A stretch of DNA of 64,000 nt from Vineibacter terrae (GTDB taxonomy: Bacteria; Pseudomonadota; Alphaproteobacteria; Reyranellales; Reyranellaceae): assembly GCF_008039615.1 (NCBI RefSeq), contig NZ_VDUZ01000029.1, positions 1 through 64,000 on the forward strand. Reading direction: 5' to 3'. The notes under the pieces are model-generated. The model saw nothing but the letters and a program-made list of their open reading frames with translations. It was not told the origin of the DNA and made no database searches. This document shows positions 1 to 64,000 of the stretch, piece by piece (the stretch's first letter is position 1; each line of letters starts with the position of its first letter). Made by a program: the position numbers and the translations under genes.

Positions 1-58
1 CACGCGCGCACCGGCGCGAAAGCGCCGGATCATGAGCGCGCGTGGACGCGCGCGGTCC
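1..58. repeat. Family D GC-rich hairpin repeat (edge copy)
   Basis: Two short inverted repeats lie at the window edge: GGCGCGAAAGCGCC, and a GCGCGCGTGGACGCGCGC core ending in GGTCCG. The core recurs in inverted orientation at the end of the FAD oxidoreductase gene near 2464. It follows the stop of the exonuclease gene. Its left part may continue beyond the window. Confidence 0.5.
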
Positions 59-64
59 GAAAGG

Positions 65-859
65 CTACCCGGCCACCGCCGCGTCGAGCTCGACCCATAC
101 CGGCACGTGGTCCGACGGCTCCGGCCGGCCGCGCTCGGCCCGGTCGATGCCGCAGGCCTTCAGGCGATCGGTGGCCTGTGGCGAGAGCAGCAGGTGGTCG
201 ATGCGCAGGCCGTTGTTCTTGGGCCAGGCGCCGGCCTGGTAGTCCCAGAAGCTGTAGGCCTGCACGCCCGGGTGCAGGGCGCGGAAAGCGTCGGTGTAGC
301 CGAGGTTGAGGATGGCGCGCAGCGCCTGGCGCGACTCCGGCCGGCACAGCGCGTCGTTGGCCCAGGCGATGGGATCGTAGACGTCCTTGTCGGTGGGGCA
401 GACGTTGTAGTCGCCGGCCAGCACCACCAGCGCCTCGCTGTCGAGCAGCTCGTGGGCACGCTGGTGCAGCCGCCGCATGAAGGCGAGCTTGTAGGGAAAC
501 TTCTCAGTACCGACCGGATTGCCATTGGGCAGGTAGATCGACGCCACGTGCAAGGGCCCGGCGCTGGTCGCGAAGCGCGCCTCGACATAGCGCGCCTGGA
601 CATCGCCGTCATCGCCGGGCAGGGCCCGGTTGATGACCTCGGGCTGGGTGCGCGACACCAGCGCCACGCCGTTCCAGCTCTTCTGGCCGACGACGGCGCA
701 GCAATAGCCCGCCGCCTCGACCTCCAGGCGCGGGAACTGGTCGTCCTGGCACTTGATCTCCTGCAGCAGCAGCACGTCCGGCTGGGCCCGCTTGAGCCAG
801 TCCGTGAGGTTGCCGGTGCGCCGGCGCACCGAGTTGATGTTCCAGGTCGCGATCTTCAT
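65..859 (-). CDS. xth: Exodeoxyribonuclease III (AP endonuclease family)
   Basis: This is a 264-residue Mg-dependent AP endonuclease and 3'-5' exonuclease of base-excision repair, acting in the cytoplasm. The exonuclease-endonuclease-phosphatase fold is clear: MKIATWNINSVR at the N-terminus, the metal-binding Glu in LLQEIK (about residue 34), SIYLPNG near 108, GDYN near 149-152, and the catalytic SDH near 249-251. Length matches the XthA family. An upstream in-frame ATG at 931 would add 24 residues with no family counterpart, so the start at 859 is preferred. It is transcribed away from the FAD oxidoreductase; a family A palindrome lies in the divergent gap. Assignment is firm; which XthA paralogue it is cannot be told from the sequence alone. 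Confidence 0.95.
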   Translation of the reverse strand: MKIATWNINSVRRRTGNLTDWLKRAQPDVLLLQEIKCQDDQFPRLEVEAAGYCCAVVGQKSWNGVALVSRTQPEVINRALPGDDGDVQARYVEARFATSAGPLHVASIYLPNGNPVGTEKFPYKLAFMRRLHQRAHELLDSEALVVLAGDYNVCPTDKDVYDPIAWANDALCRPESRQALRAILNLGYTDAFRALHPGVQAYSFWDYQAGAWPKNNGLRIDHLLLSPQATDRLKACGIDRAERGRPEPSDHVPVWVELDAAVAG

Positions 860-936
860 GGCCGCACCATCGCAAGTCTGCGATGCGAAGGGAAGGTTTA
901 CGGGTGCGGCCGGAGCGGTATCATTGTCCACGCACC

Positions 937-1018
937 GTCATCCCGAGCGCAGCGAGGGATCTCCCGGAAAGGAGAACGCGTTCTTGCAAGCGGGAGATCC
1001 CTCGCTGCGCTCGGGATA
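937..1018. repeat. Family A palindrome, copy A1
   Basis: Left arm GTCATCCCGAGCGCAGCGAG and a near-perfect inverted right arm are separated by a short variable loop. The right end reads GGGATACG instead of the usual GGGATGAC. It sits in the divergent gap between xth and the FAD oxidoreductase. Confidence 0.85.
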
Positions 1019-1055
1019 CGGTCTGTGCGTTCAAAATGACGCTGGGGCGTGTTCC

Positions 1056-2519
1056 ATGGCCGAAGGGCGCTTGTTCTTCACGTCGGAGATATTCGAAGGC
1101 GGCCGCCGTCGCCGGCGCGTGGCCCGGCCACAAAAGACCTGGGTCGAGCCCTCGCGCACCCTGCCGGTGTTCGCCGAGTGCGACGTGCTGGTGGTGGGCG
1201 GCGGGCCGGCCGGCACGGCCGCCGCGGTGAGCGCCGCGCGGCTGGGCGCCGATGTCGTGCTGCTGGAGCGCTACAACCATCTCGGCGGTCTGTCGACCGG
1301 CGGGCTGGTGTTCTGGATCGATCGCATGACCGACTGGGATGGCAAGCCGGTGATCCGCGGCTTCGCCGAGGAGGTCTTCGACCGCCTGCCCAAGGAGTAT
1401 GTCTGTGGCCCGGCGCGCGCCGACTGGGGCTCGCGCGATGCCGCCACCGCCGCCTACTGGTCGCTGCGCGCCGCAGCCTTCCACGGCATCGTCACGTGGT
1501 CGCCCATGGTCTGCCCGGAGCGCCTGAAGCTGGTGTCGCTCGACATGGTCGAGGAGGCCGGCGCGCGGCTGGCGCTGCACGGCTGGGCCTCGGTGCCGGT
1601 CGTCGAGGACGGCGCCGTGAAGGGCGTCGTCTTCGAAAGCAAGGAGGGGCGGCAGGCGATCCTCGCCAAGGTCACGGTCGACGCCACGGGCGACGGTGAC
1701 ATCTTCCATCGCGCCGGTGTGCCGTCGGAGAACGACATCGAGAAGAACGACATCCACCACTGCATGAACACGGCCTGGATATGGGCCGGCGTCGACATGA
1801 AGCGGTGGATGGATTTCCGGACCTCGGATCCCGACGGCTACAGCGCCTTCATGGCGCTGGGCCGCGAGAAGGTGCGGCACTTCGAGCGGCCCTTCACCTC
1901 GTGGCGCGATGACGTGGCGCTGTTCATGGGGCCGCGCCAGTCGGGCTTCGATGCGCTGAACGTCGATGACCTCACCGAGGTCGAGACGCTGTGCCGGCGT
2001 CTGATGTGGCAGCACCTGGAGGTGTTCCGCGCCCACGCGCCGGGCTTCGCCAACGCCTATCCCGTGCAGAGCGCGCCGCAGATGGGCGTGCGCCACACGC
2101 GGCGCATGGTCGGTGTCGAGAAGGTCGTGCGCGCGCAATGGGATGACGGCACGCCGCTGTCGAGCGAGGTCGGCGTCAGCCCCTCGCTGTCACCCAGGTT
2201 CCGCAATATCTCGGTGCCCTATGGCGCGCTGCTGCCGCGCGCCGTCGACGGGCTGCTGGCCCCCGGCCGGCACCTGTCGTGCGATGCCACCTCGCATTCC
2301 TTCATGCGCGAAATCCCGCAATGCTGGCTCACCGGCCACGCCGCCGGGGCCGCCGCGGCGCTGGCCGCGTCCGTCGGCGTGGCGCCGCGCGCGCTGGACG
2401 TCACGGTGCTCCAGAGTGCCCTCCAGAAGCAGGGCGCTTACGTGCGGCCGTCTGCTTCTTCGGACCGCGCGCGTCCACGCGCGCAATCGCCCGCAGCGGA
2501 GCGCAAGGCGATATCCTGA
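1056..2519 (+). CDS. FAD-dependent oxidoreductase
   Basis: This 487-residue flavoprotein has a Rossmann FAD-binding signature, GGGPAG at residues 48-53, followed by the LLERYNHLGG strand that holds the ribose. A second dinucleotide-fold signature, DATGDGD, lies mid-protein. The family (FAD_oxidored) oxidises unknown organic substrates; no substrate can be inferred here. The frame stays open upstream to 753, but that extension runs through palindrome A1, so the ATG at 1056 (MAEGRLFF) is preferred. The last 18 or so residues are encoded by a family D repeat and are rich in Arg, Ala and Ser, unlike the conserved C-terminal helix before them. No operon partner is evident; the next gene is convergent. 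Confidence 0.85.
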   Translation: MAEGRLFFTSEIFEGGRRRRRVARPQKTWVEPSRTLPVFAECDVLVVGGGPAGTAAAVSAARLGADVVLLERYNHLGGLSTGGLVFWIDRMTDWDGKPVIRGFAEEVFDRLPKEYVCGPARADWGSRDAATAAYWSLRAAAFHGIVTWSPMVCPERLKLVSLDMVEEAGARLALHGWASVPVVEDGAVKGVVFESKEGRQAILAKVTVDATGDGDIFHRAGVPSENDIEKNDIHHCMNTAWIWAGVDMKRWMDFRTSDPDGYSAFMALGREKVRHFERPFTSWRDDVALFMGPRQSGFDALNVDDLTEVETLCRRLMWQHLEVFRAHAPGFANAYPVQSAPQMGVRHTRRMVGVEKVVRAQWDDGTPLSSEVGVSPSLSPRFRNISVPYGALLPRAVDGLLAPGRHLSCDATSHSFMREIPQCWLTGHAAGAAAALAASVGVAPRALDVTVLQSALQKQGAYVRPSASSDRARPRAQSPAAERKAIS

Positions 2520-2569
2520 CTGTCGGCGCTTGCGCGCCAATGCGGGCGTGGACGCCCGCGATCCGACAT
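2464..2569. repeat. Family D inverted repeat overlapping the 3' end of a gene
   Basis: GGACCGCGCGCGTCCACGCG at the left and a mirrored GGGCGTGGACGCCCGCGATCC at the right flank a GC-rich middle. The left half is translated as the C-terminus of the FAD oxidoreductase (stop at 2519). The right half reaches the stop of erpA. As a hairpin between convergent genes it could act as a bidirectional terminator. Confidence 0.6.
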
Positions 2570-2925
2570 CACACGCTGAACGAGTTGCCGCAGCCGCACG
2601 AGCTGCTGGCGTTGGGATTCTTGATCTGGAACGAGGCGCCGACCATCTCGGTGACGTAGTCGATCTGGCTGCCCTTGAGCAGCTCCAGCGAGGCGCTGTC
2701 GATCAGCACCCGGGCGCCGTCCTTCTCGATCACGACGTCGTCGTCGCCCGTGTTGGTGTCGAAATCGAACATGTACTGGAAGCCCGAGCAGCCGCCGCCG
2801 TTGACCGCCACGCGCAGCTTGGCTTCGGCGGACTCGCGCGACAGCAGGAAGGCGATGCGCTTGGCGGCGCTGTCGCTCAGCGTCACCTGGGCATCGACCG
2901 GGACATCGATGAAGGCATCCGGCAT
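2569..2925 (-). CDS. erpA: Iron-sulfur cluster insertion protein ErpA
   Basis: This 118-residue A-type carrier passes Fe-S clusters to apo-enzymes in the cytoplasm. The three ligand cysteines of the family are visible: one in GGGCSGFQY and two in the C-terminal CGCG. The HesB/IscA core is complete and of normal length. The frame is open upstream to 3015, but MPDAFIDVPV at 2925 gives the family-standard N-terminus. It is convergent with the FAD oxidoreductase and divergent from the SapC gene. No isc or suf genes lie nearby, which is usual for erpA. IscA or SufA are less likely given the sequence around the last cysteines. Confidence 0.93.
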   Translation of the reverse strand: MPDAFIDVPVDAQVTLSDSAAKRIAFLLSRESAEAKLRVAVNGGGCSGFQYMFDFDTNTGDDDVVIEKDGARVLIDSASLELLKGSQIDYVTEMVGASFQIKNPNASSSCGCGNSFSV

Positions 2926-3112
2926 GGCTCGAACCTTGTCTGGCGGGCCGCGTCCGGCCCTTCTCGTGCCTAATGTGGTGCTGCCGGCGGGACTGTCAAC
3001 CAAATGCAGGTCCAAGTCGGTCGGACGCCACCGAAAACAATGGCTCCGCGCCGGTTCGGATTATAAAATTGCATGACTGGTCATTAGCCACACTAAAAGC
3101 GGGGATTTTGTC

Positions 3113-3871
3113 GTGTCCACACCTGTCAGCCAGACGCCGGCCCCGCCCATGCCATTGTTCTACACCCAGCCGGCACCGGTCGACGCCAATCGGCACAGGG
3201 GCAAGTCGCTGCGCGACAATCCCGGCTTCGGCTTCTCGGTGCGCACCAATTCCGTGCCGGTGAGCGGCGCCGAGTTCGCGCTGGCGCAGCGCCACTACCC
3301 GATCGTGTTCTCGGGTCAGGACGGGGCCGTGCCGGTGGCGGTGCTGGGGCTGCGGGCTGACGAGAACCTGTTCGTGCGCCGCGACGGCACCTGGGAGCCC
3401 AACCTCTACATTCCGGCCTATGTGCGCCGCTATCCGTTCGTCTTCATCGAGGCGGCGGGCGGCCAGCTCATCCTGGCGATCGACGAGGGCGGCGGCTTCG
3501 TCGTCGACGGCGGCAAGCTGCCGCTGTTCGATGCCGAGAACAAGCCCACCAACCTGGTCAACAGCGCGCTGCAATTCTGCGCCGCCTATCAGAACAACCA
3601 CAAGGCGACGGCCGAGTATGTCGCGGCCCTGCAGGCCAACGACGTGCTGGTCGACAACCAGGCGCAGGCCACGATCGCCGGCACCGAGCGCCTGTCGCTG
3701 GCCGGCTTCAAGGTGGTCGACGAGGCCCGGTTCAACAAGCTGCCGGCCGCCACCCTGGAAGCCTGGCGGGAGAAGGGCTGGCTGGCCTGGACCTACGCCC
3801 ACCTGCTGTCGTTCGGCTGCTGGAACGCGCTCGCCAACCTCGCCGCCGAGCGCAAGAAGGCGGCGGCATAA
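3113..3871 (+). CDS. SapC family protein
   Basis: This 252-residue protein matches the proteobacterial SapC family by its N-terminal NPGFGFSV segment, the VPVSGAEF and HYPIVF motifs, and LYIPAYVRRYPF in the middle. The family was named for a Campylobacter surface-array locus, but its role in alphaproteobacteria is unproven, so surface-layer function should not be assumed. The start is GTG at 3113. A purine stretch lies just upstream. No membrane segment or clear signal peptide is seen. It is a single gene followed directly by palindrome A2. Confidence 0.85.
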   Translation: MSTPVSQTPAPPMPLFYTQPAPVDANRHRGKSLRDNPGFGFSVRTNSVPVSGAEFALAQRHYPIVFSGQDGAVPVAVLGLRADENLFVRRDGTWEPNLYIPAYVRRYPFVFIEAAGGQLILAIDEGGGFVVDGGKLPLFDAENKPTNLVNSALQFCAAYQNNHKATAEYVAALQANDVLVDNQAQATIAGTERLSLAGFKVVDEARFNKLPAATLEAWREKGWLAWTYAHLLSFGCWNALANLAAERKKAAA

Positions 3872-3884
3872 CCCGATACACACT

Positions 3885-3971
3885 GTCATCCCGAGCGTAG
3901 CGAGGGATCTCCCCCGAATGACGCACTCGTGCGCCCGTCCGCAGGAGATCCCTCGCTGCGCTCGGGATGAC
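3885..3971. repeat. Family A palindrome, copy A2
   Basis: Full copy: GTCATCCCGAGCGTAGCGAG on the left and CTCGCTGCGCTCGGGATGAC on the right. It fills the gap between the convergent SapC and FecR-domain genes, starting 14 bases after the SapC stop and ending 10 bases before the FecR gene's stop codon. Confidence 0.9.
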
Positions 3972-3980
3972 AGGATCTCC

Positions 3981-6839
3981 CTACCGCTTGCCAGCGAAGA
4001 TGCCGGTGGCGCGGTAGGCGGCGCCGTTGATCGCGAAGCTGCCGGCCTGGTAGGCGACCGGGTCGGTCGGGCTGCGGAAGAAGGAGCCGTTCAGCGCGCC
4101 GCTGCGGCCACCGCCGGTGACCGTGGCGACGAAGTCCCGCGGCGTCCGTGGCGCGGCGGAGGGGCCGGTGTAGTCGGTGCCGTCGAAGCTGGTGATCGCC
4201 ACCGAGCCCGAGCGGGTGCCGAAGTTCCAGGCCTGGCGGTAGCCGCCGGCTGCAACGTAGCGGTCGTTGCCGTTGGTGACGTTGCCGATGATGTGGCCGC
4301 TGTAGGAGGCGGTGCCGTAGACCGGGATCTGCGCCACGCTCGCGAGCTCGCCGGCGACCCAGGTTCCCAGGTGCATGCGGTCGCGCTGGCCAGCGCGCGG
4401 GCCGCTGTCGTAGCGCACATCGCCGGCCCAATATCCCCACGACAGGTATTGGCAGTCGCAGAAGCTCACGCCGCTGGGCAGGAGGTTCTGCACCGGCACG
4501 CTGGACTGGGTCACGGCGAACACCCGCGCATCGGCGGGATTGCCGTGGCCGTAGGTGGCGCCGACCGTGGCGCTCTGCGCCATCGCGAAATTGGCGTCGT
4601 CGATGAAAGCCGAGCGTGACCGGTTGGGCCCCGAGAGGCCGCCGAGCGCCAGGGTCAGGTCGGGATGGTGGTGATGATGGCCGGCACGCTTCAGCCGCAG
4701 CGTCGCCTCGACGCGGTTGCTGGACGCGTCGGTGGTGATGCCGACATCGGTCGGGCGCCTGTTGCGCAGGCTGTATTCGGAGATGTTGCCTGACGCGTCG
4801 ACCGTCTCGACATTGGCGCCGGCATAGCCGTTCATCGGGCGCGTGGTCCGCCGGCTGCCGAGCCCGTCGGGCACCGCCGCCGGCACCGCGAGCGCGAGCG
4901 GATAGTAGCTGTCGGTCGAGCTCAGGTTGTCCAGCGGCTGCCGCAGGGCCGCCTGCTGCGTGCGCGTGCTGTCGTTGATGCCGTTGGTCACCAGGCTGTC
5001 GGGGCCGAGCACCATGTATTCGGCGTGCGGGCCGTAGATCGCGGTCCCGGTCTGGGTTTCCATCGTCGAGGCCGCCGACGCGAAGCGCACGGTGTGGTCG
5101 CTGGCCGCGGCGCGCAGCGAGCCGCTGAACAGGCCGGACAGCGCGATCGCGTCAGGCTTGGTGTAGTCGGTGATGTAGGTCGCCAGCATCAGCCCGATGT
5201 AAGAGGACTGCGCGCTGCCCTGGCCCACGATCCCGAGCGAGGCCTGCATCGCCACCGCACGCTGGTTGGGATCGGGCGCGCTGGCGATCAGCGGCACGTG
5301 CGCGTTGGGCGAGTAGACCGACAGCAGCGGCGAGTTGAAGGCCGAGAGGATGGCGGGCCGCAGCGCGTCCTGCGGCGGCACGAAGGCGGTCGGCGAGGTC
5401 AGGGTTGCCGACTGGACGCCGACCAGGACATGGGCGCCGAACCCGGAGATCGGCAGGCCGTCGCTGGCCGTGGGCGTGCCGCCGAACACGCCGCTGAGCT
5501 TGTCCGGGGCGTTGTTGGGCACGAAGACATAGGCGAAGAAATCACCACCGACCGATGTCAGCCCCAGGCCGGTCAGCGGCCCGAAGCTCGAGCTGGTGTT
5601 GCCGGCGGTGAGCGTCACGGCCGCGCCGGGACTCCAGGGCAGGGTGAACGCGGCGCCGCTCTGGGTGGTGAGCGCCAGCGTCGTGCCGCCGACCACCGAA
5701 GCGCTGATCAGCGCCGCGTTGTTGGCCGGATCGCGCGGCGCGGCCAGCGTGGCGTTGTTGAACTGGGTGTAGGGCCGGTCGGCGATGTAGCGCCCCTGGC
5801 CCGGGATCAACACCACGCTGGGTGGTGCTGGCGGCGGTGGCGGTGCCGGCGGCGAGGGCGGCTGCGCCTGTGGCGGCTGGGGCTGGGGCGTCGTCGGCTG
5901 GGGCTGGGGCTGGGGTTGCGGTGCCGGTGGCTGCGGCGCGGCCTGCTGCACCGGCTCGGGCGGCGGCGGTTGCTGCGACGGTCCGGTCGGGCCGGGCGGT
6001 GCCGGCAGGAGGAAGGATTGCCCCGACCGGCTGTTGGCATCGGCGCTGGCCGTGTTGGTCAGCTGCGCCATCGTGGTGGCGGACGCCGTGCCGTTGGCCG
6101 TGGTCGCGGGCGCGATGGCGCCGGGGGCCAAGGCGGAGTTCACGCCGCTCACGCCGGATTGCGCCAGCCCCTGCTCGATGCTGGACGGTGCCGGCGTGCC
6201 CGCGGCCGACGCTGGCCGCGACGCTTCCAGGGCGCCGTTGGGCGCCGCCAGCTCGGTGCGCAGCGCCAGGCGCGGCTCGCCCGGCCGCCGTCCGGTCGCG
6301 ATCTCGATGATCGACCCGGGGCGGCGCGCGACCTCCTCGCCGTTGGCGTTGGTGACCCGCATGCGCTCGCCGAACAGGAAGAACGCCTTCACGGCCGTCG
6401 GCACCGAGGCGTCGATCACGCTGATGCCGCCGCGGATGCCGATCGTGGCGGCGGGCGTCTTGACCACGGCTTCCGACGACTTGGTGATGTTGCCGCCGAC
6501 CAGGCGGAACACGCCCTTGGTGACGGTGACCGCGATGTCGCCCGCCTTCTTGTCCGGGTCGTAGACGTAGCGGTCGATCACGATCTGGCTGCTGGGCCCG
6601 ATGGTGAGCGCCGTGCCGTCGTTGAACAGCAGGTGGGCCCGGTCGTTGGCCGACGTGCGGATCGCTTCGTTGGCGACGACGTCGGTGCCGACGCGCAGGA
6701 TGCGGTCCTGCTGCGCCGGCGGCGTGCCGATCGGCTCGCCTGCTGCCGAGCTGGTGACGCCGACCTTGGACTGCGCGCCGACACCGTGCAGCGCCAGCAT
6801 GGTGGCGCACAACAGCCCAGGAACGGAGGTCATCCTCAT
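3981..6839 (-). CDS. FecR-domain protein with proline-rich linker and C-terminal TbpB-like barrel
   Basis: This is a 952-residue secreted or surface protein. In order: a signal peptide (residues 1-22, hydrophobic core LLCATMLALHGV, then GAQS) with no lipobox; a FecR domain (about 40-160, with a TIGIRGG motif); an Ala/Ser-rich stretch; a Pro/Gln repeat linker (about 283-345); a long middle region; a run of five histidines near 720; an FCDC...WGYW motif near 795; and a C-terminal beta-rich domain (about 845-952) with alternating Gly/aromatic strands as in TbpB-like lipoprotein barrels. FecR domains usually sense signals in the periplasm; here it is joined to a cargo-like barrel. The gene lies 28 bases downstream of the TPR/beta-barrel gene, surely one operon. 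I infer that the neighbour exports it. The ligand is unknown; the His run suggests metal or haem. Confidence 0.8.
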   Translation of the reverse strand: MRMTSVPGLLCATMLALHGVGAQSKVGVTSSAAGEPIGTPPAQQDRILRVGTDVVANEAIRTSANDRAHLLFNDGTALTIGPSSQIVIDRYVYDPDKKAGDIAVTVTKGVFRLVGGNITKSSEAVVKTPAATIGIRGGISVIDASVPTAVKAFFLFGERMRVTNANGEEVARRPGSIIEIATGRRPGEPRLALRTELAAPNGALEASRPASAAGTPAPSSIEQGLAQSGVSGVNSALAPGAIAPATTANGTASATTMAQLTNTASADANSRSGQSFLLPAPPGPTGPSQQPPPPEPVQQAAPQPPAPQPQPQPQPTTPQPQPPQAQPPSPPAPPPPPAPPSVVLIPGQGRYIADRPYTQFNNATLAAPRDPANNAALISASVVGGTTLALTTQSGAAFTLPWSPGAAVTLTAGNTSSSFGPLTGLGLTSVGGDFFAYVFVPNNAPDKLSGVFGGTPTASDGLPISGFGAHVLVGVQSATLTSPTAFVPPQDALRPAILSAFNSPLLSVYSPNAHVPLIASAPDPNQRAVAMQASLGIVGQGSAQSSYIGLMLATYITDYTKPDAIALSGLFSGSLRAAASDHTVRFASAASTMETQTGTAIYGPHAEYMVLGPDSLVTNGINDSTRTQQAALRQPLDNLSSTDSYYPLALAVPAAVPDGLGSRRTTRPMNGYAGANVETVDASGNISEYSLRNRRPTDVGITTDASSNRVEATLRLKRAGHHHHHPDLTLALGGLSGPNRSRSAFIDDANFAMAQSATVGATYGHGNPADARVFAVTQSSVPVQNLLPSGVSFCDCQYLSWGYWAGDVRYDSGPRAGQRDRMHLGTWVAGELASVAQIPVYGTASYSGHIIGNVTNGNDRYVAAGGYRQAWNFGTRSGSVAITSFDGTDYTGPSAAPRTPRDFVATVTGGGRSGALNGSFFRSPTDPVAYQAGSFAINGAAYRATGIFAGKR

Positions 6840-6867
6840 GATGTCTCTCCCTGCCGCCCGAGGCGGC

Positions 6868-8211
6868 TCAGAACCGCCATGTCATGCCGACCATGGCGAT
6901 GTAGTTGACGTAGGCGAAGTTGGGCAGCGTCGATGAGCGCGAGTTGCGGGCGCCCTGCACGACCACCGCGAGGCGCTCGGCGACCGGTATCTGCAGCGTC
7001 GCCGACAGGCGCCACTCGCGGTCGCGCCGCGTCGTGTTCGGATCGATGGTCGGGTCCGGCTCGGCATAGTTGTCCCACAGGCGCGCCGCGGAGAGCGCCA
7101 GCGAGATCTGGTCATCGGGCGCCCACGAGGGCCGTCCCATCGTCGCGATCAGGCCCACGCCCAGCAGCCATTCGTTGTAGGTCTCGAACGGCTTGTTGGC
7201 ATCGAAGCGGCCGATGCCGGCGGTGGCGCCCAGCGACAGCCACGGCAGCACCTGCCAGTCGGCCGACAGCCGCCCGAACTTCTCCCAGCCGGTGCGGAAA
7301 TCGTTGAACGGCCGCGTCGCGCTGTTGTGGTAGTCGCGCCGCCGCAGCTCGGCGACGAAGCCGGCCGACACGCTGGCCCATTTCTTGTCGATGTTGACGC
7401 CCAGGCCGGGCGCCACATATTCCGTCGACGAGCCCAGGATCACATAGTCGAATGCGGCATAGGGCCGGATGCTGACCTGCGGCAGCGCCGAGGGCAGCAG
7501 CCACAGGCGCGGGCCGCTCGACAGGCTGGCATAGAGCAGGTTGACGTCGGTGGCCTTGAACTGCCGCGCGACATAGAGCGTCCCCTGGGTGTCGAGCGCC
7601 TCGCCGCCCTGCGTGCCGAAATCCCACAGATGCTGGAAGGTGCCGATGATGAAGGCGTTCCAGTCCTTCCTGGACGTCGATTGCCGGTCGAGCTGCGCGT
7701 CGATGCCGCCGAAGCGGACGGTGCCGCCGGTGGGCGCGGCGTTGGCGTTCGACTGGTAGCGGAAGCCCCACAGCAGGCTGCCCGAGAATTTGTGCGGATT
7801 GATCTGGCGGTCGATCTCGGCCAGGAAGGCCTCGGCCCGCGTCCGCACCGTCGGCGGCACGTCCGGCAGGGCGAGTACGTCCGTCACGTAGCGGCGCGCC
7901 ACCTGGTACGAGCCCAGCCGGTAGTAGAGCACGCCGAGCTCCAGACGCACGCGCGGCAGGTTGGGCGCGATGATCAGCATGCGCTCCAGCGCGGCAACGG
8001 CGCCCTCCAGGTCGCCGACCTTGATCGCCAGCTCGACGAAGGCGAACGCCTTCTGGAGGTCGCCCGGATCGGTGATCATCGCCTTGAAAGCGGCATCATA
8101 GGCGGCACGGTCGGACGGCGCCGGCTGTGCCTGCGCGGTCGATCCAAGCGGCACGCCGCATGTCAGGCACAGGGACAGGAGTCCTGCCCGCAGCCACGTT
8201 GATCCACGCAA
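6868..8211 (-). CDS. TPR/outer-membrane beta-barrel protein, Slam-like
   Basis: This 447-residue protein has a signal peptide (residues 1-28, ending AQAQP), an N-terminal TPR-like helical region (about 33-135, with repeats such as GDLEGAVAALERML and LGVLYYRLGSY), and a C-terminal region of alternating amphipathic strands ending in MVGMTWRF, the terminal aromatic typical of outer-membrane barrels. This order is that of Slam proteins (surface lipoprotein assembly modulator), which move TbpB-like cargo to the cell surface. The next gene encodes a protein with a TbpB-like barrel, which supports that reading. Slam homology is my inference from architecture; a generic DUF560-type porin is the alternative. 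The start at 8211 gives the signal peptide. Confidence 0.72.
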   Translation of the reverse strand: MRGSTWLRAGLLSLCLTCGVPLGSTAQAQPAPSDRAAYDAAFKAMITDPGDLQKAFAFVELAIKVGDLEGAVAALERMLIIAPNLPRVRLELGVLYYRLGSYQVARRYVTDVLALPDVPPTVRTRAEAFLAEIDRQINPHKFSGSLLWGFRYQSNANAAPTGGTVRFGGIDAQLDRQSTSRKDWNAFIIGTFQHLWDFGTQGGEALDTQGTLYVARQFKATDVNLLYASLSSGPRLWLLPSALPQVSIRPYAAFDYVILGSSTEYVAPGLGVNIDKKWASVSAGFVAELRRRDYHNSATRPFNDFRTGWEKFGRLSADWQVLPWLSLGATAGIGRFDANKPFETYNEWLLGVGLIATMGRPSWAPDDQISLALSAARLWDNYAEPDPTIDPNTTRRDREWRLSATLQIPVAERLAVVVQGARNSRSSTLPNFAYVNYIAMVGMTWRF

Positions 8212-8513
8212 CTCACCCCCCGTGACTTGCGTTCTGCAAACTCCCCGGCCTCGTTACGACACACGATCCCCTGTGCCGCAGCATCGCCGCTGCGGCTGCG
8301 CGCATGCACGTGACGAAGCATTCAAATTGTCAAACGAACGACGTGGAGGCCACGGAACTGAAACGCGTACGCCATCGGCACACGCTCACCGCCGGCCCAC
8401 CTTCCCATCGGCAGTGTCGCACGCTGGGATGGCCGCGCCCCACACGGCCATCACATAGGAAACTTTATAGGATAATTCATGCCGGCGCAACCGAGCCGCC
8501 CGATCCGCGAGCG
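8212..8513. other. Intergenic region with AT-rich direct repeat; probable promoter region of the Slam-like operon
   Basis: No gene is supported in this 302-base gap between two minus-strand genes. Most of it is ordinary GC-rich sequence. One AT-rich patch stands out at 8453-8479, where ATAGGA occurs twice 12 bases apart (8455 and 8467), about 245-260 bases upstream of the Slam-like start. It may be an operator or promoter element. No terminator for the DMT gene is obvious. Confidence 0.4.
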
Positions 8514-9425
8514 TCAGGCGCCTGCAATGCGCTCGCGTGCCCGCACCCGCTCGCGATGCAGGATGTAAAGCCCCGAGCCGATGATCAGCGGCAGGCCGCC
8601 CCATAGCCACGGTGTCGGTATCTCGCGCCAGAACAGCCAGCCGTAGCCCAGCGCGAAGACGATCGAGATGTAGTCGAACGGCGCCAGCACCGCGGCCGGC
8701 GCCAGCCGCCAGGCACGCGTCACCAGGATCTGGCCCAGCCCGCCGATCACGCCCAGCGCCAGCATCCAGAGCCAGTCGATAGCGGTGGGCCACACCCAAA
8801 GCGTGCCCAGCGGCTCGCCGGCCACGGCGTTGGTGACGATGATCAGCCCGCTGACGCCGATCGCCGCCAGCGAATAGATGGTGATCGTGGTCTGGTCGCT
8901 GTCCGTGCGGCTCAGCCGGCGCACGCAGATCATCGACAGCGCATAGCACAGGGTGGCGGCGAGCACCGCCAGCGACAGCGGGTGGAAGGCGGCCGAGCCC
9001 GGCTGGACGATGATCAGCACGCCGGCGAAGCCGACGCCGACCGCGCTCCAGCGCCGCCAGCCGACGCGCTCGCCCAGCAGCGGCACGCCCAGCGCCGTCA
9101 TGAAGAGCGGTGCGGCGAAGGAGATCGCGTAGAGCTCCGCCAGCGGCATCAGCGGGAAGAGGTAGAAGAAGCCGTACAGCGACAGCAGCGATGCCGCCAC
9201 GCGCACCGACTGCAGCAGCGGCTGCCGTGTCGCCAGGGTCTGCCAGCCGCCTGCCGCCTGGATCAGCCAGAGCTGCGGCAGCAGGCCGAACAGGCTGCGG
9301 CAGAACATCACCTGCAGGGTCGGGTAGTGTGCATCGAGCCCCTTCACCATGGCGTCCATGGTGGAGAGGAGCGCGATCGCCATGATCTTGTTGTAGATGC
9401 CGCCGACGGGATCGATCAGCGACAT
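8514..9425 (-). CDS. DMT-family (EamA) transporter
   Basis: This 303-residue inner-membrane protein has about ten hydrophobic helices in two EamA halves. Features of the family include FCRSLFGLLPQLW in the first half and DYISIVFALGYGWLFWREIPTP near the end, the usual last-helix motif. Members export metabolites or amino acids; the substrate here is unknown. The ATG at 9425 (MSLIDPVGG) places the first helix at a normal distance. In-frame ATGs at 9485 and 9497 would add 20-24 polar residues, and none of the three has a strong ribosome site. It is divergent from the cyclase gene, with palindrome A3 in between. Confidence 0.85.
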   Translation of the reverse strand: MSLIDPVGGIYNKIMAIALLSTMDAMVKGLDAHYPTLQVMFCRSLFGLLPQLWLIQAAGGWQTLATRQPLLQSVRVAASLLSLYGFFYLFPLMPLAELYAISFAAPLFMTALGVPLLGERVGWRRWSAVGVGFAGVLIIVQPGSAAFHPLSLAVLAATLCYALSMICVRRLSRTDSDQTTITIYSLAAIGVSGLIIVTNAVAGEPLGTLWVWPTAIDWLWMLALGVIGGLGQILVTRAWRLAPAAVLAPFDYISIVFALGYGWLFWREIPTPWLWGGLPLIIGSGLYILHRERVRARERIAGA

Positions 9426-9558
9426 GGCAGGAAGGCGCAACGCAACATCGCACGCGGAAATAGCATTGCGCCGCGGTGGTGTCATCCGAACAGACATGGG
9501 ATGATCGCAGCAGGCGTCGCGGCGCGCGACGGGCAGGGCGATCGCATAAGGCCCTTCT

Positions 9559-9661
9559 GTCATCCCGAGCGCCAGCGAGGGATCTCCCGCAGCAGGACGC
9601 ACGGTGCGCTGTTCGCGGGAGATCCCTCTTCTGAGCCTGTCGAAGGGGCGCTCGGGATGAC
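9559..9661. repeat. Family A palindrome, copy A3 (asymmetric)
   Basis: The left arm is the short form (GAGCGCCAGCGAGGGATCTC). The right arm is the long form and includes CTGAGCCTGTCGAAGG, as in copies A6 and A10. Outer arm remnants extend on both sides (around 9530 and 9690-9720). It lies in the divergent gap between the DMT and cyclase genes. Confidence 0.85.
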
Positions 9662-9724
9662 AGGAGTGGCGGCCGCGCGACCTTGCGCCATATGCGCTCG
9701 CCCTGGCGCGACGGGGAGCGCTCG

Positions 9725-11989
9725 ATGAGGCTGGCGCTGGCAAGGCGGTGGAGCAGGCGGCTGCCGGTCGTGGCGCCGCTGCTGATCCTGGTCGCCGCCT
9801 TGGCGCTGCGCGTGGCCGATCCGCCCGGCGTCGCCCGCCTGCGCGACTTCGCCTTCGATACCTTCCAGCGGCTGCAACCGCGCAGCTACGACCCGCAATG
9901 GAACGTGCGCATCGTCGATATCGACGAGGCGTCGCTGGCGGCTTACGGCCAGTGGCCATGGCCGCGCGACCGCATCGCCAGGCTGGTCGACAAGCTCACC
10001 GAGCAGGGCGCCGCCGTGATCGCCTTCGACGTGCTGTTCGCCGAGCCCGACGCCTCGTCGTGGCGCCGCCGGGTGCGCGAGCTGATCGCGTATGTCGATC
10101 CCGAGACGGTGCAGCGCATCGCCAACGCGGTGCAGGACAACGACCAGCTGCTGGCCGACGCCTTCGCGCACTCGACCGTGGTCACGGCCTACGCCTTCGA
10201 CGTCGCCACGCGCGCGAGCCGGCCGCCGGCGCTGCGCCACGGCTATGCCATCAGCGGCGAGGATCCGCAGCGCTTCATCGGCCGCTATGCCAGCGTCGTC
10301 ACGACGCTGCCGCTGCTGGAGGCCGGCGCCAAGGGCAATGGCGGCATCACGCCCGACTACGACATCACGGTCATCCGGCGCGTGCCGCTGCTGCTGCGGC
10401 TGCAGGACCAGCCGCATGTCTATCCGGCGCTGGCGATGGAAGCGGTGCGCACGGCGCTGGGCGCTTCGACCTACATCGTGCGCGGCGCCACCTCGGGCGG
10501 CGACCTGCCGTGGCTGGCGCGCGTGATCGCCCCGTTCGAGGAGGGGGTGCAGTCGGTGCGGGTCGGCGACAAGGTCGTGCCCACCGACCGCAACGCCAAC
10601 CTGCTGCTCTACGACAGCGGCCACCAGCCGCAGCGATTCATTTCAGCCAAGGACGTGCTGGAGGACCGCGTCCCCAGGGACAAGGTCGAGGGCAGCATCA
10701 TCTTCATCGGCACCAGCGCGGCCGGCCTCAAGGACATCCGCAACACGCCGGTCGATACCGCCATCCCCGGCGTCGAGATCCACGCCCAGGCGGTCGAGCA
10801 GATCTTCACGGACGTCTATCTCTGGCGGCCTTTCTTCGCCGGCTTCCTGGAGGGCGGCTTCCTGCTCGCCGTCGGCTTGCTGTTCGTGTTCCTGATGCCG
10901 CGCCTGTCGGCCGGCTGGGAGGCGGTGCTGGCGGTGGCCGGCGTGGCCGCCGGGCTGGCCGTGCCCTGGATCCTGTTCGCCGGCGAGCGCATGCTGGTCG
11001 ATCCGATCTATCCGCCGGCCACGCTGGCCCTGATGTACGCCGCCAGCTCGGCATCGAGCTTCATGCTGACCGAGCGCGAGCGGGCCCAGATCCGCGGCGC
11101 CTTCGGCCTCTACCTGTCGCCGGATGTGGTCGAGGAGCTGGCGCGCAGCCCCGAGCGCCTGCAGCTGGGCGGCGAGGAGCGGGCGCTGACGGTGATGTTC
11201 ACCGACGTGCGCGGCTTCACCACCATCGCAGAGCAGTTCGACCCGCAGGGCCTGACGCGGTTCATGAACCGCTTCCTGACGCCGATGACCAACATCATCC
11301 TGGCCGAGCGCGGCACGATCGACAAATACATGGGCGATGCCATCATGGCGTTCTGGAACGCGCCGCTGGACGTGCCCGACCACGCCGCGCGCGCCTGCCG
11401 CACGGCGCTGGCCATGCAGGCGCGGCTCAAGGCGCTGAACGTCGAGTGGCGCGAGCAGGCGCACGCCGAGGGCCGCAACCATATCGCGGTGACCATCGGC
11501 ATCGGCCTGAACACCGGCCGCGCCTCGGTCGGCAATTTCGGATCGGATCAGCGCTTCACCTATTCGGTGCTGGGCGACGACGTCAACCTCGCCGCCCGCC
11601 TCGAAGGCCAGTGCAAGGCCTACGGCGTGGCGGTCATCGTCGGCGAGGACACGCGGGTCCAGGCGCCGGGCTTCGCCTATGTCGAGCTCGATCTCATCAA
11701 GGTGAAGGGCAAGACCGAGCCGGAGCGCATCTTCGCGCTGGTCGGCGACGCCGGGCTGCGCGAGTCTGCGGGGTTCGGGGCGCTGCTGGCGGCGCACGCG
11801 GCCTTCCTGGCCGAGTATCGCGCCGGGCGCTTCGCCGAGGCCCGCCGGCTGGCGTCGGCGGCGAAGGCGCAAGCCGAACTGGCCGGCTGGTCCGGCACGT
11901 ACTATGACCGCATGCGCAAGCGGCTGAAGGTGATCATCGCCGATCCGCCGGCGGTCTGGGACGGTGTCTACGAGGCCAAGGAGAAGTGA
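9725..11989 (+). CDS. CHASE2-domain adenylate/guanylate cyclase
   Basis: This 754-residue class III nucleotide cyclase is anchored in the inner membrane. Residues 12-30 form a first membrane helix. A periplasmic CHASE2 sensor follows (about 32-340, with VRIVDIDEASL and WPWPRDRIARL), then three closely spaced helices (about 370-450), then the cyclase catalytic domain (about 475-670). The metal Asp in FTDVRGFTT, the second Asp in DKYMGDAIMAFW, and the VLGDDVNLAARLE motif are intact, so the enzyme should be active. The Lys of DKYMGD fits an adenylate-type purine pocket. The start at 9725 has GGGGAG eight bases upstream, which favours it over an ATG at 9683. The downstream DUF4392 gene overlaps its stop (TGATG). 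The CHASE2 ligand is unknown. Confidence 0.92.
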   Translation: MRLALARRWSRRLPVVAPLLILVAALALRVADPPGVARLRDFAFDTFQRLQPRSYDPQWNVRIVDIDEASLAAYGQWPWPRDRIARLVDKLTEQGAAVIAFDVLFAEPDASSWRRRVRELIAYVDPETVQRIANAVQDNDQLLADAFAHSTVVTAYAFDVATRASRPPALRHGYAISGEDPQRFIGRYASVVTTLPLLEAGAKGNGGITPDYDITVIRRVPLLLRLQDQPHVYPALAMEAVRTALGASTYIVRGATSGGDLPWLARVIAPFEEGVQSVRVGDKVVPTDRNANLLLYDSGHQPQRFISAKDVLEDRVPRDKVEGSIIFIGTSAAGLKDIRNTPVDTAIPGVEIHAQAVEQIFTDVYLWRPFFAGFLEGGFLLAVGLLFVFLMPRLSAGWEAVLAVAGVAAGLAVPWILFAGERMLVDPIYPPATLALMYAASSASSFMLTERERAQIRGAFGLYLSPDVVEELARSPERLQLGGEERALTVMFTDVRGFTTIAEQFDPQGLTRFMNRFLTPMTNIILAERGTIDKYMGDAIMAFWNAPLDVPDHAARACRTALAMQARLKALNVEWREQAHAEGRNHIAVTIGIGLNTGRASVGNFGSDQRFTYSVLGDDVNLAARLEGQCKAYGVAVIVGEDTRVQAPGFAYVELDLIKVKGKTEPERIFALVGDAGLRESAGFGALLAAHAAFLAEYRAGRFAEARRLASAAKAQAELAGWSGTYYDRMRKRLKVIIADPPAVWDGVYEAKEK

Positions 11990-12912
11990 TGCAGCGAGGG
12001 GATATCGACGCGCGGCTGGCCGCCATCGAAGCGGCCGTCTGCCGCGAGGTCGGGCGCGGCGCGGCGCCGCTGATGGCAGCCACGCAGGGCCAGCTCGCGC
12101 GCGCCGCGCAGGCGATCGCCGCCGCCGAGCAGCCTGTCATCGGCATCATCACCGGCTTCTTCGTGCCGACGCTGGAGCCGCCGATGGCCGAGACTGACGG
12201 CCCGGTGGGCGCGGCGCATCTCGCGGTGGGCTTCGCGCGCAGCGGCTGGCGCGTGCGGCTGGCCACCGATTCGCCTTGCGCCGGCGCGTTGACGGCGGCG
12301 ATGCAGGGCAGCGGCGAGCCCTTCGGCCCGCACATCGCGCTCGACGTGGTCGATGCCGACGACGCGCCGCGCGCGATCGCTGCCGTGGCCGAGCGCTGGC
12401 GCGCGGCGGGCGTGACCCACGCCATCGCCATCGAGCGCTGCGGCCGGGCCGCCGACGGCCGCAGCTACACGATGCGCGGCATCGATGTGTCGGCAGCCGC
12501 GGCGCCGCTGGACGATCTGTTCACGGCCGGCGCCTGGGTCCGTATCGCGATCGGCGACGGCGGCAACGAGGTCGGCATGGGCAGCCTGCCGCGCGACCTG
12601 ATCGGGCGTTCGGTGCCCAACGGCGAGAAGATCGCCTGCGTGACGCCGGCCGATCATTTGATGGTTTGCGGCGTTTCCAACTGGGGCGCCTATGCCCTGC
12701 TGTCGGCGCTGTCATTGCTGCTTCCGGCCAAGGCGGCGAGCCTGCTGGCGACGCTGACGCCGGAAGCCGACTTGCGCATCCTGGAGACCCTGGTGCGCGA
12801 CGGCCCGTCGGCCGATCCGGTCGCCGGCGTGCGCGCCGCCTCGGTCGACGGCTTCGCGCATCCCGTGCACGCCGCCGTCATCGAAGCCGTCCTCGCCGCC
12901 ACCCGCGGCTGA
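11989..12912 (+). CDS. DUF4392 protein, putative D-glutamate cyclase
   Basis: This 307-residue soluble protein belongs to the DUF4392 family, the cyclase part of eukaryotic DGLUCY, which converts D-glutamate to 5-oxo-D-proline. Visible signatures are GIITGFFVP with ETDGPVGA near the N-terminus, AIERCGRA in the middle, and AIGDGGNEVGMG followed by CVTPADHLMV. The start codon overlaps the cyclase stop as TGATG, so translation is probably coupled to the upstream signalling gene. No D-amino-acid genes adjoin it, although an Asp/Glu racemase-like gene lies far downstream at 45.4 kb. Function is by family only. Confidence 0.8.
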   Translation: MQRGDIDARLAAIEAAVCREVGRGAAPLMAATQGQLARAAQAIAAAEQPVIGIITGFFVPTLEPPMAETDGPVGAAHLAVGFARSGWRVRLATDSPCAGALTAAMQGSGEPFGPHIALDVVDADDAPRAIAAVAERWRAAGVTHAIAIERCGRAADGRSYTMRGIDVSAAAAPLDDLFTAGAWVRIAIGDGGNEVGMGSLPRDLIGRSVPNGEKIACVTPADHLMVCGVSNWGAYALLSALSLLLPAKAASLLATLTPEADLRILETLVRDGPSADPVAGVRAASVDGFAHPVHAAVIEAVLAATRG

Positions 12913-12956
12913 GGGGGCTCATCTCTGCGGGAGTCAGCGCATGCGCATGCCCTGCC

Positions 12957-13043
12957 GTCATCCCGAGCGCAGCGAGGGATCTCCCGCGAATAGCGCACCG
13001 TGTGCCTTGCCGCAGGAGAGCCCTCGCTGGCGCTCGGGATGAC
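12957..13043. repeat. Family A palindrome, copy A4
   Basis: Full copy between the convergent DUF4392 and GST genes. Outer arms can be traced further: an imperfect GCATGC-rich segment to the left (from about 12935), and CATATGCAATCATCCC ending in GGGGAGAGG to the right (to about 13085), so the whole element is nearer 150 bases. Confidence 0.85.
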
Positions 13044-13086
13044 AACGAGGTCATATGCAATCATCCCGCTCCCGCGGGGAGAGGTG

Positions 13087-13806
13087 TCAGCGCGACGGTC
13101 GTGGCGTGCCGAAGCGCTCGATCACCTCGGCCAGCTTCACGTGGCCCTTGAAGGCGCCGCTGCCTGCAGGCGCCTCGCCGGCCTCGATCGCCTGTGCGAA
13201 GCGCACGTCAGGCTCGGCCTCGATGCGCCGCCGCAGCGCTGCCAGCCGCGGGTAGGACGCCGTGTCGACGGCGTTGTGGAACTCCGCCCAGCGCGCCACG
13301 CCGACCAGCACGGTGTCGGCCAGCGTCAGCCTGTCGCCGGCCAGGAACGGCGTGTCGCCGATCAGGGCTTCGAGCCGGTCGTGGCGGTTGGCGACCGATC
13401 GGCGTCCGAAGGCGCGCAGGGTCTCCTGCACGGCCGGGTCGGGCGCCTTCATTTCCAGGGCCGCCCACAGGGGACTGAAGGCGCCGGTGAAGCCGGTGTT
13501 CAGGAAGGCCATGAGCTGATGCATGCGGTCGGCCTGCGGGCTGCCGGGCGCGAAGCTGATGCGCCGAGCCGTGTCGCGCATCTCCAGCCACAGGGCGATG
13601 GCCATGGTCTCGGTCAGCACGCGTCCGTCATCGGTGATCAGCACCGGTGTCTCGCGGCGATCGTTGATGCGGCCATAGCCGTCCGTCGCCATGTCGGCCA
13701 GCATGTCGACGCGGCTCAGCCGATAGGGTTGGCCCAGCCGCTCCAGCGCAGCGACGAGCCCCATCGAGCTTCCCAGCGGGAAGCCGTAGAGAAGGATCGG
13801 TTCCAT
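13087..13806 (-). CDS. Glutathione S-transferase family protein
   Basis: This 239-residue cytosolic protein has the two-part GST layout. An N-terminal thioredoxin-like part carries YGFPLGSS, the cis-Pro segment ETPVLITDDG and the glutathione-binding LTETMAI. An all-helical C-terminal part carries FLAGDRLTLADT, the usual N-capping box. It is divergent from an HxlR regulator gene 102 bases away, a common arrangement in which the regulator controls the adjacent detoxification gene. No catalytic Tyr or Ser can be fixed confidently; the Ser residues near 13-14 are candidates. Substrate is unknown. Confidence 0.88.
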   Translation of the reverse strand: MEPILLYGFPLGSSMGLVAALERLGQPYRLSRVDMLADMATDGYGRINDRRETPVLITDDGRVLTETMAIALWLEMRDTARRISFAPGSPQADRMHQLMAFLNTGFTGAFSPLWAALEMKAPDPAVQETLRAFGRRSVANRHDRLEALIGDTPFLAGDRLTLADTVLVGVARWAEFHNAVDTASYPRLAALRRRIEAEPDVRFAQAIEAGEAPAGSGAFKGHVKLAEVIERFGTPRPSR

Positions 13807-13873
13807 GTCTCTTCCGTGGCGTTGAGGGATCGTGCTGCGCAGCGCGCTGGACTCTATGCGCCGCGGCTCCCAT

Positions 13874-13882
13874 GTAAATTAC
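13874..13882. promoter_or_regulatory. Candidate HxlR operator dyad
   Basis: GTAAATTAC is a perfect nine-base dyad in the divergent GST/HxlR gap, 26 bases before the HxlR start. A further GTAA follows at 13893. The AT-rich patch stands out from its GC-rich surroundings. HxlR regulators often bind such dyads near their own start; assignment is inferred. Confidence 0.4.
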
Positions 13883-13908
13883 GCACATTTCTGTAACCAG
13901 GCCGGTCC

Positions 13909-14265
13909 ATGAAAGACGTCGTTTCGCGCTGCCCGATCGAGCAGGTCATGCGGGTGCTCAGCGGTCGCTGGCCGACGCTGCTGCTCTACTATCTGAAGGA
14001 CGGGACGAAGCGCTTCAGCGATCTGCGGCGCGACAATCCCACGGTGTCGCACCGCATCCTCTCCCTGGAGCTGCGCAAGCTGGAAGCGGCGGGCATCGTG
14101 CAGCGCACCGTCCACCCCGGCTACCCGCTGCGGGTCGACTATGACCTCACCGCGCGCGGCCGCCGGCTGGTGCCGCTGGTCGACGCGCTGGGCGCCTGGT
14201 GGGAGAGCGAGGCAGCGGCCCGGCGCCCGGATGTGTCTGGCGCGCGCCGGCGTTCCGCTGCGTGA
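13909..14265 (+). CDS. HxlR-family transcriptional regulator
   Basis: This 118-residue winged-helix regulator shows the family's CPIEQVMRVLSGRW start, in which the Cys is often redox- or electrophile-sensitive, followed by FSDLRRDNPTVSHRILS and the LRKLEAAGIV recognition region, with YDLTARG in the wing. It probably acts as a dimer on the divergent gap shared with the GST gene. The Arg/Ala-rich tail after residue 100 is not conserved. Good family match; the inducer is unknown. Confidence 0.92.
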   Translation: MKDVVSRCPIEQVMRVLSGRWPTLLLYYLKDGTKRFSDLRRDNPTVSHRILSLELRKLEAAGIVQRTVHPGYPLRVDYDLTARGRRLVPLVDALGAWWESEAAARRPDVSGARRRSAA

Positions 14266-14355
14266 CGGCCTCTTGGCTGCCCTGTTGAAAACCGGCTCGT
14301 CATGCCCTGTCGCGTCTGGTAACGGGCTTTTGCCTGTGATTTTTAGGAACGCCCA

Positions 14356-15543
14356 ATGGCCGCGACCGCCGTCCCCAGCGATCACCCCTATGCCCGCTCC
14401 CATCCCGAGATCCGTGATGCGGTCCGGCAGCTCTGCAGCAAGTTCGACGGCGCCTACTGGCGCAAGCTCGACCGCGAGCGGGCCTATCCCACCGACTTCG
14501 TGCGGGCGCTCACCGAAGCCGGCTGGCTGTCAATCCTGATTCCGGAGGAGTACGGTGGCGCCGGCCTGGGCATTTCGGCCGCGGCCGCCGTGCTGGAGGA
14601 GATCCACGCCGCCGGCTGCAACGCCGCCGCCTGCCATGCCCAGATGTACACCATGGGCACGGTGCTGCGGCACGGCAGCGCGGCGCAGAAGCAGCGCTAC
14701 CTGCCGAAGATCGCGACCGGCGAGCTGCGCCTGCAGGCGTTCGGCGTCACCGAGCCCACCAGCGGCACCGACACGCTGAGCCTGCGCACCCAGGCGGTGA
14801 AGAAGGACAACAGCCGCTACATCGTGAACGGCCAGAAGATCTGGACCAGCCGCGCCGAGCATTCCGACCTGATGCTGCTGCTGGCGCGCACGACGCCGCG
14901 CGACCAGGTGAAGAAGCGCACCGACGGGCTGTCGGTGTTCCTGGTCGACATGCGCGCGGCGCTGGGCAAGGGCCTCACGATCCGCCCCATCCGCACCATG
15001 ATGAATCACAACAGCACCGAAGTGTTCTTCGACAACATGGAGGTGCCGGCGGAGAACCTGATCGGCGAGGAGGGGCAGGGCTTCCGCTACATCCTCTCGG
15101 GCATGAACGCCGAGCGCATCCTGATCGCCGCCGAGTCGCTGGGCGATGGCCGCTGGTTCATCGAGAAGGCGACCGAGTACGCCAAGCAGCGCAACCTGTT
15201 CGGCCGGCCGATCGGCCAGAACCAGGGCGTGCAGTATCCGATCGCGCGCGCCTATATCGCCGTGCAGGCCGCCGAGCTCATGGTGCGCAAGGCGGCGAGC
15301 CTGTACGAAAGCGGCATCAATTGCGGCGAGGAAGCCAACGTCGCCAAGCTGCTGGCCTCGGAGGCGTCGTGGCAGGCGGCCGACATGTGCGTGCAGACGC
15401 ATGGCGGCTTCGGCTTCGCCGAGGAGTTCGATGTCGAGCGCAAGTTCCGCGAGGCGCGCCTCTACACCGTGGCGCCGATCTCGACCAACATGGTGCTGAA
15501 CTTCGTCGCCGAGCACGTGCTGGATCTGCCGCGATCGTACTGA
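14356..15543 (+). CDS. Acyl-CoA dehydrogenase
   Basis: This 395-residue flavoenzyme catalyses alpha,beta-dehydrogenation of acyl-CoA. It has the N-terminal helical domain with PEEYGGAGLG, the beta domain with FGVTEPTSGTDT (FAD and substrate binding) and KIWTSRAEHSDL, and the C-terminal helical domain with MCVQTHGGFGFAEEF and RLYTVAPIST. Length is standard. The catalytic Glu of short- and medium-chain members lies in the last domain, but I cannot fix it by eye. It stands alone, 90 bases after the HxlR gene and followed by palindrome A5. The exact substrate is unknown. Confidence 0.93.
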   Translation: MAATAVPSDHPYARSHPEIRDAVRQLCSKFDGAYWRKLDRERAYPTDFVRALTEAGWLSILIPEEYGGAGLGISAAAAVLEEIHAAGCNAAACHAQMYTMGTVLRHGSAAQKQRYLPKIATGELRLQAFGVTEPTSGTDTLSLRTQAVKKDNSRYIVNGQKIWTSRAEHSDLMLLLARTTPRDQVKKRTDGLSVFLVDMRAALGKGLTIRPIRTMMNHNSTEVFFDNMEVPAENLIGEEGQGFRYILSGMNAERILIAAESLGDGRWFIEKATEYAKQRNLFGRPIGQNQGVQYPIARAYIAVQAAELMVRKAASLYESGINCGEEANVAKLLASEASWQAADMCVQTHGGFGFAEEFDVERKFREARLYTVAPISTNMVLNFVAEHVLDLPRSY

Positions 15544-15557
15544 GCGCGGACCAGTCC

Positions 15558-15644
15558 GTCATCCCGAGCGCAGCGACGGATCTCCTGCGGGAAGACGCAC
15601 AGTCCGCTATCCGCGAGAGATCCCTCGCTTGCGCTCCGGATGAC
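15558..15644. repeat. Family A palindrome, copy A5
   Basis: Diverged copy with GCGACGGATCTCC in the left arm and GCGCTCCGGATGAC at the right end. It lies between the convergent acyl-CoA dehydrogenase and CHRD genes, 14 bases from each stop. Confidence 0.8.
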
Positions 15645-15657
15645 GCAAGCACGCTCC

Positions 15658-16095
15658 CTACTTCCCGATCTGGCCGCGGATCTCGCCGCCGGGGTGGGCG
15701 GCGGTGTGGATGTTGACGTACATCCGTCCGGCCACCAGGTCGGCCGCTTGCGCCTCGGTCAGCGTGGCCGATCCGGTGATCGGCGACGCCGGCTTGGCGA
15801 ACGGGATGGCGACGCCGGCGTTGGCGTTCGCTGCGGCGGGCCCGTGGATATGGCCGGCCGTCGCCGGTCCCGTGAGGCCGGAATAGCTGATGTTCCAAGT
15901 CAGCTTCTTGGTTCCGCTGTCGTAGTCGAACGTTGCCTGCCCCTGACCCTTGCTGGTGTTGGGCGGGACTTCCGACGTGCCGGCCAGCGTGGCCTTCATC
16001 TTCATCATCTCGGCGTGCGCCGCCGAAGCACCACCTGTCAGCGCGAGCGCGACGAGGAATGTGATCGCGAGTCCGGATCGACGGTTGTCGAACAT
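15658..16095 (-). CDS. Exported CHRD-domain protein
   Basis: This 145-residue protein has a signal peptide (residues 1-29, cleaved near SAAHAE) and a single CHRD domain, recognised by GTSEVPPN, the AGHIHGPA motif near the centre and YVNIHTAAHPGGEIRGQI at the end. CHRD domains were first seen in chordin, are common in bacterial exported proteins, and have no settled function. The conserved histidines suggest possible metal binding, which is inference. It is a single gene with about 175 bases upstream before the ABC importer's ATPase gene. Confidence 0.9.
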   Translation of the reverse strand: MFDNRRSGLAITFLVALALTGGASAAHAEMMKMKATLAGTSEVPPNTSKGQGQATFDYDSGTKKLTWNISYSGLTGPATAGHIHGPAAANANAGVAIPFAKPASPITGSATLTEAQAADLVAGRMYVNIHTAAHPGGEIRGQIGK

Positions 16096-16270
16096 GGCAT
16101 GTTCCTCCTGCGTGACGATGCTTCATCGTTGAAGATGCGCATCGTGACAGCAGAAAGAAGAGCCATGCTCGAAGGGGGCGGCAAATCACGATGCCGGGAC
16201 TGATCTTACGATTCGAAAGCGACGCGCATTGTCGCAACGATGTTACCGACAGGACTGTTCGGTGCGGCGC

Positions 16271-17041
16271 TCAGATCGCCGCGGTGGGAAACGCCTCTTC
16301 TCCCGGCCGCCATGTGTTGGCGCGGCCGAGATCGGCCAGCAGCTGACGCTTGGCGCGATCGAAGGTGCCGGACTGGCGGTCGCGTGGCCGCGGCGTGTCG
16401 AGCTGCATCACGCCGGCGATGCGGCCGGGATGGGCCCGCATCACCATCACCCGGTCGGCCAGGACCAGGGCCTCCTCGACATCATGCGTGACCAGGACCA
16501 GGGTCGGCCGTGTGTCGGCCCACAGGTCCAGCAGATGGTCCTGCAGGTCGACACGGGTGAAGGCGTCGAGCGCCGAGAACGGCTCGTCGAGCAGCAGCAC
16601 GCGGGGCCGCGTCACCAGGGCGCGCGCCAGCGCCACGCGCTGCGCCTGGCCGCCCGACAGCTCGCGCGGCCAGCGTTCGCCGTAGTCGGCAAGGCCGACC
16701 CGCGCCAGCGCCGCATCGACCCGGGCGGCGCGCTCGGCAGGCGGCAGCGCCGTCAGGCCGAAGCCGACATTGCGCGCCACCGTCAGCCACGGCAGCAGGC
16801 GCGGCTCCTGGAACACCAGGCCGACGGCTTCGTGGGGGCTGGCGATCGCCTGGCCGTCGACGCGGATCGTGCCCCTGGTCGGAACGTCGAGGCCCGCCAC
16901 CAGCCGCAGCAGGGTGCTCTTGCCGCAGCCGGAACCGCCGACAATGGCCAGGATCTCGCCGGCATCGACCGACAGCGAGATGTCGGCCAGGGCGCGGGTG
17001 CCGTTGGCGTAGCTCTTGGAGACGGCGTGCAGCTCGAGCAT
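16271..17041 (-). CDS. ABC importer ATPase, sulfonate/nitrate/taurine type
   Basis: This 256-residue nucleotide-binding subunit has Walker A GGSGCGKST (residues 35-43), the signature LSGGQ near 130 and Walker B VLLLDEPF near 150, followed by the switch His in VTHDVEEAL. The sequence is of the SsuB/TauB type. It is last in a three-gene operon (binding protein, permease, ATPase) with a one-base gap after the permease stop. The operon probably imports a sulfonate or similar oxyanion; no desulfonating enzyme is next to it, so the substrate is open. Confidence 0.92.
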   Translation of the reverse strand: MLELHAVSKSYANGTRALADISLSVDAGEILAIVGGSGCGKSTLLRLVAGLDVPTRGTIRVDGQAIASPHEAVGLVFQEPRLLPWLTVARNVGFGLTALPPAERAARVDAALARVGLADYGERWPRELSGGQAQRVALARALVTRPRVLLLDEPFSALDAFTRVDLQDHLLDLWADTRPTLVLVTHDVEEALVLADRVMVMRAHPGRIAGVMQLDTPRPRDRQSGTFDRAKRQLLADLGRANTWRPGEEAFPTAAI

Positions 17042-17042
17042 C

Positions 17043-17870
17043 TCAGGACCTGACCGCGACGTCCTGCCAGCGCAGCAAGGGCGTGGTCAGCGCCACCAGG
17101 ATGGCGTCGGTGGCCTTGCCCAGCACCGCGAAGACGACGATGGCGGCGATGATTTGCGCCGGCTTGCCCAGCTGCTGGCCGTCGACCAGCAGATAGCCCA
17201 GCCCTTCGGACGCGCCCATGAACTCGGCCGCGACCACGAACATCCAGCCCAGGCCGAGGCCCGACCGCAGGGCGATGACGTAGTGCGGCAGCACGGCGGG
17301 CAGCATGATGCGCCGCACCAGGGCCGGCCCGGACAGGCGGAAGACCCGGCCGACCTCGATGATCTTGCGGTCGATCGACAGGATGGCGCCCAGCGTGCCG
17401 AGATAGACGGGGAAGGCGACGCCGACCGCGATCAGCGCGACCTTGGAGGCCTCGAAGATGCCGAGCCACAGGATGAACAGCGGCACCCAGGCGATCGAGG
17501 GGATGGCGCGCAGGCCTTGCAGCGTCGGGTCCAGCAGCGCGCGCGCCAGGCCGGAGGCGCCGGCCAGAGCGCCCAGCAGCGTCCCGGCCAGCACGCCCAG
17601 CGCGAAGCCGGCGACGACCCGCGCGACCGTCGCCTGGATGTGCAGCCACAGATCGCCGCTGCTCGCCAGCTCGGCCAATGTCTGCAGGATGCGGCTGGGC
17701 GGCGGCATCAGGCGGCCCTCGGCGAGGCCGCCGCGCACGGCCGCTTCCCACAGCAGCGCGCCGCCGACCGGCAGCACGAAGCCCAGCAGCAGCCGCCAGG
17801 GGATCGGCCGCGCCGCCGGCGCGGCGGGCGCGCCGAGGTCGGTGGCATCCGATGTCTGTGAGACGCTCAT
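17043..17870 (-). CDS. ABC importer permease, sulfonate/nitrate/taurine type
   Basis: This 275-residue inner-membrane permease has about six helices and the EAA-type loop that contacts the ATPase (GRVFRLSGPALVRRIMLP). LRAIPSIAWVPLFILWLG is typical of SsuC/TauC. Its start at 17870 overlaps the stop of the binding-protein gene (ATGA), which fixes it and shows coupling. A much longer open frame upstream is only read-through of the neighbouring gene in another frame. Confidence 0.92.
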   Translation of the reverse strand: MSVSQTSDATDLGAPAAPAARPIPWRLLLGFVLPVGGALLWEAAVRGGLAEGRLMPPPSRILQTLAELASSGDLWLHIQATVARVVAGFALGVLAGTLLGALAGASGLARALLDPTLQGLRAIPSIAWVPLFILWLGIFEASKVALIAVGVAFPVYLGTLGAILSIDRKIIEVGRVFRLSGPALVRRIMLPAVLPHYVIALRSGLGLGWMFVVAAEFMGASEGLGYLLVDGQQLGKPAQIIAAIVVFAVLGKATDAILVALTTPLLRWQDVAVRS

Positions 17871-18841
17871 TGTCCGGGCGGCAGGAACCGGCTGTCGAGC
17901 AGGCCGTCGACCTGCGCCGTGACGTCGACGCCGGCGCCGACCACCCCGGCCTGCTGCAATGCTAGGCCCGCGGCCAGGATGCTGTCGCGCTGCGGCTTGC
18001 CGATGGGCCCGTAGGTGAGGCCGTTGCGCTCGAGCTGCCGCGCGATGACGTTGTCGGGCAGCTTGGTGGCCGCGACCAGGATGGCGGCAAGCTCCTTGGG
18101 GTTGTCGACGGCCCAGCGGCGCCCCTTTTCGTAGGCTGCCAGGATCCGGCCGACGATCTCGGGGTGCTGGACCGCGAACGCCTCGCGCACGTTCAGGATG
18201 CCCCAGGTGTTGGCATCGGGATTGCGGAAGAACAGGACGGCGCCGTCCTCGATCTCGGCCGACGCCATCATCGGATCGAGGCCGGCCCAGGCATCGACAT
18301 CCTTGCGCTGCAGGGCCAGCCGGCCGTCGGCGTGCTGCAGCAGCACCAGCTTCACGTCCTTCTCGGACAGGCCTGCATTGGCCAGCGCGCGCACCAGGAA
18401 GATATGCGGGTCGGTGCCGCGGGTGACGGCAACACGCCGGCCCTTGAGGTCGGCGGGGGATTTGATGCCGGTGTCGGGCCGCGTGACCAGCGCAGTCCAC
18501 TCGGGCCGCGAGTAGACATAGACGGACTTGATCCGGTTGCCATTGATGCGGCCGATCAGGGCTGCGGCGCCCGCGGTCGATCCGAAGTCCACCGAGCCCG
18601 CATTGAGGAATTCCAGCGCCTTGTTGGAGCCGGCGGACTGCACCCAGCGGATGGCGATGCCGTCCTTGGCAAAGGCATCCTCCAGGATCCGCTTGTCCTT
18701 GAGAACCAGCGACACCGGGTTGTAGGTCGCCCAGTCGATGGAGATCGCCTTCGGCGGCGCCGCGGCGGCGGCGCGCAGCGGCAGCACCGAGAGGCCGGCG
18801 ATGGCCATCAAGTGGCGTCGGGCGAGCGTGGGTGCGGGCAT
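17867..18841 (-). CDS. Periplasmic substrate-binding protein of the sulfonate-type ABC importer
   Basis: This 324-residue binding protein has a signal peptide (residues 1-27, with ARRH before a hydrophobic core ending AAAAA). The mature part follows the SsuA pattern: IDWATYNPVS, GSVDFGSTAGAAAL, VAVTRGTDPH and DAWAGLDPMM. The RR at positions 8-9 hints at Tat export but lacks the full motif. It is first in the operon with the permease and ATPase. A dyad at 18908-18944 lies 67 bases upstream. The start at 18841 is chosen because it gives the signal peptide. Confidence 0.9.
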   Translation of the reverse strand: MPAPTLARRHLMAIAGLSVLPLRAAAAAPPKAISIDWATYNPVSLVLKDKRILEDAFAKDGIAIRWVQSAGSNKALEFLNAGSVDFGSTAGAAALIGRINGNRIKSVYVYSRPEWTALVTRPDTGIKSPADLKGRRVAVTRGTDPHIFLVRALANAGLSEKDVKLVLLQHADGRLALQRKDVDAWAGLDPMMASAEIEDGAVLFFRNPDANTWGILNVREAFAVQHPEIVGRILAAYEKGRRWAVDNPKELAAILVAATKLPDNVIARQLERNGLTYGPIGKPQRDSILAAGLALQQAGVVGAGVDVTAQVDGLLDSRFLPPGQ

Positions 18842-18907
18842 TGGATCTCCATGGAGCAGGCAGCGTGGTTCGCGGCCACATCTAGGGGATCGCGTCGCCC
18901 GGCGGGC

Positions 18908-18944
18908 GTTAGTTTTTCTAAGCAGCCTTGTTAGAGGGACTAAC
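18908..18944. promoter_or_regulatory. Interrupted dyad upstream of the sulfonate-type operon
   Basis: GTTAGT-N3-TCTAA on the left is mirrored by TTAGA-N3-ACTAAC on the right across an eight-base spacer. It lies between the methyltransferase stop and the binding-protein start. It could be a regulator site for the ABC operon, for example a LysR-type activator, or a weak terminator for the methyltransferase. The two readings cannot be separated by eye. Confidence 0.45.
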
Positions 18945-18974
18945 TTGCGCGCGCCGGGTCGTGGATCGCCGGCG

Positions 18975-19793
18975 CTAGCCTTTCCAGGCCACCACTTCGG
19001 TGTGCGAGAAGCAGAACAGGGCATCCGGATCGCGGCCCCAGTCGCGCCAGCCGGCAGCCATGGCCTCCAGGTCGGCGCGCGACGCCAGGCCGTATTCCAC
19101 GGCCTTGTCGGCGATGTTGGAGTGCAGCGTGCGCTCGGCGTAGGTGTCGGCCCACTCCCGTGTCGCGTCGGCATCCGCGTACGACACCGTCGAGGTCGTG
19201 ACACGTGTCGTCGAGAAGCCGGCCTCGCGGAACCAGTGCCGCAGGTGCCGGCCGGCGTCGGGCTCGCCGCCGTTGCGCTGCGCCAGCGCGTAGTAGAGCG
19301 CGAGGAAGCGCCGGATGCCCGGGCTCTCTGGATAGAAGGTGGTGCTGCCCCAGTCGACGTCGCGCATCCCGGCCACGCCGCCGGGCTTGAGCAGGCGCCT
19401 GATCTGGCGCAGGGCATCGACAGGGCGCGCCAGGTGCTGCAGCACCTGGTGCGCGAAGACCGCATCGAAGCTGTCGGCGGCGAAGGCCGGCTCATAGATG
19501 TTGCCGACCTCGAACGACAGGGCAGGTGATGTGGTGCCGGCGGCCTGTCGTGCCGCCTCGATCGCCTGTGGCGAGGCATCGATGCCGATCGTGGAGCCGG
19601 GGGCGACGCGCCTGGCCAGGCCGAGCGTGATCGTGCCCGGCCCGCACCCGACGTCGAGCAGGCGCATGCCCGGCTTCAGCAACGGCAGGAAGAACACGGC
19701 GACGGCTTCGGCGGTGCGCTTGGCGTGGTTGCTGAGGACCGAGGCATGGTGCCCATGCTGGTACACTTCCGGGGCTGGTCCAGGGCTTGCCAT
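18975..19793 (-). CDS. SAM-dependent methyltransferase
   Basis: This 272-residue class I methyltransferase carries motif I LDVGCGPGT, the acidic residue after IGIDASPQ, and the post-motif DAVFAHQVLQHL, all of the UbiE/Methyltransf_11 type. The substrate is unknown. The start at 19793 is set by GGAGGT five bases upstream. A longer open frame to 20255 only crosses palindrome A6. Downstream, 31 bases after the stop, lies the dyad of the ABC operon. Confidence 0.88.
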   Translation of the reverse strand: MASPGPAPEVYQHGHHASVLSNHAKRTAEAVAVFFLPLLKPGMRLLDVGCGPGTITLGLARRVAPGSTIGIDASPQAIEAARQAAGTTSPALSFEVGNIYEPAFAADSFDAVFAHQVLQHLARPVDALRQIRRLLKPGGVAGMRDVDWGSTTFYPESPGIRRFLALYYALAQRNGGEPDAGRHLRHWFREAGFSTTRVTTSTVSYADADATREWADTYAERTLHSNIADKAVEYGLASRADLEAMAAGWRDWGRDPDALFCFSHTEVVAWKG

Positions 19794-19821
19794 GACGACC
19801 TCCGTTTCGAAAATCAAGACC

Positions 19822-19938
19822 GTCATCCCGAGCGCCCCTTCGACAGGCTCAGGAGTGGGATCTCCCGCGAATGGCGCACCCTGCGTCTTCCGCCGGAGAT
19901 CCCACTCCTGAGCCTGTCGAAGGGGCGCTCGGGATGAC
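19822..19938. repeat. Family A palindrome, copy A6 (long form)
   Basis: Both arms carry the extra block CCTTCGACAGGCTCAGGAG and its complement between the GAGCG tip and the GGGATCTC core. It sits between the start of the methyltransferase gene and the 3' end of the TetR gene. Confidence 0.9.
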
Positions 19939-19990
19939 GGTACTGAAAGACGCGAATACCGTAGGCCCTCCGGCGGATGGATGAAAGGCG

Positions 19991-20644
19991 CTACCGTGCC
20001 TTGCGCTGCGGCGGACGTGGCTTCGGCGCGCCCAGCAGCTTGTCGATCAGCTCCTGCAGCGCCGCGCGGCCGAGCCGCGCCGCCTCGGCCGGGTTTTCGG
20101 CGCGGGCGATGACCAGCGCCGTCTCCAGCAGCGCCGCCAGCAGGATATGGGCGTAGATGTCCACCAGGTCCGGGCGCAGCCGGCCGCCGTCGGCGGCCGC
20201 CTGCAGCGATCCCTTTAGCAGGCCGAAGCCGAAGCGGGCATCGATGTCGCGCCATTTCTGCCAGCCCAGCACGGCCGGGGCATCGATCAGCACGATCTGC
20301 CGGATCGCCGGATCGCGGCTGAGGTCGAGGAAGGCCTCGCCGCCGACCCGCATCGCCTCGACCCGGTCGGCGATGCCGCGTGAGGCGTCGATCGTGGCTT
20401 GCGCGATCCGCGCCTCCATCGCCTCGAGCACGGCCGTGAACAGCGCCTCCTTGCTGGCGAAGTGGTGATAGAGCGCGCCGCGGCTGACTCCCGATCTCGC
20501 CAGCACCGTCTCGATCGACGTCGCCTCGTATCCCGCCGTGGAGAACAGCAGGGTGGCGGTCTGCACGATCTGCGCACGCGTCGCCTGGCCCCTGGCGGCC
20601 TTCTTGTCCGTCGCCCGCTTATCCACCGGCACGCCCTTCAACAT
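19991..20644 (-). CDS. TetR-family transcriptional regulator
   Basis: This 217-residue regulator has an N-terminal HTH (about 22-70) with LLFSTAGYEATSIETVL and the recognition helix RGALYHHFASKEALF. The C-terminal ligand domain is of the DUF/AcrR-like type and gives no inducer clue. A Lys/Pro-rich tail (KPRPPQRKAR) follows. It is divergent from a SnoaL-like gene, and a good dyad at 20647-20667 directly abuts its start codon, so autorepression and control of the neighbour are likely. Confidence 0.93.
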   Translation of the reverse strand: MLKGVPVDKRATDKKAARGQATRAQIVQTATLLFSTAGYEATSIETVLARSGVSRGALYHHFASKEALFTAVLEAMEARIAQATIDASRGIADRVEAMRVGGEAFLDLSRDPAIRQIVLIDAPAVLGWQKWRDIDARFGFGLLKGSLQAAADGGRLRPDLVDIYAHILLAALLETALVIARAENPAEAARLGRAALQELIDKLLGAPKPRPPQRKAR

Positions 20645-20646
20645 TG

Positions 20647-20667
20647 ACAGACCGTCAGTCGGTTTGT
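20647..20667. promoter_or_regulatory. TetR-type operator
   Basis: ACAGACCG and CGGTTTGT form an imperfect dyad (seven of eight pairs) around TCAGT. It lies three bases from the TetR start and 46 bases before the divergent gene. The core ACCG-N5-CGGT is typical of TetR-family sites, which supports regulation of both genes. Confidence 0.65.
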
Positions 20668-20713
20668 ATCAGATTCCCGACCGGCAGTCTGGAATCCTTC
20701 AGGGAGAAAAGCC

Positions 20714-21106
20714 ATGCCTGCAGCCGAAGCGCGCCCAAGGGCCGCCGTTCCCGCATCGGATCTCGACATCCTGCTGGCTCTCAATCGGGACTACATCCGG
20801 TCGGTGCAGACCTCGGATGTCGGGCGCTTCGAGGAGATCCTGGCCGACGATTTCTACTGCTCCAACCCGGACGGCTCGCTGATCGACCGTGCCGCGTTCC
20901 TGAAGCAGACGGCGCAGCCCGTGCGCATCACGGGGCTGGAGGCGCTGGATGTGATGGTGCGCATCATGGGTGATTTCGCGATCATCCACGCCCGCACCCG
21001 CTACACGCTGCCCGACGGCAAGCCCGGTGGCGGACGCTACACCGACGTCTGGGCCCGCCGCGACGGCAGCTGGCTCGCCGTCTCCGCCCACGTGACACGC
21101 AACTGA
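20714..21106 (+). CDS. SnoaL-like / DUF4440 nuclear-transport-factor-2 fold protein
   Basis: This 130-residue protein has the NTF2-like pattern: LLALNRDYIRSVQTSDVGRF, then LADDFYCSNPDG, a middle VRIMGDFAIIHARTRYT strand and a final YTDVWARRDGSWLAVSAHV. Members are small-molecule isomerases, dehydratases or binding proteins; no catalytic residue can be assigned. The TetR regulator is divergent, so it is probably induced by some toxic or lipid-like compound. It is followed directly by a family B repeat. Confidence 0.85.
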   Translation: MPAAEARPRAAVPASDLDILLALNRDYIRSVQTSDVGRFEEILADDFYCSNPDGSLIDRAAFLKQTAQPVRITGLEALDVMVRIMGDFAIIHARTRYTLPDGKPGGGRYTDVWARRDGSWLAVSAHVTRN

Positions 21107-21110
21107 ATCC

Positions 21111-21247
21111 CCTCTCCCGCATGCGGGAGAGGGAGGGGCCCATCGTGCGCCAGCACGATGGGAGGGTGAGGGACCAGGGATGAGGCACCTCGTCTGCAGG
21201 CCCTCACCCGGCGCTACGCGCCGACCTCGCCTGCAAGCGGGAGAGGT
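21111..21247. repeat. Family B repeat, copy B1
   Basis: CCTCTCCCGCATGCGGGAGA at the left end is mirrored by CAAGCGGGAGAGG at the right. Inside are GGGCCCATCGTGCGCCAGC and TCACCCGGCGCTACGCGCC hairpins. It separates the convergent SnoaL-like and ExoD genes. Confidence 0.85.
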
Positions 21248-21255
21248 GATACCAC

Positions 21256-21912
21256 TCACCCGAACAGCGCCTCCTTGATCTGGCGCGCGAAGCCGGGCAG
21301 CAGGGCCATCACCTCGCTGTAGAAGAACAGCAGCAGCGCCGTCCATACCAGGGTGGCGAGCGTCATCGCCCAGCCTGCCATCGCCATCACGCCGTCGCGC
21401 TCCAGCAGGGCCAGGGCGAAGAACATCACGGCCCAGGCCGGCAGCAGGTTGTCGAACGGGATCGGCAGCGCCAGAACCACGGCGTTCAGCAGCATCGCCA
21501 GCGACAGCCAGACTCCGGCGGCGCCCGTGGTCCAGCCCGAGCACCGCGGGTGGACGGCATTCTCCAGCCGCAAGATCCAGCGCCGGGCGCGCGCCAGGAA
21601 GTCCTGCAGCCGGCCGCGCTGGATCGACTTGCCGGCGACGAACGCCGGCAGCGTCGGCGACTCGTAGCCCATCAGCATCTGGCCGAGCAGGATCACGATC
21701 GGGATGCCGGTTATGGTCGACAGCCACGGGATGCCCGTCGGGATGCAGTTGGCGATATCGAAGACGATCACCACCAGCGGGTAGGCGCGTCCCTTCATGT
21801 CGTCCATCAGGCGGGCGATGGTCACGGGCGCCTCGCGCGGCCCGGCAAAGAGCTGCGCCAGCAGGTCGACCAGCGATTCGCGATCGGCGGCAGGAATGTC
21901 GTGCGGCATCAT
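21256..21912 (-). CDS. ExoD-family membrane protein
   Basis: This 218-residue inner-membrane protein has an N-terminal soluble helix pair (LVDLLAQLF, LMDDMKGRA) and about five membrane helices. The family markers ANCIPTGIPWLSTITGIP and RPILPAWAV-like segments are present, here as IPFDNLLPAWAVMF. ExoD was described in rhizobia as needed for exopolysaccharide production and alkaline tolerance; the biochemical role is unknown. Two adjacent ATG codons leave a one-codon ambiguity in the start. Confidence 0.88.
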   Translation of the reverse strand: MMPHDIPAADRESLVDLLAQLFAGPREAPVTIARLMDDMKGRAYPLVVIVFDIANCIPTGIPWLSTITGIPIVILLGQMLMGYESPTLPAFVAGKSIQRGRLQDFLARARRWILRLENAVHPRCSGWTTGAAGVWLSLAMLLNAVVLALPIPFDNLLPAWAVMFFALALLERDGVMAMAGWAMTLATLVWTALLLFFYSEVMALLPGFARQIKEALFG

Positions 21913-21991
21913 GGGCAGGCTATTGGCTGGCGGATCGCCGTTCCAGCGGCCGCGGTCCGGAAGGAAGATCGGCTCGAGCCGGCGGCAGGGC

Positions 21992-22798
21992 TCAATCGGT
22001 CAGCGATACCTCGCCCACCAGCGGCAGATGGTCGGAGGCCCATTTCGCCGGCGAATCGCGGTGGCGCGCCAGGCGCACCAGCCGGTCGTTGGGGATGGTC
22101 CAGATGCGGTCCAGCGACATGATCGGCTGGAACGAGGGGAAGGTGCGGATGCGCGGCAGCAGCGCTGGCGCGCCCACCGTGCGCAGGCGACGGCGCTCGG
22201 CGCCGAAGATGTTGAAGTCGCCCAGCAGCACCGTGATCTCCTCGCGGTGAAGCTTCAGGGCCGCCGCCAGGCGCACCAGCTGCTCGGCGCGCTCGCGCCG
22301 GAACAGCCCCAGATGGGCCGCGATGAAGCGCATGCGCCGGCCCCGCACGCGCACCGTGCAGTCGATGGCGCCGCGCTCCTCGAACGGGGCGACGCTGAGG
22401 TCCAGCAGCCGCGTCTCAAGGATCTCGCCGCGCACGAACAGCGCGTTGCCGAACTTGAAGCGGGTGCGGCGGAAGGTGGTGCCGAAGACGGCAGCCATCG
22501 GCCGCAGGTGCTCCTCGAACAGGTGGAACTGATCGTCCGTGGTCGAGTAGGCGCGCACCTCCTGCAAGGCCACGACGTCGGCATCGATGCGCCGCACGAT
22601 GTCCAGGATGCGGTGTGGATCGTACTTGCGGTCGGCGCCGATGCAGGAATGGACATTGTAGGTCAGCACGCGGCCGAGCGCGGCCGGCGGCGTGCGTGCC
22701 GCCAACCTTTCGCTGACCACCTCGTCGATCGGCCGCGATGGGTCGATATCGGCCATCGGCATAGGCAGGGAGGCGGCGTCGGGCTCGTCGCGGCGCAT
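21992..22798 (-). CDS. Endonuclease/exonuclease/phosphatase-family protein
   Basis: This 268-residue protein has the EEP fold: LTYNVHSCIGADRKYD at about residue 43, ALQEVRA with the metal Glu, FIAAHLGLFRRER, LLGDFN and a C-terminal SDHLPLVGEV. The start codon lies immediately after the stop of the cardiolipin synthase gene, so the two are one transcript. In many proteobacteria this pair (cls plus EEP protein) recurs, as with E. coli clsB and ybhP. It may act on phospholipid or phosphodiester products, but that is inference from pairing. Confidence 0.88.
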   Translation of the reverse strand: MRRDEPDAASLPMPMADIDPSRPIDEVVSERLAARTPPAALGRVLTYNVHSCIGADRKYDPHRILDIVRRIDADVVALQEVRAYSTTDDQFHLFEEHLRPMAAVFGTTFRRTRFKFGNALFVRGEILETRLLDLSVAPFEERGAIDCTVRVRGRRMRFIAAHLGLFRRERAEQLVRLAAALKLHREEITVLLGDFNIFGAERRRLRTVGAPALLPRIRTFPSFQPIMSLDRIWTIPNDRLVRLARHRDSPAKWASDHLPLVGEVSLTD

Positions 22799-24244
22799 CT
22801 ACAGCACCGGCGCCAGCAGGCGGGCGCCCTGCACCGCCACACGGAAGGCCAGCGAGCGCGACGCCAGCGCGTCGGCGCCGACCTTGCGGCTTTCCTGGAA
22901 GTCGCGCAGCAGCATGTCGGCCACCTCCTGGTTGAAGCGGGCATCGAGGAAAACCAGTGTAATCTCGAAATTGAGCCGGAACGAGCGATTGTCGAAGTTG
23001 GCGGTGCCCACCGTCGCCAGCCGGTCGTCGAAGACGCAGGTCTTCTGGTGCAGGACGCCGGCCTCGTAGAGATAGACTTTCACGCCCGCCCGGGTCATGT
23101 CGGGCAGGAAGGAGAGGCTTGCCAGCCAGGTCGTGCGGTGGTCGGGCTTGCCCGGTATCAGCACGCGCACATCGACGCCGCGGAAGGCCGCGAGCTGCAG
23201 CGCCGCCACGATATGCGAATCGGGCACGAAGTAGGGGTTGGCGATCCATATCCGCTGCCGCGCGGCGGCGATCATCTGGCCGAAGGCAAGCCCGCAGGTC
23301 TCCAGGACGTCGGCCGGGCCGGTCGGCAGCACCAGCACCGGCAGGCCGTCGGGGGCAGCCTGATAGGCCTGCCAGTCGAGCGTCAGCATCTCGCCGGTCG
23401 CCCAGTGCCAATCCTCCATGAAGCTCAGCTGGCAGCCCTGAACCGACGGGCCGGTCACGCGCACATGCGTGTCGCGCCACGGGCTGAGCGTCGGGTGGCG
23501 GCCCAGGTACTCGTCGCCGACATTGAGGCCGCCGACCCAGGCGGTGTGCCCGTCGACGACGACGATCTTGCGGTGGTTGCGGTAGTTGATCCGGGAGTGG
23601 CGTGCGAACCAGCTCTTGGACTCGTTGAAGGCGCTGACGGTGACACCGCCGCGGCGCAGCTCCTCGACATAGCTGCTCGGCATGTCCTCGCAGCCGATCT
23701 CGTCATAGAGCACAAAGACCGCGACACCCTCCCGCGCCCGCTCGATCAGGGCTTTCTTGAGGTGCGTGCCGACGCCGTCGCAGTGGATGGTGTAGAACTG
23801 GATCAGCACGTAGCGGCGGGAAGCGGCGATGCCGGCGAAGATCGACTGGAAGGTCTGCTCGCCGTCGATCAGCAGCTGCGCCGTGTTGCCGCGCGTGAAC
23901 GGCAGCTCGGCCAGGCGCTCCAGCGCCAGCAGCTCGCGCGGGGCGGTGTCCGGGTCGAGCGCCCGCTCCGAGTCGCGCAGCGGCCGCACGCTGCGCATGA
24001 GGTCGTTGAGGCGGCCGTTGCGCGTGCGGCGGGCCCGCACGTAGCCGTGGAACTTGCCGTGGCCGAACACGGCATAGAGCGGCAGGGCGATGTAGGGCAG
24101 CAGCACCAGCGCGACCATCCACGCCACGGTCCCTTGTGCCGTGCGGCCGAACATCAGGGCGCGCATGGCCACGGCCAGCCCGGCCAGGTGCAGCAGCCCC
24201 AGCGCCACGGCCAGCCAGGATATCGATGCGGTCGTCTCGCCCAC
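22799..24244 (-). CDS. cls: Cardiolipin synthase (phospholipase D superfamily)
   Basis: This 481-residue protein has two N-terminal membrane helices (about 8-27 and 38-58) and two PLD catalytic HKD motifs: HRKIVVVD near residue 224 and HQKTCVFD near 398, each followed by Gly-Asn/Gly-Gly-Leu-Asn segments. It condenses two phosphatidylglycerols to cardiolipin at the inner membrane. Length and the PLDc_N membrane region match ClsA-type enzymes. It is first of a two-gene operon with the EEP-family gene. Confidence 0.93.
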   Translation of the reverse strand: MGETTASISWLAVALGLLHLAGLAVAMRALMFGRTAQGTVAWMVALVLLPYIALPLYAVFGHGKFHGYVRARRTRNGRLNDLMRSVRPLRDSERALDPDTAPRELLALERLAELPFTRGNTAQLLIDGEQTFQSIFAGIAASRRYVLIQFYTIHCDGVGTHLKKALIERAREGVAVFVLYDEIGCEDMPSSYVEELRRGGVTVSAFNESKSWFARHSRINYRNHRKIVVVDGHTAWVGGLNVGDEYLGRHPTLSPWRDTHVRVTGPSVQGCQLSFMEDWHWATGEMLTLDWQAYQAAPDGLPVLVLPTGPADVLETCGLAFGQMIAAARQRIWIANPYFVPDSHIVAALQLAAFRGVDVRVLIPGKPDHRTTWLASLSFLPDMTRAGVKVYLYEAGVLHQKTCVFDDRLATVGTANFDNRSFRLNFEITLVFLDARFNQEVADMLLRDFQESRKVGADALASRSLAFRVAVQGARLLAPVL

Positions 24245-24431
24245 GCCCGTCCTCTACACCACCCTCCCGCCATGCGCCGCCAGATAAACGCCGCATCACC
24301 GAAGGCGTTCCCAGGCGCCGGGCTTGGTCAGCACGGCGCTCCCGCCTCGATCCGCGAAACAGCCTGCCTTTGCGCCGCTCGAAGGCATTGGCTATCAATG
24401 CCGGCATCGATCAACGACAGGAGATGATGCC

Positions 24432-25409
24432 ATGCGGGCGATGATCAGCGAGAAAGTCGGGGGGCCGGAGAGCCTGGTGCTCAAGGAGCTGCCGTCGGCG
24501 CCGGTGGGCAAGGGCCAGGTGCGGGTCGAGGTCCACGCGGCCGGGGTGAACTTTCCCGACACGTTGATCATCGCCGACAAGTACCAGTTCAAGCCGCCGC
24601 GGCCGTTCGCGCCGGGCCATGAGGTCGGCGGTGTCGTCGCCGAAATCGGCGAGGGCGTCAGCGCCTATAAGAAGGGCGACCGCGTCATCGGCATGATCGG
24701 CCATGGCGGCTATGCCGACGAGGTCGTGGTCGACCAGGGCAACCTGCTGCCGATGCCCGACAACATGTCGTTCGAGGAGGGCGCCGCCTTCACGATGACC
24801 TACGGCACCAGCTACTACGCGCTCAAGCAGCGCGGCGATCTCAAGCCCGGCGAGACGCTGCTGGTGCTGGGCGCGGCCGGCGGCGTCGGCCTGACGGCGG
24901 TCGAGCTGGGCGCGGTGATGGGCGCCAATGTGATCGCGGCCGTGGGCTCGGACGAGAAGATGGAGATCTGCCGCAAGCACGGCGCCACCATGTTCGTGAA
25001 CTATGCCAAGGACAAGCTGCGCGACAAGGTCAAGGAGCTCACGGGCGGCAACGGCGCCGACGTGATCTACGATCCGGTCGGCGGCGATGCCTTCGACGAG
25101 TCGGTCCGCTGCATCGCCTGGTACGGCCGCCTGCTGGTGATCGGCTTCGCATCGGGCCGCATCCCGGCGCTGCCCGCCAACCTGGCGCTGCTCAAGAGCT
25201 GCGACGTGCGCGGCGTCTTCTACGGCGCCTGGCGCGGCCGCGAGCCGGCCGAGGCGCGCAAGAACTTCGACGAGATGTTCGCCTGGTTCCGCGAAGGCAA
25301 GCTCAAGCCGCACATCTCGATGCGCTTCCCGCTGGAGAAGGCGCCCGAGGCGATGAACGCCCTGCTGTCGCGCAAGGCCACCGGCAAGGTGGTGATCACG
25401 ACGCGCTGA
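24432..25409 (+). CDS. NADPH:quinone oxidoreductase (zinc-free MDR family)
   Basis: This 325-residue enzyme has the GroES-like N-terminal domain (VHAAGVNFPDTLI, PFAPGHEVGGVV) and a Rossmann domain with GAAGGVGLTAVELG. The catalytic zinc cysteines of alcohol dehydrogenases are absent, placing it among Qor-type quinone or enone reductases. The start at 24432 has AGGAG eight bases before it. A perfect 11-bp hairpin follows 26 bases after the stop. The exact substrate is unknown. Confidence 0.92.
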   Translation: MRAMISEKVGGPESLVLKELPSAPVGKGQVRVEVHAAGVNFPDTLIIADKYQFKPPRPFAPGHEVGGVVAEIGEGVSAYKKGDRVIGMIGHGGYADEVVVDQGNLLPMPDNMSFEEGAAFTMTYGTSYYALKQRGDLKPGETLLVLGAAGGVGLTAVELGAVMGANVIAAVGSDEKMEICRKHGATMFVNYAKDKLRDKVKELTGGNGADVIYDPVGGDAFDESVRCIAWYGRLLVIGFASGRIPALPANLALLKSCDVRGVFYGAWRGREPAEARKNFDEMFAWFREGKLKPHISMRFPLEKAPEAMNALLSRKATGKVVITTR

Positions 25410-25435
25410 TCCTTCCTTCCGGGGATCCGATACCA

Positions 25436-25462
25436 GCGCTTCGGCGTCTTGCGCCGAAGCGC
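25436..25462. terminator. Hairpin downstream of the quinone oxidoreductase gene
   Basis: GCGCTTCGGCG and CGCCGAAGCGC form a perfect 11-bp stem with the loop TCTTG. There is no T-run after it, so it is at best a non-canonical terminator, as is common in GC-rich genomes. Confidence 0.55.
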
Positions 25463-25485
25463 CCGAGCCGAACCGGAGCATTATT

Positions 25486-25570
25486 GTCATCCCGAGCGCA
25501 GCGAGGGATCTCCTGCGAATGGCGCACCGTGCGTCTTTCGCGGGAGATCCCTCGCTACGCTCGGGATGAC
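25486..25570. repeat. Family A palindrome, copy A7
   Basis: Full short-form copy with GTCATCCCGAGCGCAGCGAG and CTCGCTACGCTCGGGATGAC. It lies between the quinone oxidoreductase terminator hairpin and the VOC gene. Confidence 0.9.
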
Positions 25571-25715
25571 AGTCATGATCGAGGTATTATCGGAGGCTTG
25601 CCGGCACGTCGGCGGGCGAAAAAATTGTCCCGCCCGGTGTCGGCCGGCGGTGTCCTCCCGCGTCCTTGGACCGAAGCATGGTGCTTCCGTTCTGGTCCGT
25701 TGAGAGGAGATTGTC

Positions 25716-26129
25716 ATGGCAACCGAGGCTCAAGCGCCCCAGCCCCCCGTGAAGGGTGGCGTCGTGGCCTATCTGCAGGTCGATGGTGCGATGAAGGCCG
25801 CCGATTTCTACAAGCGGGCCCTGGGCGCCGAGCTGGCGATGGCCATGCCGCCCGACGACAAGGGTCGCACCATGCATGTCCATCTCTACATCAATGATGG
25901 CTCGGTCATGCTGGCGGATGCCTATCCCGAGCACGGCCATGCGCTCGAGAAGCCGCAGGGCTTCACCCTGACGCTGCAGGTCGACGACATCGACGCCTGG
26001 TGGAAGCGCGCGGTCGATGCCGGCGCCACGGCGGTGCTGCCGGTCACGGAGATGTTCTGGGGTGCCCGCTACGGCCAGGTGCGCGATCCGTTCGGCGTGC
26101 TCTGGGCATTCAATCAGCCGCTGGGCTGA
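25716..26129 (+). CDS. VOC-superfamily protein (PhnB/glyoxalase-like)
   Basis: This 137-residue protein has the paired beta-alpha-beta-beta-beta modules of the vicinal oxygen chelate fold: VVAYLQVDGAMKAADFYKRA, HVHLYINDGSVMLAD, LTLQVDDIDAWWKRA and ARYGQVRDPFGVLWA. Such proteins bind metal and act as isomerases, dioxygenases or resistance proteins; no specific activity can be assigned. The last 20 bases overlap the 3' end of the convergent membrane gene. AGGAG lies eight bases before the ATG. Confidence 0.85.
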   Translation: MATEAQAPQPPVKGGVVAYLQVDGAMKAADFYKRALGAELAMAMPPDDKGRTMHVHLYINDGSVMLADAYPEHGHALEKPQGFTLTLQVDDIDAWWKRAVDAGATAVLPVTEMFWGARYGQVRDPFGVLWAFNQPLG

Positions 26130-26973
26130 CGCGCGTGCTGGCGGGCGGGCGCAGGACGCCCGCCACCGCCGCGGCCATGCAGATGGCGAAGACGACCACG
26201 GCCGGCCGGATGCCGGCCGTGAAGGTGATGTTGGCGGCCAGCAGCCGGGAAGGGGGCACGCCCAGCCGGATCCAGAAATAGACGGCCTCGCCGATCGCGG
26301 TGCCGGCGGCGGCCAGCACCGCCAGGATCATCGGCCACCACCGCGCCCAGCGCGCGTCGCGAAGGCCGCGCCAGGCCAGCAGGCGCCAGCCCATCAGCCA
26401 GGCGAACAGGCCGGCCATCACATAGGGCTCGGCCGAGTTGGCCTTGGTCTGCATGAAGAAATGCACCACGCCCAGCAGCGCCGCGACATAGGCCAGCTGG
26501 TGCAGCCGCCGCCAGCGCGGGGCACCGAGGCGGCGCATCATGCCGTCCGTCGACGTCATGGCCAGCGCCGCCAGGATCAGCAGGGCGGAGAAGCCGATGG
26601 TGAGATAGATGCGCAGCACGATCTCGAGGCCGACCTTGCGCAGGTCGAAGGCCTCGTCGGCAGCATAGAGCGTCAGGTGGATCGCCGCGTAGGTGAAGGC
26701 GGCGACGCCGACCATGCGGCGGACCTGCATCAGGCGCGGCCATTTGAGGATGGCGCGGCCGGGGCTGATCGCCAGCGAGATCAGGATCAGCTTGAGCGTC
26801 CAGTTGCCGATCTGGTGCACGGCCTCGTTGACCGGCCGTGCGCCCAGCACACCGCTTTCGTAGCGCGCCGCGATTACAATCGCGGGAACGAAGAGCAAGA
26901 CGAAGACGGCCAGCTTGAAAGGCGAGAACCGCCCGGCCGGATCCTGCCAGGGCAGGCGGCGCCGTGTGGTCAT
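26110..26973 (-). CDS. MsrQ-like haem membrane protein (ferric-reductase-like domain)
   Basis: This 287-residue inner-membrane protein has about six to seven helices with the MsrQ pattern: NEAVHQIGNWTL, LKWPRLMQVRRMVG, YAAIHLTLYAAD and RRLHQLAYVAALLGVVHFFM, supplying several histidines suited to b-haem ligation. MsrQ normally feeds electrons from quinones to the periplasmic methionine sulfoxide reductase MsrP, whose gene is usually adjacent, but none is in this window. It overlaps the convergent VOC gene by 20 bases at the 3' end. A related ferric-reductase-like family member is the alternative. Confidence 0.8.
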   Translation of the reverse strand: MTTRRRLPWQDPAGRFSPFKLAVFVLLFVPAIVIAARYESGVLGARPVNEAVHQIGNWTLKLILISLAISPGRAILKWPRLMQVRRMVGVAAFTYAAIHLTLYAADEAFDLRKVGLEIVLRIYLTIGFSALLILAALAMTSTDGMMRRLGAPRWRRLHQLAYVAALLGVVHFFMQTKANSAEPYVMAGLFAWLMGWRLLAWRGLRDARWARWWPMILAVLAAAGTAIGEAVYFWIRLGVPPSRLLAANITFTAGIRPAVVVFAICMAAAVAGVLRPPASTRVSPAAD

Positions 26974-27001
26974 TGCACGGCGCCGCCGCTGCCGGCCGGG
27001 C

Positions 27002-28435
27002 CTACAGACCGGCCTGGGTGACGAACTTGGTGTTCAGGTAGCCCTCGATGGCCTCCAGCCCACCCTCCGAGCCGTAGCCGGAATCCTTGATGCCGCCGAA
27101 CGGCACCTCGGGCAGCGCCAGGCCATGGTGGTTGATCGACATCATGCCGGCTTCGACCGAGGCGGCGATGGCGTTCGCGGTCTTGGCCGAGCGCGTGTAG
27201 GCGTAGGACGCAAGCCCGTAGGGCAGGCGGTTGGCTTCCGTCACAGCGTCCTCGAAGGAGCTGAACGGCGAGATGATGGCCAGCGGGCCGAACGGCTCCT
27301 CGTTCATCACGCGGGCATCCTTGGGCACGTCGGTGATCACCGTCGGCTCGAAGAAGTTGCCCTTGTTGCCGATGCGATTGCCGCCGACGCGAACCTTGGC
27401 GCCGCGCTTGGTGGCATCGCCGATCAGCGTCTGCATGGCGTCGATGCGGCGCGGGTTGGCCAGCGGCCCCATGGTGGTGCTCGCCTCCAGGCCGTTGCCG
27501 ACCTTGATCGACTTGCTGTGCTGCAGGAAGCCGTCGACGAAGCGGTCATATACCCGCTCCTGCACCAGCAGGCGCGTGGGCGACACGCAGACTTGGCCGG
27601 CATTGCGGTACTTCGCGCCCGCCAGCAGCTTGCTGGCGGTGTCGACGTCGGCATCGTCGAACACGATCACCGGCGCGTGGCCGCCCAGCTCCATGGTGAC
27701 GCGCTTCATATGGGCGCCGGCCAGCGCCGCGAGCTGCTTGCCGATCGCGGTCGAGCCCGTGAACGACATCTTGCGGATGATCGGGTGCGGGATCAGGTAT
27801 TCGGAGATCTCGGCCGGCACGCCGTAGACGAGGTTCACCACGCCGGCGGGCAAGCCGGCGTCGACGAAGCAGCGGATCAGCTCGGCCGGCGAGGCCGGCG
27901 TCTCCTCCGGTGCCTTGACGATGATCGAGCAGCCCGCCGCCACGGCGCAGGAGAGCTTGCGCACCACCTGGTTGATCGGGAAGTTCCAGGGCGTGAACGC
28001 CGCCACCGGACCGACCGGCTCCTTGATCACGAGCTGGTAGATGCCGTCGGCGCGCGCCGGCACGACGCGGCCATAGGTGCGGCGCGCTTCCTCGGCGAAC
28101 CAGTCGATGACGTCGGCGCCGGCCAGAACCTCGCCCTTGGCCTCGGGCAGGGGCTTGCCCTGCTCCATGGTCATCAGCGGCGCGATCTTGTCGGCGCGCT
28201 CGCGCAGCAGGTCGGCGGCCTTGCGCATCACTTTCGAGCGATCGAAGGCCGACACCTTGCGCCAGACGCGGAAGCCCTTGTCGGCCGCCTCCAGCGCACG
28301 ATCGAGATCGGCGCGCTCGGCATGCGCCACCGTGCCCACCGGCTCGCCGGTGGCCGGGCTGACGACCGGCAATGTCTTCTTGGAGGCCGCTTCCGTCCAG
28401 ACACCGTCAATCAACAACAAGACGTTGGGGTACAT
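27002..28435 (-). CDS. NAD(P)-dependent aldehyde dehydrogenase, succinate-semialdehyde type
   Basis: This 477-residue aldehyde dehydrogenase carries [11 protein letters not shown] (cofactor binding), [12 protein letters not shown], the general-base Glu in MELGGHAP and the catalytic Cys in [11 protein letters not shown]. Its overall similarity is to GabD-like succinate-semialdehyde dehydrogenases, though related specificities are possible. The start at 28435 has GGGAGG seven bases upstream; the longer open frame to 28582 is unsupported. It stands alone, 28 bases from the MsrQ-like gene start. Confidence 0.9.
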
Positions 28436-28587
28436 TCGTCTTCCCTCCTTCGGACCAGCTTCAAGGCTCGAGCCAGCGGACACGATGCCCACCGTCGCCC
28501 AGCAGCCAGGGTGATTGGATAGGGCGATACTGGCCCAGCAGCCGGCTCCCGGCAAGTCACGTGGTCGCGTGGACGCGGCCAAGGACT

Positions 28588-28618
28588 GTCATCCCGAGCG
28601 CAGCAGGGGATCTTCCGC
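28588..28618. repeat. Half copy of family A palindrome
   Basis: Only the left arm GTCATCCCGAGCGCAGCAGG is present; the right arm is lost, apparently where family B copy B2 begins. Confidence 0.65.
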
Positions 28619-28620
28619 AT

Positions 28621-28800
28621 CTCCTCTCCCCGCGAGCGGGGAGAGGAAGGGGCCCATGCCGAAGGCATGGGAAGGTGAGGGGTAGGAACGATCAGGCATG
28701 CAGCAAGAAACAGGGACTGGTCGCGCGTACCCCTCACCCTCCCATTGCGCTACGCGCAATGGGCCCCTCCCTCTCCCCGCTCCCGCGGGGCGAGGGGTGA
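28621..28800. repeat. Family B repeat, copy B2 (long form)
   Basis: CTCCTCTCCCCGCGAGCGGG at the left and CCCCGCTCCCGCGGGGCGAG at the right form the outer palindrome. The inner part (GCCGAAGGCATGGGAAGG, then a spacer with CAGGGACTGG) is nearly the same as in copy B3 at 46.1 kb. Confidence 0.88.
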
Positions 28801-28901
28801 ACAGCGCCATATGCGATTGTCCCGCCCCCCGGAGAAGGACTACGTCACACATTCTCGGGATGACGGCGGCCGGTCCGCACGACAGCCGGGTTGCGCTTCT
28901 A

Positions 28902-28925
28902 CGATATATCTGAATAGATATATCG
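28902..28925. promoter_or_regulatory. Perfect AT-rich dyad upstream of the DUF2325 gene (site 1)
   Basis: CGATATATCT and AGATATATCG form a perfect 10-bp dyad around GAAT. It lies 61 bases before the DUF2325 start and is strongly AT-rich in a GC-rich setting, which points to a protein-binding site. Confidence 0.65.
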
Positions 28926-28944
28926 AGTCCCTTGGTCTGGCAGT

Positions 28945-28968
28945 CGATATATCCGTAAGGATATCTCG
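28945..28968. promoter_or_regulatory. AT-rich dyad upstream of the DUF2325 gene (site 2)
   Basis: CGATATATCC and GGATATCTCG form a 10-bp dyad with one mismatch around GTAA. Its centre is 43 bases from that of site 1, close to four helical turns, so the same regulator could bind both on one DNA face. It ends 17 bases before the ATG. Confidence 0.6.
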
Positions 28969-28985
28969 GCGGGAGCGCGACGCGC

Positions 28986-30311
28986 ATGAAGACGGCGACC
29001 TCCTTCGACCCGGCGATCCTGGGCATCAGGCCGCGTCCCGGCGCGCCCGGGCACGTGCTGCAGCTGGCGCCGCTGGGCCCTGTGCTGATCACCCGGACAC
29101 CATCTCTCGAGGCGGTCCCGGCGCCGACTCGGCGGACGAAGATCTGGGAACTGTCCAAGCATCTGCATTGCTCGATCGTCGGCACCTGCCTGTCGGCCGC
29201 CGAGCTGCGCCAGGTCCTGGTCCGCGCCGGCGTGGCCTGCGACGGCAAGACCGATCACGAGCTGCACGGCCAGGGCGTGCTGCTCGCCGGCCAGCGCGAC
29301 GGTGCCGGCAAGCTGCTGCACAGGGCGCTCGATCGGCGGCATCGGCTGGCGATCAGCCGGTTCGAGAAGGCGCGGACCGAGGACGCGGTCCGCGGCCTAT
29401 GGCGTGACGCGGTCAAGCGCGGCGACATTCCCGGCGCCTACTGGGCGGCGTTCACGCATCCGGCGACCACCGAGACCCTGGTCCGTGAGATCTTCGGCGA
29501 GGTCCATATGCTGTCTCATCTTGTGGGGGCGGCCAACCGCGCCGATATCCGCCGGCTGAGCGCGCTGGAAGCGCAGAACGCCGAGCTGCAGGAGAAGCTG
29601 CGGCGCCAGCAGGAGCAGCTGCGCGAGGGCATCACCGCGCGCGATGCCAAGCTGCGTGAGCTCGGCGCGCTGCTGGCGCGCCGGATCGCGGGCAGCGCCC
29701 ACAGCGATGCGGTGGCGGACGGCGGCGCCGGCGACGAGCAGGCGGCGCTCGAGCGCGTGGTGCGCGACCTGGAGCGGCGGCTGACCTCCGAGGCCGGCCG
29801 CCGCGATGCCGTCGAGAAGCGGCTGGAGCGCATGGCCGACACGCTGCGGCGCGAGCAGGAGCAGCGTGCCGCTGCCGAGCGCCGCGAAGCGGCGCTGCGC
29901 GACGAGCTCAGGGCGGTCGACGCGCGCCTGGCGTCCAGCGTCGCGGCGGCGCCGGACGAAGCCGCAAACGTGCCGGCTGGCCTGGACGGGTTGTCGCTGC
30001 TCTATATCGGCGGACGGCCGAACCAGCTCAGCCATCTGCGTGCCGTGGGCGAGCGTTTCGGCGCCCAGGTGCTGCACCATGACGGCGGCATCGAGGATCG
30101 CAGCGGCTTGCTGGCCGGCCTGGTCAGCCGCGCCGACGTGGTGATGTTCCCGGTCGACTGCGTGAGCCACGATGCCGTGGCCACAGTGAAGCGCCTCTGC
30201 CGCCAGGCGTCGAAGCCCTACGTGCCGCTGCGCAGCGCCGGCCTGAGCGCGTTCGTGGCGGCGCTGGGCCGCAGCGAGGTGAAGGCGATCACCGCGGCGC
30301 CGGGAGTCTGA
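28986..30311 (+). CDS. Coiled-coil protein with C-terminal DUF2325 domain
   Basis: This 441-residue protein has no clear enzymatic assignment. The N-terminal third (1-180) is a soluble helical domain with a conserved-looking KIWELSKHLHCSIVGTCL segment and HELHGQGVLL. Residues 185-315 form a strong coiled coil rich in Glu, Arg and Gln. The C-terminal 109 residues match DUF2325: LLYIGGRPNQLSHLRAV, HHDGGIEDRSG and the FPVDCVSHDAV segment, ending with PLRSAGLSAF. DUF2325 has a Rossmann-like layout and no proven function. Two AT-rich dyads just upstream suggest tight control. The stop is followed by a family D hairpin. Confidence 0.8.
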   Translation: MKTATSFDPAILGIRPRPGAPGHVLQLAPLGPVLITRTPSLEAVPAPTRRTKIWELSKHLHCSIVGTCLSAAELRQVLVRAGVACDGKTDHELHGQGVLLAGQRDGAGKLLHRALDRRHRLAISRFEKARTEDAVRGLWRDAVKRGDIPGAYWAAFTHPATTETLVREIFGEVHMLSHLVGAANRADIRRLSALEAQNAELQEKLRRQQEQLREGITARDAKLRELGALLARRIAGSAHSDAVADGGAGDEQAALERVVRDLERRLTSEAGRRDAVEKRLERMADTLRREQEQRAAAERREAALRDELRAVDARLASSVAAAPDEAANVPAGLDGLSLLYIGGRPNQLSHLRAVGERFGAQVLHHDGGIEDRSGLLAGLVSRADVVMFPVDCVSHDAVATVKRLCRQASKPYVPLRSAGLSAFVAALGRSEVKAITAAPGV

Positions 30312-30319
30312 TGTCTTCC

Positions 30320-30380
30320 GGTCGGGCCGCGGCGCTCCAGCGCCGCATCATGAGCGGCGCTGGAGCGCCGTGGCCCGGCC
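30320..30380. repeat. Family D hairpin repeat
   Basis: GGTCGGGCCGCGGCGCTCCA and its complement TGGAGCGCCGTGGCCCGGCC enclose a central GCCGC-ATCATGA-GCGGC. It lies between the convergent DUF2325 and SDR genes and may double as a terminator. Confidence 0.8.
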
Positions 30381-30396
30381 GAGAGACGCCTTTGCC

Positions 30397-31251
30397 TCAC
30401 GCCTTCATGAAGGCGGCGAACGCGTCCTTGTAGTCGGGATGCCAGCGCGACAGGGCCGGACGGTTCTGGATGATGTCTTCAGCCGCCCACTGGATGCGCT
30501 TGTGGTCGACCGGCGTCGTGACGTCGTTGTCGGGGCAGATGATGTAGAAATCGCCGGCCGACATGCGCTCGACCATCATGTCGACGACCTGCTCCGGCCA
30601 CCAGGCGGCATCCGGCTTCTCGGCGCGCCGCGGCCGGGTGATGCCGGTGAACGTGAAGCCCGGCACCAGCAGATGGGCGCTGATCCGGCAGCCGGGCACG
30701 TTGCGCAGCTCGTGCGCCAGCGCCTCGGTGAGGACCTTCACGCCTGCCTTGCTGACATTATAGGCCGTGTCGCCGGGCGGGCAGGTGATGCCCTGCTTGG
30801 AGCCGGTGCTGATGATGGCGCCGGGCGTCTTCTGGTCGATCATCGCCTGGGCGAAGGTCTGCACGCCGTTGATCACGCCCCAGAGGTTGACGTCCAGGAC
30901 CCGGCGCCAACGCTCGTAGTGGTCCCACGGGCCGCCGCCGGGCGCCGTGCCGGCGTTGTTCATCAGCACCGCGACCTCGCCGAAGGTGGCGTAGGCGGTC
31001 TCCTTCAGGCGCTGCACGTCGGCCAGCTGCGAGACATCCGTGCGCACGGCCAGCGCCGTGCCCGCCGGCGCACCAAGTGCGGCAACGGCGGCCGCGAGCG
31101 CCGCATCGTTGGTGTCGGCCAGGCAGACTTTCATGCCCAGCGCTATGAAGCGCTTGGCGGCGGCAAGTCCGATGCCGCTGGCGCCGCCGGTGATGACGGC
31201 GGCGCGTCCGGCGGCGAGGGCGGGATGCATGGTCACGGCAATGGCTCCCAT
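30397..31251 (-). CDS. Short-chain dehydrogenase/reductase
   Basis: This 284-residue NAD(P)-dependent oxidoreductase has the Gly-rich ITGGASGIG near residue 20, NNAG near 96, the catalytic Ser in IISTGSKQG and the YNVSK catalytic Tyr-Lys. A family-typical PGF.TG follows. A second ATG eight codons in (31230) gives a more usual N-terminus and may be the true start. Substrate is unknown. An AT-rich dyad resembling those at 28.9 kb lies 155 bases upstream. Confidence 0.9.
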   Translation of the reverse strand: MGAIAVTMHPALAAGRAAVITGGASGIGLAAAKRFIALGMKVCLADTNDAALAAAVAALGAPAGTALAVRTDVSQLADVQRLKETAYATFGEVAVLMNNAGTAPGGGPWDHYERWRRVLDVNLWGVINGVQTFAQAMIDQKTPGAIISTGSKQGITCPPGDTAYNVSKAGVKVLTEALAHELRNVPGCRISAHLLVPGFTFTGITRPRRAEKPDAAWWPEQVVDMMVERMSAGDFYIICPDNDVTTPVDHKRIQWAAEDIIQNRPALSRWHPDYKDAFAAFMKA

Positions 31252-31351
31252 CGTGGCGCGTCGGTCCGACGCCGATGCCGCAGTATAGCGCGGGCCTCGA
31301 AGTTATCCTTCCTCGGTGGGGATAGGGTGATCGCATCAGGCGCAACGCCGC

Positions 31352-31369
31352 GGGGGCGCTCGGGATGAC
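31352..31369. repeat. Half copy of family A palindrome
   Basis: Only the right-arm end GGGGGCGCTCGGGATGAC remains. An outer-arm-like segment, ATCCTTCCTCGG, precedes it near 31307. Confidence 0.55.
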
Positions 31370-31405
31370 AGGTCGAGCTTCTTCCCGATGGTGGAAATCT
31401 AGCCT

Positions 31406-31427
31406 CTATATATATCTGTATATATCG
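31406..31427. promoter_or_regulatory. AT-rich imperfect dyad (site 3)
   Basis: On the minus strand this reads CGATATATAC-AG-ATATATATAG and shares the CGATATAT...AGATATAT pattern of the two sites upstream of the DUF2325 gene. It lies between the SDR gene, which is downstream of it on the minus strand, and the 3' end of the next minus-strand gene. Confidence 0.45.
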
Positions 31428-31458
31428 ATAAGCGAGCCCGGCGGCGCTCCGCGCGCCG

Positions 31459-32190
31459 TCACGGCTCTTCGTACTTGTGGTGGTTCTCCAGCATGATCTC
31501 GTCGAGCCGGCGGTCAGGGGTGAAGCCGTCGAGGCCATCCGGGCGCGGCACGCCGGCCGGCAGGCGGCTGCAGGGCTCGACCGCGCCGATCACGGTGCGC
31601 ACCGGGAAGCGCGCGGCATAGATCGGCAGCGCGTAGTCCTCCTCCTCGTCGGCCACGCCCTTGGAGCGGACCTTGCCGACAGCGTCCTCGATCTGCATGC
31701 CGATCACGGTCGTGGCCTTCAGCTCCTGCACGGTGCTGGTGCGCAGCGATGCGGCACGGCCGGGGTAGAAGCGGTCGATCATGCGGTCGAGCGCGGCGGC
31801 CTTCTCGGCCGGGTCCTCGACGATATGCGCGACGCCGAAGCACATCGCCGAGCGGTAGTCGACCGAGTGGTTGAAGCCGCAGCGCGCCAGCACCAGGCTG
31901 TCGAGATGGGTCACGGTGAGGCAGACCGGCAGGCCCGGGCGCTGCGCCCGCAGCATGCGGCTGGCGGACGAGCCGTGCCAGTACAGCCGGTCGCCTTCGC
32001 GCCAGAACGCGGTCGCGGTGCAGAAAGGCTGGCCGTCGATGGCATAGGCGATGTGGCAGATCATCGCCGCGTCGAGGATCGCATGGACGCTCGCCTTGTC
32101 GTAGCGGCCGCGCTCGTGCAGCCGGCGCAGGCGGTTGCGGTCGTTCCTGGCGAAGGCAGGGGCATCGGTATCGGCTTCAGTGGTCGACAT
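31459..32190 (-). CDS. Pyridoxamine 5'-phosphate oxidase-family flavin-binding protein
   Basis: This 243-residue protein has the split-barrel FMN-binding fold of the PNPOx-like group: RGRYDKASVHAILD, ICHIAYAIDGQPFCTATAFW, YWHGSSASRM and a central CGFNHSVDYRSAMCFG. It resembles NimA-type or FMN-binding proteins rather than true PdxH. The start at 32190 (MSTTEADTD) removes an unconserved 58-residue extension. It is divergent from the dioxygenase gene by 154 bases. The activity is unknown. Confidence 0.85.
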   Translation of the reverse strand: MSTTEADTDAPAFARNDRNRLRRLHERGRYDKASVHAILDAAMICHIAYAIDGQPFCTATAFWREGDRLYWHGSSASRMLRAQRPGLPVCLTVTHLDSLVLARCGFNHSVDYRSAMCFGVAHIVEDPAEKAAALDRMIDRFYPGRAASLRTSTVQELKATTVIGMQIEDAVGKVRSKGVADEEEDYALPIYAARFPVRTVIGAVEPCSRLPAGVPRPDGLDGFTPDRRLDEIMLENHHKYEEP

Positions 32191-32344
32191 GTGGTCCTCG
32201 GCAGATGGCCGCCTGACATACTGTCGCGCGCGCTTCGCGTTGAAGCGCCATTCCCGCGCAAAGCAGCGGTGCCATTTGGCTGGGCGCGCGCCGATTGCCA
32301 GGCGCTGTGGCGGCCTTCTATCCTCGGTCCAGGAGGAAACAGCC

Positions 32345-33505
32345 ATGAACCAGCCGATGCGCAAGCCAGCCGTGGATTACGGGTCGGAAGAAGCCGCGAT
32401 GCAGGCCTACCTGAAGGCCGGCGCGGAGCGGGCGCAAGCACTGGGCAATCGCGGTCCGATCCGCTTCACGCTCGACGGCCGCGTGCACCCGGACATCCTG
32501 GAGGCCTATTGGCGCTGCGGGTTCTACGTCTTCGAAGGCGTGCTGCGGCAAGAGGAGCTGGCCGACATCGAGGCCGACCTGCACGCGATCCAGGACCGGC
32601 TGCCGGCCGCGCGTGGCGCCGCGCTCGACCGCAAGGGCCGGCCGGCGCTGGCCGCCGACTGCGCCGCCCCGACCTTGCTGTGGTCCAAGCCGCTGGGCGA
32701 TCCGCTGGGCGGCACCACGCTGGCCAACGGCCGGCACCAGGTGAAGATGTTCGAGCCGACGCCGGCGGCGGATGCGCCCGAGGAGGTCGTCTACCTGATC
32801 CTGGGCTCGCTGCAGTTCTCCGAGGCGGCGCTGCGCGTCTATGGCCATCCGCAGCTGCTGGCGGTGGCGGCGGCGGTCAACGGCGACGACTTCGTGCCGT
32901 TCAACGAGGCGCTGTTCATCAAGGAGCCGGGGCTGGGCGCGTCGGTGGCCTGGCATCAGGACGGCGTCACGCACTGGGACAGCCCCGACTGGGACCAGGG
33001 CACGCACGGCTTCAACTTCATGGCCCAGCTCTACGGCTGCACGCCGGCCAACGGCGTCTGGGTCGTTCCCGGCTCGCACAAGCTGGGCAAGCTCGACATC
33101 AAGGCCATGGTGGCGGCCGCCGGCAGCGAGCGGCTGCCCGATGCCGTGCCGCTGGTCTGCCGGCCCGGCGATGTCGCGATCACCAACCGCCAGGCCGTGC
33201 ACGGGTCCTTCGCCAACACCAGCCCGCAGTGGCGGGTGACGGTGAATTTCGGCTTCCACCGGCGCCGCTCGGTGCTGGGCGTCAAGGGCGGCGGCGTGCA
33301 CAACGCGCCTGCGGTCTACGACACCGCCCGTATCCGCGAGCGCGCCCGCGTCATCGGCTACGCCATCGACGCCCGCCGCCGGCGCTTCCCCGACGAGGCG
33401 CCGTTCGTCTACCAGCCGCACGCCGCCGCCGGCGAGGCCTACACCTGGGACGCCGCCGCCAAGGCCGGGCTGAAGGACTACAACCTGCTCGACCTCAGCA
33501 TCTGA
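32345..33505 (+). CDS. Phytanoyl-CoA dioxygenase-family protein
   Basis: This 386-residue Fe(II)/2-oxoglutarate-dependent oxygenase has the facial triad of the family: HxD in WHQDGVTHWD and the distal His in AVHGSFANTS, followed by the Arg that binds 2-oxoglutarate (SPQWRVTVNF). FYVFEGVL near the N-terminus is also typical. AGGAGG lies seven bases before the start at 32345, which decides it over longer open frames. The substrate is unknown. It is followed by a family C repeat. Confidence 0.9.
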   Translation: MNQPMRKPAVDYGSEEAAMQAYLKAGAERAQALGNRGPIRFTLDGRVHPDILEAYWRCGFYVFEGVLRQEELADIEADLHAIQDRLPAARGAALDRKGRPALAADCAAPTLLWSKPLGDPLGGTTLANGRHQVKMFEPTPAADAPEEVVYLILGSLQFSEAALRVYGHPQLLAVAAAVNGDDFVPFNEALFIKEPGLGASVAWHQDGVTHWDSPDWDQGTHGFNFMAQLYGCTPANGVWVVPGSHKLGKLDIKAMVAAAGSERLPDAVPLVCRPGDVAITNRQAVHGSFANTSPQWRVTVNFGFHRRRSVLGVKGGGVHNAPAVYDTARIRERARVIGYAIDARRRRFPDEAPFVYQPHAAAGEAYTWDAAAKAGLKDYNLLDLSI

Positions 33506-33549
33506 GGGGCAACACCTCTCCTCTCGCGCTGGGAAATAGACACATTTTT

Positions 33550-33674
33550 CCTCCCCAGCTTTGCTGGGGAGGTGCCCCGAAGGGGCGGAGGGGAGCCGAC
33601 GAGATCTATGTGACTGAGACCACGTCGGCTCCCCCTCCGGCCTCCGGCCACCTCCCCCAACTGCGTTGGGGGAG
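33550..33674. repeat. Family C repeat, copy C1
   Basis: CCTCCCCAGCTTTGCTGGGG at the left and CCCCCAACTGCGTTGGGGGA at the right are small hairpins around an inverted core: GGGAGCCGACGAG and CACGTCGGCTCCCCCTCCGG. A nearly identical element is at 59.6 kb. Confidence 0.88.
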
Positions 33675-33718
33675 AGTTCACCCGGTCACGCCGTAGTGCC
33701 CTCCGGGAGAGGCGACGC

Positions 33719-34831
33719 TCACCGCAGCGAGGCGCGGAACTTGCGCAGCGAGTAGGTGAACAGCACGGCGCCGATCGCGATCAGGGCGGCGAATTGCGGC
33801 CACACCACGCCAAGCCCGGCGCCGCGGTAGAGGATCGACTGGGCCAGCATCACGAAATGCGTGTTGGGCGCCGCCAGCATGATGGTCTGCACGACCTCGG
33901 GCATGCTCTCGCGCGGCGTCGTGGCGCCCGACAGCACCTGCAGCGGCAGCAGCACCAGCATCAGCAGCAGGCCGAACTGCGGCATCGAGCCGGCCAGGGT
34001 GGCGAGGAAGATGCCCATCGAGGTGGTGGCGAAGAGCTGCAGCGCTGCCCCCAGCATGAACAGCCAGACCGAGCCCTCGATCGGCACCTGCAGCAGGCCC
34101 TGCACCACCACGGCCAGCGAGAAGCCGGAGGCCAGCAGCACCACCAGGCCCATCGACCACACCTTGCTGGTCATGATCTCGAACGGCGTGATCGGCATCA
34201 CCAGCAGGTGCTCGATGGTGCCGTGCTCGCGCTCGCGTATCAGGGCGGCGCCGGTCAGGATGATCGACAGCATGGTGATGTTGTTGATCACGTTCATCAC
34301 CGAGCCGAACCAGGCCCGGTTCAGCTCGGGATTGAAGCGCGCGCGCAGCACCAAGTCGACCGGCGGCGTCGCCGCCGAGCGGTAGCGCTGCGCGAACGCA
34401 TCGACCTCGCCCGTCACGATGCTCTGCACGTAGCCGCTGCCGCTGAACGCCTGCGTCATGCGGGTGGCGTCGACGTTGAGCTGGATGGTGGGCGACCGCC
34501 CGGCCAGCAGGTCGCGCTGGAAGTCGGGCGGGATGTCGATCGCGAACGTGTCGAGGCCGGCGTCCATGCGCTGGTCCATCTCGGTCGGTGTGATCAGCTG
34601 CGGCGCCACGAAGTAGGGCGGGTAGAAGGCGGCGACGATGCGCGTCGACAGCGGCGAGCGGTCCTCGTCGACGATCGCGATCGGCGCCTTGTTGAGCGTC
34701 TCGGGCATCGCCGTCGAGGCGCTGTAGACCGACAGCGTGAAGGCATAGGCGATCAGCACCAGCAGCATCGGGTCGCGCGCCAGGCCGCGCAGCTCCTTGA
34801 TGCCGAGGTTGACGATGTTGGCGATGCGCAT
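33719..34831 (-). CDS. ABC-2 type exporter permease (YhhJ-like)
   Basis: This 370-residue inner-membrane protein has one N-terminal helix (about 20-40), a large periplasmic domain (IAIVDEDRSPLS, PQLITPTEMDQRM) and five C-terminal helices with the ABC-2 signature region REREHGTIEHLLVMPITP. It is last in an operon of HlyD protein, RbbA-type ATPase/permease and this permease, as in the E. coli yhiI-rbbA-yhhJ cluster. Its start lies two bases after the RbbA-type gene's stop. The exported substrate is unknown. Confidence 0.92.
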   Translation of the reverse strand: MRIANIVNLGIKELRGLARDPMLLVLIAYAFTLSVYSASTAMPETLNKAPIAIVDEDRSPLSTRIVAAFYPPYFVAPQLITPTEMDQRMDAGLDTFAIDIPPDFQRDLLAGRSPTIQLNVDATRMTQAFSGSGYVQSIVTGEVDAFAQRYRSAATPPVDLVLRARFNPELNRAWFGSVMNVINNITMLSIILTGAALIREREHGTIEHLLVMPITPFEIMTSKVWSMGLVVLLASGFSLAVVVQGLLQVPIEGSVWLFMLGAALQLFATTSMGIFLATLAGSMPQFGLLLMLVLLPLQVLSGATTPRESMPEVVQTIMLAAPNTHFVMLAQSILYRGAGLGVVWPQFAALIAIGAVLFTYSLRKFRASLR

Positions 34832-34833
34832 GG

Positions 34834-37596
34834 TCAGCCTGCCTGCTTCTTCAACAGCGCCGCGCTCAGGAACAGCAGCACCGGCACGGCCAGCAGCAGC
34901 GGCACGAACGAGGCCGAGAGGTCGGCGAAATCGAGCGCCTTGGAGAAGGTGCCGCGCGCGATGGTCATGAAATGCGTCGTCGGGTAGATCTGCCCGATCA
35001 GCGCCCCGGTGCCCTGCAGCGAGGACACCGGGTCGGTCATGCCCGAGAACTGCACCGCCGGCACGATGGTGAGCACTGACGTGCCGAAGATGGCCGCGAT
35101 CTGGCTGCTCATGAAGGTCGACAGCAGCAGCCCCAGCCCGGTGGCGGCGGTCACGTAGAGCAGGGCGGCGGTGGCGTAGGCCAGGAAGCTGCCGGTGAAG
35201 GGCACGGCGAACACGAAGGTGGCGAATGCCGTCAGCAGCAGGAAGTTCAGCATCGCCAGCCCGATATAGGGCAGCTGCTTGCCGAGCAGGAACTCCAGCC
35301 GGGTCACGGGCGTGACGTAGAGGTTGACGATCGAGCCCAGCTCCTTCTCGCGCACCACGCTGAGGCTCGCGAGCATGGCCGGGATCAGCAGCAGCAGCAG
35401 CGGGATCACCGCCGGCACCATCGCCACCAGGCTCTCGACATTGGGGTTGTAGCGGAAGCGGGTCTCGATCCGGAACGTGTCGGCCGCGGCCTGCTCGCCC
35501 AGCAGCAGGCGCGCCTTCTCGGTCAGCCACTTCATGTGCATGCCCTGCACGTAGCCACGCACCGTCTCGGCCCGCTGCGGCATGGCGCCGTCGATCCAGG
35601 CGCCGATCTCGACCGGCCGCCCGCGCGCCACGTCGCGCCCGAAGCCGGGCGGGATCTCGATCGCCAGGCTGATCTCGCCGGCGCGCATGCGCCTGTCGAG
35701 GTCGGCGTAGTCGGTGAGCGGCGGGCGCTCGACGAAGTAGCGCGAGCCGGCGATCTCCAGCACGTAGTTCTGGCTCACGGTGGTCTGGTCGTGGTCGAGC
35801 ACCGCGAAGGTGAGGTCCTCGACGTCCAGGCTGATGCCGTAGCCGATCACGAACATCAGGATGACGCTGCCGATCAGCGCCAGCGTGGCGCGGATCGGGT
35901 CGCGGCGCAGCTCCAGCGCCTCGCGCCTGGTGTAGCTGAACATGCGCCGCACATCGAAGAAGCGCCGCGCCGGCGCCGCGGCATGGGCGGCCGCTGGCGG
36001 CGCTGCATCGATCGCGGGCGCCGCCGCCGCGGGCTCGCCGATCGCGTCCTGCAGGTAGCCGACGAAGGCGTCCTCCAAGGTCGCGCTGCCGCGCCGCGCC
36101 ACGATGCCGTCGGGCGTGTCGCTGACCAGCACCTTGCCGGCATGCATCAGCGAGATGCGGTCGCACCGCGCCGCCTCGTTCATGAAATGCGTCGAGATGA
36201 AGATCGTGACGTTGTCGTGCCGCGCCAGGTCGACCAGGATCTGCCACAGCGCGTCGCGCGCCACCGGGTCGACGCCCGATGTCGGCTCGTCGAGAATCAG
36301 CATCTCCGGCGCATGCACCATCGCCACCGCCAGCGACAGGCGCTGGCGGATGCCCAGCGGCAGGGCGTCGGGCAGGGCGTCCATGACGTCCAGCAGGTCG
36401 AAGCGCCGCGCCATCTCCGCGATCCGCTCGGGGATGGAGGCGGCCGGCAGCCGGAACAGGCGCGCATGCAGGTCGAGGTTCTGCCGCACGGTGAGCTCGC
36501 CATAGAGCGAGAAGGCCTGCGACATGTAGCCGACCCGGCGGCGGACCTGGATGTCGCGCGGATCGACCACGCTGCCGAGCAGGCGGGCGGTGCCCTCGCT
36601 GGCGGGCAGCAGGCCCGTCAGCACCTTCATGGTCGTGGTCTTGCCGCAGCCGTTGGAGCCGAGGAAGCCGAAGATCTCGCCGCGGCTGATGCGGAAGCTG
36701 ACATGGTCGACGGCGGTGAAGTCGCCGAAGCGCACGGTGAGCCCCTCGGCCTCGATCGCGATCTCCGACGAGGCCTCGACGCTGCGCGGCGGGATCACCA
36801 CGTCGCGATGCCCGCGGCGCTTGTCCTCGGGCAGCAGCGCGATGAAGGCGGCGTCGAGGGAGCCGGCGCCGGTCTGCGCCAGCAGCTCGTGCGGGCTGCC
36901 GGTGGCCAGCACGCGGCCGCCATCCATCGCCACCAGCCAGTCGAAGCGGGCCGCTTCCTCCATGTAGGCGGTGGCCACCAGCACCGTCATGCCGCGCCGG
37001 CTGCGGCGGATGTCGTCGATCAGGTCCCAGAACTGGCGGCGCGACAGCGGGTCGACGCCGGTGGTGGGCTCGTCCAGGATCAGCAGGTCGGGATCGTGGA
37101 TCAGCGCGCAGCACAGGCCGAGCTTCTGCTTCATGCCGCCCGAGAGCTTGCCTGCGGGCCGGTCGGCGAAGCGCGCCAGCCCGGTGCTTTCCAGCAGCCG
37201 CGCGATGCGCTGCTCGCGCTCGTCTTGCGCGTGCCCGAACAGGCGGCCGAAGAAGTCGACATTCTCGAACACCGAAAGGGTGTGGTACAGGTTCTTGCCC
37301 AGGCCCTGGGGCATGTAGGCGATGCGCGGGCAGGTGTCGCGCCGGTGCGCGGCATCAGCCATGTCGCCGCCCAGCACCTCGACACGGCCGTCCTGCACGG
37401 CATGGGCGCCGGCGATCAGTGCCAGCAGGCTCGACTTGCCGACGCCGTCCGGCCCGATCAGCCCCACCATGCGGCCTTCCGGTATGTCGAGGCTGATGCC
37501 GTCCAGCGCCCGCGTCCTGCCGTAGGCGAGGCCCACGCCGTGCAGGCGCGCGACGGGCGCGCCGGCATCGGCCGCTGCCTGGGTCGGGGCGCTCAT
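34834..37596 (-). CDS. RbbA-type fused ABC transporter (two ATPase domains plus ABC-2 membrane domain)
   Basis: This 920-residue fusion carries a first ATPase domain (Walker [10 protein letters not shown] at 48-56, signature LSGGM near 149, Walker [14 protein letters not shown] near 168), a second ATPase domain (Walker [10 protein letters not shown] near 310, a degenerate signature LPLGIRQ, Walker [13 protein letters not shown]), and an ABC-2 membrane domain from about 553, with one helix, a periplasmic part and five helices including [14 protein letters not shown]. RbbA of E. coli has been tied to ribosomes, but the layout is that of an exporter. The start at 37596 overlaps the HlyD gene stop (ATGA). 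The weak second signature suggests one asymmetric ATP site. Confidence 0.92.
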
Positions 37597-38666
37597 TGCA
37601 CCAGCGTGCCGTGCAGGCTGGCCGGCCATGCCGCCTTGGGATCGAGCTTCACGTAGGCGACGCCGGGCAGGCCTGTCTTGACCTGCAGGATGTACTTGCG
37701 CAGCAGCTCCGGCGGGATGCGGGCCTTGATGCGGAACATCAGCTTCTGGCGCTCCTGCGCCGTCTCGACCGTCTTGGGCGTGAACTGCGCGACGTCGGCC
37801 ACGAACGAGATCTGCGCCGGGATGATGTATTGCGGCGCCGCGTCGAGCACGATGCGGGCCTCGGCCTGGTAGGCGACACGCCCGGCCTGCCCGGTGGGCA
37901 GGAAGAACGTCATGTAGACATCGCCCAGGTCAACGATGTTCAGCACCCGGCCGCCGGCCGACAGCACCTCGCCGGGCTGCGCCACCCGGTACTGCACCCG
38001 GCCGTCGCGCGGCGATTTCAGCACGCTGTCCTCGATATCGGCGTCGATGCGCTGGATCGTGGCGCGCACCGCGTCGATCGCCGCCTTGGCGTCCACCACC
38101 TGCGACTTCGCGGCGCTGATCGCCGCTTCCGTTGCCGCCAGCTGGGCCTGCGCCGCGCCGACCGCCGCCGTGGCGCCCTGGGTGCGGGCCCGGTCGTCGT
38201 CCAGCACCTGCAGCGCCACGTAGTCGGTCTTGGCCAGCTCCTCGGTGCGCGCCAGCTTGCGCCTGGCGGCGTCGAGCTCGGCTTCACGCTGCGCCACGAC
38301 CGCGACCGCGGCCGTGCGCTCGGCGTTGCGCTGGGTCACCATGCTGTTGGCGGTCTCGACGGCGATGATGGCGCGCTGCAGCTGCGCCTCGGCCTCGCGC
38401 TTCTGCGCCTGCAGCGTGGCGCTGTCCATCTGCGCCAGCACCTGGCCCGCCTTCACGAAGTCGCCCTCGTTGGCCATGATCTCCTTGACCCGCCCCGGGA
38501 TCTTGGTGGCGATGTCGATGTCCACCGCCTCGATCCGGCCGTTGCCGCTGGCGATGCCCTCGGGCAGGCCCGCCGGCTGCAGCGCGCGCCAGGCGTAGAA
38601 GCCGCCGGCGGCCACGAGCACGGCGGCCGCGATCGCGATCCATGACCTTTTCAACCACGCTGTCAC
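37593..38666 (-). CDS. HlyD-family periplasmic adaptor (YhiI-like)
   Basis: This 357-residue membrane-fusion protein has one N-terminal anchor (about 9-27), a lipoyl half ([18 protein letters not shown]), a long coiled-coil hairpin (about 70-205, rich in Ala, Glu and Gln), the second lipoyl half ([17 protein letters not shown]) and a beta-barrel. It should link the RbbA-type exporter to an outer-membrane channel that is not encoded here. It is first in the three-gene operon, with translational overlap into the next gene. A start at 38666 is natural. Confidence 0.93.
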
Positions 38667-38820
38667 CGCAGGGTCTCCGCGTTGGAGGCGCCGATGTCAT
38701 CGACATGAAAGTGGGGGCCGCAGCCTGCGCCGGCGCGGCGCGCCGGTCCTTGACCCAAGTCAACGCGCTTGAGCACACCGACGGTAAGCGTGGTTGCATG
38801 CCACGGCAACCGCAATAGGC

Positions 38821-40590
38821 ATGGTCCCCATGACAAGCTCGTCAGTGCAAAAAGATGATCCATCCGGCCTCGAAGGCTTCCGGGCCTTTGATCGCATGCG
38901 CGAGGCGCTGACGGCGCAGCTCACCGGTGGGCTGTCGCCCGCCGCCCTGGGGCTGGCGCTGTTCGACTGGTCGATCCACCTCGCCGCGGCGCCCGGCAAG
39001 CAGGCCGAGCTCGCCAGCAAGGCGTGGCGCAAGGCGGGCCGGCTGGCCGCCCACATGGCGGCCAGCGCTTCGGATCCCGGCACGCCGCCCTGCATCGAGC
39101 CGCTGCCCGGCGACCGGCGCTTCCGCGACCCGGGCTGGCAGGCGCTGCCCTACCGTCTGTGGGCGCAGGCCTTCCTGCTCAATCAGCAATGGTGGCACAA
39201 CGTCACGCGCGGCGTGCCGGGCGTGACGCCGCATCACGAGGACGTCGTCGCCTTCACCGCGCGCCAGCTTCTCGACATGGCCTCGCCCTCGAACGTGCCG
39301 TTCCTCAACCCCGAAATCATCCGGCGGGCCCACGAGACCGGCGGCGCCAATTTCGTGCAGGGCTTCCAGAACTGGGCCGAGGACGCCGGCCGGCTGGCGG
39401 CCGGCCAGCCGCCGGCCGGCGCCGAGACCTTCGCGGTCGGCCGGAATGTCGCAGTGACTCCCGGACGCGTCGTCTACCGCAACCACCTGATCGAGCTGAT
39501 CCAGTACGCGCCGGCCACGCCGTCGGTGCAGGCCGAGCCGCTGCTGATCGTGCCGGCCTGGATCATGAAGTACTATATCCTCGATCTGTCGCCGCAGAAC
39601 TCGCTGGTGCGCTACCTCGTCGAGCGCGGCCACACCGTCTTCTGCATCTCCTGGCGCAATCCCACGGCGCAGGACCGCGACCTGACGCTGGACGATTATC
39701 GCCGCCTGGGCGTGATGGCGGCGCTCGATGCCATCAACGCCATCGTGCCCGACCGCCAGGTCCAGGCCGTCGGCTACTGCCTGGGCGGCACGCTGCTGTC
39801 GATCGCGGCCGCCGCCATGGCGCGCGCCCGCGACGATCGCCTGGCGTCGGTGACCTTGCTGGCGGCGCAGACCGACTTCAGCGAGCCCGGCGAGCTGGCG
39901 CTGTTCATCGACCACAGCCAGATGCATTTCCTCGAGAGCATGATGTGGAACCGCGGCTACCTCGCCGCCGACCAGATGGCCGGCGCCTTCCAGCTGCTGC
40001 GCTCCAGCGACCTGATCTGGTCGCGCCTGGTGCACGACTACCTCATCGGCGAGCGCACGCCGATGATCGACCTGATGGCCTGGAACGCCGATGCCACACG
40101 CATGCCCTACCGCATGCACGCAGAATACCTGCAGCGCCTCTATCTCGACAACGAGCTCGCCGCCGGCCGCTTGATGGTCGACGGCCGGCCCGCGGCGCTG
40201 CAGAACATCCGCGCGCCGCTGTTCGTCGTCGGCACCGAGTGGGATCACGTGGCGCCCTGGCGCTCGGTCTACAAGATCCACTACCTGAGCGACACGGCCG
40301 TCACCTTCGTGCTCACCAACGGCGGCCACAACGCCGGCATCGTGAGCGAGCCCGGCCGCAAGCGGCGCCATTTCCGCATCGCCGGCAAGCAGCCGGCCGA
40401 TCCCTGCCTCAGCCCGGACGAGTGGGTCGCGGCCGCGCCGCCGCGCGAGGGGTCATGGTGGCCGGCCTGGGCCGACTGGCTCGCCGCCCGGTCCACCCCT
40501 GGCCGCGTCGCGCCGCCGGCGATGGGCGCCGCCGCGAAGGGCTACGCCCCCCTGGACGACGCGCCCGGGACCTACGTCTTGCAGCGGTAG
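38821..40590 (+). CDS. phaC: Poly(3-hydroxyalkanoate) synthase
   Basis: This 589-residue PHA polymerase has the N-terminal synthase domain (QQWWHNVTRGVPGV, NFVQGFQNWAEDAG) and an alpha/beta-hydrolase core with the lipase-like box GYCLGG, in which Cys replaces Ser as in all PHA synthases. The Asp in GTEWDHVAPW and the His in TNGGHNAGIV complete the triad. Length fits class I enzymes. Starts at 38821 and 38830 are both possible and neither has a clear ribosome site. No phaA, phaB or phasin gene adjoins it, so monomer supply is elsewhere. It is divergent from the exporter operon. Confidence 0.88.
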   Translation: MVPMTSSSVQKDDPSGLEGFRAFDRMREALTAQLTGGLSPAALGLALFDWSIHLAAAPGKQAELASKAWRKAGRLAAHMAASASDPGTPPCIEPLPGDRRFRDPGWQALPYRLWAQAFLLNQQWWHNVTRGVPGVTPHHEDVVAFTARQLLDMASPSNVPFLNPEIIRRAHETGGANFVQGFQNWAEDAGRLAAGQPPAGAETFAVGRNVAVTPGRVVYRNHLIELIQYAPATPSVQAEPLLIVPAWIMKYYILDLSPQNSLVRYLVERGHTVFCISWRNPTAQDRDLTLDDYRRLGVMAALDAINAIVPDRQVQAVGYCLGGTLLSIAAAAMARARDDRLASVTLLAAQTDFSEPGELALFIDHSQMHFLESMMWNRGYLAADQMAGAFQLLRSSDLIWSRLVHDYLIGERTPMIDLMAWNADATRMPYRMHAEYLQRLYLDNELAAGRLMVDGRPAALQNIRAPLFVVGTEWDHVAPWRSVYKIHYLSDTAVTFVLTNGGHNAGIVSEPGRKRRHFRIAGKQPADPCLSPDEWVAAAPPREGSWWPAWADWLAARSTPGRVAPPAMGAAAKGYAPLDDAPGTYVLQR

Positions 40591-40614
40591 ATCTCCTGCC
40601 GAACGAGGAGAGCG

Positions 40615-40845
40615 CTACCCCATCATGTCGCGGATCGCCTTCAGCACCGCGCGCGCGTCGGACTGCCGTTGCGTCGGGCCGACTTGCGAGCGGGCTGCCG
40701 CGTCCAGTATCGGGCCGACGTCGTCCCAGCCCACCGCGCTCTTGACCGCCATGGCCCTGAGCAGCTCGACCAGGATTGCAAGCGCGACCGTGCCCTGCGC
40801 CTCAGGGCTCGCCGTGTAGACAGTCGCATCGGCTGGCGTTGGCAT
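40615..40845 (-). CDS. Small hypothetical protein
   Basis: This 76-residue protein is not recognised. It is mostly helical, with VALAILVELLRAMAVKSAVGW in the middle and RQSDARAVLKAIRDMMG at the end, and has no cysteines or signal peptide. GGAG lies one base before an ATG at 40851 but seven bases before the ATG at 40845, so the second is the likelier start (MPTPADAT). It is convergent with the PHA synthase, whose stop is 24 bases away; a phasin-like role cannot be shown. Confidence 0.6.
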   Translation of the reverse strand: MPTPADATVYTASPEAQGTVALAILVELLRAMAVKSAVGWDDVGPILDAAARSQVGPTQRQSDARAVLKAIRDMMG

Positions 40846-41078
40846 GATCATGCTCCTTTGAGCCGCTGGGGCATTGAACCGCACCGGAGGATGAGCAAAG
40901 CCCGGGGCCGATGGCCAGATGAATTTCAGGATCCTTTCGCTGCGCCCGAAATGACAGGCTGAAGAAAATCCGCCTGCGGATGTCGGGAGCCGGCAGGGCC
41001 GCGCGTCCTTGGCTGTGACGGCGGGGCGCTCGCGCCCTCCGTCGACGTCCACGACGCCTGGCCCTACGGAGAAGAGCG

Positions 41079-41564
<486 letters not shown>

Positions 41565-41639
41565 CGGCCGGACCGTCATCCCGGGTGTGTCCGACCGCCC
41601 GAGATGACGCCACGTGCGCCGCCATGCGATAACCGCCTG

Positions 41640-41966
41640 ATGGCGACGGGAAACGATCTGCGCCGCATGGCGCTGGCGCTCGAGGGCACGACGGAAGCGC
41701 CGCATTTCGACCGTGCGGCCTTCAAGGTCGCGCGCACCTACGTCACCTTGGCGGCCGACGGCCGCAGCGCCAATTTCAAGTTCACGCCCGACGAGCAGGA
41801 ATTCAAGTGCATGATGGCGCCCGACGCCTTCGCGCCGATCGCCAACGCCTGGGGCCGGCAGGGCTGGACCACGGCCACCCTGGCCAGGCTCGGCGCGGCC
41901 GAGCTCAAGAGCGCGCTCGAGATGGCCTGGGCGCACGCGTTGCCGAAGAAGAAGCCGCGGCGTTAG
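41640..41966 (+). CDS. MmcQ/YjbR-family protein
   Basis: This 108-residue protein has the CyaY-like YjbR fold: LRRMALALEGTTEAPHFDR at the start, FKVARTYVTL, FKFTPDEQEF and a C-terminal AWAHALPKKKPRR. The family is proposed to bind DNA; the basic tail agrees with that. A start at 41640 is chosen because it begins at the conserved N-terminus; a 12-residue extension is possible. A degenerate family A scrap lies just upstream (41574-41607). Confidence 0.85.
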   Translation: MATGNDLRRMALALEGTTEAPHFDRAAFKVARTYVTLAADGRSANFKFTPDEQEFKCMMAPDAFAPIANAWGRQGWTTATLARLGAAELKSALEMAWAHALPKKKPRR

Positions 41967-42173
41967 CCGGGCGCCGCTGACAAGAAGCAACGGCTGAAAC
42001 GGCGCCCGCTGATGTGGGCAGACGCCAGGGGCGCGCCGATCCGGACGAAGCCGCGCGACAGAGCTCTCGCGTGCGCTCTCACCGACGTCTCTCCCTGCGG
42101 AACATCGGCGCACAGCAGGCTTCGTGGCTCGGCGCGTCAGCGCGTAGGCTGCCGCGAACCAAGGAGGAGTGAC

Positions 42174-42929
42174 ATGGCCAGGCTCAAGGACAAGATCGCG
42201 ATCGTGACCGGCGCCGCATCGGGCATCGGCGCCGCCAGCGCGCAGCTCTTCGCCGAGGAGGGGGCGCAGGTGCTGGCCGTCGACCGCCCCGAATCGGCGA
42301 TCAACACCGTCCATGCCGGTCAGGCCGCGATCGTGCCGCTGGCCAAGGACCTCACCGACGCCGACGCGCCCGCCGCGATCATCGGCGCGGCGCTGGAGCG
42401 CTTCGGGGCGCTGGACATCCTGTTCAACAATGCCGGCGTCAGCGCCAATGCGCTGGCCGAGGTGATGACCGACGCGCAGTGGGCGCGCACGCTCGAGGTC
42501 AACGTGACTTCCGTGTTCCGCATGTGCCGCCAGGCGATCCCGGCCCTGCGCGAGCGCGCCGCCAAGACCGGCCGCGCCCGCATCATCAACACCGCCTCGG
42601 TGATGGCGTTCGACACCGACTACGGGCTCTCCGCCTACTGCGCCTCGAAGGCCGGCGTCGCCGGGCTCACGCACACCCTGGCACTGGAGCTGGGCAAGTT
42701 CCGGATCACCGCCAACTACATCTGCCCCGGCGCCATCCAGACCGGTATGACCGCCGCCAGCTTCTCCAACCCCCAGATCGCCGCCATCTGGGCCAAGAAG
42801 GCAGCGCTGCGCCGCCTGGGCAAGCCCATCGACATCGCCCGCGGCGCGCTGCTGCTGGCCAGCGACGAGGCCGACTTCATCACCGGCCACGGCCTGGTCG
42901 TCGACGGCGGCCTGACCCTGCGCACGTAG
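42174..42929 (+). CDS. Short-chain dehydrogenase/reductase
   Basis: This 251-residue enzyme carries VTGAASGIG near residue 15, NNAG near 88, the catalytic Ser in INTASVMAF and YCASK with Tyr-Lys, plus YICPGAIQTGM after it and a C-terminal GHGLVVDGGLT. All active-site residues are present. AAGGAGG lies seven bases before the ATG. It probably acts as an NAD(P)-dependent 3-oxoacyl or alcohol dehydrogenase; substrate is unknown. Confidence 0.93.
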   Translation: MARLKDKIAIVTGAASGIGAASAQLFAEEGAQVLAVDRPESAINTVHAGQAAIVPLAKDLTDADAPAAIIGAALERFGALDILFNNAGVSANALAEVMTDAQWARTLEVNVTSVFRMCRQAIPALRERAAKTGRARIINTASVMAFDTDYGLSAYCASKAGVAGLTHTLALELGKFRITANYICPGAIQTGMTAASFSNPQIAAIWAKKAALRRLGKPIDIARGALLLASDEADFITGHGLVVDGGLTLRT

Positions 42930-42935
42930 TTTCCT

Positions 42936-42997
42936 TCTCTCCGCGAAGGCGCAGGGCTGTCCGGGGAAACTTCCCTTCTCCCGCCTTCGCGGGGAGA
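42936..42997. repeat. GC-rich inverted repeat after the SDR gene
   Basis: TCTCTCCGCGAAGGCG and CGCCTTCGCGGGGAGA pair at 15 of 16 positions around a spacer holding GGGGAAACTTCCC. It begins seven bases after the SDR stop and may be a terminator or a single member of another dispersed family. Confidence 0.6.
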
Positions 42998-43097
42998 TTG
43001 CGTCGAGGGTTTTGAGCTTCGCCCATTGGCTTGCGCGCTCGACATGCACGGCGATGTCCTTCGGCGCCCGGCCGTGCGCCAATCCACGCCAGAGTGA

Positions 43098-43226
43098 CCG
43101 CGCACAGGTTTCGTGCGGCAGCCACCGGTATCCGGTACCATGCTCCGCGTGCAATACGAATCGGCCCGAAAGGCCACACGACATGAGCAAGACCGGTACT
43201 ACGCGGGTGACCGTGAAATCTGGTGA
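43098..43226 (+). pseudogene. Possible 3' remnant of a BrnT-like toxin gene
   Basis: One frame reads SARKATRHEQDRYYAGD before a stop, which resembles the C-terminus of BrnT-family ribonuclease toxins (ARKATR followed by a Glu and Tyr-rich tail). Its 3' end overlaps the HTH gene start, as in brnT-brnA type operons. The frame is blocked by a stop 14 codons before the ATG at 43140, and the upstream residues do not look like BrnT, so most of the toxin is missing. Short match; low certainty. Confidence 0.3.
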
Positions 43227-43557
43227 GCCCCTGCCTCGGGGCGACACCGATTGGGCGCGACTCGATGCCATGACAGATGAGGAGGTGGTAGCGGCCGCCC
43301 TGTCCGACCCTGATGCGCAGCCTCTCACCCCGGAGCAGCTAGCGAGGATGCGTCGGGTATCGCGCGTCAAGGTTCTGCGACGGCGCCTCGGGATGACGCA
43401 GATGGAATTTGCCGAAGCCTTCCACCTCCCGGTCACGACTTTGCGCGATTGGGAACAGCGCCGTAGCACGCCGGACGCGCCAGCTCGCGCGTTGTTGTTG
43501 GCCATCGAGCGCGATCCCAAGGTCATGCGGAGATTGCTTGCGGACAGGGCGGCGTAG
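43183..43557 (+). CDS. HTH-domain antitoxin-like regulator
   Basis: This 124-residue protein has a variable N-terminal half with DWARLDAMTDEEVVAAAL and a C-terminal XRE-type HTH: VLRRRLGMTQMEFAEAF, then LPVTTLRDWEQRRSTP. The pattern (MTDEE motif plus HTH) is that of antitoxins paired with BrnT-like toxins. The upstream toxin appears lost, leaving a candidate solitary antitoxin. The ATG at 43183 is chosen because it coincides with the MSKTG start and the overlap with the toxin remnant. A hairpin follows 22 bases after the stop. Confidence 0.78.
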   Translation: MSKTGTTRVTVKSGEPLPRGDTDWARLDAMTDEEVVAAALSDPDAQPLTPEQLARMRRVSRVKVLRRRLGMTQMEFAEAFHLPVTTLRDWEQRRSTPDAPARALLLAIERDPKVMRRLLADRAA

Positions 43558-43579
43558 CCTCGGCGACACTGTCGACCTG

Positions 43580-43604
43580 CGGAGCGCTGCATCGTAGCGC
43601 TCCG
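43580..43604. terminator. Hairpin after the HTH gene
   Basis: CGGAGCGCT and AGCGCTCCG form a perfect nine-base-pair stem around GCATCGT. There is no T-run. It is the only structure in the 201-base gap before the GH1 gene's stop; the rest of that gap shows nothing recognisable. Confidence 0.45.
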
Positions 43605-43758
43605 GCTGATGAATGCTGCCCACCTTCATCGACCGTTGGCATGCCAAACGCCAAACCGCAGAACATCGGGTTCCTTGCCTCCACGTTCGTGTGCCACGCG
43701 CGCAAGAGCTTGCGCCTTGGTCGTGTGATCGCCTTGAGCTCCCTGACGGGCATGTTGG

Positions 43759-45210
43759 CTACGCCAGCGCATTGCGCGCAATGATCTCCCGATACAACTC
43801 CGCGCTCAGCTTGGGCGTGCGCTTCTGCGTGGCGTAGTCGACATGGTGCAGCCCGAAGCGGCTGGCGTAGCCGTCGGCCCATTCGAAATTGTCCAGCAGG
43901 CTCCACAGGAAGTAGCCGCGCACCGGCACGCCCGCCGCGGTGGCGCGCTGCAGCTGGGTCAGGTAGTTGCGCAGGAACATCACACGGTCGGTGTCGTAGA
44001 CGATGCCGTCGGCGGCCGGCGTGTCGGTGCCGGCGCAGCCGTTCTCGGTGATGTAGATGTCCTTCACGTCCCATAGCCTCGCGACATGGCGCGGCCCCCA
44101 GTGGAGCGCCTCGGGTCCGACCTTCAGCCATGGCGTCTGCATGTGCGGGAAGCCGGCGGTGATCGGCGCCAGCGCGAAGCCGGAAGGCGCATCGGGCGCC
44201 GCCCGCACGTAGTTGTGCGGCGCGTAGATGTTGATGCCGACGAAATCCAGCGGGCTTGCGATCGCCGCCAGGTCCTCGGCCGTGAAGGTCGGCGCGTCGG
44301 CGCCGGTCCAGGCCAGGAACGCCTCGGTGTAGCGTCCTTCCAGCATCACGGTCAGGTAGCCGGCATTGAGCTCGCGCGTGGCGCGCTCGGCGGCGCGGAT
44401 ATGCTCTTCGGTCTCGATCACCGGCACGCAGACATTGATGTTCTCGGCCGGCCCGACCTTGACATCTGGCCGCGCCGCGGCGCGGATCGCCTGCACCGCC
44501 AGGCCATGGCCGAGCACGGCATGGTGGCGGGCCTGGTTCAGGCGCCTGGGCGGCAGCTTGAGGCCGGGCGCGTGGATGCCCTGGCCGTAGCCCAGCTCGA
44601 TGAACGCCGACATCTCGTTGTGCGTGAAGAGGTGCTTGACGCGATCGCCGATGCGGGCGGCGACGTGGCCGGCATAGTCGGCGAAGGCGCGGGCGGTGTC
44701 GCGCGACTCCCAGCCGCCGAGGTCCTGCAGCGCCTGCGGCAGGTCCCAGTGATAGAGCGTGGCCCAGGGCGCGATGCCGTTCGCCAGGAGCGCGTCGATC
44801 AGCCTGTCGTAGAAATCCAGCCCCTTGGGGTTGGCCGCGCCGGTGCCCTGCGGGAAGACGCGCGGCCAGGCGATCGAGAAGCGGTAGGCGCGCACGCCCA
44901 GCGCCTTCATCAGCTGCACGTCGTCCTTGTAGCGATGGTAGTGGTCGACGGCGATGTCGCCGGTGTCGTCGTTCCGCACCTTTCCGGGCGTATGCGAGAA
45001 CGTGTCCCAGATCGAGGCGCCGCGGCCGTCCTCCTGGACGGCGCCTTCGACCTGGTACGACGCCGTGGCCGTGCCCCACAGGAACCCAGCCGGAAATCCC
45101 GGCGGGGTCGATGCCGCTGGCTGCGCCTGGGCCTCGAAGGACGCCGCCGATCCCAGGGCGGACGCACCGGCGGCCTTGGCGAAGCCGCGTCGTGAGAAGC
45201 GCGTGAGCAT
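43759..45210 (-). CDS. Tat-exported GH1 beta-glucosidase
   Basis: This 483-residue family 1 glycoside hydrolase cleaves beta-glucosides with retention. The acid/base Glu lies in FTHNEMS near residue 198 and the nucleophile Glu in YITENG near 388; GFLWGTATASYQVEG and YRFSIAWPRVFPQG are typical. The N-terminus is a Tat signal, SRRGFAKAAGASALG, so the enzyme should act in the periplasm, which is unusual for GH1. The start at 45210 gives this signal; the frame stays open far upstream but through unrelated DNA. It is divergent from the racemase-like gene. No sugar transporter adjoins it. Confidence 0.92.
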   Translation of the reverse strand: MLTRFSRRGFAKAAGASALGSAASFEAQAQPAASTPPGFPAGFLWGTATASYQVEGAVQEDGRGASIWDTFSHTPGKVRNDDTGDIAVDHYHRYKDDVQLMKALGVRAYRFSIAWPRVFPQGTGAANPKGLDFYDRLIDALLANGIAPWATLYHWDLPQALQDLGGWESRDTARAFADYAGHVAARIGDRVKHLFTHNEMSAFIELGYGQGIHAPGLKLPPRRLNQARHHAVLGHGLAVQAIRAAARPDVKVGPAENINVCVPVIETEEHIRAAERATRELNAGYLTVMLEGRYTEAFLAWTGADAPTFTAEDLAAIASPLDFVGINIYAPHNYVRAAPDAPSGFALAPITAGFPHMQTPWLKVGPEALHWGPRHVARLWDVKDIYITENGCAGTDTPAADGIVYDTDRVMFLRNYLTQLQRATAAGVPVRGYFLWSLLDNFEWADGYASRFGLHHVDYATQKRTPKLSAELYREIIARNALA

Positions 45211-45375
45211 GGCGGCCTCCGGCCTGTGGGCGCTTGCAGCGCCGGGTGGCGCCATAGCACCACGGGTCATCGTGCGGCACCATAGCCATCCCGACGCGCC
45301 GGCGGCGCCCATGCATGGTTTCTGTCGCGCCGCGACGCTAGGCTGCGCGCCGCCGAGGACACCAGGACCATCACC

Positions 45376-46077
45376 ATGCCGCAGCATATCGGAATCGTCG
45401 CCTGCTCCGCCGAAGGGGCGTCGCTCTGCTATCGCACGATCTGCGTCGAGGGTGCGCAGCTGATGGGGCCGCACGCGCATCCCGAGGTCTCGATGCACAC
45501 GCCGTCGCTGGCCGACTATGTCGCCTGCCTCGACCGCGGCGACCTGCAGGGCGTGGGCGCGCTGATGCTGGCCTCCGCCCGCAAGCTGGCGGCGATCGGG
45601 GCGGACTTCCTGATCTGCCCCGACAACACCATCCACCAGGCGCTGCCCCATGTGGAGGCGCAGTCGCCGCTGCCCTGGCTGCACATCGCCGATACGGTGG
45701 CCGCGCAAGCCGTCACGCGCGGGTTCCACCGCCTGGCCGTGACCGGCACGCGCTGGCTGGTCGACAGCGAGGTCTATCCGCAGAAGCTCGCCGCCTGCGG
45801 GCTGGAATATGTCCGGCCCAGCGCGGCCGAGTGCGACGCGATCAACCGCATCATCATGGACGAGCTGGTCTACGGCATCTTCAAGCCCGAATCGGCCGCC
45901 GGCCTTCGGCAGGTCGTCGCGCGCATGAAGGACGAGGAGGGCTGCGACGCCGTGGTGCTGGGCTGCACCGAGCTGCCGCTGATCATGGACGACGCCAGCT
46001 CGCCGCTGCCGACGCTCGATTCGACCCGCCTGCTGGCCCGCGCCGCGCTGCGCCGGGCCGTGCAGGGGCATGATTGA
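45376..46077 (+). CDS. Aspartate/glutamate racemase-family protein
   Basis: This 233-residue protein has the two-domain racemase fold: IGIVACSAEGA at the start, the first active-site loop reading LICPDNTIHQAL, and the second GCTELPLIM. In classical members the first loop is CNT; here Asp takes the place of that catalytic Cys, while the second Cys (GCTEL) is kept. It could be a racemase or isomerase with altered acid/base pairing, or a related hydantoin or maleate-isomerase-like enzyme. It is divergent from the GH1 gene and followed by a family B repeat. Confidence 0.82.
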   Translation: MPQHIGIVACSAEGASLCYRTICVEGAQLMGPHAHPEVSMHTPSLADYVACLDRGDLQGVGALMLASARKLAAIGADFLICPDNTIHQALPHVEAQSPLPWLHIADTVAAQAVTRGFHRLAVTGTRWLVDSEVYPQKLAACGLEYVRPSAAECDAINRIIMDELVYGIFKPESAAGLRQVVARMKDEEGCDAVVLGCTELPLIMDDASSPLPTLDSTRLLARAALRRAVQGHD

Positions 46078-46091
46078 ACCCCCTTGCCACC

Positions 46092-46270
46092 GTCTCCTCG
46101 CCCCGCGGCAGCGGGGAGAGGAAGGGGGCCATGCCGAAGGCATGGGAAGGTGAGGGGTAGAAACGATCAAGCCATGCGGCAAAAATAGGGACTGATCGCT
46201 CGTACCCCTCACCTTCCCATCGCTTTGCGATGGGCCCCGCCCTCTCCCCGCTGCCGCGGGGCGAGGGGTG
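46092..46270. repeat. Family B repeat, copy B3 (long form)
   Basis: Begins CGTCTCCTCGCCCCGCGGCA and ends CTGCCGCGGGGCGAGG. The interior matches copy B2 at 28.6 kb closely, including GCCGAAGGCATGGGAAGG, a spacer with TAGGGACTGATCG and the GGGCCC block. It lies between the racemase and first lipoprotein genes. Confidence 0.88.
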
Positions 46271-46285
46271 AACGCGACGCAACCC

Positions 46286-46651
46286 TCACACGCACCCGCC
46301 GGACCCGACCTTCCGCCTGAGCGCGGCGATGCCGTCCCTGGTGTTTCCACGGCGGCAGTTCTCCACCGCCGCATCGGCCTCGAGCATCCCCTGGTAGCTG
46401 CTGCCCTGTGGGCTCTGGCCGCCGGTCGATCTGTAGCGCCAATACTGGGCATAGAGCTCTTCGCAACGCGCCAGCGCGTCCTGCGGCGATTGGCCGACAT
46501 CGGAAGCGGAGGCGGTGGGCGCGGCGCACTCGACGCAGCCCGCGACCGCGAGGGTGCCCAGCAACGACATGCATGCGATGATCGACCGTGCGGCAGGCGT
46601 CGGATCGCCGCGCGCGTTGCAGGTCGTCCGGCGTGGCGTGGCTTGGGGCAT
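46286..46651 (-). CDS. Small lipoprotein-like protein, tandem paralogue 1
   Basis: This 121-residue protein is not recognised. The N-terminal half ends in a lipobox, LAVAGC, so the mature part would be about 82 residues, anchored by the Cys. The mature part has ARCEELYAQYWRY, EADAAVENCRRGNT and KVGSGGC, with cysteines that may pair. The next gene encodes a clear paralogue. Comparing the two, the signal region starts upstream of the internal ATG at 46570, so the ATG at 46651 is used, though its n-region is long. Function is unknown. Confidence 0.6.
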   Translation of the reverse strand: MPQATPRRTTCNARGDPTPAARSIIACMSLLGTLAVAGCVECAAPTASASDVGQSPQDALARCEELYAQYWRYRSTGGQSPQGSSYQGMLEADAAVENCRRGNTRDGIAALRRKVGSGGCV

Positions 46652-46726
46652 GTCGCCAATCCCCTGCGTCTTCCAGGTGCAGACTGTAGCGCGATCCGGC
46701 GTTGCACCACAACGCGGCCACCACCA

Positions 46727-47041
46727 TCACCCGCACCCGCCCGATCCGACCTTCTGCCTGAGCGTGGCGATGCCGTCCTTGGTGTTGCCGTGGCGGCAAT
46801 TCTCCACGGCTGCTTCCGCCTCGAGGATTCCCGCGTAGCTGATGCGCACAAAGCGGTTGTTGACCGGCATGTAGCGCCAGTACTGGGCGTAGAGCGCCTC
46901 GCAGCGGGCCAGCTCGCTGGACGGTGGCTGGCCGTTGTCGGAAGCGGCGGAGGCGGGTGCGCCGGGGCATTCGCCGCAACCTGTCAGCGCCAGGATGCCC
47001 AGCAACGACGTGCATGCCGCTATCGGCCGGACCAGGCGCAT
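46727..47041 (-). CDS. Small lipoprotein-like protein, tandem paralogue 2
   Basis: This 104-residue protein has a normal lipoprotein signal (MRLVRPIAAC...LALTGC) and a mature part that follows the first paralogue closely: ARCEALYAQYWRY, EAEAAVENCRHGNT, IATLRQKVGSGGC. It lies 75 bases upstream of paralogue 1 on the same strand, so the pair arose by tandem duplication. In-frame ATGs further up (47113 and 47224) would break the signal peptide. No known domain is seen. Confidence 0.65.
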   Translation of the reverse strand: MRLVRPIAACTSLLGILALTGCGECPGAPASAASDNGQPPSSELARCEALYAQYWRYMPVNNRFVRISYAGILEAEAAVENCRHGNTKDGIATLRQKVGSGGCG

Positions 47042-47295
47042 CCTCGCCGCGCCGGCTTCAAGGTGGCGGCCGATGCGGCACAGGACGCCGTCACGAAGGG
47101 TATGCTGCCTCATCCATCCTCCAACCTGGCTTTGTGGATGCCGCCGGCACGCCGGCGGGGTACGTTGCATTGTGCCAGTGGCGGCAGGCACCGGCGAGGT
47201 GGCCGTTCGGGCCTTCGGCGTCATCCCAAGCCCGAAGGATCCAGGCGGCGCTGCGGCACCAGGTCTGATGGCCCTGGAAGAGTAGGAGTGGGGCG

Positions 47296-48045
47296 GTGGA
47301 AACGCAGGCGGAATGCTGCGGGCATTTCAGCGCCGGCGCCGGGATGCCCGACATGGTCGTCATTCCTGCCGGACGATGCGAGATGGGTGCCCGCGACGGC
47401 GAGGAGGGCCAGGAAGACTGTGAAGGGCCGCGCCATGTCGTCGTGATCGCACGTGCATTCGCCTTGTCGCGAACGCCCGTGACATTCGCGCAGTGGGACG
47501 TGTTCCTCGCGCATGCGCCGGCGGCCCACCGTCCCGCGGACGAAGGGTGGGGGCGGGCGGGCCGGCCGGTCGTCAACGTCTCCTGGGACGATGCCCAGGC
47601 CTATGTGCGCTGGCTGGCGGCGCGCTGCGGCCGGCCCTGCAGGCTGCCCAGCGAGAGCGAATGGGAGTATGCAGCCCGCGCCGGCACGCAGACCGCCTAT
47701 CACTGGGGTGAGCCTTTCGAGGCCGGCCGCGCCAACGGCATCGACAGCGGCTGCGAATGGAGCGGCACGTGCTCGTCGCCGGTCGGCAGCTTCGCGGCCA
47801 ATGCCTTCGGGCTGCACGACATGCACGGCAATGTCTGGGAGTGGGTGGAGGATTGCTGGAACGAGTTCTATCTCGATGCGCCTGATGACGGGTCCCCCTG
47901 GCGCGCCGGGCGCTGCGACGCCCGCGTCCTGCGCGGCGGCTCATGGTGCGACCCGCCCCGCCTGCTGCGCGCCGCTGCCCGCAACCGCAATAGCCGTGGC
48001 TTCCGCTGCAACGACTACGGCTTCCGCGTTGCGCTCAGCCTGTAG
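47296..48045 (+). CDS. Formylglycine-generating-enzyme-family (SUMF1-like) protein
   Basis: This 249-residue protein has the complete FGE-sulfatase fold signature: MVVIPAGRCEMGA, TPVTFAQWDVFL, PVVNVSWDDAQAYVRWL, LPSESEWEYAARAGT, GLHDMHGNVWEWVEDCW, RVLRGGSW and a final GFRVAL. True formylglycine synthases have two active-site cysteines after RGGSW; here one Cys follows (GGSWCDPP) and the second is absent, so sulfatase activation is unlikely. Such proteins also serve as ligand-binding or conflict-system modules. It faces a convergent gene (48087-48599) that looks like a His/Cys hydrolase. No signal peptide is seen. Confidence 0.85.
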   Translation: METQAECCGHFSAGAGMPDMVVIPAGRCEMGARDGEEGQEDCEGPRHVVVIARAFALSRTPVTFAQWDVFLAHAPAAHRPADEGWGRAGRPVVNVSWDDAQAYVRWLAARCGRPCRLPSESEWEYAARAGTQTAYHWGEPFEAGRANGIDSGCEWSGTCSSPVGSFAANAFGLHDMHGNVWEWVEDCWNEFYLDAPDDGSPWRAGRCDARVLRGGSWCDPPRLLRAAARNRNSRGFRCNDYGFRVALSL

Positions 48046-48086
48046 GCCGGCATTTTCTGTGACTCCCAAGCGCAGCGAGGGAAACG

Positions 48087-48599
48087 CTACAACGGAACGC
48101 GGTAGCTGATGGGGTTGGTGACGGCCGCGCCGCCCGGGCTGACTGTGGCCCCGCGCGCGTCAGCCCAGCCATTGAGAGGGGGAGGCGGGTAGAGCACCGA
48201 CGTCGAGGCGAGAATCGTGCCGCCGCGGCCCAGCATGGCCGGCCCTGCCGCGCGAAGGAAGGCGTCGCCCGCCGGCCCCTGGCCGAGGTCGCCGCATATC
48301 CAGTAGATCCAGGCGTATGGCGTCAATGCGCTGAAGCAGACATTCCTCAGCAGACCTATCGTGCCGGCATCGAAGGCGATGCTTTGCAGGAACGTCTTCT
48401 GGGTTCGGACGATGCCCGGTGATCCGTGCAGGTAGAACCACAGAACGCCGATCTGCTTGCCGGCGAGACGTCCAAGCTCGTTGATGACGTCCTGGCGGCT
48501 GGTGACGTGCGTCCAGATGCTGCCGGGTTGATTGTTGTTGGTGCACATATACTGGCGAAAAGGGTTGGTGCTGTCATCGTACAGGTGCAGCGTCAGCAT
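48087..48599 (-). CDS. Hypothetical protein with caspase-like (clan CD) His/Cys pattern
   Basis: This 170-residue protein is not firmly recognised. Its core resembles DUF4347 and other clan-CD folds: a hydrophobic strand then His-Gly (LWFYLHGSPG, His58), later a strand ending in Cys (WIYWICGDLGQGPAGDAF, Cys102), then GRGGTILAST. The spacing and the AGD-F-AST pattern are what such proteases show. The N-terminal third and the Pro-rich tail (YPPPPLNGW) are unmatched. It may be a peptidase or an inactive relative. It is on the same strand as the LysM-like gene, 125 bases downstream of it. Confidence 0.55.
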   Translation of the reverse strand: MLTLHLYDDSTNPFRQYMCTNNNQPGSIWTHVTSRQDVINELGRLAGKQIGVLWFYLHGSPGIVRTQKTFLQSIAFDAGTIGLLRNVCFSALTPYAWIYWICGDLGQGPAGDAFLRAAGPAMLGRGGTILASTSVLYPPPPLNGWADARGATVSPGGAAVTNPISYRVPL

Positions 48600-48724
48600 G
48601 AGTCCCTCGCGGATTTGCGTAGCGCAGCCGGCATCGGGTCATCCTGTCAGCTGGACACCGCGGTCCGCTGGTGCATTCCAAAAAAAGTTGGACGGTTGGC
48701 CGCCACGCCGCACGGCGCGGGCCT

Positions 48725-49606
48725 CTATCGCGCGTGCCAGGGGAGCCGGTCGTACATGACGCCGACCCGGCAGGCGAGGCCGACGCCAGGCGACGACAGC
48801 TCGGCGCCGGCAAAGAACATGACGCCTTTCGGCCCGGTGTCCAGGACCAGCATGGCGAAGATGGTGGGGTCGCCGGACTGGAGATATCGGTTCAAGGCAT
48901 CGAGCATGCGCCACGGCGGCATGCCCATGCCGAAGAACAGCATCGACGGCGATGTGCCCAGCCCGTAGGCGAGGCTGAATTCCGCGACCAGCGTGCCGTG
49001 GCAGAAATCCTCCAGGGTCAGGTGATTCCGCCAAGGCGTGCGCCGGATGATGCCGTATGTCGGGAAGAACCAGGGTGAGCCCGATCCACCGAACATGCTC
49101 TTGGGGAGGTTCAGGGTCAGGCCACCCGCGATATTGTAGAAGCGCCCGGTCACCTGCGCGGCCGTGTGCTTCACGTCGACGGTCATGTACTGGCCGCTGA
49201 TGAAGAACCCGGACAGATTGAATCCCGCCGTTCCCTCCAGCTCCCAGTCGCAGGTGAAGAAACGGTTCCATATCCAGTCGAACAACGCCTTGACGCGGTT
49301 CTGCGGGATCTTCGGCTCGGTTTCCGGCGGTCCGATCACCGGCGTCCCGTTCACCGGTGCTTCGTCCGGCAGCGGGTCGGGGTGATACAGGGTCGCGCCC
49401 GTCCTGATCAGGTTGGGGTTGGGGACGTCGCGGTAGAGGTTGGTGCCGATCTTCTCCTTGAACTTCCTGATGTGATTGAAGTCGCCATAGATCGCCATCG
49501 AATACTTGCTCAACCAGTCGCCTTGCCTGACCAGGATCGAGCGATCGACGTTGATCGTCACCTCGTAGCCGCCGCCTTCGAACGTGTGAGGCAGGGTGTA
49601 TGTCAT
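48725..49606 (-). CDS. LysM-like domain protein of unknown function
   Basis: This 293-residue protein has an N-terminal LysM-like module (about 22-75: LVRQGDWLSKYSMAIYGD, IRKFKEKIG, NLIRTGATLYHP) and a larger C-terminal part rich in Gly, Phe and Trp (about 115-293) with FISGQYMTVDVKHTAAQV and LVLDTGPKGVMFF, which I do not recognise. No signal peptide is evident. GGGGG lies nine bases before the start at 49606, deciding it over a longer frame. It follows the small membrane gene by two bases, so the two are co-transcribed. A role at peptidoglycan or in a contractile-type assembly is possible but unproven. Confidence 0.6.
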   Translation of the reverse strand: MTYTLPHTFEGGGYEVTINVDRSILVRQGDWLSKYSMAIYGDFNHIRKFKEKIGTNLYRDVPNPNLIRTGATLYHPDPLPDEAPVNGTPVIGPPETEPKIPQNRVKALFDWIWNRFFTCDWELEGTAGFNLSGFFISGQYMTVDVKHTAAQVTGRFYNIAGGLTLNLPKSMFGGSGSPWFFPTYGIIRRTPWRNHLTLEDFCHGTLVAEFSLAYGLGTSPSMLFFGMGMPPWRMLDALNRYLQSGDPTIFAMLVLDTGPKGVMFFAGAELSSPGVGLACRVGVMYDRLPWHAR

Positions 49607-49608
49607 GG

Positions 49609-49896
49609 TCAAAGCCCCCTTGTGCATGCGGTTGCGCGGATGGCCGTGGCCGTTTGCCGGCGGCTTTGGACGCGGGCGCCGCGCAGCTGCGCCAGCCGGC
49701 AGATGTTGACTGGCAGCAGCAGCGCGTGAAGCAGCAGCACCGGCACGAGGCCCCCGAGATAGCCGTAGGTGATGAAAGCCACGTTGCTGGCGATCGCCAC
49801 CCAGCGCAGCGCGCGCATCGAGCGCATGCAGAAGGTCGCGAGCACGAGGCCGGCGGCGCCGTAGCCAACGCCGTCGATGATCGGTAGATCGCTCAT
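49609..49896 (-). CDS. Small membrane protein, three helices
   Basis: This 95-residue protein has three membrane helices: GYGAAGLVLATFCM, WVAIASNVAFITYGYLGGL and PVLLLHALLLPVNICRL. The pattern matches a small membrane module that in other proteobacteria precedes or is fused to cyclic-nucleotide-binding (Crp-like) domains; here it stands without one. The C-terminus is Arg-rich and cytosolic. It is first in a transcript with the LysM-like gene two bases downstream. Function unknown. Confidence 0.68.
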   Translation of the reverse strand: MSDLPIIDGVGYGAAGLVLATFCMRSMRALRWVAIASNVAFITYGYLGGLVPVLLLHALLLPVNICRLAQLRGARVQSRRQTATAIRATACTRGL

Positions 49897-50109
49897 CCTG
49901 CTTTCCTTTCGCCGCGCTGAGCCCGGCGAGATTAGTGTGCTCGCACTCGTGGTCGAGTGGTCGCGCTGGACTGCAATTCCTACCGATCGCGGCGCGTGCG
50001 CGCTTGGACTGGCACGTCAATTGAGTAGGACGAAAGCGGCCTGGCTGCCGTGCGATCGGGTCAGTGTTGGCGATGGTGTCGCGCTCTGCGGCGGGGCTGG
50101 GCCGATGAT

Positions 50110-50257
50110 CGGGTTGCCATGGCGGGCAGGCTGACGATGGGATCGTCGCGCAAGGGAGCAATGGTTTTCAGGGGCATGCAGCGGGCGCGCCGGACGGCCC
50201 GCTCGTCGGTCCATTCGAGCAGGATGGCGCCGACGAGGCGGATGGCAGAAGGACCGA
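50110..50257 (-). pseudogene. IS256-family transposase fragment (C-terminus)
   Basis: Reading the minus strand gives AIRLVGAILLEWTDERAV, RRARCMPLKTIAPL and DDPIVSLPAMA, which follows the well-known C-terminal end of mutator-type IS256 transposases. Only about 48 codons remain. The fragment ends exactly where repeat E1 begins, so E1 or a related rearrangement probably truncated it. No terminal inverted repeats of the IS are visible. Confidence 0.6.
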
Positions 50258-50470
50258 GAGAAGATCAACCACAGAGGCACAGCGCAGCCCTTTGGCCGCA
50301 ACCAAATAGCGGAGGAGTGCTTCATGGTGAGCACAGGTGAATGCTTCGCATTCACCTGTGCTCACCATGAAGGCTATCCAAATCACCGCGGCTCGCGGAG
50401 ATTCTTGAGGTCAGTAGTACAGAGACACAGAGGAGCACAGAGAGAAAAGACGGCGCGCCTTCGGCGCGCC
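50258..50470. repeat. Repeat E1, inverted partner of E2
   Basis: This unit contains a perfect 25-bp hairpin (CTTCATGGTGAGCACAGGTG... at 50320-50344 against 50348-50372, loop TTC), CACAGAGG-type tracts and a GGCGCGCCTTCGGCGCGCC palindrome at its end. Nearly the same sequence occurs in reverse at 52370-52575. Together they bracket the baeRF gene. Confidence 0.9.
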
Positions 50471-50652
50471 GCAGCATCTCTGTGAGGCTCTGTGTCTCAG
50501 TGCCTCTGTGGTTAAGTCTTCAAGTCTCGGCCACCGAATGATGTGTTCGGCGCACCGCAAGGTCGTTCGCCGCGTTCACGACGACACGAGGCCGAGTCTA
50601 TCCGGTCGGGATATGCCCTGCCAGGCAAGCACCGGCCGGCCGGTTGCTCTTG

Positions 50653-51771
50653 TCAACCGGCGTAGCGCAGGATCGCCGCCAATGCGCCGCCGCCGGGAAC
50701 CTCGTCTCGCCTGACGGCGAGAACGCGGGCGCCGCTTTCAAGCGCGCGTCCGATCGTCTCGTCGATCACGCCATAGGTTCCGGGCCCTTCCTCGCTGAAG
50801 GTGACGGCGCCCGTTTCCGCGTCGACCGTGCCATGGATCACGGTGTCGATATCGACGATCAACGTGTCGATCATCCCGAATGTCGCGGCCCGCGCCGCAT
50901 CCGCGATATCCGTGATGGTGCGACCGGCGCCGGCGCGGGTCTCGAACAGATCGCGGATCTGCGCCACCTCGCGGGCGTAAAGCGCGTCCAGCAGCGGGCG
51001 GGCAGCATCGGCGATCGCCGCCTCGCTCGAACGATCGTCGGTCGCGGCCAGGTTTTCGGGCAGCAGCTTCGGATGGCTGTTGACGGAGCGGAAGATCGCC
51101 GCGAGGGGATCGCGGGCGGCGAGAACCAACGGCACATCCTTGCCTGACAGGACCGAACGGATCGCTGCGTCGACCTTCCGGGCATATTGGGCAAGACGCA
51201 CCTTCTGCCCCTCGGCGCCCATGACCCGGCGCAGCGAGGTGCGGTTGTTGAGCGAGGATGTCCCGACCGCGCTTGCGGCATTCTTCGGCAGGTCCGGCAC
51301 CTGGATCAGCCGGGCAGGCAGATCGGGCAGGACCTCGACCAGCCGGACATCGTTCTCCGAGATCGCCAGCACGAAGGCGTGATGCGGGAAGGTGATCGCG
51401 CGCAGCAGCGGCTTCATGTAGAAGCGATCCGCCACCTCGACAAGCGGCTGAAGCCTGTTGGCCAGACGGAAGGTCCGGATGTTGTCCGGCGTCGCCAGCA
51501 CAGCAAGCGAATGGTTCTGGAAGCGCCAGAAGTTGTCATCCGCGAGAAGATCGTCGAATTGCTCGGCGAGCAGATCGAGCCGGCGCCTGTCAAAGCCCGC
51601 TGCCTCGAGCTGCGCCAGCGCCTGCTTGGCGAGATTGCCGAACGCCGTCGCCTCGACGCCGCTGTCCTGTGCGGCAGGCGTGGTTGGAAGATAGATGGAA
51701 ACGCAGGCATCGGCCCGCGTGGCCCTGAGGCTCTTGAACTCCTGCAGGCTTGGCATTTCAACGTAAGGCAT
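50653..51771 (-). CDS. baeRF-family (bacterial/archaeal eRF1-like) protein
   Basis: This 372-residue protein belongs to the bacterial eRF1-like families. It shows the N-terminal ACVSIYLPTTPAAQDSG strand, FWRFQNHSLAVLAT and FVLAISENDVRLVEV in the middle, VPLVLAARDPLAAIFR, and a C-terminal L7Ae-like region with DTVIHGTVD, SARVLAVRRDEV-type strands and a final GGALAAILRYAG. baeRF proteins are proposed to act on stalled ribosomes or tRNA; that is comparative inference in the literature, not proven here. The ATG at 51771 is chosen because MPYVEMPSL begins the conserved part; a weak AGGAT lies before it. Inverted repeats E1 and E2 flank it. The next gene upstream encodes a beta-CASP nuclease on the same strand. 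Confidence 0.75.
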   Translation of the reverse strand: MPYVEMPSLQEFKSLRATRADACVSIYLPTTPAAQDSGVEATAFGNLAKQALAQLEAAGFDRRRLDLLAEQFDDLLADDNFWRFQNHSLAVLATPDNIRTFRLANRLQPLVEVADRFYMKPLLRAITFPHHAFVLAISENDVRLVEVLPDLPARLIQVPDLPKNAASAVGTSSLNNRTSLRRVMGAEGQKVRLAQYARKVDAAIRSVLSGKDVPLVLAARDPLAAIFRSVNSHPKLLPENLAATDDRSSEAAIADAARPLLDALYAREVAQIRDLFETRAGAGRTITDIADAARAATFGMIDTLIVDIDTVIHGTVDAETGAVTFSEEGPGTYGVIDETIGRALESGARVLAVRRDEVPGGGALAAILRYAG

Positions 51772-52156
51772 GGAAATCCTGTGGCTCTCTGCAACGAATG
51801 GAACGAGGCGCAGGGCCTCGCGCCAGCTTGTCGGACTGATCCGGAGTTTCCTTTGGGACAAAGCCGGGCAGTCGTCCTTGATCGATATCAAGCCCTTCGT
51901 TGGCAGGTCTGCCTGAACCCTTCGCTCCAACGCGAACCTGAGCACGGGAACGTGTGCATGAAGACCCGATCCGCGGGCTCTTGAAGGCGTATCGAGCTCA
52001 GGCAGAGGCGTGGTTCTCACAGCTGTTATCGTGAGCGCAGCGAAGGATCTTGCAGTGGTGATCCCAGGCACCGCAGGTGCTGGTGATCGCTGCACTCGGA
52101 GTTTGAGACCCTATCCTTCCTCCTCCGGGGCAGGGCATTCGCATATGCTCCTACCG

Positions 52157-52276
52157 TCATCCCGAGCGCCCCCTTCGACAGGCTCAGGAGAGGGATCTCC
52201 CGCGAATTTGCGCACCGTGCGCCTTGCCGCAGGAGATCCCTCTCCTGAGCCTGTCGAAGGGGGCGCTCGGGATGAC
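52157..52276. repeat. Family A palindrome, copy A10 (long form with outer arms)
   Basis: Both arms carry CCTTCGACAGGCTCAGGAG or its complement. Outer arms are also intact: TCCGGGGCAGGGCATTCGCA on the left (from about 52123) is mirrored by TGCGAATGCCCTGCCCTCCG on the right, so the whole palindrome spans about 200 bases. This is the most complete copy in the window. Confidence 0.92.
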
Positions 52277-52369
52277 AGCGAGGTCATATGCGAATGCCCT
52301 GCCCTCCGGGGAAGGATTAAGTCACTGAGGAAGACAAGATCGATTCAATCAACGGAGACGGAGATATAG

Positions 52370-52575
52370 CGGCGCGCCGAAGGCCCGCGGTCCTTTCTCT
52401 CTGTGCTTCTCTGTACTACTGACCTCGAGAATCTCCGCGAGCCGCGGTGATTTGGATAGCCTTCATGGTGAGCACAGGTGAATGCGAAGCATTCACCTGT
52501 GCTCACCATGAAGCACTCCTCCACTATTTGGTTGCCGCCAAAGGGCTGCGCTGTGCCTCTGTGGTTGATCTTCTC
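52370..52575. repeat. Repeat E2, inverted partner of E1
   Basis: Reverse-complement of E1 with few mismatches. Its hairpin arms (52461-52485 and 52489-52513) are identical to those of E1 and the loop reads GAA, the complement of TTC in E1, which confirms inverted orientation. The CACAGAGG-type tract shows small length differences. Confidence 0.9.
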
Positions 52576-52656
52576 ATGGTCCGCGTTCGACCCACCGCAA
52601 GGTGTTTCGATGCCCGCTGGGCGGCGTCTGGAGAGGGCACGAAGAAACGGCCACCT

Positions 52657-54015
52657 TCACAGGCGGAACTCCTGGTCCTGCCGCGGAACGACACCCGGCC
52701 AACCCAGCTCCCGCTCGATCCGCACACGCAGCGCTTCGGATGCTTCCGGCTCGCCGTGGACGATGAACACCTGCCGCGGAGCCCGCTCGAATCCCGAAAG
52801 CCAGCGCATCAGCTCGTTGCTGTCCGCATGAGCGGAAAGCATGTCCAGCTGCGCTACCTCCGCGTTGATCGGCACCCACATGCCATGGATCTTGAGCTCC
52901 TTCGCTCCCTGTTGAAGCGAGCGTCCTCGCGTTCCCGCAGCCTGGAAGCCCGAGAGCAGGATCGTGTTCTTGGGGTCCGGGCCGAAGGCCTTGAGATGGT
53001 GCAGGACGCGCCCGCCGGTGGCCATGCCCGAGGCCGAAATGACGATCTTCGGAAACGGGCTCGCGGTAATCGCCTTCGACGCCTCGACGTCATTGGTGTA
53101 GCGGGCGATGCCGAAGGCGTCGCGGCAGGTCGCGCGATCCAGGCGGTGGTCGCGCGCATGGCGGCTCATCAGGTCCGTGGTGTCGATCGCCATCGGGCTG
53201 TCGAGGTAGATCGGGATGGAGCTGAGGCGGCCCGCCCGCTTCAAGGTCCAGAAGCAGTAGAGTAGCTGTTGCGCCCGGCCGACGGCAAAGGCCGGTATGA
53301 TGAGCGTGCCGCCGCGTCTTATGGTCCGTTCCGCGATCGCGCCCAGGGCTTCGGTCGGATCCTCGTCGGAATGAGCCCGGTTGCCATAGGTCGATTCGAC
53401 CACGATGTAGTCGGGATCACCTCCCGCGACCGGGTCGGGAAGCAGCGCATCGCCGTATCGGCCGATATCGCCCGAGAAGACCAGGCGGCGGCCTCCCCAG
53501 TGGATCTCCGCATGCGCTGCGCCGAGGATGTGCCCGGCATGACGGAACCGCAGCGTCGCGCCGTTCGGGAGCCGCACGACCTGATCGAAATCCGCCGTCG
53601 AGAAATGCTCGATCGCCCGCTGCGCATCCCGCACGCTGTAGAGCGGCAGGGCGGGCTTGTGCTTCGACAACTGGTAGCGATTGAGGAAGTCGGCGTCCTT
53701 CTCCTGCAGGAAGCCGCTGTCCTTGAGGATCAGTTCCGCAACATCGCGGGTTGCTTCCGTCGCATAGACCTTGCCGCGGAAGCCGTCGCGGACAAGCCGC
53801 GGCAGATATCCGCAATGATCGAGATGGGCGTGGGTCAGAACGACGGCGTCGATATCGCGCGGCGGGACCGGAAGCGGTGCCCAGTTCAGCTCACGAAGGT
53901 TCTTCAACCCCTGGAACAAGCCGCAATCGATGAGTATGCGATGACCGTCGAGCTCGAGCAGATGCTTCGATCCGGTCACCGTCCCGGCCCCGCCGAGCGA
54001 CCTCAATGTAACCAC
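52657..54015 (-). CDS. MBL-fold beta-CASP ribonuclease (CPSF/RNase J-like)
   Basis: This 452-residue metallo-hydrolase has the MBL zinc motif HAHLDH at residues 62-67, GHILGAAHAEI and FSGDIGRYG for the other ligands, and the beta-CASP region with VVESTYGNRAHSDED, PAFAVGRAQQLLY, SASGMATGGRVLHHL and a C-terminal HADSNELMRWL. It is an RNA-processing exo/endonuclease of the YtmA/CPSF group. The start is probably GTG at 54015 (VVTLRSLGGAGTVTG), where the conserved N-terminus begins, preceded by AAGAGAG; an ATG at 54096 would add 27 unconserved residues. The downstream baeRF gene suggests a shared role in RNA or ribosome quality control. Confidence 0.85.
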   Translation of the reverse strand: MVTLRSLGGAGTVTGSKHLLELDGHRILIDCGLFQGLKNLRELNWAPLPVPPRDIDAVVLTHAHLDHCGYLPRLVRDGFRGKVYATEATRDVAELILKDSGFLQEKDADFLNRYQLSKHKPALPLYSVRDAQRAIEHFSTADFDQVVRLPNGATLRFRHAGHILGAAHAEIHWGGRRLVFSGDIGRYGDALLPDPVAGGDPDYIVVESTYGNRAHSDEDPTEALGAIAERTIRRGGTLIIPAFAVGRAQQLLYCFWTLKRAGRLSSIPIYLDSPMAIDTTDLMSRHARDHRLDRATCRDAFGIARYTNDVEASKAITASPFPKIVISASGMATGGRVLHHLKAFGPDPKNTILLSGFQAAGTRGRSLQQGAKELKIHGMWVPINAEVAQLDMLSAHADSNELMRWLSGFERAPRQVFIVHGEPEASEALRVRIERELGWPGVVPRQDQEFRL

Positions 54016-54345
54016 GTTCAATCTCTCTTGCTGGCTTGGGATTGGTTGGCTCAAGAGAATGGACAAGCAGAGCCGGATGCTCGAGGTCAAGCGCATCGTG
54101 ATCGTTGGCTGCTGCCCATTGCCTGAAGCCGAAAATAAATCCGTTCGTCGCTTTTTGGACTCCTTGTTGCCGGCTGGGGCGCTGCGTATATTCAGCGCCA
54201 GTCAACGCGTGCCTGCCGCCGGGGCCAACGGGCGCTTTCGTGGGCCCCGCCGCAAGGGGCGATGCCGCCGCCGGGCATCTGAAACGGGCGTTCCGCCGGT
54301 TGCTGCCGTCAAGCAACGCTTTGTTTCCCGAACGGATGTGACGTC
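54016..54345. other. Intergenic region before the Toprim/DUF3987 gene
   Basis: Nothing is firmly recognisable in these 330 bases. Short open frames in several phases have skewed composition (for example an Arg-rich one) and no ribosome site. A GGGCCCCGCCGCAAGGGGCG hairpin-like patch lies near 54243. The divergent promoters of the beta-CASP and Toprim genes must be here. Confidence 0.4.
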
Positions 54346-56550
54346 ATGAGCGCGCGCGATTTCGAGGCGTTGACGCATTCCCACTATGGCAAGCCGCTGC
54401 GCTGGTGGCGCTACGGCGACGATTTCGCCGTCGCCAGCGTCGTTGCGCGCACCGGCCGTCTTCTGGCCCTGCCGGCAGTCCGCAACGGCGCGCATTGCTA
54501 CTGGGGCGAGCCGGCGCCGCCGCTGCCGCTCTATCGTGCCGCGACGCTTGAGCTGCGGGCGCAGGCGCCGGTGCTGGTCGTCCAGGGCGAAAGCGCCGCC
54601 GACGCGGCGGCCGGGCTGTTCACGGACCATGTGTGCATCACATGGGCGGGCGGCGGCAACGGTGTCGCCAAAGCCGATGTCATGCCGCTGCATGGCCGCG
54701 ACGTCATCCTGTGGCCCGACAACGATGGCGCCGGCGCGACCGCGATGGCCCGGCTGGCGACGCGGCTGCGCGGCGTGGCCCGCACCGTCGTGCAGGTCGC
54801 GGTGCCGCAGGCGTGGCCGGCATCATGGAACATCGCCAGGCCGCTGCCGGCCGGCATCACGGCCGAGACCCTGCGCGCGATGCTGCCCGGCATGGAACTG
54901 CACGGCGGCACCAGCTTGCGCCGGGAAGATCACGACTGTCATCCCGAGCGCAGCGAGGGATCTCCCGCGAATGGCGCACCGTGCGTCTCTCGCAGGAGAT
55001 CCCTCGCTGCGCTCGGGATGACAATGAAGATGTGCGATCACCCTGCGCCGACGGGAGAAGCGCCCGTGACCCAGCCTGTCCAACCCGAGCCGCCGTCGGT
55101 CCCGCCATCGGCACCTGACGGCGCCTGGCCGGCACCGGACCGGTCGCTGCTCGACGACCGGCAGGGCGATGTGCCGGCATTTCCAGTCGAGCTTTTGCCG
55201 GGCTTCTGGGCCAGCTGGTGCGATGGTGCCGCGCGCGGCCACGGCGTGCCGGTCGACTATGTGGCGATGGCGCTGCTGAGCGCGGCGGCCGGGCTGATCG
55301 GCGCCGCGCGCTGCGTCGGTCCGGTGCCGGGATGGACGGAGCCCTGCTTGCTGTGGACGGTGCTGGTGGGGCCGTCCGCTTGCGGCAAGACGGCCGGCAT
55401 GGATGCCGCGCTGCATCTGGTGCGTGCGCTGGACCGCGAGCTCGAGCCGGCGAACGCCGATCTGCTGGGCCGGCACACCGTGGCGCAGGAGGAGGCGCGC
55501 TGGGCCGCCTTCTGGTGGCGCAAGATGATGCGCCGGGCCGTGATCACCAACCGCGAGCGGCCGCCGATGCCCGCCGCCGTGCTGCAAGCGCCGGTCTTCG
55601 CGCCGCGCCGGCTCGTCCTCGAGGGTGCGGCCGTCGACACGGTCGCCGGCGCGCTGCGCGGCAATCCGCGTGGCCTGCTGCTGGCGCCTGACGGACTCGC
55701 CGCCTGGCTCGACACCGTGGCCGGCGCCGGCAAGGCGGATCCGGCGCGGGCGTGGTGGTTGAAGGCATGGTCGGCTGGCGGCGGGCCGGTGCGGCGTGCC
55801 GGCGATCAGGCCTGCGGCGCCGCCAGCGTCCTGGGCGCGATCGAGCCCGATGCGCTCGCCGCCGCGCTGGCCGGCGACGACGACAGCGTCGGGGCGCGGC
55901 TGCTGTTTGCGCAGCCCGGGCGCGGCCCGGTGGCGGTGTTGGGGGAAGGGGCGGCGGCGTTGGCGGCGCCGGCGCAGGCAGCGCTGCGCCTTTTGCGCGA
56001 CATACCCGACACGCCGCGCACCCTGGCGTTGTCCGCCGGCGCGCAGGCGGCCTTCGAAGGCTTCCGGAAGATGCTCGATATCGATGGGCTGGAGGATGCC
56101 GAAGCGGCGTGGTGCAGCCGCGGGCCCAGCCTCGTGCTGCGCCTCGCCGGCATCTGGACCTTCCTCGACTGGGCGGCGCAGGCCACGGGCAATGAGCCTC
56201 GCGCTGTCGGGGCGCCGGCGCTGACGGCGGCAAGCGATCTCTGGCTGCGCTATCTGTGGCCGCATGCCCGATCGGTGCTGGGCACGATCGGTACTGGCGG
56301 CCGGCGGCGCCGGATGCGCAAGGTGCTGCTGTGGATACGGCGCCGGGGATTGGCCGAGATCGGGCGCGAGGATGTGTGGCGCCACGCCCGCGCCGCCCGC
56401 AACGCGCCGGACGCCGATCTCCTGCTGGATGGGCTCGTGGCCGCCGGTTGGCTGCGGCCGGTCGATGCCATCAGGGCAGGGCGGGGCCGGCCGCGGCTGC
56501 GCTGGCAGGTGAATCCCGGGCTGCTGGATGGGGTGACCCATGAAGCGTGA
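54346..56550 (+). CDS. Toprim/DUF3987 primase-helicase-like protein with an embedded palindrome
   Basis: This 734-residue protein joins a Toprim-like N-terminal domain (LVVQGESAADAAAG near 76, ILWPDNDGAG near 122) to a DUF3987 ATPase (VGPSACGKTAGMD near 342, then RPPMPAAVL). The layout is that of phage- or plasmid-type replication proteins, so it is probably of mobile origin. Codons 198-226 are family A palindrome A11, read in frame as CHPERSEGSPANG and SRRRSLAALGMT; they fall in the linker between the domains and are not conserved. A Pro-rich stretch follows. The frame is otherwise intact. No phage structural genes are nearby. Confidence 0.78.
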   Translation: MSARDFEALTHSHYGKPLRWWRYGDDFAVASVVARTGRLLALPAVRNGAHCYWGEPAPPLPLYRAATLELRAQAPVLVVQGESAADAAAGLFTDHVCITWAGGGNGVAKADVMPLHGRDVILWPDNDGAGATAMARLATRLRGVARTVVQVAVPQAWPASWNIARPLPAGITAETLRAMLPGMELHGGTSLRREDHDCHPERSEGSPANGAPCVSRRRSLAALGMTMKMCDHPAPTGEAPVTQPVQPEPPSVPPSAPDGAWPAPDRSLLDDRQGDVPAFPVELLPGFWASWCDGAARGHGVPVDYVAMALLSAAAGLIGAARCVGPVPGWTEPCLLWTVLVGPSACGKTAGMDAALHLVRALDRELEPANADLLGRHTVAQEEARWAAFWWRKMMRRAVITNRERPPMPAAVLQAPVFAPRRLVLEGAAVDTVAGALRGNPRGLLLAPDGLAAWLDTVAGAGKADPARAWWLKAWSAGGGPVRRAGDQACGAASVLGAIEPDALAAALAGDDDSVGARLLFAQPGRGPVAVLGEGAAALAAPAQAALRLLRDIPDTPRTLALSAGAQAAFEGFRKMLDIDGLEDAEAAWCSRGPSLVLRLAGIWTFLDWAAQATGNEPRAVGAPALTAASDLWLRYLWPHARSVLGTIGTGGRRRRMRKVLLWIRRRGLAEIGREDVWRHARAARNAPDADLLLDGLVAAGWLRPVDAIRAGRGRPRLRWQVNPGLLDGVTHEA
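54938..55022. repeat. Family A palindrome, copy A11, inside a coding sequence
   Basis: Full short-form copy (85 bases) lying wholly within the Toprim/DUF3987 gene. GATCAC occurs at 54928 and again at 55036, exactly 108 bases (36 codons) apart, as a target-site-like duplication would give. A right outer arm (TGCGCCGACGGGAGAAG) continues to about 55068. Confidence 0.92.
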
Positions 56551-56642
56551 CAACGAATTTTCGTATTTTCCGATATTTGCGTCACGCTGCTCCGAGTATG
56601 AAAAATGCTATGCCCCTGATTCGCCGTTATTTTTTCGGCTGT

Positions 56643-56728
56643 GGTCGGGCCGCGCCGCTCCAGCGGCGCTCTTTCTCCTTGATGATTGAAAATGAAGAAG
56701 AGCGCCGCTGGAGCGGCGCGGCCCGACC
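56643..56728. repeat. Family D hairpin repeat
   Basis: GGTCGGGCCGCGCCGCTCCA at the left is perfectly mirrored at the right (TGGAGCGGCGCGGCCCGACC) around an AT-rich loop. It lies 93 bases after the Toprim gene and upstream of the DUF2817 gene. Confidence 0.9.
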
Positions 56729-56803
56729 ATCATGATCGTCACCCCCTCTTTCGCTGCCGCGCCGCCGGCGGCCATAATGCCGGCCAACTGTCCCGGAGCG
56801 CCG

Positions 56804-57892
56804 ATGTCGACCTTCACCTCCTTTTCCGCCGACTACAGCGAGGCCCGCGAGAAGTTCCTCGCCGCCGCGCGCATCGCCGGCGCGGTGACGGCGCGCTACG
56901 ACACCACGGCCAAGGGCCCCCAGGGCGAGTCCCTGTCGACCGATGTCGCCTGGCTGGGGCCGCACGACGCCGGCAAGGTGGTCGTGGCCGTCTCCTCGAC
57001 CCACGGCGTCGAGGGGTTCTGCGGCTCGGGCTTCCAGGTCGACTGGCTGGCGCGCAAGGGCGCGGCGGCGCTGCTGCGCGGCACGGCGGCGCTGTTCGTG
57101 CACGCCATCAATCCCTATGGCTTTGCCTGGCTGCGGCGCGTGACGGAGGAGGGCAACGACCTCAACCGCAACTTCGTCGACCATGGCAAGCCCTATCCCG
57201 ACAATGCCGGCTATGCCGAGATCGCCGATGCCCTGGTGCCGCCGGCGCTGAGCGGACCGGCGTTCGAGGCGGCGGAGGCCAGGCTCAAGGCCTACCGGGC
57301 GCAGGTCGGCGACACCGCCTTCCACCGCGCCATGTCGGGCGGGCAGTACACCCACGCCGACGGCTTCTTCTTCGGCGGCGGCGGGCCGTCCTGGTCCAAC
57401 CGCACGACGCACGCCATCATCGCCCGCTACCTCGCCAGCCGCGGCGACATCGCCGTGATCGATTTCCATACCGGTCTGGGGCCGTTCGGCTATGGCGAGC
57501 TGATCACGCATTACGATCCCGACACCGACGGCTCGCGGCGCGTGCGCGCCTTCTGGGGCGAGTCGGTGACGGAGTCCAAGCGCGGCCAGACGGCATCGCA
57601 GGCGCGCGACGGGCTGGGGCACTACGGCTACAACCGGGCACTGCCGCAGGCGCGGGTGACGATGGCGACGCTGGAGTTCGGCACCTACGACCGCGAGAGC
57701 GGCCGGCGCGCCTTCCGCGGCGATCACTGGCTGCACAAATACGGCGATCCGCTGGGCCGCGAGGCCGGCCCGATCCGCGCCGCCATGCGCAAGCAGTTCT
57801 ATCCCGACACCGACGAGTGGAAGGAGATGGTGCTGTTCCGCGGCCACCAGGCCATCCGCCAGGCGATCGCGGGATTGAATGCGCCGCTTTGA
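56804..57892 (+). CDS. DUF2817 metallocarboxypeptidase-like protein (M14 fold)
   Basis: This 362-residue protein follows the M14 carboxypeptidase layout. A zinc motif THGVEG supplies His67 and Glu70, NDLNRNF binds the substrate carboxylate, DFHTGLG gives the third zinc ligand, and LEFGTY near 290 holds the catalytic Glu. DUF2817 members have no proven substrate. GGAG lies seven bases before the ATG at 56804, which decides it over an upstream ATG at 56732. The next gene, 148 bases on, encodes an MlrC-type hydrolase; both may process unusual peptides. Confidence 0.86.
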   Translation: MSTFTSFSADYSEAREKFLAAARIAGAVTARYDTTAKGPQGESLSTDVAWLGPHDAGKVVVAVSSTHGVEGFCGSGFQVDWLARKGAAALLRGTAALFVHAINPYGFAWLRRVTEEGNDLNRNFVDHGKPYPDNAGYAEIADALVPPALSGPAFEAAEARLKAYRAQVGDTAFHRAMSGGQYTHADGFFFGGGGPSWSNRTTHAIIARYLASRGDIAVIDFHTGLGPFGYGELITHYDPDTDGSRRVRAFWGESVTESKRGQTASQARDGLGHYGYNRALPQARVTMATLEFGTYDRESGRRAFRGDHWLHKYGDPLGREAGPIRAAMRKQFYPDTDEWKEMVLFRGHQAIRQAIAGLNAPL

Positions 57893-57920
57893 ATGAGCAC
57901 GAGCGTTGCTGGTGACGGCT

Positions 57921-57997
57921 GGGACCGCGCCGCTCCAGCGGCGCTCATGATCCGGCGCTGCGCGCCGGTGCGTCGCTGGAGCGACGCGGTCCGGCCC
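57921..57997. repeat. Family D hairpin repeat
   Basis: GGGACCGCGCCGCTCCAGCG and CGCTGGAGCGACGCGGTCC pair imperfectly around a GGCGCTGCGCGCC core. It fills the gap between the DUF2817 and MlrC genes. Confidence 0.8.
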
Positions 57998-58040
57998 GTC
58001 ATGCCCACCGACATCGACTGAACAAGTAGAGGAGCAGCCC

Positions 58041-59555
58041 GTGCCGCCCGCATCGCCGCGCATCGCGCTTCTGGGGTTCGCCATCGAGTGCAACCGCTTC
58101 GCGCCGGTCAGCACGCGCGAGGATTTCCGCGACATGCGCGGCAACGAGCTGCTGGTCGAGGCACGCAAGCCGGCGCCCGCCATGATGCCCGACATGCCCG
58201 GCTTCGTGACCGAGATGGACCGCAGCGGCGCCTGGACGCCGGTGCCGCTGCGCACCGCCGCGGCGCAGCCCGGCGGCCCGGTGGAGCAGGGCTATTTCCG
58301 CGAGCTGATGGCCGAGTTCGAGGACGGCCTGCGCCGCAGGGGACCGTTCGATGGCGTCTACGTCTCCTCGCACGGCGCGGCGCTCACGACCGACAGCGAT
58401 GACCCTGACGGCGACCTCTACGAGGCCATCCGCGGCATCGTCGGGCCGGACGTGCCCATCATCGGCACCTTCGACCTGCATGCCAACGTCTCGCGCCGCA
58501 TGGTCGACAACATCTCCGTCTTCGTCGGCTATCGCTGCAATCCGCACACCGACATCCGCGAGCGCGGCGTCGAGGCGGCGCAGCACATGCGCACCCTGCT
58601 GGGCGGCGTGCGCACGGCCACCGCGATGGTGAAGATTCCGCTGGTCGCGCCGCAGATCTCGCTGCTGACGGCATCGGGCCCCTATGCCGACGTCATGAGC
58701 TACGGCCTGTCGCTGGTCGGCGGCAAGGTGATGAACGTGTCGGTGATGGCCGGGTTCTCCTACAGCGACAGTCCCAAGAACGGGCTCACCGCGATCATCA
58801 CGACGCGCGATCGCGACCTGGCGCTGGCGCAGAAGCTGGCGCTCGACATCTGCAGCCGTGCCTGGGACATGCGCGCGCGCTTCAAGCGCACGATGACCGC
58901 GCTCGAGGAGGCGGTGCGCATGGCCGTCGCCGTCGGCAACGACCCGGCCCAGCCGCCGATCATCCTGGCCGACGTGGCCGACAACCCCGGCGGCGGCGGG
59001 CGGGGCAACACCGTGCATCTGCTGCGGGCCCTGAAGGACGCCGGCGCCAGGGGCGTGATCTTCGGCGTGTTCAACGACCCGGCCGTGGCGGCCGAGGCCC
59101 ATCGCCGCGGCCGCGGCGGCGCCTTCCGGGCGCGCTTCAACAGCCGCGAGCAGGATGCGTTCTCGCAGGCCTGGGAATGCGATGTCCGGGTCAAGGCGCT
59201 GTCCGACGGCCGCCATGTCGGCCGCCGCGGCCTGGCGCGTGGCATGTCCTGCCAGATGGGGCCGTCGGCGCTGCTCGACCTCGACGGCATCTCGCTGGTG
59301 GTGATCACCCACCGCCAGCAATGCCTCGATCCGATGCAGTTCGAGCAGTTCGGCCTCGATCCGGCGCTGGCGCGCACCATCGTGGTGAAGAGCCGCGGTC
59401 ATTTCCGTGCCGGCTTCGACGGCTTCGTGCCGGCCGAGCGCACCTACGAGGTCGATTGCCCGGGCCTGACCTCGCCCAACCTCGCGACCTTCCCCTGGAG
59501 CCGCCTGCCGCGCCCGGTCTACCCCCTGGACGAGCACACGACATGGACGCCTTGA
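58041..59555 (+). CDS. M81-family metallopeptidase (MlrC-like)
   Basis: This 504-residue protein is of the microcystinase C family. Zinc-site candidates include the His of YVSSHGAAL, the Asp-His of FDLHANVS and the Asp of DVADNPGGGG. ECNRFAP near the N-terminus and GHFRAGF near the end are typical. The start is GTG at 58041 with GAGGAG seven bases before it. MlrC of sphingomonads cleaves linearised microcystin, but most homologues act on unknown peptides, so no toxin link is claimed. A family C repeat follows directly. Confidence 0.9.
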   Translation: MPPASPRIALLGFAIECNRFAPVSTREDFRDMRGNELLVEARKPAPAMMPDMPGFVTEMDRSGAWTPVPLRTAAAQPGGPVEQGYFRELMAEFEDGLRRRGPFDGVYVSSHGAALTTDSDDPDGDLYEAIRGIVGPDVPIIGTFDLHANVSRRMVDNISVFVGYRCNPHTDIRERGVEAAQHMRTLLGGVRTATAMVKIPLVAPQISLLTASGPYADVMSYGLSLVGGKVMNVSVMAGFSYSDSPKNGLTAIITTRDRDLALAQKLALDICSRAWDMRARFKRTMTALEEAVRMAVAVGNDPAQPPIILADVADNPGGGGRGNTVHLLRALKDAGARGVIFGVFNDPAVAAEAHRRGRGGAFRARFNSREQDAFSQAWECDVRVKALSDGRHVGRRGLARGMSCQMGPSALLDLDGISLVVITHRQQCLDPMQFEQFGLDPALARTIVVKSRGHFRAGFDGFVPAERTYEVDCPGLTSPNLATFPWSRLPRPVYPLDEHTTWTP

Positions 59556-59560
59556 TCTTC

Positions 59561-59685
59561 CTCCCCACGCAGTGGGGAGGTGCCCCGAAGGGGCGGAGGG
59601 GACCCGACGTGGTTTATATAACTGAGACCACGTAGGCTCCCCCTCCGGCCTTCGGCCACCTCCCCCAACTTCGTCGGGGGAGGGA
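59561..59685. repeat. Family C repeat, copy C2
   Basis: Nearly the same as C1 at 33.6 kb: GGTGCCCCGAAGGGGCGGAG, then GACGTGG and CCACGTAGGCTCCCCCTCCG, ending in a GGGGGAGG hairpin. It lies between the MlrC and glucan synthase genes. Confidence 0.88.
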
Positions 59686-59731
59686 AGATTTTTCCCCATC
59701 GACCTTCAGAGCAAGGCTGCTAAAACGAACC

Positions 59732-61687
59732 ATGACGCGTGTGCTGGCCGCCATTATCGCCCTCGTCGCCGTGACGGCCCTGAACTGGTTGTGGTGGAGC
59801 GTTCCCAACGAGCCACGCACGATCGACTGGCAGCCGGGACCCGTCCAGGGCCTGTCCTTCGCGCCGTACCGCCCCGGCCAGAGCCCGCTGACCAAGACGT
59901 TCCCCACGGCGGCCCAGATCGAGGCCGACCTCAAGCTGCTGCAGGGCAAGACCCAGTCGGTGCGCACCTACACCAGCCTGGAGGGCATGGAGGCGGTGCC
60001 GCGGCTGGCCGGCAAGTACGGGCTGAAGGTCTGGCACGGCGCCTGGCTCAACAACGTCGAGCGCGAGAACCTCGAGCAGATCTCGGCCCTGGTCGAGCAT
60101 GCCAACCGCTACTCCGAGAACGTCGAGCGCGTGATCGTCGGCAACGAGGTGCTGCTGCGCAAGGATCTCACGGCCGACCAGCTGATCCGCTACATCCGGC
60201 AGGTCAAGCGCGCGGTGAAGCAGCCGGTGACCTATGCCGAGGTCTGGGAGTACTGGCTGCGCAACCCGCAGGTGGCGGACGAGGTCGACATCATCACCAT
60301 CCACATCCTGCCCTACTGGGAGGATGAGCCGATCGGGATGGACCGGATCGACCCCAACGGCGATCCGGCCTATGGCAAGCTGGCGATCAAGACGCACATC
60401 ATGGATGTCATGGCGCGCGTGAAGAACGCCTTTCCCGGCAAGCGCGTGGTGATCGGCGAGAGCGGCTGGCCCAGCGCCGGCCGCATGCGCGCCGACGCGC
60501 GGCCGGGGCTGGTCGAGCAGGCCCGCTACTACGCGCTCTTCAAGCGCCTGGCCGAGACCGAGAAGCTCGAATACAACCTCGTCGAGGCGTTCGACCAGCA
60601 GTGGAAGAGCTACCAGGAGGGCACGGTCGGCGCCGAATGGGGCCTGTTCGACACCGCCCGCGAGCAGAAATTCCAGATCGGCGCCAAGGTCAGCGCCGAC
60701 CCGCACTGGCGCACGCCGCTGGTGATCTCCAGTGTCGCCGGCGTGCTGCTGGTGCTGGCCTTCGCCCTGTCGCGCGGCCGGCCCGGGCCGCTGGCCATCG
60801 TCGCCTTCGCGCTCTTCGCCCAGGCCGTCGCCACGTGCCTGACCCAGGCGACCTGGCTCAACTATGCGCATGCCTTCTACACCACGCGCATGATCGGCAC
60901 CGTGCTCTACCTCATCGCCGGGGCCGTCTTCGGCTACGCGCTGCTGCGCGGCATCGGCGACATCCTGACCGCGCGCATGACGGATGCCTCGCTCTACGGC
61001 GCCCGGGTGCGCGAGGCGTGGTCGTCGTGGCGGGCGCTGCCGCGCGCCCATATCCTGCAGCGGCCCGACCTGCTGCTGCAGATCGCCTTCCTCGGCTTCA
61101 CCGTGCTGTGCATCTTCCACCTGATCGTGCTGACGGTGGACTGGTACATCGCCGCCATCCCGATCGGTGATTCGGTGCGCGTGATCGCCATCGACGGCCG
61201 CTATCGCGACTTCCCGATCATGGATTTCGCGGTGCCCGCGGTCGTGCTGATGACCTGGAAGCTGGCCACGCTGCTGCGCACCGGCGGCGTGCCGCGGGCG
61301 CAGGCGGTCGCCAAGGCGCTGTCGTTCGGGCGGCTGCTGGGCTACGACGGCGGCAAGGGCTATGTGCGCATGGAGCCGACCCATAGCCGCTGGGCGCCGC
61401 TGTGGCCGGAACTGCTGCTGACGGCGTTCCTGGTGGGCGGCGCCGTGGTACTCACCCTGACCGAAGGGGCCATCAAGATCCATGGCGCCGCCGCGCTGCT
61501 GGCCTCGGGCTGGCCGGCCCCGGACGGCGGCAAATGGGTGATCCGGGCTTTGTTCACCAATGTGCAGTCCAACTGGTTTTCGGCCATGGCATTGCTGATG
61601 GCGGTGCCCTATATCGCTACGATCTACGTCTCCCTGCGCCAGCCACTGGCCGAGCCGCCGCCGGAATCCTTTACCGGGAAGTGGTGA
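59732..61687 (+). CDS. NdvC-like beta-glucan synthase/GH17-domain membrane protein
   Basis: This 651-residue protein has a first membrane helix (about 5-23), a GH17 glucanase/transglucosylase domain (about 35-315) with acid Glu in VGNEVLL and nucleophile Glu in IGESGWPS, and a C-terminal membrane block of about seven helices. The same order is seen in NdvC of Bradyrhizobium, needed for beta-(1-6) links in cyclic glucans. No NdvB-like gene is near, so the substrate may be supplied elsewhere. It is followed, 77 bases on, by coxG, with no obvious link in function. Confidence 0.88.
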   Translation: MTRVLAAIIALVAVTALNWLWWSVPNEPRTIDWQPGPVQGLSFAPYRPGQSPLTKTFPTAAQIEADLKLLQGKTQSVRTYTSLEGMEAVPRLAGKYGLKVWHGAWLNNVERENLEQISALVEHANRYSENVERVIVGNEVLLRKDLTADQLIRYIRQVKRAVKQPVTYAEVWEYWLRNPQVADEVDIITIHILPYWEDEPIGMDRIDPNGDPAYGKLAIKTHIMDVMARVKNAFPGKRVVIGESGWPSAGRMRADARPGLVEQARYYALFKRLAETEKLEYNLVEAFDQQWKSYQEGTVGAEWGLFDTAREQKFQIGAKVSADPHWRTPLVISSVAGVLLVLAFALSRGRPGPLAIVAFALFAQAVATCLTQATWLNYAHAFYTTRMIGTVLYLIAGAVFGYALLRGIGDILTARMTDASLYGARVREAWSSWRALPRAHILQRPDLLLQIAFLGFTVLCIFHLIVLTVDWYIAAIPIGDSVRVIAIDGRYRDFPIMDFAVPAVVLMTWKLATLLRTGGVPRAQAVAKALSFGRLLGYDGGKGYVRMEPTHSRWAPLWPELLLTAFLVGGAVVLTLTEGAIKIHGAAALLASGWPAPDGGKWVIRALFTNVQSNWFSAMALLMAVPYIATIYVSLRQPLAEPPPESFTGKW

Positions 61688-61764
61688 GCGCAGCTTCGGT
61701 CGCCACCCCGAGCCCTGATCGTCTGCGGACCGGTTGCCTGGCGTCGCTGTGAAAGGAATGAACC

Positions 61765-62436
61765 ATGGAATTTTCCGGCGAGTACCGAATCCCGGCGTCG
61801 CGCCAGAAGGTGTGGGACGCGCTCAACGACGCGGCGGTGCTGCAGCAATGCATTCCGGGCTGCGAGACGCTGGAGAAGGTCAGCGACACCGAGCTGAAGG
61901 CGACGGTGCGGATGAAGATCGGGCCGGTCAGCGCCAAGTTCGGCGGCAAGGTGACCTTGTCCGACATGGACCCGCCCAACGGCTACAAGATCACCGGCGA
62001 GGGGCAGGGCGGCGCCGCCGGCTTCGCCAAGGGCGGTGCTGCCGTGAAGCTGACCGAGGCGGACGACGCCACGGTGCTGAACTACACGGCAGACGCCCAG
62101 GTCGGCGGCAAGATCGCGCAGATCGGTGCCCGGCTGATCGACGGCACGGCCCGCAAGCTCGCCGACGAGTTCTTCAGCAAGTTCTCGGAGGTTGTCGGCG
62201 GCGAGGCGCCGGAAGCGGCGCCCACGGCCACCGACACGCCGAGCATGGCGGATGTTCCGCCGGTGGCGGATCCGACGCCAACGCCAGCCCCCGCCGCTTC
62301 GACCGGCAGCGGGGTCAACGGCGCCGGCTCGCCGGCGCGGCCCGCGACCGATTCGGCCGAGCGCGGCTACAAGCACTGGCTGCTGATCGGCGCCGGTATC
62401 GCGCTGCTGGTGATCGCCTACATCGCGATCCGGTGA
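61765..62436 (+). CDS. coxG: CoxG-family protein (CO dehydrogenase subunit G)
   Basis: This 223-residue protein has a SRPBCC lipid-binding-type domain (1-150: [41 protein letters not shown]), a Pro/Ala/Thr linker (about 155-195) and a C-terminal membrane anchor ([19 protein letters not shown]). CoxG proteins help recruit CO dehydrogenase-type enzymes to the membrane, and recent work links them to quinone delivery. The C-terminal anchor matches that role. It lies upstream of coxS/coxL genes on the same strand, separated by a family B repeat. Confidence 0.9.
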
Positions 62437-62441
62437 TTTGC

Positions 62442-62587
62442 CCCTCTCCCGCAAGCGGGAGAGGGAGGGGCCCATTGCGCGCAGCGCAATGGGAGGGTGA
62501 GGGGCCACAGTCGCGGCGCTTCGTCCTTGGGCCCTCACCCGCCGAGCGCTGCGCGCTCGGCGACCTCTCCCGCAAGCGGGAGAGGTG
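62442..62587. repeat. Family B repeat, copy B4
   Basis: CCCTCTCCCGCAAGCGGGAG and its mirrored end flank hairpins GCCCATTGCGCGCAGCGCAA and CCGAGCGCTGCGCGCTCGG. It is the short form, like B1, and interrupts the cox gene cluster between coxG and coxS. Confidence 0.88.
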
Positions 62588-62707
62588 AACGCCAATCCCC
62601 TTGACCCATCCAGCTGCAAATTGCCATGCTGAGCATGATCTGCGGACGCACGGCGCGTCGCCACGACGGCCGTCCTTCAACACTGTGGCGGTAGGGAGCA
62701 CTCCAAT

Positions 62708-63193
<486 letters not shown>

Positions 63194-63245
63194 GCTCCGT
63201 CCGAAACAAGACAAGCAAGCGGACTGTTCCTCGAGGGAGGGCACG

Positions 63246-64000
63246 ATGGCCAAGATCGGTGACCGCATCAAGCGCACGGAGGACCGGCGATTCCTGACCG
63301 GCGCCGGCCGGTATGTCGATGACCTGCAGCTGGCGCGCTGCACGCACGCGTATTTCCTGCGCTCGCCGCATGCGCACGCCAGGATCAAGAGCATCGACGT
63401 GGCGGCCGCCAAGGCCGCGCCGGGCGTGGTCGAGATCTTCACGGGCAAGGACGTCGCCGACTCCAAGGTCGGCAGCCTGATCTGCGGCTGGGTGGTGAAG
63501 GACAAGCACGGCCAGCCGCACAAGGCGCCGGCGCATCCCGCGATCGCGCTCGATACGGTGCGCTATGTCGGCGACACCGTGGCCATGGTGATCGCCGAGA
63601 CCTACGCCCAGGCCAAGGACGCGGCTGAGCAGATCGCGGTCGACTACGAGGTCCTGCCGGCCAGCATCGATCCCGTGAAGACGCTCGATGCGGGCGCGTC
63701 GCAGGTGCACGCCGATGTGCCCGGCAACCTGTGCTACGACTGGGAGCTGGGCGAAAAGGCGAAGGTCGATGCGGCGTTCGCCACGGCGGCCCACGTCACC
63801 AAGCTCGACCTGGTCAACAATCGCCTGATCCCCAACGCTATGGAGCCGCGCGCGGCGGCGGCCGAGTATGACCGCGGCACCGGCAATTACACGCTCTACA
63901 CCACCAGCCAGAACCCGCACGTGGCGCGCCTGGTGCTGTCGGCCTTCGTGCTGGGCATTCCCGAGCACAAGCTGCGCGTGGTGGCGCCGGATGTCGGCGG
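63246..64000 (+). CDS. coxL: Molybdenum hydroxylase large subunit, CoxL-like (truncated by window edge)
   Basis: The first 251 residues of a xanthine dehydrogenase/CO dehydrogenase molybdopterin-binding subunit are present. Seen are [20 protein letters not shown] at the start, [26 protein letters not shown], the [11 protein letters not shown] segment and TSQNPH, all family markers. GAGGG lies about nine bases before the ATG. The catalytic loop that tells true CO dehydrogenase (form I, AYXCSFR) from related enzymes lies beyond the window, so CO oxidation is not established. No medium (FAD) subunit gene precedes it. Confidence 0.9.

Follow-up and report, generated by a model that had tools for sequence, protein, structure and literature searches.

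Two adjoining genes near the beginning of the window, by which we mean the whole stretch of 64,000 nucleotides analyzed here, raise the question of whether a Slam-type export system can be coupled to a signalling domain. Both lie on the minus strand. One, at 6868..8211 with a TTG start, encodes a 447-residue protein (P0002), and the other, at 3981..6839, a protein of 952 residues (P0001), with 28 bases between them. These sizes, positions, and spacing agree with the first-pass annotation, which had read the pair as a Slam-like translocator and a FecR-bearing cargo, and the C-terminus of P0002 reads ...TWRF, the Trp-Arg-Phe ending that had been described.

Structure prediction, a check that the annotation had proposed for both proteins, gave confident models of each. 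For P0002, a leader is followed by six helices and then 14 long strands, with a model pLDDT of 92.6. The helices, which would be periplasmic (residues 32-137; 7801..8118, minus strand), match Pfam TPR_9 (E 2.1e-9), and the predicted outer-membrane barrel covers residues 140-446 (6874..7794, minus strand). Among 20 aligned homologues, 16 matched PF24575 (TPR_Slam) and seven matched SlipAM, both at E<=1. A protein scan of P0002 alone gave no PF04575 match with a threshold as loose as E 10, which makes the protein a far relative of the Slams; a PF04575 search of the window's own genome also returned no match, so membership had to be established by profiles. Compared in this way, P0002 and the Slams aligned over 374 columns (E 1.2e-32), and each part also matched separately, the TPR alone at E 1.2e-16 and the barrel alone at E 9.3e-19 over 279 columns (hhalign profiles; reversed controls 0.04-0.06). 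Barrels of the P0002 type form one clade, occupying 52 of the 93 rows of a quick tree that left out three barrels with ORFs of <400 aa and 15 further Slam loci (duplicates, clade members already included, fragments, or doubtful cases). Six members of this clade pass the PF04575 cut-off.

Could the barrel instead be an unrelated porin that sits beside its neighbor incidentally, as the first-pass annotation had allowed? A fold search with the barrel (Foldseek, VIA) does return general porins, BcsC, and other barrels, with no Slam among the matches listed. Its top fold matches were CymA and OmpG, which we take to be 14-strand barrels. As such a search cannot tell a Slam from a porin, it served for the strand count only, and a PDB sequence search with P0002 found TPR repeats only. 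The porin reading is ruled out, and keeps next to no credence with us, by the barrel-only profile match to Slams, for which the reversed controls stayed clean at about 0.05, and by the adjacency to FecR-TbpBBD genes that recurs among relatives. Judged by profiles and by its model, P0002 is a divergent member of the Slam/T11SS outer-membrane proteins (DUF560, SlipAM), with Slam-related TPR helices, a predicted 14-strand DUF560-related barrel, and an adjoining gene for a TbpBBD-type cargo.

The partner protein was delimited from its ORF, domains, model, and fold. P0001 begins with a hydrophobic leader that looks like a signal peptide by eye, and neither inspection nor a simple pattern revealed a lipobox, in line with the earlier description; across 67 FecR ORFs, a loose lipobox pattern matched five, none of them convincingly at the end of the signal peptide as judged by eye. 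Residues 23-205 (6225..6773, minus strand) form a predicted FecR/PupR-type cell-surface-signalling domain. PF04773 matches residues 59-138 (E 1.5e-9), and the modeled fold resembles the PupR CSD 6ovk_R (Z 16.1, rmsd 2.6, 137 aligned), with residues 55-207 sharing the fold of PupR/FecR regulators. A linker follows (residues 206-339; 5823..6224, minus strand), partly Pro-rich and predicted to be disordered, with pLDDT <50 at residues 211-221 and 230-320; the equivalent stretch spans 42-243 residues across 42 cargoes (median 87). Both the FecR domain and the Pro-rich stretch had been recognized in the first-pass annotation.

With a FecR domain of PupR-like fold, P0001 might belong to a variant of FecI-FecR-FecA signalling whose sigma factor and TonB receptor are encoded elsewhere. 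A precedent of sorts comes from Lysobacter sp. 3655, where the available portion of the report lists orf4990-4994 as a consecutively numbered series of sigma factor, FecR regulator, TonB receptor, TbpB-like lipoprotein, and Slam gene (PMC11233812). P0001, however, starts with its signal-peptide-like leader and, by sequence and domain scan, lacks the cytoplasmic anti-sigma domain of PupR/FecR regulators. Moreover, none of the 16 other ORFs scanned at 0-30 kb of the window encodes a sigma factor or a TonB receptor, as had been claimed. We consequently disfavor this variant and hold it to be very improbable. The Lysobacter series resembles the present locus in placing a FecR regulator gene alongside a Slam gene and a gene for a TbpB-like lipoprotein that depends on Slam; it differs in that its FecR is a separate gene accompanied by a sigma factor and a TonB receptor, a classical arrangement, and the same portion of the report names neither a FecR-cargo fusion nor a CHASE2 cyclase.

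Beyond the linker, the model of P0001 shows a beta-rich middle region (residues 340-667; 4839..5822, minus strand), folded with confidence for the most part. It may represent a first TbpB lobe; this assignment is tentative because P0001 superposes poorly on whole two-lobe TbpB (Foldseek, ~600 columns, TM 0.16, rmsd ~21). The remaining residues, 668-952 (3984..4838, minus strand), resemble the handle and barrel of a TbpB C-lobe, with eight barrel strands modeled at residues 843-951. In fold comparison they matched the TbpB C-lobe 5kkx_B (Z 14.2, rmsd 4.0, 196 aligned) and the NHBA C-terminal domain 6cuj_A (Z 12.5, rmsd 2.7, 145 aligned, 24% identity), and hemophilin, HpuA, and fHbp were also among the fold neighbors. 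Residues 825-952 matched NCBIfam slam_lipo at E 3.4e-5 (24.2 bits, well under the model cut-off of 80 bits), and a profile of the tail matched TbpBBD cargo adjoining Slams at E 1.4e-12, against 0.56 for the reversed control. Iterating the tail profile recruited cargo adjoining ordinary Slams, with E-values that are inflated through inclusion and were not counted as evidence. A PDB sequence search with P0001 gave a best E no better than 1 and a weak match to NHBA (Gna2132) at E 9.2. The proposed TbpB-like C-terminal barrel is thus borne out by both fold and profile. Two motifs had been singled out alongside it. FCDC (residues 793-796; 4452..4463, minus strand), just ahead of the barrel, corresponds to the C-x-C of a C-x-C...W-G-x-W pattern conserved in 28 of the 42 aligned cargoes; the run HHHHH (residues 721-725) is present, but conservation is absent among those cargoes and it was rejected as a cargo feature. 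One cargo contains cadherin repeats.

We then asked how regularly the two genes occur together, a neighborhood survey that the first-pass annotation had also proposed. Of 59 barrels, 39 had a FecR gene no more than 400 bp away, which was downstream on the same strand in 36 cases. This set comprises the window and 58 places among the matches listed (all listed at E<=2.4e-11 minus the contig-end fragment G227:C58, plus the weaker G126 and G169), and many of its stretches are cut by contig ends. A second set took the 80 highest-ranking of the 172 relatives detected, all named loci; the FecR gene was adjacent in 62 of them, with TbpBBD in 47 of those 62. At least 10 of the 80 apparently share their contigs with members of the first set, so the counts should not be read as independent. 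FecR labels were assigned by hand at L241, L243, L245, and L248, by likeness only for L243 and from the wider stretches L254, L255, and L256 for the other three. Homologues that adjoin in many genomes, together with two confident models, make the pair more than a chance association.

Separation of the two genes, which would speak against the proposed pairing, was seen in part. An adjacent FecR gene was missing in 18 of the 80 named relatives, 15 of which had at least 600 bases of downstream sequence, and none was detected within the available stretch for 12 of the 52 clade members. On the other side, four of seven lone-barrel genomes examined (G160, G281, G187, and G025) carry FecR-TbpBBD genes elsewhere, six of them in G281, and for these four we rejected the idea of barrels without cargo. 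The other three (G067, G157, and G011) had FecR genes only, none of which matched TbpBBD and some of which are truncated at a contig end. G195 was excluded, its barrel gene extending to the end of the contig. At L149, L156, and L168, two FecR-TbpBBD genes lie beside a single barrel. Some FecR partners of barrels had no TbpBBD detectable by sequence, so this tail is not always needed. Taken with the relationship to Slams, the TbpB-like tail, and the FecR domain, all of which held up when tested, this distribution is consistent with what we think probable, namely that P0002 is an outer-membrane translocon of the Slam/T11SS family and P0001 the cargo dedicated to it.

What might the FecR domain do on such a cargo? 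Because FecR/PupR domains are periplasmic signalling modules elsewhere, we read P0001 as a signalling protein and not as a pure nutrient binder. Close by, at 9683..11989 on the plus strand, lies a gene for a 768-residue CHASE2 adenylate/guanylate cyclase (P0003; PF05226 E 2.4e-55, PF00211 E 1.7e-19), divergently oriented and 1.5 kb from the barrel gene, with an EamA transporter ORF (8517-9959) intervening. The first-pass annotation did not include P0003. A CHASE2 gene was found near 22 of 58 related barrels against 0.42 expected, the expectation counting CHASE2 at E<=1e-10 and the observed loci at phmmer E<=1e-3. At the genome level, CHASE2 was present in 51 of 54 barrel genomes (including three, G042, G057, and G075, with ordinary Slams) versus 67 of 235 others, and FecR and CHASE2 occurred together in 96 of 100 FecR genomes versus 22 of 189, both comparisons being uncorrected for kinship and genome size. 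Among named close relatives, CHASE2 was near the barrel in just 8 of 80, and we rejected a regular operon with the cyclase as a rule of the close family; in G280, of the same family, the cyclase is on a separate contig from the barrel among the matches listed. The frequency of this neighbor in the wider family is a hint that bacteria may sense their surroundings through the export route, and we put signalling from the cargo to a CHASE2 cyclase at slightly below an even chance.

The scarcity of the cyclase near close relatives also suits plain soluble T11SS secretion, in which the whole cargo would be released or held at the surface as a binder or adhesin, the FecR domain would be a reused beta module, and CHASE2 would be incidental. 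The TXISS-1B branch exports non-lipidated TbpBBD cargo, according to the available part of the source (PMC8406197), and the cadherin repeats of one cargo would fit an adhesin. Against this stand the closeness of the FecR fold to the PupR signalling domain and a CHASE2 linkage that greatly exceeds chance across the wider family and recurs outside the window's class. Plain secretion strikes us as unlikely overall, though it shares the export step with our preferred explanation, which both it and the NsrA-like alternative partly overlap.

That second alternative draws on NsrA-CyaK of Sinorhizobium meliloti, whose nsrA gene lies immediately before cyaK. By domain scan, NsrA consists of FecR, TPR, and a large C-terminal region; since its record is unannotated, we identified the sequence by its length and its position before the pSymB CHASE2 cyclase. 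The C-terminal region is an outer-membrane barrel as published, and NsrA and CyaK are both required for signal perception, in the part of the report available (PMC7529298). FecR, TPR, an outer-membrane region, and a CHASE2 cyclase thus occur at one locus, as in the window. NsrA is, however, a single chain in which no TbpBBD was seen and which lies directly before its cyclase, whereas here the parts are split over two genes and the cyclase is divergent and 1.5 kb off. On this analogy, P0002 would be mainly an outer-membrane receptor and P0001 a periplasmic transducer to the CHASE2 cyclase, together a split NsrA. The FecR/CHASE2 co-occurrence across genomes and the FecR partners without detectable TbpBBD would be expected of such a complex, as would the Campylobacterota clusters of a CHASE2 cyclase with a FecR outer-membrane protein and a TPR protein (PMC9239204, in the portion available). 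NsrA resembles P0002, itself a Slam relative, in the TPR only and P0001 in FecR only; with the match confined to the TPR, a kinship of P0002 with the NsrA barrel was rejected. A single barrel with several dispersed cargoes also better suits an exporter, and in the assay used, plant signals were still perceived without the FecR protein SMc02177, encoded near cyaD1, as far as the available text of PMC5498481 goes. A split NsrA is conceivable, with the chances weighing against it.

We therefore return to an exported, FecR-bearing cargo as the preferred reading. P0001 would be synthesized with a cleavable, presumably non-lipid signal peptide and would pass through the inner membrane via Sec. Targeting to the Slam barrel would rest with its C-terminal TbpB-like 8-strand barrel; the Slam barrel would then move the cargo to the outer membrane or through it. 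The FecR signal may then be received by a CHASE2 adenylate cyclase, for example the one encoded 1.5 kb away. In a more specific form, which we consider doubtful, the cargo would stay attached, with its C-terminal lobes threaded through the Slam barrel to the surface, the linker inside the barrel, and FecR in the periplasm, such that binding of an external ligand would pass via FecR to the periplasmic CHASE2 domain of the cyclase. If so, a secretion channel would serve as the scaffold of a receptor spanning the envelope, a new two-membrane signalling mode that would be clade-wide in T11SS proteins and evolved or retained outside the clade's class as well.

Compared with known systems, the pair shares with Slam/T11SS loci the TPR and 14-strand barrel, the C-terminal 8-strand barrel of TbpB-like cargo, and the adjoining genes, and it shares a cargo without lipobox with the soluble-cargo TXISS-1B branch (HrpB-HrpC, hemophilins). 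It departs from them in that P0002 falls in a separate divergent clade, P0001 starts with a FecR signalling domain, a CHASE2 cyclase is linked, and a TonB receptor is missing from the ORFs scanned. Pairing of a FecR protein with a CHASE2 sensor is known from a Burkholderia operon of LysM-FecR and a CHASE2 histidine kinase (PMC5192318), from SMc02177, and from the Campylobacterota clusters; in the portions of these three reports available, a Slam-type barrel or TbpBBD is not reported. The view that the combination was under-described needs dividing. A separate FecR regulator gene within a Slam-TbpB locus is already in print in the accessible part of the Lysobacter report, so we abandoned the view that FecR and Slam are unconnected in the literature. 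A FecR-bearing T11SS cargo was not found described in a search covering mostly titles and abstracts plus words of main texts, the word FecR occurring nowhere in the main texts of PMC8406197, PMC12282271, and PMC5449769.

Verified T11SS cargoes to date are adhesins, hemophores, and metal-binding proteins, according to the part of PMC12282271 available. The present data add a whole clade of T11SS-type barrels, caught only partly by the Pfam model, that is associated with FecR signalling domains and, in many cases, with CHASE2 adenylate cyclases. T11SS could thereby have a sensing role in free-living bacteria, which may use a Slam-type export route to sense their surroundings, and the pair is a candidate outer-membrane input for CHASE2 sensors, a second case alongside NsrA-CyaK. 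The CHASE2 link and the occurrence of the arrangement outside the window's class were both missing from the first-pass annotation; outside that class, at L254-L256, the FecR-TbpBBD, Slam, and CHASE2 cyclase genes are consecutive on one strand.

The first-pass annotation had described two open reading frames 28 bases apart, encoding a TPR and barrel protein (P0002, 447 aa, 6868-8211) and a FecR-TbpBBD cargo (P0001, 952 aa, 3981-6839), together with a set of named motifs, all of which were confirmed on the minus strand. The pair is a putative translocon and cargo of the T11SS kind. Among the best 80 of 172 relatives, the nearest named relative of P0002 was a Reyranella sp. CPCC 100927 protein (77% identity), which probably places the window in that part of the Alphaproteobacteria.

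P0002 alone gave no match to the Slam barrel model PF04575 (SlipAM), in the protein scan or in its own genome; TPR families did match. Across 20 aligned homologues, TPR_Slam was found in 16 and SlipAM in seven at E ≤ 1 (best 7.9e-14), and six members of the P0002 clade passed the SlipAM cut-off. As a profile, an alignment of 59 barrels matched six Slam proteins over 374 columns (E 1.2e-32); five of the six come from PF04575 loci, and the other is annotated as Slam in locus L115. A barrel-only profile matched the Slams across 279 columns (E 9.3e-19), against 0.04–0.06 when either side was reversed. The AlphaFold2 model of P0002 (pLDDT 92.6) has a leader followed by six TPR helices and 14 long strands, and Slam is described as a TPR domain with a predicted 14-strand barrel (PMC5449769). 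CymA and OmpG were the top solved structures for this fold, and no Slam structure was among the matches listed in the search.

The P0001 model (pLDDT 84.5) comprises a compact domain (residues 23-205), disorder at ~206-335, a folded beta-rich middle, and eight C-terminal strands (843-951). The cell-surface-signalling domain of PupR (6ovk_R) aligned with residues 55-207 over 137 positions (Z 16.1, rmsd 2.6), the C-lobe of TbpB (5kkx_B) with residues 668-952 over 196 positions (Z 14.2, rmsd 4.0), and the C-terminal domain of NHBA with residues 773-952 over 145 positions (Z 12.5, rmsd 2.7, 24% identity). Hemophilins, HpuA, and an fHbp chimera were also among the Foldseek neighbours. In a profile comparison, the last 153 residues matched eight cargo tails adjoining ordinary Slams (E 1.4e-12; reversed, 0.56). 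No lipobox was seen in P0001. A compact cargo form of ~400-430 aa, consisting of leader, FecR, linker, and TbpBBD, is common, for example in Reyranella loci. The C-x-C...WGxW motif ahead of the barrel is conserved in 28 of 42 cargoes, and 11 of the 14 lacking it are short forms. We also note a conserved VGVTSATDGDPLGKPP-like stretch directly after the leader in FecR cargoes; a simple pattern for its start matches 25 of 42. One FecR-TbpBBD cargo of 1445 aa (L131:4134-8471, genome G281) carries cadherin repeats between both ends, from which the middle part of the cargo looks exchangeable.

At E ≤ 0.001, P0002-like genes were recognised in at least 77 of the 289 genomes of the class, in some cases via TPR only. 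In 39 of 59 places (the window and 58 fetched places), the barrel gene has a FecR gene no more than 400 bp away, and in 36 of these the FecR gene is downstream on the same strand. Among the best 80 of 172 relatives, 62 have a FecR gene adjoining the barrel, and 47 of these 62 FecR genes also encode a TbpBBD. Three loci (L149, L156, and L168) have one barrel with two FecR-TbpBBD cargo genes alongside. Seven genomes with lone barrels were searched further, an eighth (G195) being excluded. FecR-TbpBBD genes lay elsewhere in four of them, namely G281 (six genes), G160 (two), G187 (one), and G025 (one), and for these four one exporter serving several clients is the natural reading. Only FecR genes lacking a TbpBBD match were seen in G067, G157, and G011. 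A quick tree of 93 barrels placed 52 P0002-like barrels, 40 with FecR in the stretch, in a single group (SH-aLRT 100); four other places weakly matched by P0002 grouped with ordinary Slams. As a rough control, FecR was present in five of 37 other Slam rows, most covered by only 1.5 kb per side: L238 and one genus (L241, L243, L245, and L248), L243 by likeness only.

A CHASE2 adenylate/guanylate cyclase gene (9683-11989) lies divergent from the barrel gene, with an EamA gene between them. Of the 58 fetched barrel loci, 22 contain a CHASE2 gene, where chance would give 0.42; including the window makes it 23 of 59. By genome, CHASE2 is present in 51 of 54 with the barrel versus 67 of 235 others. 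FecR likewise occurs in 48 of 54 barrel genomes versus 52 of 235, and CHASE2 in 96 of 100 genomes with FecR versus 22 of 189 without. Counting against the cyclase link, only eight of the best 80 of 172 relatives have CHASE2 within the stretch covered. L112, a plasmid of Shinella sp. H4-D48, carries consecutive genes on one strand for the barrel, the FecR protein, and the cyclase. NHLP-type bacteriocin export genes and a cyclic-nucleotide-binding protein gene follow this row, and a similar set lies beside FecR and cyclase genes in Ensifer (L113). In L068 and L071, a P0002-like barrel gene immediately precedes a CHASE2 cyclase gene; no FecR gene was detected there, and a secreted-looking protein gene lies on the opposite side of the barrel.

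Outside the class, all three stretches fetched from one genus (L254-L256) carry consecutive genes for FecR-TbpBBD, a barrel matching SlipAM (E 2.7e-19 in L254), and a CHASE2 cyclase. In another lineage (L257), a 1152-aa protein matching FecR and, below the cut-off, TbpB_B_D adjoins a Slam-like barrel. In L258 and L259, also outside the class, the Slam-like barrel is followed by a separate protein matching CsgG-like and TPR families. In L259 this protein also matches FecR weakly, and a further protein there weakly matches TbpB_B_D; this arrangement is possibly a split form of the cargo.

The protein at L124:3229-6888, which we take to be S. meliloti NsrA from its position directly before cyaK and its matching length, carries FecR (2.3e-15) and TPR. 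Its likeness to P0001 is confined to FecR (E 9e-5) and that to P0002 to TPR (E 4e-5), and NsrA is therefore an analogue built from the same part types, not a homologue throughout. By this analogy, the NsrA case supports the idea that FecR, TPR, and an outer-membrane barrel could feed a CHASE2 cyclase. Residues 600-1200 are reported as the beta-barrel portion of NsrA, and plant-signal perception as requiring NsrA and CyaK (PMC7529298); the FecR protein SMc02177 was reported dispensable in the assay used (PMC5498481).

In the published Slam model, the cargo is kept unfolded, is recognised through a motif at its C-terminus, and threads the barrel (PMC9090332); TXISS-1B is described as exporting soluble TbpBBD cargo (PMC8406197). 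P0001 would thus leave the cytoplasm by Sec export, its TbpBBD would target it to P0002, and the chain would cross through the P0002 barrel. Were the FecR domain left behind, the cargo would be a trans-envelope receptor; were it also exported, a secreted or surface binder.

In the literature searched, mostly titles and abstracts, we found neither FecR fused into a T11SS cargo nor the FecR-linked barrel clade and its CHASE2 cyclase link. FecR is unmentioned in the main texts of three T11SS surveys (PMC8406197, PMC12282271, and PMC5449769), as are cyclases in those of the two searched for that word. FecR-CHASE2 pairs have been published with no Slam reported alongside in the passages concerned (PMC5498481, PMC5192318, and PMC9239204). 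In Lysobacter, a FecR regulator gene is reported in series with a sigma factor, TonB receptor, TbpB-like lipoprotein, and Slam (PMC11233812); there FecR is a separate gene, whereas in P0001 it is fused into the cargo.

Two minor observations are added. CP090106.1 (L115) carries the title S. meliloti pSymB and has a length of 3.72 Mb; its neighbouring CHASE2 and FecR matches fit the cyaD1/SMc02177 region; because of this size and these matches, the replicon label may be swapped. Finally, CATCCCGAGCGNAGCGAGGGATC is a dispersed repeat in the window, with 11 copies at ≤3 mismatches against 0 expected (939-1018, 3887-3969, 12959, 15560, 25488-25568, 28590, and 54940-55020). Eight copies form four inverted pairs, start-to-start 57-60 bases, one of them directly behind the cargo gene.
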